Source: Magnetococcales bacterium
GTDB lineage: Bacteria > Pseudomonadota > Magnetococcia > Magnetococcales > JADFWU01
Assembly: GCA_015234045.1 (NCBI GenBank)
Contig: JADFWU010000076.1
Coordinates: forward strand, 1 to 10,725
DNA: 10,725 bases
Direction of reading: 5' to 3'
In this document: positions 1 to 10,725 of the stretch, piece by piece
Layout of the letters: the number at the start of each line of letters is the position of its first letter
How positions within the stretch are numbered: position 1 is the first letter of the stretch
The notes under the pieces: model-generated
The model's input: only the letters and a program-made list of their open reading frames with translations
Databases searched by the model: none
What the model was told of the DNA's origin: nothing
Position numbers and translations under genes: made by a program

Positions 1-8
1 CATGATTA

Positions 9-1058
9 GTGCCACGTATTTTTAGAGGTTTCCACTTGAAGGGGGGGGGGATGGTTATTGGTGCGTCTTGGGTTGTTCAGTGGTGGTTTGAAGTGCCGGA
101 AGTGGTGATTTTATTGCGGATTTTTGGGGTGTTGGTGCCGGTTCATGTGTTGTTTCATTTGCAATCGGCGCTGATGCAGGGGATGCAGCGGCAATGGGCT
201 TTTGGATTGATTCAGACCTTGCCGCAACAGGGATTTGCGTTGTTGGCGTTGTTGATTTTCTCTTTGTGGGAGAGGGATATTCGTTTGCCGGGGGCGGCCA
301 TGGCGGTTTCGGTTTGTTTGACGGGGATTGTTGCGTATTGGGTGTTTCGGGGGATTTGGCGGGGGATGCCGTTGGGGGCTGACACTGTGGTTGGTGAGAT
401 GTCGGATGGGGCGTTGCTTGGGGTGGCTTGGCCGATGTTTATGACGGCTTCGGCCTATTTGGTGATGAACTGGACCGATACGGTGATGATCGGTTTGATT
501 CATGATGAAACTGAGGTGGGATTGTATAGCGTGGCCATGCGTTGGGCGTTGTTTGTTCCGCTGTTGCTCAGTGCGGTGAATGTGATTATTACGCCTAAGA
601 TGGCGGCGTGTTATGGTCGAGGTGATGCGCGTGGATTGCGTGAGGTGGTTCAACAGTCGGCGCGGTTGATCTCTATTGGGTCGTTGGTTGTTGCTTTGCC
701 GTTGGTGGTGTTTCCTGGCTGGTTTTTGGGGTGGTTTGGTGGTGTCTTTACATCGGCATCCACGGCGTTGATTTTTCTTGTATTGGGTACATTGATCAAT
801 GCATTGTGTGGGCCGGTTGGTTCGGTGCTTAACATGACTGGTGGTGAGCGGTCGTTTCGGAATACGGTGGTGTTGGCTACAGGGATTAACTTGATTTTAA
901 ATCTGATTTTAGTACCGCGCTATGGCATTGAAGGGGCGGCGTTTGCCAGTATGATTGCGGTGGGGTTGTACAATATTCTCGGCGTATTTCAGGTGAAGCG
1001 GCGGTTGGGGTTTTATCCGTTGTGGATACCGTTTCAAGGCGCATCATCATGGAGGTAA
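9..1058 (+). CDS. Oligosaccharide/polysaccharide flippase (Wzx/MATE-like), N-terminus missing
   Basis: This membrane protein is of the kind that flips lipid-linked sugar units across the inner membrane during O-antigen, capsule or exopolysaccharide synthesis. I count about ten hydrophobic segments over 349 residues, for example near residues 15-27, 32-50, 135-152, 218-245 and 285-325. The motif around residues 50-60 (LQSALMQGMQR) is typical of the family after helix 4. Full-length members have 12-14 helices and 400-500 residues, so roughly the first two helices (about 90 residues) are absent. An in-frame TGA lies at 3-5, so the frame cannot simply continue upstream. The frame can open at GTG 9. 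ATG 51 is an alternative and has AAGG eight bases upstream. A run of ten G (41-50) encodes GlyGlyGly. The gene may be a pseudogene, a truncated form, or affected by an error near the window edge. The next gene overlaps its 3' end by 10 bp. Confidence 0.75.
   Translation: MPRIFRGFHLKGGGMVIGASWVVQWWFEVPEVVILLRIFGVLVPVHVLFHLQSALMQGMQRQWAFGLIQTLPQQGFALLALLIFSLWERDIRLPGAAMAVSVCLTGIVAYWVFRGIWRGMPLGADTVVGEMSDGALLGVAWPMFMTASAYLVMNWTDTVMIGLIHDETEVGLYSVAMRWALFVPLLLSAVNVIITPKMAACYGRGDARGLREVVQQSARLISIGSLVVALPLVVFPGWFLGWFGGVFTSASTALIFLVLGTLINALCGPVGSVLNMTGGERSFRNTVVLATGINLILNLILVPRYGIEGAAFASMIAVGLYNILGVFQVKRRLGFYPLWIPFQGASSWR
41..50. repeat. Homopolymer run of ten G inside the flippase frame
   Basis: Ten consecutive G lie directly before ATG 51 and inside the open flippase frame. 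Runs of this length are prone to slippage in replication and in sequencing. All three upstream frames contain a stop within the first 40 bases (TGA 3-5, TAG 7-9, TAG 23-25, TGA 37-39). A change in run length alone therefore cannot restore a long N-terminus from the bases visible here. Confidence 0.9.
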
Positions 1059-1945
1059 GCGTTGATGGGGCGTTGGTGGATTTGCCGGATTTTATGATTA
1101 TTGGCGCACCGCGTTGTGGCACTACGGCGTTGGCATATTTTTTATCGCAGGTGTCGGGGATTGCGCTTTCATCGCCCAAGGAGCCGGGATTTTTTTTGTA
1201 TAACGGTGTTGGTCCATTGGTGCGGCGGATTGTTGGGGAATCGGTACGTCATGGGATGTCATGGCGCGACTATAGTGCCTTGTTTTCGGGAATGCCTGAG
1301 GGGGTTGTAAAGGGAGAGGCGACCACATGGTATTTGCGTGGTGGTTTGGAGACGATTGTTAATATCGAAAAGATTTACGGTGCGCGGGCGCGGGATGTGC
1401 GGATTATTGTGGTGTTGCGAGATCCAATAGCGCGGGCCTGGTCACATTATCAGATGGCGCGGCGCAACGGGTCGGAGGATCGTCCAGCTGAGTTGGCATT
1501 GACTGAGGATGAGATATCGCGTTGTTTATTAGCGGGGTATTCACCGGCTTATGATTATTTGGGGTTTGGTGTGTATCAAAAGCCGTTGCGTCTGTTTCGG
1601 GATCATTTTAACCATGTTCATGTGATTGATTTTGCGGCATTGCAAGCGGATTTCAGCGCGGTTGTTTTGGATGTTTTGCGTTTTTTATCGGTGGATGGAG
1701 ATGTTGATATGGATACCAGCCAACGGTTGAACGCTTCCGGCACACCGAAGGGCATATTAGCGGGACTGGGGCATGGTTTGATCTTCAATCCTGGTCCGAT
1801 ACAGCGGATGATACGTCCTTTGGTAACGCCGAGAATTCGGGCGTTGATTCGTTGGCAGTTTGAGCGATTCATACCGAGAAAAGCGCCATCCATGCCGGAT
1901 GGATTACGGGCGCGCCTGAGCGACTATTATAGTGGTTTCGTCTAA
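1049..1945 (+). CDS. PAPS-dependent sulfotransferase family protein
   Basis: This is a cytoplasmic enzyme expected to transfer sulfate from PAPS to a glycan or lipid carrier. Counting from ATG 1049 (298 residues), the 5'-phosphosulfate loop is IGAPRCGTT at residues 18-26. The 3'-phosphate motif is VVLRDPIARAWSHY at 121-134, with Arg124 and Ser132. SPKEPGFF at 42-49 is also typical of bacterial members. I chose ATG 1049 over GTG 1022 because AAGG at 1036-1039 stands nine bases upstream and ATG 1049 leaves about 15 residues before the first beta strand. It overlaps the flippase stop by 10 bp, so the two are probably co-translated. The protein ends at SDYYSGFV. Relatives usually continue about 15-20 residues with a tail like LxxLLGxDLxxW, so a short C-terminal loss is possible. 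The acceptor is unknown, but the neighbours suggest a surface polysaccharide. Confidence 0.85.
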   Translation: MEVSVDGALVDLPDFMIIGAPRCGTTALAYFLSQVSGIALSSPKEPGFFLYNGVGPLVRRIVGESVRHGMSWRDYSALFSGMPEGVVKGEATTWYLRGGLETIVNIEKIYGARARDVRIIVVLRDPIARAWSHYQMARRNGSEDRPAELALTEDEISRCLLAGYSPAYDYLGFGVYQKPLRLFRDHFNHVHVIDFAALQADFSAVVLDVLRFLSVDGDVDMDTSQRLNASGTPKGILAGLGHGLIFNPGPIQRMIRPLVTPRIRALIRWQFERFIPRKAPSMPDGLRARLSDYYSGFV

Positions 1946-2039
1946 AATTTGAACAGTTATCCGTTCCAGCCCAGGTAGTGATTCATTGTCAATTTTTGGA
2001 TCGAAATGACTGTTATGTGCAACAGGGTAAGGCCGAGCC

Positions 2040-3008
2040 ATGATACGAAGCGGGATGAAAAAGCGGGTGCGTTATGGCTCAATCAATCGCATTGTCAACG
2101 GATTACGCCGATATCTACTGAGCCGAAATTTCGATTCCACGTTGATCAAAGCCTATACCACAACCAACGGTCATCCAACCGTGGTATTACAGGATGACAC
2201 GCGCCTGACCGGTTTTTGGGACAGTGGACTCACCGGGCCATTACCGGGCATTGCGTCAGGGTATGAGAGTCTGGTTTATGATGCGCTGTTACGCTATCGA
2301 TTTGCGCATGGGTTGCCGTGGTTGCAGATGGATTTTGGACTCTTGCCTGGGCGATTGGCGGCGCAGGCCACGCATCCACAACATGTTAATACGCTGCACG
2401 GGTTGAGTTATGCGGTGGGCAAGGCATTTCGAAACCATCTCACCATCAATCCGGGTGATACGGTGTTGGAGGCTGGGGCGTTTTTGGGATTTGGAACGAT
2501 TCGTTTAAGTCGTTTGGTGGGCGCATCGGGTCGTGTTGTTTCCATGGAGTTATCTGATACGGTCTGGCCGTTGTTGGGGCTGAACTGTACGGAGAATCGG
2601 TTGAACAATGTCAATCTGGTTCAAAAGGCATTGGGTGATGAAAGTGGCACGGCAACGGCATGGATGCAGGGACGACAGGTAAACACACTGCGTAGTGGGT
2701 TATTTACTGCGGATAGCAGCGAAAAAAAACGCGCTGTTGAGGTGGTGACGTTAGAGCAGTTGTGCCGCACGCAAAGGATCACGCCACGGGTGATTATATT
2801 GACGATTAACGGCATGGAGTTGTCTGTATTGCGGCAGAGCAAGGCGTTTTTATCTGAGTTGAAAGCGTGTGCATTGATGGTGCCGGGTTGGTATCGGGAT
2901 GAAACGGGTAAGGCGGCATGGCTGGCTATCGAGGCGTTGTTGAAAGGATTGGGGTTTATTACAGCGGTGACATCCGGCGGGATGGTGTTTGCGTATAAAG
3001 GTTGTTGA
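2040..3008 (+). CDS. FkbM-type SAM-dependent methyltransferase
   Basis: This 322-residue protein is predicted to be a methyltransferase of the FkbM family, often found in polysaccharide loci where it O-methylates sugars. The SAM-binding motif I is GDTVLEAGAFLGFGT at residues 139-153, preceded by a helix carrying the usual FRNHLTINPGD lead-in. Motif II is RVVSMELSD (165-173). The family region VEVVTLEQL (233-241) is followed by VIILTINGMELSVL (251-264). In most relatives this last segment reads IKIDVEGAELEVL, so the Asp is replaced by Thr here. The first 120 residues form a variable N-terminal part that I cannot assign. The start ATG 2040 has GGTAAGG at 2026-2032, seven bases away. It begins 94 bp after the sulfotransferase stop on the same strand, consistent with one operon. 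The methyl acceptor is unknown and the altered motif leaves activity uncertain. Confidence 0.8.
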   Translation: MIRSGMKKRVRYGSINRIVNGLRRYLLSRNFDSTLIKAYTTTNGHPTVVLQDDTRLTGFWDSGLTGPLPGIASGYESLVYDALLRYRFAHGLPWLQMDFGLLPGRLAAQATHPQHVNTLHGLSYAVGKAFRNHLTINPGDTVLEAGAFLGFGTIRLSRLVGASGRVVSMELSDTVWPLLGLNCTENRLNNVNLVQKALGDESGTATAWMQGRQVNTLRSGLFTADSSEKKRAVEVVTLEQLCRTQRITPRVIILTINGMELSVLRQSKAFLSELKACALMVPGWYRDETGKAAWLAIEALLKGLGFITAVTSGGMVFAYKGC

Positions 3009-3020
3009 TGCATATTCCAA

Positions 3021-3062
3021 TCGAAAAACATCTAATTAAATGCTAATATAATGTCGATATTA
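3021..3062 (+). promoter_or_regulatory. Likely promoter and operator of the phd-like module
   Basis: An extended -10 element TGC-TAATAT (3041-3049) lies 17 bases after a weak -35 TCGAAA (3021-3026). A perfect TATAAT at 3047-3052 is an alternative -10. The half sites TAATAT (3044-3049) and ATATTA (3057-3062) form an inverted repeat with 7-base spacing that overlaps the -10. That is where an autoregulating antitoxin would be expected to bind. This is inference from pattern only. Confidence 0.45.
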
Positions 3063-3085
3063 ATTGCTTTTGATGTGAGGCTGTT

Positions 3086-3358
3086 ATGGACATTACCAAG
3101 GATATCCGTTCTCTAACCGAATTTAAGCGTGACACTACACGTTTTATGTCCCATCTCAAAGAGAGCGGGCGACCTTCTGTATTGACCGTCAATGGTAAGC
3201 CTTCATTGGTTGTCATGGATGCTCAAGCGTGGCAGGAAGTACAGAATCAACTTGAATATGCAAGAACAGTTGTCGGAATTAGAAAGGGGCTGGAGCAAGC
3301 GCGTAAAGGGGAGGGGGGTGAAGCGGGAGCCTTCTTCGAGAAATTTGGTGCTGAGTAA
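3086..3358 (+). CDS. Type II antitoxin, Phd/YefM family
   Basis: This 90-residue protein has the N-terminal Phd/YefM DNA-binding fold. The pattern DIRSLTEFKRDTTRFMSHLK (residues 5-24), then SGRPSVLTVNGKPSLVVMD (27-45), is the family signature: a helix with conserved FKR, then a two-strand sheet with LTVNGKP. The rest (about 50-90) would be the toxin-neutralising tail. Family members bind their partner toxin and repress their own operon. The start ATG 3086 has GTGAGG at 3075-3080. The stop is two bases before the next ATG, the usual tight antitoxin-toxin arrangement. The antitoxin appears intact and full length, whereas its partner is truncated. It may now serve only as a DNA-binding protein or as protection against related toxins. 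Confidence 0.88.
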   Translation: MDITKDIRSLTEFKRDTTRFMSHLKESGRPSVLTVNGKPSLVVMDAQAWQEVQNQLEYARTVVGIRKGLEQARKGEGGEAGAFFEKFGAE

Positions 3359-3360
3359 TC

Positions 3361-3582
3361 ATGAAATGTTATCAGGTGATCATTACACCATTTGCTGGGG
3401 AGAATATCCAAACAGCATATCAATGGATTAAAGTTGAAAATCCAGTGTATGCGGAAAAATGGTTGAACGGTATTCGTGAAAAAAAGGGGCCACCGCCTCC
3501 GCACACAAGAGGAATAGATGGTGGCCATTTTCAAGCCTATCAACACACGTACAGACTGATTCCCTACCTTCAAGAGGGATAA
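3361..3582 (+). pseudogene. ParE/RelE-family toxin, truncated after about 40 residues
   Basis: The first 40 residues (KCYQVIITPFAGENIQTAY, then QWIKVENPVYAEKWLNGIRE) are a clear ParE/RelE-superfamily N-terminus: first strand plus the helical hairpin. From residue 41 the sequence becomes KKGPPPPHTRG and then a stretch to residue 73 with no resemblance to the family. The core beta strands and the C-terminal segment that carry toxicity are missing; full members have 90-105 residues. The break coincides with the run A7-G4 at 3479-3489. I looked for the missing C-terminus in the other frames just downstream and did not find it, so this is replacement or deletion rather than a simple frameshift. 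The gene starts two bases after the Phd stop. The product is almost certainly not an active toxin. Confidence 0.8.
3488..3526. repeat. Nested inverted repeat at the toxin break point
   Basis: GGCCACC (3488-3494) is the reverse complement of GGTGGCC (3520-3526). Inside it CCTC (3496-3499) can pair with GAGG (3509-3512). The structure begins just where the toxin homology ends, so it may mark the edge of an inserted or recombined segment. No run of T follows, so it is not a standard terminator. Confidence 0.5.
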
Positions 3583-4216
3583 AACAACACGGCAAGTCAC
3601 ACGAACAAAATCAAGGCTGTTGGTGTCAGCCCTGTTGTTCGTGTGGGAAACACCAAAGGCGTTTCACGGCGCTATTCCTGGATATCCAACGCACAACGCG
3701 CTGATTTAGAACGTCAAAAGACGATCAATCAGCACGGTCCTCTCCTCTGCTTTCCTGACGGATAACACTGGTGTTTGCTGGATATATAGAGTGCAAATCT
3801 ATGATGTTCCAGGAAATAGTGCGCTATCCGCCGCTAATCAAGAAGATCAACGCGCCAGAGTGACGGGGGTTCAATCGGTTGTGAAGGGTGGGGATGTCTT
3901 GTAAACTACGTGACAGCTTCAGCATTGGCTTCTCTCCTTTGCTGTGGTTAGGCTCCCGGTTGTGTTGGTTGCACTGCCGGGGGCCGTTATGTTGATAGAT
4001 GTGCTTTCTCTTTACTGTTTCAATTAACCATACGGGTTAGCTCTCGTCAAGCGGATTTTTTCTTTTTAAGTTCTCTTGTGGTTTTTAGTGTAAGATGGGA
4101 AAGCGTACTGTGTTTGCTATACTTATTTCTAATTTCTTCAAAACATACTTTTGTTCTGGAGTTATAGTTTATTAAGATCTGTTCTGTGGTATTCATTATT
4201 GATTTTCTCAATTTTT
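3583..4216. other. Stretch without a convincing gene, between toxin remnant and transposase remnant
   Basis: No frame here gives a protein I recognise. The toxin frame stays open for 60 codons after its stop (3583-3765) but has no start codon. A second + frame is open to TAA 3901-3903, also without a start. On the minus strand a 33-residue frame (3925 to 3824) starts with ATG preceded by AAGGAG at 3939-3934, an ideal ribosome binding site, but the peptide matches nothing I know. The segment to about 4020 has mixed composition. From about 4050 to 4230 it becomes AT rich. It holds the inverted repeat at 3598-3645 listed separately. It looks like degraded accessory DNA. Confidence 0.5.
3598..3645. 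repeat. Perfect 11-bp inverted repeat with an inner stem
   Basis: CACACGAACAA (3598-3608) pairs perfectly with TTGTTCGTGTG (3635-3645). Within the 26-base interval GGCTG (3615-3619) pairs with CAGCC (3627-3631) around a 7-base loop. The composite stem with an internal loop could be a folded RNA, a recombination site, or the end of a small element. There is no T run after it. I tested the idea of an integron attC site and did not find the conserved GTTRRRY core. Confidence 0.6.
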
Positions 4217-4722
4217 TCATCGTATCCATTTATTGCCACAGACTGCACAACGCACATTATCAAAGAGAAGATTGCGCGTCCGCCCGTCCTTGCCCAACTT
4301 GTTCCGGATGGGCTTGTGCCTCTCGGGGCAGGCGATGACGCGGAGTTTATTCAAATCTAGCTCAAAATACCAAGTTCCAGTCCCTCCGGTGCTTGACCAG
4401 GTGTTGGAGCCATCAGTTCGACACCACGCTCCGCCGCTTCCAGTAGGTTGTCGCCGCTGTTGTAGGCAGTATCGGCGAAGAAATCTTTCGGGGCAATGCC
4501 ACGCTCGGCCAAATCATCCAACGCCGGAACCGTTGCATTGGCGTCACTCTCATGAGCCTGTTCTACCTCTACACGGGTGAGCATCTGAACTGGATTCTCA
4601 GCGGCACATGTTTCACTGATCTGGACTTGATAACCGACACCCTTATGGCCATCGTAGGTGGCGTCCGGATCGAACGGACTTTGCAGGCTGTCCGAGGCGA
4701 TCTCTTTGGGTGCCTTCTGTAC
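4217..4722 (-). pseudogene. IS1182-like DDE transposase remnant, truncated and frameshifted
   Basis: Read on the minus strand, the frame is open from 4722 to the TAG at 4359-4357. It includes DPDATYDGHKGVGYQVQISE, then a segment with ADTAYNSGDN and GVELMAPTPGQAP, which is the catalytic region of IS1182/IS4-type transposases with the conserved Asp of DTAYNSG. A second frame (4363 to 4217) continues the same protein: LRVIACPERHKPIRNK, KDGRTRNLLFDNVRC and CAVCG, the cysteine-containing part that follows in IS1182 members. Joining them requires loss of one base near 4357-4375. Only about 170 of the usual 450-500 residues remain. Both the N-terminal and C-terminal regions are absent, and no terminal inverted repeats of an element are visible. 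A stop (4725-4723) precedes the open frame. It is dead and records past IS traffic in the island. Confidence 0.8.
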
Positions 4723-4764
4723 TTACTTCTCATTGATATTTACCCATCATTCTATCTACTTGAG

Positions 4765-4819
4765 AAAAAATACATTGAAAAAGTTTATTTAATCAATAAA
4801 CATTTTCAATGTATTTTTT
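4765..4819. terminator. AT-rich bidirectional terminator overlapping the toxin 3' end
   Basis: The arms 4765-4789 and 4795-4819 pair in 24 of 25 positions; only 4782/4802 (A/A) is mismatched. The loop is five bases (4790-4794). Each arm starts or ends with six A or T, so both strands present a stem followed by a U run, the form of an intrinsic terminator, though the stem has few G-C pairs. The TAA of the minus-strand toxin (4791-4789) sits at the loop, so the hairpin forms from the last toxin codons. It also separates the toxin gene from the transposase remnant. Confidence 0.7.
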
Positions 4820-5094
4820 GAATGCATGACCTGCTTAAATATTGCAATTACATGTAGCGTATTTGTTGTAGGGTAAATTTTATAGAATATTCTATATTTA
4901 TATTTGTTTTCTAATGCTTCGTATACACCTTTCTTATGTGTTTCCACTCCAGAATATGGAAAATCAGCTAATAATAGGATTCTGTTAAAGATGTGTTGGT
5001 TTGTTCTTGTATTTGCAAGAGGATTTTCTTTTTTGATGTCCTTCAGACTTTCTCTTAAAAAATCTCTAGCCTTTTGATCTACTTTGATTCTCAT
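4789..5094 (-). CDS. Type II toxin, RelE/ParE family
   Basis: This 101-residue basic protein has the length and pattern of the RelE/ParE superfamily. There is an N-terminal strand and helix with RIKVDQKARDFL, then a helix ending in RILLLADFPYSGVETHK (the usual L..FP..G turn). The core strands follow: YEALENKYKYRIFYKI, then LHVIAIFKQVMH. Members either cleave mRNA on the ribosome or poison gyrase; sequence alone does not tell which. I chose ATG 5094, which overlaps the antitoxin stop in TAATG, rather than the TTG two codons upstream. The GAGGG upstream is 13 bases away, so expression probably depends on translational coupling. Unlike the other two toxins in this island it shows no damage. Transcription probably ends in the hairpin at 4765-4819. 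Confidence 0.82.
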   Translation of the reverse strand: MRIKVDQKARDFLRESLKDIKKENPLANTRTNQHIFNRILLLADFPYSGVETHKKGVYEALENKYKYRIFYKIYPTTNTLHVIAIFKQVMHSKNTLKMFID

Positions 5095-5339
5095 TAGCAA
5101 TCAACACCCTCACCTCTAAAGTATGCTCTAACCTCTTCCTCGTTCAATCCCTCGCCTCGATCTGCTCGTTCAATAGCTTGGTCAATAAATTTCTTTTCAA
5201 GTTCTGTTAATGGTCTGCTCTGTGAGTGTCTTTGCTCTAGAGCCTGCCTAAAGGCATCTGTTGCAATTTCATTGATGTTTGATAGCTCTTGCTTTGCTCT
5301 TTGCCCTACATCATCAGGAATTTCAAGAGTGATGTTCAT
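5094..5339 (-). CDS. Type II antitoxin, small ribbon-helix-helix-like protein
   Basis: This 81-residue acidic protein begins with MNITLEIPDDVGQRAKQELS, a strand followed by helix as in ribbon-helix-helix antitoxins, and continues with helices to about residue 41. The C-terminal part (about 45-81) is rich in Glu and Arg, with ELEKKFIDQAIERADRGEGL. That fits an extended segment that wraps the partner toxin. The start ATG 5339 has AAGGTGACC just upstream, a good ribosome binding site. It is the first gene of a two-gene operon; its TAA overlaps the toxin ATG by one base. I cannot assign it to a named family with certainty, and the gene order supports the role more than the motif does. Confidence 0.75.
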   Translation of the reverse strand: MNITLEIPDDVGQRAKQELSNINEIATDAFRQALEQRHSQSRPLTELEKKFIDQAIERADRGEGLNEEEVRAYFRGEGVDC

Positions 5340-5385
5340 AGGTCACCTTGTAAGAGTTGGTGTTTTCATGGTTCGATCTGTCAAT

Positions 5386-5421
5386 TGATACTATCATACT
5401 GAAAACATTAAAAATATGCAA
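5386..5421 (-). promoter_or_regulatory. Promoter and probable operator of the minus-strand toxin-antitoxin operon
   Basis: On the minus strand TTGCAT (5421-5416) is followed after exactly 17 bases by TATGAT (5398-5393), a strong sigma-70-type promoter about 50 bases before the antitoxin start. An 11-bp palindrome TGATA-C-TATCA (5386-5396) overlaps the -10, the expected place for autorepression by the antitoxin or toxin-antitoxin complex. Confidence 0.6.
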
Positions 5422-5551
5422 GCCAGGCATGAGCTATAAAGAACACATCAGCATTTCAAGATGATTTGAGGCTCCTCGCTGTTTCATGATGAATTCCCCT
5501 TAGATTGACCGTAGTGTAGATCACAATAGTCATTTATATATGCACTATTGA

Positions 5552-5580
5552 TTGAAACCTAACCCATAATGGGTTATTCT
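5552..5580 (+). promoter_or_regulatory. Promoter of mqsRA with a 17-bp palindromic operator
   Basis: TTGAAA (5552-5557), 17 bases, TATTCT (5575-5580) form a good promoter. The spacer contains the perfect palindrome TAACCCAT-A-ATGGGTTA (5560-5576), which reaches into the -10. The E. coli MqsA operator has TAACC and GGTTA half sites five bases apart; here the same half sites are seven bases apart. Binding by MqsA would block RNA polymerase. Just upstream CAATAGT (5524-5530) and ACTATTG (5544-5550) form another inverted repeat. The predicted start of transcription falls at or near ATG 5587, so the message may be leaderless. Confidence 0.65.
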
Positions 5581-5586
5581 AATCCG

Positions 5587-5920
5587 ATGACAAGACCTGT
5601 TCAAGACACCTGTTCACGACAAACGTAGACCCTCCTACGCATTGAAAACCATCAAGGCAGCTTTCCAATGCGGTGAAACCATGAATTCGACCACTTCCGC
5701 GATAGATGGGGCTGAGTTACTGGGAATGTTTGTAACAGATATGGTGAAGGTCATCCAGTCACTAACCAGTAAAAACTTCTACAAGTCAATGACATTCATG
5801 TGGAATAATAAACTTTGGCAGGATGTCTACTACGTTGATTGGCAAGGTGTATCACTCTATATCAAATTCACCTTAGATCATGATGGTGACTTGCTCCTGA
5901 TATCTTTTAAGGAGAAATGA
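5587..5920 (+). pseudogene. mqsR: MqsR-family mRNA interferase toxin, frame broken by a 13-bp duplication
   Basis: MqsR is a ribosome-independent mRNA interferase that cuts at GC-containing sites. The C-terminal half is plain: KNFYKSMTFMWNNKLWQDVY, then a strand containing SLYIKF, and LLISFKEK at the end. Lys, Gln, Tyr and Lys equivalent to E. coli K56, Q68, Y81 and K96 are present. The conserved N-terminus KRRPSYALKTIKA is encoded at 5621-5659. Its frame has no ATG or GTG after the TGA at 5588-5590, and its first TTG is at 5642. ATG 5587 lies in another frame and meets TAG 5626 after 13 codons. The two frames join exactly if one copy of the 13-bp tandem repeat at 5595-5620 is removed, giving MTRPVHDKRRPSYALK. 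Translation from TTG 5642 would drop about 14 conserved residues. As it stands the toxin is probably off, though loss of one copy would restore it. Confidence 0.8.
5595..5620. repeat. 13-bp tandem duplication behind the mqsR start codon
   Basis: ACCTGTTCAAGAC (5595-5607) is followed directly by ACCTGTTCACGAC (5608-5620); 12 of 13 bases agree. Thirteen is not a multiple of three, so the second copy shifts the reading frame between ATG 5587 and the body of mqsR. The one difference (A/C) shows the copies have begun to diverge, or that the duplication was imperfect. Confidence 0.92.
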
Positions 5921-5921
5921 G

Positions 5922-6428
5922 ATGTGTACCGAAGATAAAAAATGTGCAGTTTGTGGTGGTTCCCTAATCCATGAGGAACGGGATAGGACATGCCGGTATA
6001 CCAAAAAGACCCGCAATAAACACGAGGTGTATTCTGTTCAGTATCATCAGCCTGGGTTGTGGTGTACCACCTGTGGTGAAGGTTACATCAAGGGAGATGA
6101 CCAGAAGGTTCACAATGCCGTGTTTACAACGCTACGGTCTAAAGTAGAAGGTGTCCTCTCTCCAACTGAGATTCAATGTATTCGTGAAAATCTCGGACTA
6201 TCCAAACGTAAAGCAAGCCTTCTCATCGGTGGTGGGCATAACGCCTTTCAGAAATATGAAACCGGTGAGGTGATGCCTTCTAAAAGTACATCATCCCTTA
6301 TCCGTTTGTTAGGTGCTCGACCAGAACTGATAAGTGTCCTTACATCATTGCAACAGCCTCAGCAAGATAAACATATCCACCTTCCAAACCACCAGGGTGA
6401 TGTGAAAATTCAGACCGTTTCAGCCTGA
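5922..6428 (+). CDS. mqsA: MqsA-family antitoxin and autorepressor
   Basis: This 168-residue protein has the two-domain layout of MqsA. The N-terminal zinc-binding domain carries CAVC (Cys8, Cys11) and CTTC (Cys48, Cys51), matching the four Cys of E. coli MqsA. The C-terminal helix-turn-helix starts near residue 80 (LSPTEIQCIRENLGLSKRKA) and contains GGGHNAFQKYETG (103-115). Asn107 matches the DNA-reading Asn97 of E. coli, while Arg101 is Lys111 here. The start ATG 5922 has a perfect AAGGAG at 5909-5914 and lies one base after the mqsR stop, the toxin-first order typical of this family. It is about 35 residues longer than E. coli MqsA; the last 25 residues (QQPQQDK onward) are a tail I cannot explain. 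The antitoxin is intact although its toxin is out of frame. It may still repress through the palindrome at 5560-5576. Confidence 0.9.
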   Translation: MCTEDKKCAVCGGSLIHEERDRTCRYTKKTRNKHEVYSVQYHQPGLWCTTCGEGYIKGDDQKVHNAVFTTLRSKVEGVLSPTEIQCIRENLGLSKRKASLLIGGGHNAFQKYETGEVMPSKSTSSLIRLLGARPELISVLTSLQQPQQDKHIHLPNHQGDVKIQTVSA

Positions 6429-6498
6429 ATGGCTACCAGACTAGAATGAGGTCAGGCGCTAAATATGTTTTGCTGATGTGCTTTTTCCGGTTGTCCGG

Positions 6499-7446
6499 TT
6501 ACTTGCCCTCGTGCTGTTGCATAAATCGCGTCACCGTCCGCATAAACCCTGGCAACTTCCCCAACGCCACCAACTCCAACATATTCTGCCGGTGTTTCTT
6601 ACCCCACCAACCCGACCATGTTTCCCCAGCCGGAACATCATTGGCAAGCCCTGTCGTACTGGCAATCTGCGCTCCAGCGCCAATGGTCAAATGCGGTGCA
6701 ATTCCCACCTGACCGCCAATCACCGCGCCCTCTTCAATTACTACCGAACCGGCAATGCCCGCCTTGGCAACAATAAGGACATGCCGCCCAACCTGAACGT
6801 TGTGTGCAATCTGAACCAAATTATCAATGCGCGTTCCCTGACCAATCACCGTTGCACCAAAACGCGCCCGATCCACAGTGGTGCCCGAGCCGATGTGGAC
6901 ATCATCATCAATGCGTACCGTACCAACATGAATGATGGCTTGATGACCCTGGCCGTCATACTCATAACCAAATCCCTCACCACCAATCACCGCGTTGCTG
7001 TGGATAACGCAATTCGAACCAATTCGGCAGCGGTCATGAATCACTGCACCTGCGTGGATAACCGTGTTGTCGCCAATCACAACATCAGCACCGATCACCG
7101 CCAATGCCCCAACCGCCACATCAACACCCAACTGCGCCGATGAATCAACACACGCCCGTGGATGGATACCAGAAACCGCCAAAGCCCGAGCACCAAGTAA
7201 CAGCGCGGCCTTGCCCGTTGTCACCGCCGGCGTGTCGCTGACTAAGCATGGTAGCGTGATCTGGTCGGCAAGTTTGACCGGTGCAATTAAAGCCGCTGCA
7301 TTGGTCGGTTCGTCCAAATACCGTTTCTCAGCTACAAAACTGATATCGCCCGATCCAGCATCACCTAGCGAAGCAACACCGCTGATCGCCACATCCGCAC
7401 CGTGATAGCGACAATTCAACTTTTCAGCCAGCGCAGATAGCAACAT
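6499..7446 (-). CDS. lpxD: UDP-3-O-acylglucosamine N-acyltransferase
   Basis: LpxD transfers an R-3-hydroxyacyl chain from acyl carrier protein to the amine of UDP-3-O-acyl-glucosamine, the third step of lipid A synthesis, in the cytoplasm. The 315-residue protein from ATG 7446 has the N-terminal uridine-binding domain (about 1-95, with GDISFVAEKRYLDEP). A left-handed beta helix of many hexapeptide repeats follows (about 95-275). The catalytic His is in NLVQIAHNVQVG (His215). HSNAVIGGEGFGYEYDG and GSGTTVDRA are LpxD signatures. I chose ATG 7446 because AGGGGG stands seven bases upstream and homologues start at this point; the frame extends 33 codons further but with no family sequence. The usual partners (bamA, skp, fabZ, lpxA) are not adjacent: mqsA converges from one side and the regulator at 7635 diverges on the other. 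Confidence 0.95.
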   Translation of the reverse strand: MLLSALAEKLNCRYHGADVAISGVASLGDAGSGDISFVAEKRYLDEPTNAAALIAPVKLADQITLPCLVSDTPAVTTGKAALLLGARALAVSGIHPRACVDSSAQLGVDVAVGALAVIGADVVIGDNTVIHAGAVIHDRCRIGSNCVIHSNAVIGGEGFGYEYDGQGHQAIIHVGTVRIDDDVHIGSGTTVDRARFGATVIGQGTRIDNLVQIAHNVQVGRHVLIVAKAGIAGSVVIEEGAVIGGQVGIAPHLTIGAGAQIASTTGLANDVPAGETWSGWWGKKHRQNMLELVALGKLPGFMRTVTRFMQQHEGK

Positions 7447-7634
7447 GGTCAATCCCCCTGATAATGTCTGTACAAATGCCCAAAACGACAGTTTAACGGA
7501 TACACAGGCACCCTTGTCTATAAATAAACGCCCATTTATGGCCAAATCTACAATTCTAACTGGTGGTCACAGACCTGTTTTCGGTATAAAGGATCTCTGG
7601 TAATTTGGAAACTGTCCCAATGGAAGGGTCGTTT

Positions 7635-8549
7635 ATGCCGTCCTGTATTCTAGTCGTAGAAGATGATTTGTTGAGCATGGAGCTTCTAAAGGAGCTTCTG
7701 AGCGAGGCGAAATACAGTTTTGAAACCGCTGAAAATGGCCATCAGGCTATCAAACACCTGGAAGCCACACCCGATCGGTTCAACGCTGTTCTTCTGGATC
7801 GAATGATGCCCGGTCTGGATGGGTTGGAAGTGCTCAATAAAATCAAATCCGATGACCAACTCAAAGCACTGCCGGTGATTTTTCAAACCGCTAAATCATC
7901 CCGAGAGGATATCCTCGAAGGATTGCAAGCCGGCGCACACTACTATATTACCAAGCCCTTTGAAGAAAAAAATCTGCTCGCCGTGGTCAATACAGCCGTT
8001 ACCGACCATCAGCGCTATCAAAGACTGCAATCCGAAATTGATGAAACTCTCGGCGCGTTACGTAATCTCAAACAGGGCGAATTCACGCTGCGTTCACTGA
8101 ACGAAGCACGAAAAGTGGCTACCTTGCTCGCTGTGCTCTGTCCTGATCCTCAACGCACCGTGCTCGGACTTTCCGAACTTCTGGTCAATGCCGTGGAACA
8201 TGGTAACCTCGGTATCGGCTATGATGAAAAATCCAAACTCAATGATCAAGGCGAATGGAAAAATGAAGTAAAACGCCGTCTTGATATGCCCGCATACCAA
8301 GATCGTCATGTGTCGGTTTTTTTCGAACGACAAGAACAGGGTGTGCAGTTTCTGATCAAAGACCAAGGACCGGGTTTCGATTGGCAACACTACCTGGAGT
8401 TCAGCCCGGAACGGGCGTTCGATACCCATGGACGCGGAATCGCTCTGGCAAAATCCATCAGCTTCGATCATGTGGAATATCTGGGTAATGGCAATACCGT
8501 CAAGGTGACGGTCAATCAAGAGGGGAGTGGTGCCACCAATCCTTCTTGA
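7635..8549 (+). CDS. Response regulator fused to a GHKL (RsbW-like) ATPase domain
   Basis: This cytoplasmic signalling protein has 304 residues from ATG 7635. The receiver domain spans about 4-122: acidic pair Asp10-Asp11, phospho-acceptor Asp55 in VLLDRMMPG, Thr85, and Lys107 in ITKPF. A short coiled linker follows (about 125-150). The C-terminal part is a GHKL ATPase: N box LSELLVNAVEHGNLGIG (179-195, Asn185), G1 box DQGPGFDW (243-250) and G2 box HGRGIALAKS (265-274). There is no dimerisation/phospho-acceptor His domain, so this is not a classical histidine kinase. The ATPase resembles anti-sigma kinases of the RsbW type. ATG 7635 has GGAAGGG at 7622-7628, seven bases away; ATG 7620 and TTG 7605 are alternatives with weaker sites. 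It diverges from lpxD and overlaps the 3' end of the convergent PqqD-like gene by 34 bp. The partner protein is not in the window. Confidence 0.88.
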   Translation: MPSCILVVEDDLLSMELLKELLSEAKYSFETAENGHQAIKHLEATPDRFNAVLLDRMMPGLDGLEVLNKIKSDDQLKALPVIFQTAKSSREDILEGLQAGAHYYITKPFEEKNLLAVVNTAVTDHQRYQRLQSEIDETLGALRNLKQGEFTLRSLNEARKVATLLAVLCPDPQRTVLGLSELLVNAVEHGNLGIGYDEKSKLNDQGEWKNEVKRRLDMPAYQDRHVSVFFERQEQGVQFLIKDQGPGFDWQHYLEFSPERAFDTHGRGIALAKSISFDHVEYLGNGNTVKVTVNQEGSGATNPS

Positions 8550-8827
8550 TCCATCCATATAATAATGCGCTCCACAGCCATTCGTTCTTCATCGGAGGCA
8601 TCAGACACGCCCAAACGATTGAACAGCGTGTCCAGAGTTGCCGGTTGTTCGGCCAGTTCCTGAAGAATATCCATCACCAATGCGTTGAGAAAATGCGTGT
8701 GACCGGTCATCGGATGGAGTAGGGCGGTCTTCTCTCCCTCCAACGGCTCACGCAAAAACCGATCCCAATACGGTACATGCCAGGTTCGGTCGTTTTTGAC
8801 CGTTTGTGCGGAAGCGGTGTTACTCAT
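8516..8827 (-). CDS. PqqD-family protein, HPr-rel-A system type
   Basis: This small protein (103 residues from ATG 8827) has the PqqD fold, a RiPP-precursor-binding winged helix. It carries the pattern of the subgroup associated with HPr-kinase-related protein A: TWHVPYWDRF, then ALLHPMTGHTHFLNALVMDIL, LQELAEQPATLDTLFNRLG, and a last helix with IIIWMDQEGLVAP. PqqD domains deliver peptides to modifying enzymes, but the substrate of this subgroup is not established. ATG 8827 overlaps the stop of the upstream GGDEF/EAL gene by eight bases (ATGAGTAA), which favours coupled translation. The longer frame to 8872 would add 15 residues lying inside that gene. The HPrK-like kinase expected beside it is absent; the next gene downstream is convergent and overlaps it by 34 bp. 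Confidence 0.75.
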   Translation of the reverse strand: MSNTASAQTVKNDRTWHVPYWDRFLREPLEGEKTALLHPMTGHTHFLNALVMDILQELAEQPATLDTLFNRLGVSDASDEERMAVERIIIWMDQEGLVAPLPS

Positions 8828-10725
8828 CGGCCTGCCAAGGTGGTGTGCTGCGTTGCTTGTATTCGGCGACAAACTTTATAAATTCCGGCCCGGCATTCGG
8901 ACGACTGATAAAATAACCCTGAACCTGATCACATCCCCAATCCCGCAACAACCGCAACTGCGTCACCTCTTCCACCCCCTCAGCGACAATATTCAACTTC
9001 AGATTCTTACCCAGTGAAATAATCGCACTGACAATGGCCGCGTCTTCGCTGTCCGCCGATAATTCACGCACAAAGGATTGATCAATCTTCAATGTCTGAA
9101 TCGGAAAGCGCTTCAAATAGCTTAATGATGAATAACCCGTACCAAAATCATCCACCGCGATGTCAATCTGCATGGCCTTCAACTCATCAAGTGTGGCAAT
9201 GGTCTGATCCAGATCATGCATTACCAGACTTTCAGTAATCTCCAACTCAAGATGCTCAGGCCCTAAACCGGTCTGATCCAAAACCGATTGAACATGGTTG
9301 ATCAATGCCTTCTGATGAAATTGTCTGGCCGAAAGATTGACCGCTACCTTTAAGTTGCCATGGCCTTGATCAATCCATTCCTGCGTCTGACGACACGCCT
9401 CAAATAAAATCCATTCTCCCAATGGCACAATCAAACCGGTCTCTTCGGCAATGGGAATGAACTCTGCCGGTGAAATAATCCCGGAATCCTGCTTCTCCCA
9501 ACGCACCAACGCTTCCATGCCGATGATCCGACCGCTTTTCAGACAGATCTTCGGTTGATAGAAAAGACGAAACTCCTCTTTCTCCAACCCCAACCGCATG
9601 CACTCCTCAAGCGACCGGCGGCGCGTGACCTTTTCGGTCATCTCCTGTTGATAAAAACGGAAATTATCCCGTCCTGCCTCCTTGGCATGATTCACCGCCA
9701 AATGGGCATTGCGTACCAAATCACCCGCATCCGCACCATCGTCTGGAAAGAGTGCCGCACCCAGACTCACCGTGCAGTAAAGCGTGTGCTTCTTGATGTA
9801 AAACGGCTTGGAAAAGGCTTTGGTCACCTTGTTGACCACTAACTCTGCATCCTTGGTAGAACCAATATCACGCAGTACAAAGCCCAATACATCGCCGCCA
9901 ATACGGCTTACCGTATCCCCTGAACGCACAACCTCACGCATCCGCCGCGCCACTTCCCGAAGCAGCATGTCACCGCAATCATGGCCTAAACTGTCGTTGA
10001 TGCGCTTAAATGCATCCAAGTCACACACCAATACCGACATCCGGCAGTTGCTGCGCTTGCTGTGATGAATCGCCTGATCCAGCCGGTCCATGAATAACTC
10101 ACGGTTCGGTAAACCGGTAAGTAGATCGTGATAGGTCCGATGATACAGCTGTTCCTGACTTTTACGGATATCTGTCAGATCATTAAACACGGCGATGTGC
10201 TGTTGAATCTTTCCGCTGTTGCCTTTGGCCGCCGTGACCGTGAGCATGGCTGGAAATTTCTCGCCATTGTGACGCACACTCCACACTTCACCGCGCCAAC
10301 GGTGCGAATCCTTTAACATGCCCCACATCTCGTCATAAAAAGTCGAGCGCTTGTTTTCGGCAAATAGATGAGCAAACTGCTGACCGGAAATGGTGTCTGC
10401 TGCATGTCCGGTCATGCTGGTGAACGCCGGATTCGCACTGATGATTATGCCCTCGCGGTCAAATAAAACCACGCCTTCGCCTGCCGCTTGAAATACCTCG
10501 GAAACCACATTCAACCGGTCTTCCGCCTGCGATAAGGCAGAGCTGAATACCTCAGTAGCAGATTGTAAACGCTCCTCAGCCTGTTTACGATCAGTCAGAT
10601 CACGAGCGATAACAACAATCCCGTCAATCTTCTGATGTGAATTCTGATACGGCTGAAAAGAGATATCCATCCAGCGCCGTCCCGCTTGATCATACTCCAC
10701 CCAGGATTGATAACTGAGCGACTCA
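8820..10725 (-). CDS. PAS-GGDEF-EAL protein, likely c-di-GMP phosphodiesterase (partial, 5' end outside window)
   Basis: The frame is open to the window edge, so the N-terminus is missing; residues below count from GTG 10700. The end of a PAS/PAC domain (1-40, DISFQPYQ and IARDLTDRKQAEERL) leads into a complete second PAS (about 62-180). The GGDEF domain covers about 190-350: HDLLTGLPNRELF, DLDAFKRINDSLGH, and a degenerate GGDVL (268-272) in place of GGDEF. The inhibitory-site RSGD (259-262) is intact. The EAL domain covers about 365-615 with all catalytic motifs: EALVRW (Glu396), NLSARQF (Asn455), ELEITES, DDFGTGYSS (Asp517-Asp518), LKID (Lys538, Asp540), AEGVE (Glu574) and QGY (594-596). 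It should therefore hydrolyse c-di-GMP, with the GGDEF part perhaps binding GTP or c-di-GMP. No membrane segment is visible in this part. The downstream PqqD-like gene overlaps it by eight bases. Confidence 0.92.
   Translation of the reverse strand, partial: ESLSYQSWVEYDQAGRRWMDISFQPYQNSHQKIDGIVVIARDLTDRKQAEERLQSATEVFSSALSQAEDRLNVVSEVFQAAGEGVVLFDREGIIISANPAFTSMTGHAADTISGQQFAHLFAENKRSTFYDEMWGMLKDSHRWRGEVWSVRHNGEKFPAMLTVTAAKGNSGKIQQHIAVFNDLTDIRKSQEQLYHRTYHDLLTGLPNRELFMDRLDQAIHHSKRSNCRMSVLVCDLDAFKRINDSLGHDCGDMLLREVARRMREVVRSGDTVSRIGGDVLGFVLRDIGSTKDAELVVNKVTKAFSKPFYIKKHTLYCTVSLGAALFPDDGADAGDLVRNAHLAVNHAKEAGRDNFRFYQQEMTEKVTRRRSLEECMRLGLEKEEFRLFYQPKICLKSGRIIGMEALVRWEKQDSGIISPAEFIPIAEETGLIVPLGEWILFEACRQTQEWIDQGHGNLKVAVNLSARQFHQKALINHVQSVLDQTGLGPEHLELEITESLVMHDLDQTIATLDELKAMQIDIAVDDFGTGYSSLSYLKRFPIQTLKIDQSFVRELSADSEDAAIVSAIISLGKNLKLNIVAEGVEEVTQLRLLRDWGCDQVQGYFISRPNAGPEFIKFVAEYKQRSTPPWQADE

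What the first reader, a model, noticed from the sequence alone, without database searches (positions are those of the whole stretch)
5587..5641. mqsR toxin switched off by a 13-bp tandem duplication that could revert
ATG 5587 leads into a frame that stops at TAG 5626. The conserved MqsR N-terminus KRRPSYALKTIKA is in a different frame with no normal start. Deleting one copy of the 13-bp repeat (5595-5620, 12/13 identical) joins the two into MTRPVHDKRRPSYALK and the full toxin. Duplication of 13 bp is the classic product of slippage and can be lost again, so this may be either a recent escape from toxicity or a low-frequency on/off switch. The antitoxin gene stays intact with its own strong ribosome binding site.
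Basis: partly seen in the sequence, partly recalled or inferred. Interest (0 to 1): 0.75.

Follow-up and report, generated by a model that had tools for sequence, protein, structure and literature searches.

The report
Broken mqsR toxin beside intact antitoxin
A bacterial toxin-antitoxin pair has its toxin gene knocked out of frame by 25 extra bases, including a 13-base repeat, just after the start codon, while its antitoxin is kept; this is a common kind of gene decay and nothing here shows that it works as an on/off switch.

Summary
The sequence observation is right. ATG 5587 runs into TAG 5626. The MqsR-coding frame lies +1 to it and has no ATG or GTG. A 13-bp imperfect tandem repeat (12/13) sits at 5595-5620. 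ATG 5587 is the ancestral start: its distance from the palindromic operator (19 nt) is the commonest among homologues. In 137 of 139 homologues with an alignable N-terminus, an ATG or GTG stands exactly 3-5 codons before the same residue. Against that pattern the window carries 25 extra nt (5593-5617), not just 13, so even a one-copy form would keep four codons that no homologue has. The rest of the toxin frame is clean: all four residues needed for E. coli MqsR toxicity, and 21 of 22 conserved columns. mqsA is intact with an AAGGAG site. In an even draw of the phylum, 12 of 30 classifiable mqsR copies are also broken. Of 13 broken copies held, 12 keep a near-full mqsA; 1 of 138 intact mqsR loci lacks one. 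So this is a decayed toxin with a retained antitoxin, a known kind. A reversible switch is possible by slippage (9-bp identity) but has no positive support. Reads were not available.

The parts
5560..5576 (.). Perfect 17-bp palindrome TAACCCATAATGGGTTA, probable MqsA operator over the mqsRA promoter
   Evidence: 8/8 arm pairs, centre 19 nt before ATG 5587; among 117 homologous loci with a palindrome the commonest centre-to-start distance is 19 (38 loci), with 18-21 in 92. Operator role inferred from P. putida and E. coli MqsA (PMC5422877).
5587..5628 (+). Ancestral mqsR start codon and the short frame it now opens (13 codons, TAG at 5626)
   Evidence: Position relative to operator matches homologues; codon walk.
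5593..5617 (+). 25 extra nt (1 mod 3) between M-T and D-K-R of the conserved start
   Evidence: Comparison with 137 homologues that start M[ED]KR or M[TSA][ED]KR; exact boundaries are an inference and may slide by a few bases. No second copy in the genome within 3 mismatches.
5595..5607 (+). First copy of the 13-bp repeat (ACCTGTTCAAGAC)
   Evidence: TRF
5608..5620 (+). Second copy of the 13-bp repeat (ACCTGTTCACGAC), 12/13 identical
   Evidence: TRF
5591..5920 (+). mqsR coding frame, open but without ATG or GTG start; MqsR_toxin domain at 5627-5914
   Evidence: PF15723 E 6e-27, profile 1-95 of 95; 3hi2 match E 2.4e-13
5642..5644 (+). TTG, the only standard-type start codon in the toxin frame before the domain core; would drop the conserved P and no Shine-Dalgarno site precedes it
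5909..5914 (+). AAGGAG ribosome-binding site of mqsA, inside the codons for the conserved MqsR C-terminus SFKEK
5922..6428 (+). mqsA antitoxin, full length (168 aa): CxxC zinc finger and HTH
   Evidence: PF15731 E 2.3e-24, TIGR03830 E 6.7e-30, match to E. coli MqsA 3gn5

Best explanation
This is an ordinary mqsRA toxin-antitoxin operon whose toxin gene has been inactivated at its 5' end. Ribosomes that start at the conserved ATG 5587 meet 25 extra nt, are put in the wrong frame and stop at TAG 5626 after 13 residues, so little or no MqsR is made. The insertion probably arose as a small in-frame gain of about 12 nt followed by a 13-bp tandem (slippage) duplication, or in one event. MqsA is still translated from its own AAGGAG site and probably goes on repressing its own promoter through the palindrome. 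Shown: frame, repeat, start-site orthology, intact antitoxin, recurrence of the pattern. Inferred: absence of toxin, order of the events, repression by MqsA.
For: ATG 5587 lies at the commonest distance from the operator among homologues. 137 of 139 alignable homologues have an ATG or GTG 3-5 codons before the equivalent residue; the other two (L015, L139) are broken as well. The toxin frame has no ATG or GTG, only CTG 5597 and TTG 5642 without a ribosome site. mqsA is full length. The same outcome recurs: 12 of 30 classifiable mqsR copies in the phylum draw are broken, and 12 of the 13 broken copies held have a near-full mqsA, while only 1 of 138 intact mqsR loci lacks one. Decay of chromosomal TA modules by nonsense or deletion is described in the literature (PMC7167474).
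Against: The rest of the toxin frame shows no decay: 21 of 22 columns conserved at 85% or more are kept (128 intact homologues have 0-5 deviations), and residues equivalent to K56, Q68, Y81 and K96 are present. That fits either a recent lesion or some remaining translation from CTG 5597, TTG 5642 or by frameshifting. No expression data or reads were available.
Confidence: 0.85

Rival explanations
1. Reversible switch: the 13-bp duplication is gained and lost by slippage often enough that a subpopulation makes toxin.
For: 13 bp is 1 mod 3, so loss of one unit would change the frame; the copies share 9 identical consecutive bases; the toxin frame is otherwise intact.
Against: Only two copies, one mismatch. 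None of the 13 other broken mqsR copies shows a tandem duplication as its lesion; those inspected are single-base frameshifts, stops or small deletions. No homologue has an N-terminal extension, so even the one-copy form would be unusual. No literature on slippage switching of TA toxins was found in the searches made.
Confidence: 0.05
2. The toxin is still made at a low level, from CTG 5597, by reinitiation at TTG 5642 after the stop at 5626, or by +1 frameshifting in 5591-5625.
For: TTG 5642 lies about 14 nt after the stop codon in the toxin frame; the toxin frame is conserved.
Against: No Shine-Dalgarno site, no recognised +1 slippery codon in the overlap, no unusual RNA fold (z 0.11). A TTG start removes the conserved P (87% of homologues) and no homologue starts there.
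Confidence: 0.07
3. The extra copy is an assembly or sequencing error in a draft genome.
For: The window is a whole 10.7-kb contig of a 117-contig draft; no same-family genome is held for comparison.
Against: 26 bp of imperfect repeat is shorter than ordinary reads, the copies differ at one base, and the excess over homologues is 25 nt rather than one clean unit.
Confidence: 0.04

Closest known systems
MqsR/MqsA type II toxin-antitoxin system (E. coli ygiUT; P. putida PP_4205/PP_4204)
   Same: Gene order toxin then antitoxin, PF15723/PF15731 domains, toxicity residues, zinc finger plus HTH antitoxin, palindromic operator next to the mqsR start
   Different: Toxin start region interrupted by 25 nt, so no normal full-length toxin; operator core is ACCCATAATGGGT rather than ACCT-N3-AGGT
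Decaying chromosomal TA modules (for example ccdO157 in E. coli, cited in PMC7167474)
   Same: Toxin lost by mutation, antitoxin reading frame kept
   Different: Lesion is a 5' insertion with a 13-bp tandem repeat rather than a nonsense or point mutation
Simple-repeat phase-variable genes (contingency loci; general knowledge)
   Same: Frame depends on the number of copies of a tandem repeat near the start codon
   Different: Two imperfect copies only, no family-wide repeat tract, no evidence of variation

Membership tests
MqsRA toxin-antitoxin locus | MqsR domain over full profile | tested here: met
   PF15723 1-95/95, E 6e-27
MqsRA toxin-antitoxin locus | Residues needed for MqsR toxicity (K56, Q68, Y81, K96 of E. 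coli) | tested here: met
   Aligned with 3hi2; residue roles from PMC2791442
MqsRA toxin-antitoxin locus | Downstream MqsA with CxxC finger and HTH | tested here: met
MqsRA toxin-antitoxin locus | Toxin frame with a usable start codon at the conserved position | tested here: not met
   ATG 5587 is out of frame; no ATG or GTG in frame. Hence filed as a degenerate copy, not a working TA pair
MqsRA toxin-antitoxin locus | Palindromic operator bound by MqsA | tested here: inconclusive
   Perfect palindrome at the conserved distance; binding not testable here
Phase-variable (contingency) gene | Tandem repeat whose copy number sets the frame | tested here: met
   13-bp unit, 1 mod 3, between start and domain
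Phase-variable (contingency) gene | Copy number varies within or between close strains | not testable with these tools
   No reads and no same-genus or same-family genome held
Phase-variable (contingency) gene | Repeat tract recurs in homologues | tested here: not met
   0 of 137 homologous starts carry an extension or repeat there

The most novel reading that the evidence does not exclude
A chromosomal toxin-antitoxin toxin that is kept silent in most cells by a short tandem duplication and re-expressed in rare slippage revertants, giving heritable bet-hedging.
Probability: 0.04. Interest if true: 0.6.

Novelty: new member of a known kind. Interest (0 to 1): 0.2.

Why it matters
It shows that gene callers and domain searches can report a complete MqsR here although the gene has no normal start. 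It also adds a case to a clear asymmetry seen here: mqsR is often broken while mqsA is kept, as expected if toxins are freely lost but antitoxins are not, or if MqsA has a regulatory role of its own. If the switch reading were true it would be a new way to control a TA toxin, but nothing here supports that.

Tried and rejected
Close relatives by DNA: none in plasmids or IMG/VR; the first scan of GTDB contigs with the window protein alone found none; no genome of the same family is held. The insert as a dispersed element: only one place in the genome within 3 mismatches and only one 9-base match elsewhere in the window. RNA structure around the start: no better than shuffled. Programmed +1 frameshift: no slippery codon in the overlap. 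Relaxed selection on the toxin protein: no sign, 1 deviation in 22 conserved columns, though the test is weak. Idea that broken mqsR is peculiar to this order: rejected, it is also common elsewhere in the phylum. One Pfam call failed because of stops in the chosen stretch, one look-up in a paper failed on a short term, and the Mine et al. 2009 paper on ccdO157 decay is not held.

Full report
Observation. The window is a whole contig (C91, 10,725 bp) of a 117-contig draft genome of 3.65 Mb, with no genome of the same family held. Around the finding, a perfect palindrome TAACCCATAATGGGTTA (5560-5576) is followed by ATG 5587, whose frame ends at TAG 5626. The MqsR frame is open from 5591 to TGA 5918 and gives a full-profile Pfam match at 5627-5914 (E 6e-27). 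Between the two lies a 13-bp repeat, 12/13 identical, at 5595-5620, the best tandem repeat in the window. Markov versions of the window give 0.027 such units of 13-30 bp per window. The description is therefore accurate.

What the relatives show. I collected mqsR loci from the same order, an even draw of the phylum, GTDB contigs, IMG/VR and plasmids. In 137 of 139 loci whose N-terminus aligns, an ATG or GTG stands exactly 3, 4 or 5 codons before the residue equivalent to R at 5627 (1, 95 and 41 loci), giving mostly M[ED]KR-xP or M[TSA][ED]KR-xP. The two exceptions, L015 and L139, are themselves frameshifted. The palindrome centre lies 19 nt before the start in the commonest case (38 of 117), as it does here for ATG 5587, and 123 of 137 starts lack a Shine-Dalgarno-like four-mer, as here. 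So ATG 5587 is very probably the ancestral start. M-T and D-K-R of the conserved start are separated by 25 extra nt (5593-5617). This is an inference from alignment, because no close relative is available.

State of the toxin and antitoxin. The toxin frame keeps 21 of 22 columns conserved at 85% or more in 128 distinct intact homologues, within their normal range, and the positions matching K56, Q68, Y81 and K96 of E. coli MqsR (roles from PMC2791442). mqsA is full length with finger and HTH and an AAGGAG site at 5909-5914 that lies within the codons of the conserved SFKEK end of MqsR. The toxin frame has only CTG 5597 and TTG 5642 as possible starts, neither with a ribosome site.

How common this is. 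In the phylum draw I classified 30 mqsR places other than the window and two unresolved partial matches: 18 open and 12 broken by stops, frameshifts or deletions, several of them in genomes of one to three contigs. With L139 from IMG/VR there are 13 broken copies. Twelve of these have a near-full uninterrupted mqsA; L007 has lost part of it. Of 138 loci with intact mqsR, 137 have near-full mqsA. The lesions I inspected are mostly single-base frameshifts or stops, and none is a tandem duplication. Loss of the toxin with the antitoxin kept is therefore common, and decay of chromosomal TA modules is described (PMC7167474).

Mechanism. Most likely the toxin is off: initiation at ATG 5587 yields 13 residues. 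MqsA is still made and, by analogy with P. putida, where MqsA alone binds the palindrome and MqsR prevents binding (PMC5422877), probably represses its own promoter steadily. Slippage between the copies is possible in principle. Two copies with 9 bp of continuous identity are not a high-frequency switch (general knowledge), and no data on variation exist.

Verdict. Observation confirmed, with the lesion larger than stated. Interpretation partly supported: inactivation yes, switch unsupported. A degenerate member of a known system, of low interest.

Noticed in passing
phylum draw, (L005, L007, L008, L009, L015, L019, L023, L025, L026, L027, L030, L031): About 40% of classifiable mqsR copies are broken while mqsA is nearly always kept; the reverse was seen once (L047). 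L008 and L009, from different families, both have a one-base frameshift next to the WQDVY motif.
   Followed up: partly
4789-5339, minus strand: A second, apparently intact toxin-antitoxin pair: ParE-family toxin (PF05016) at 4789-5100 and a small upstream partner at 5094-5339 without a Pfam match.
   Followed up: no
3086-3582, plus strand: Phd/YefM antitoxin (3086-3358) followed by a 73-aa ORF (3361-3582) whose first 41 residues look like a RelE/ParE start by eye but give no Pfam match; possibly a third module with a truncated toxin.
   Followed up: partly
4357-4644, minus strand: Fragment weakly resembling a DDE transposase (PF01609, E 0.007, below cut-off), suggesting that 3.0-6.4 kb is an island of mobile and toxin-antitoxin remnants.
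   Followed up: partly
mqsR starts in homologues, e.g. L009 and L015: Many mqsR genes begin ATGGAAAAA; runs of 6-7 A right after the start (L015 is frameshifted beside one) could allow slippage at the DNA or RNA level.
   Followed up: no
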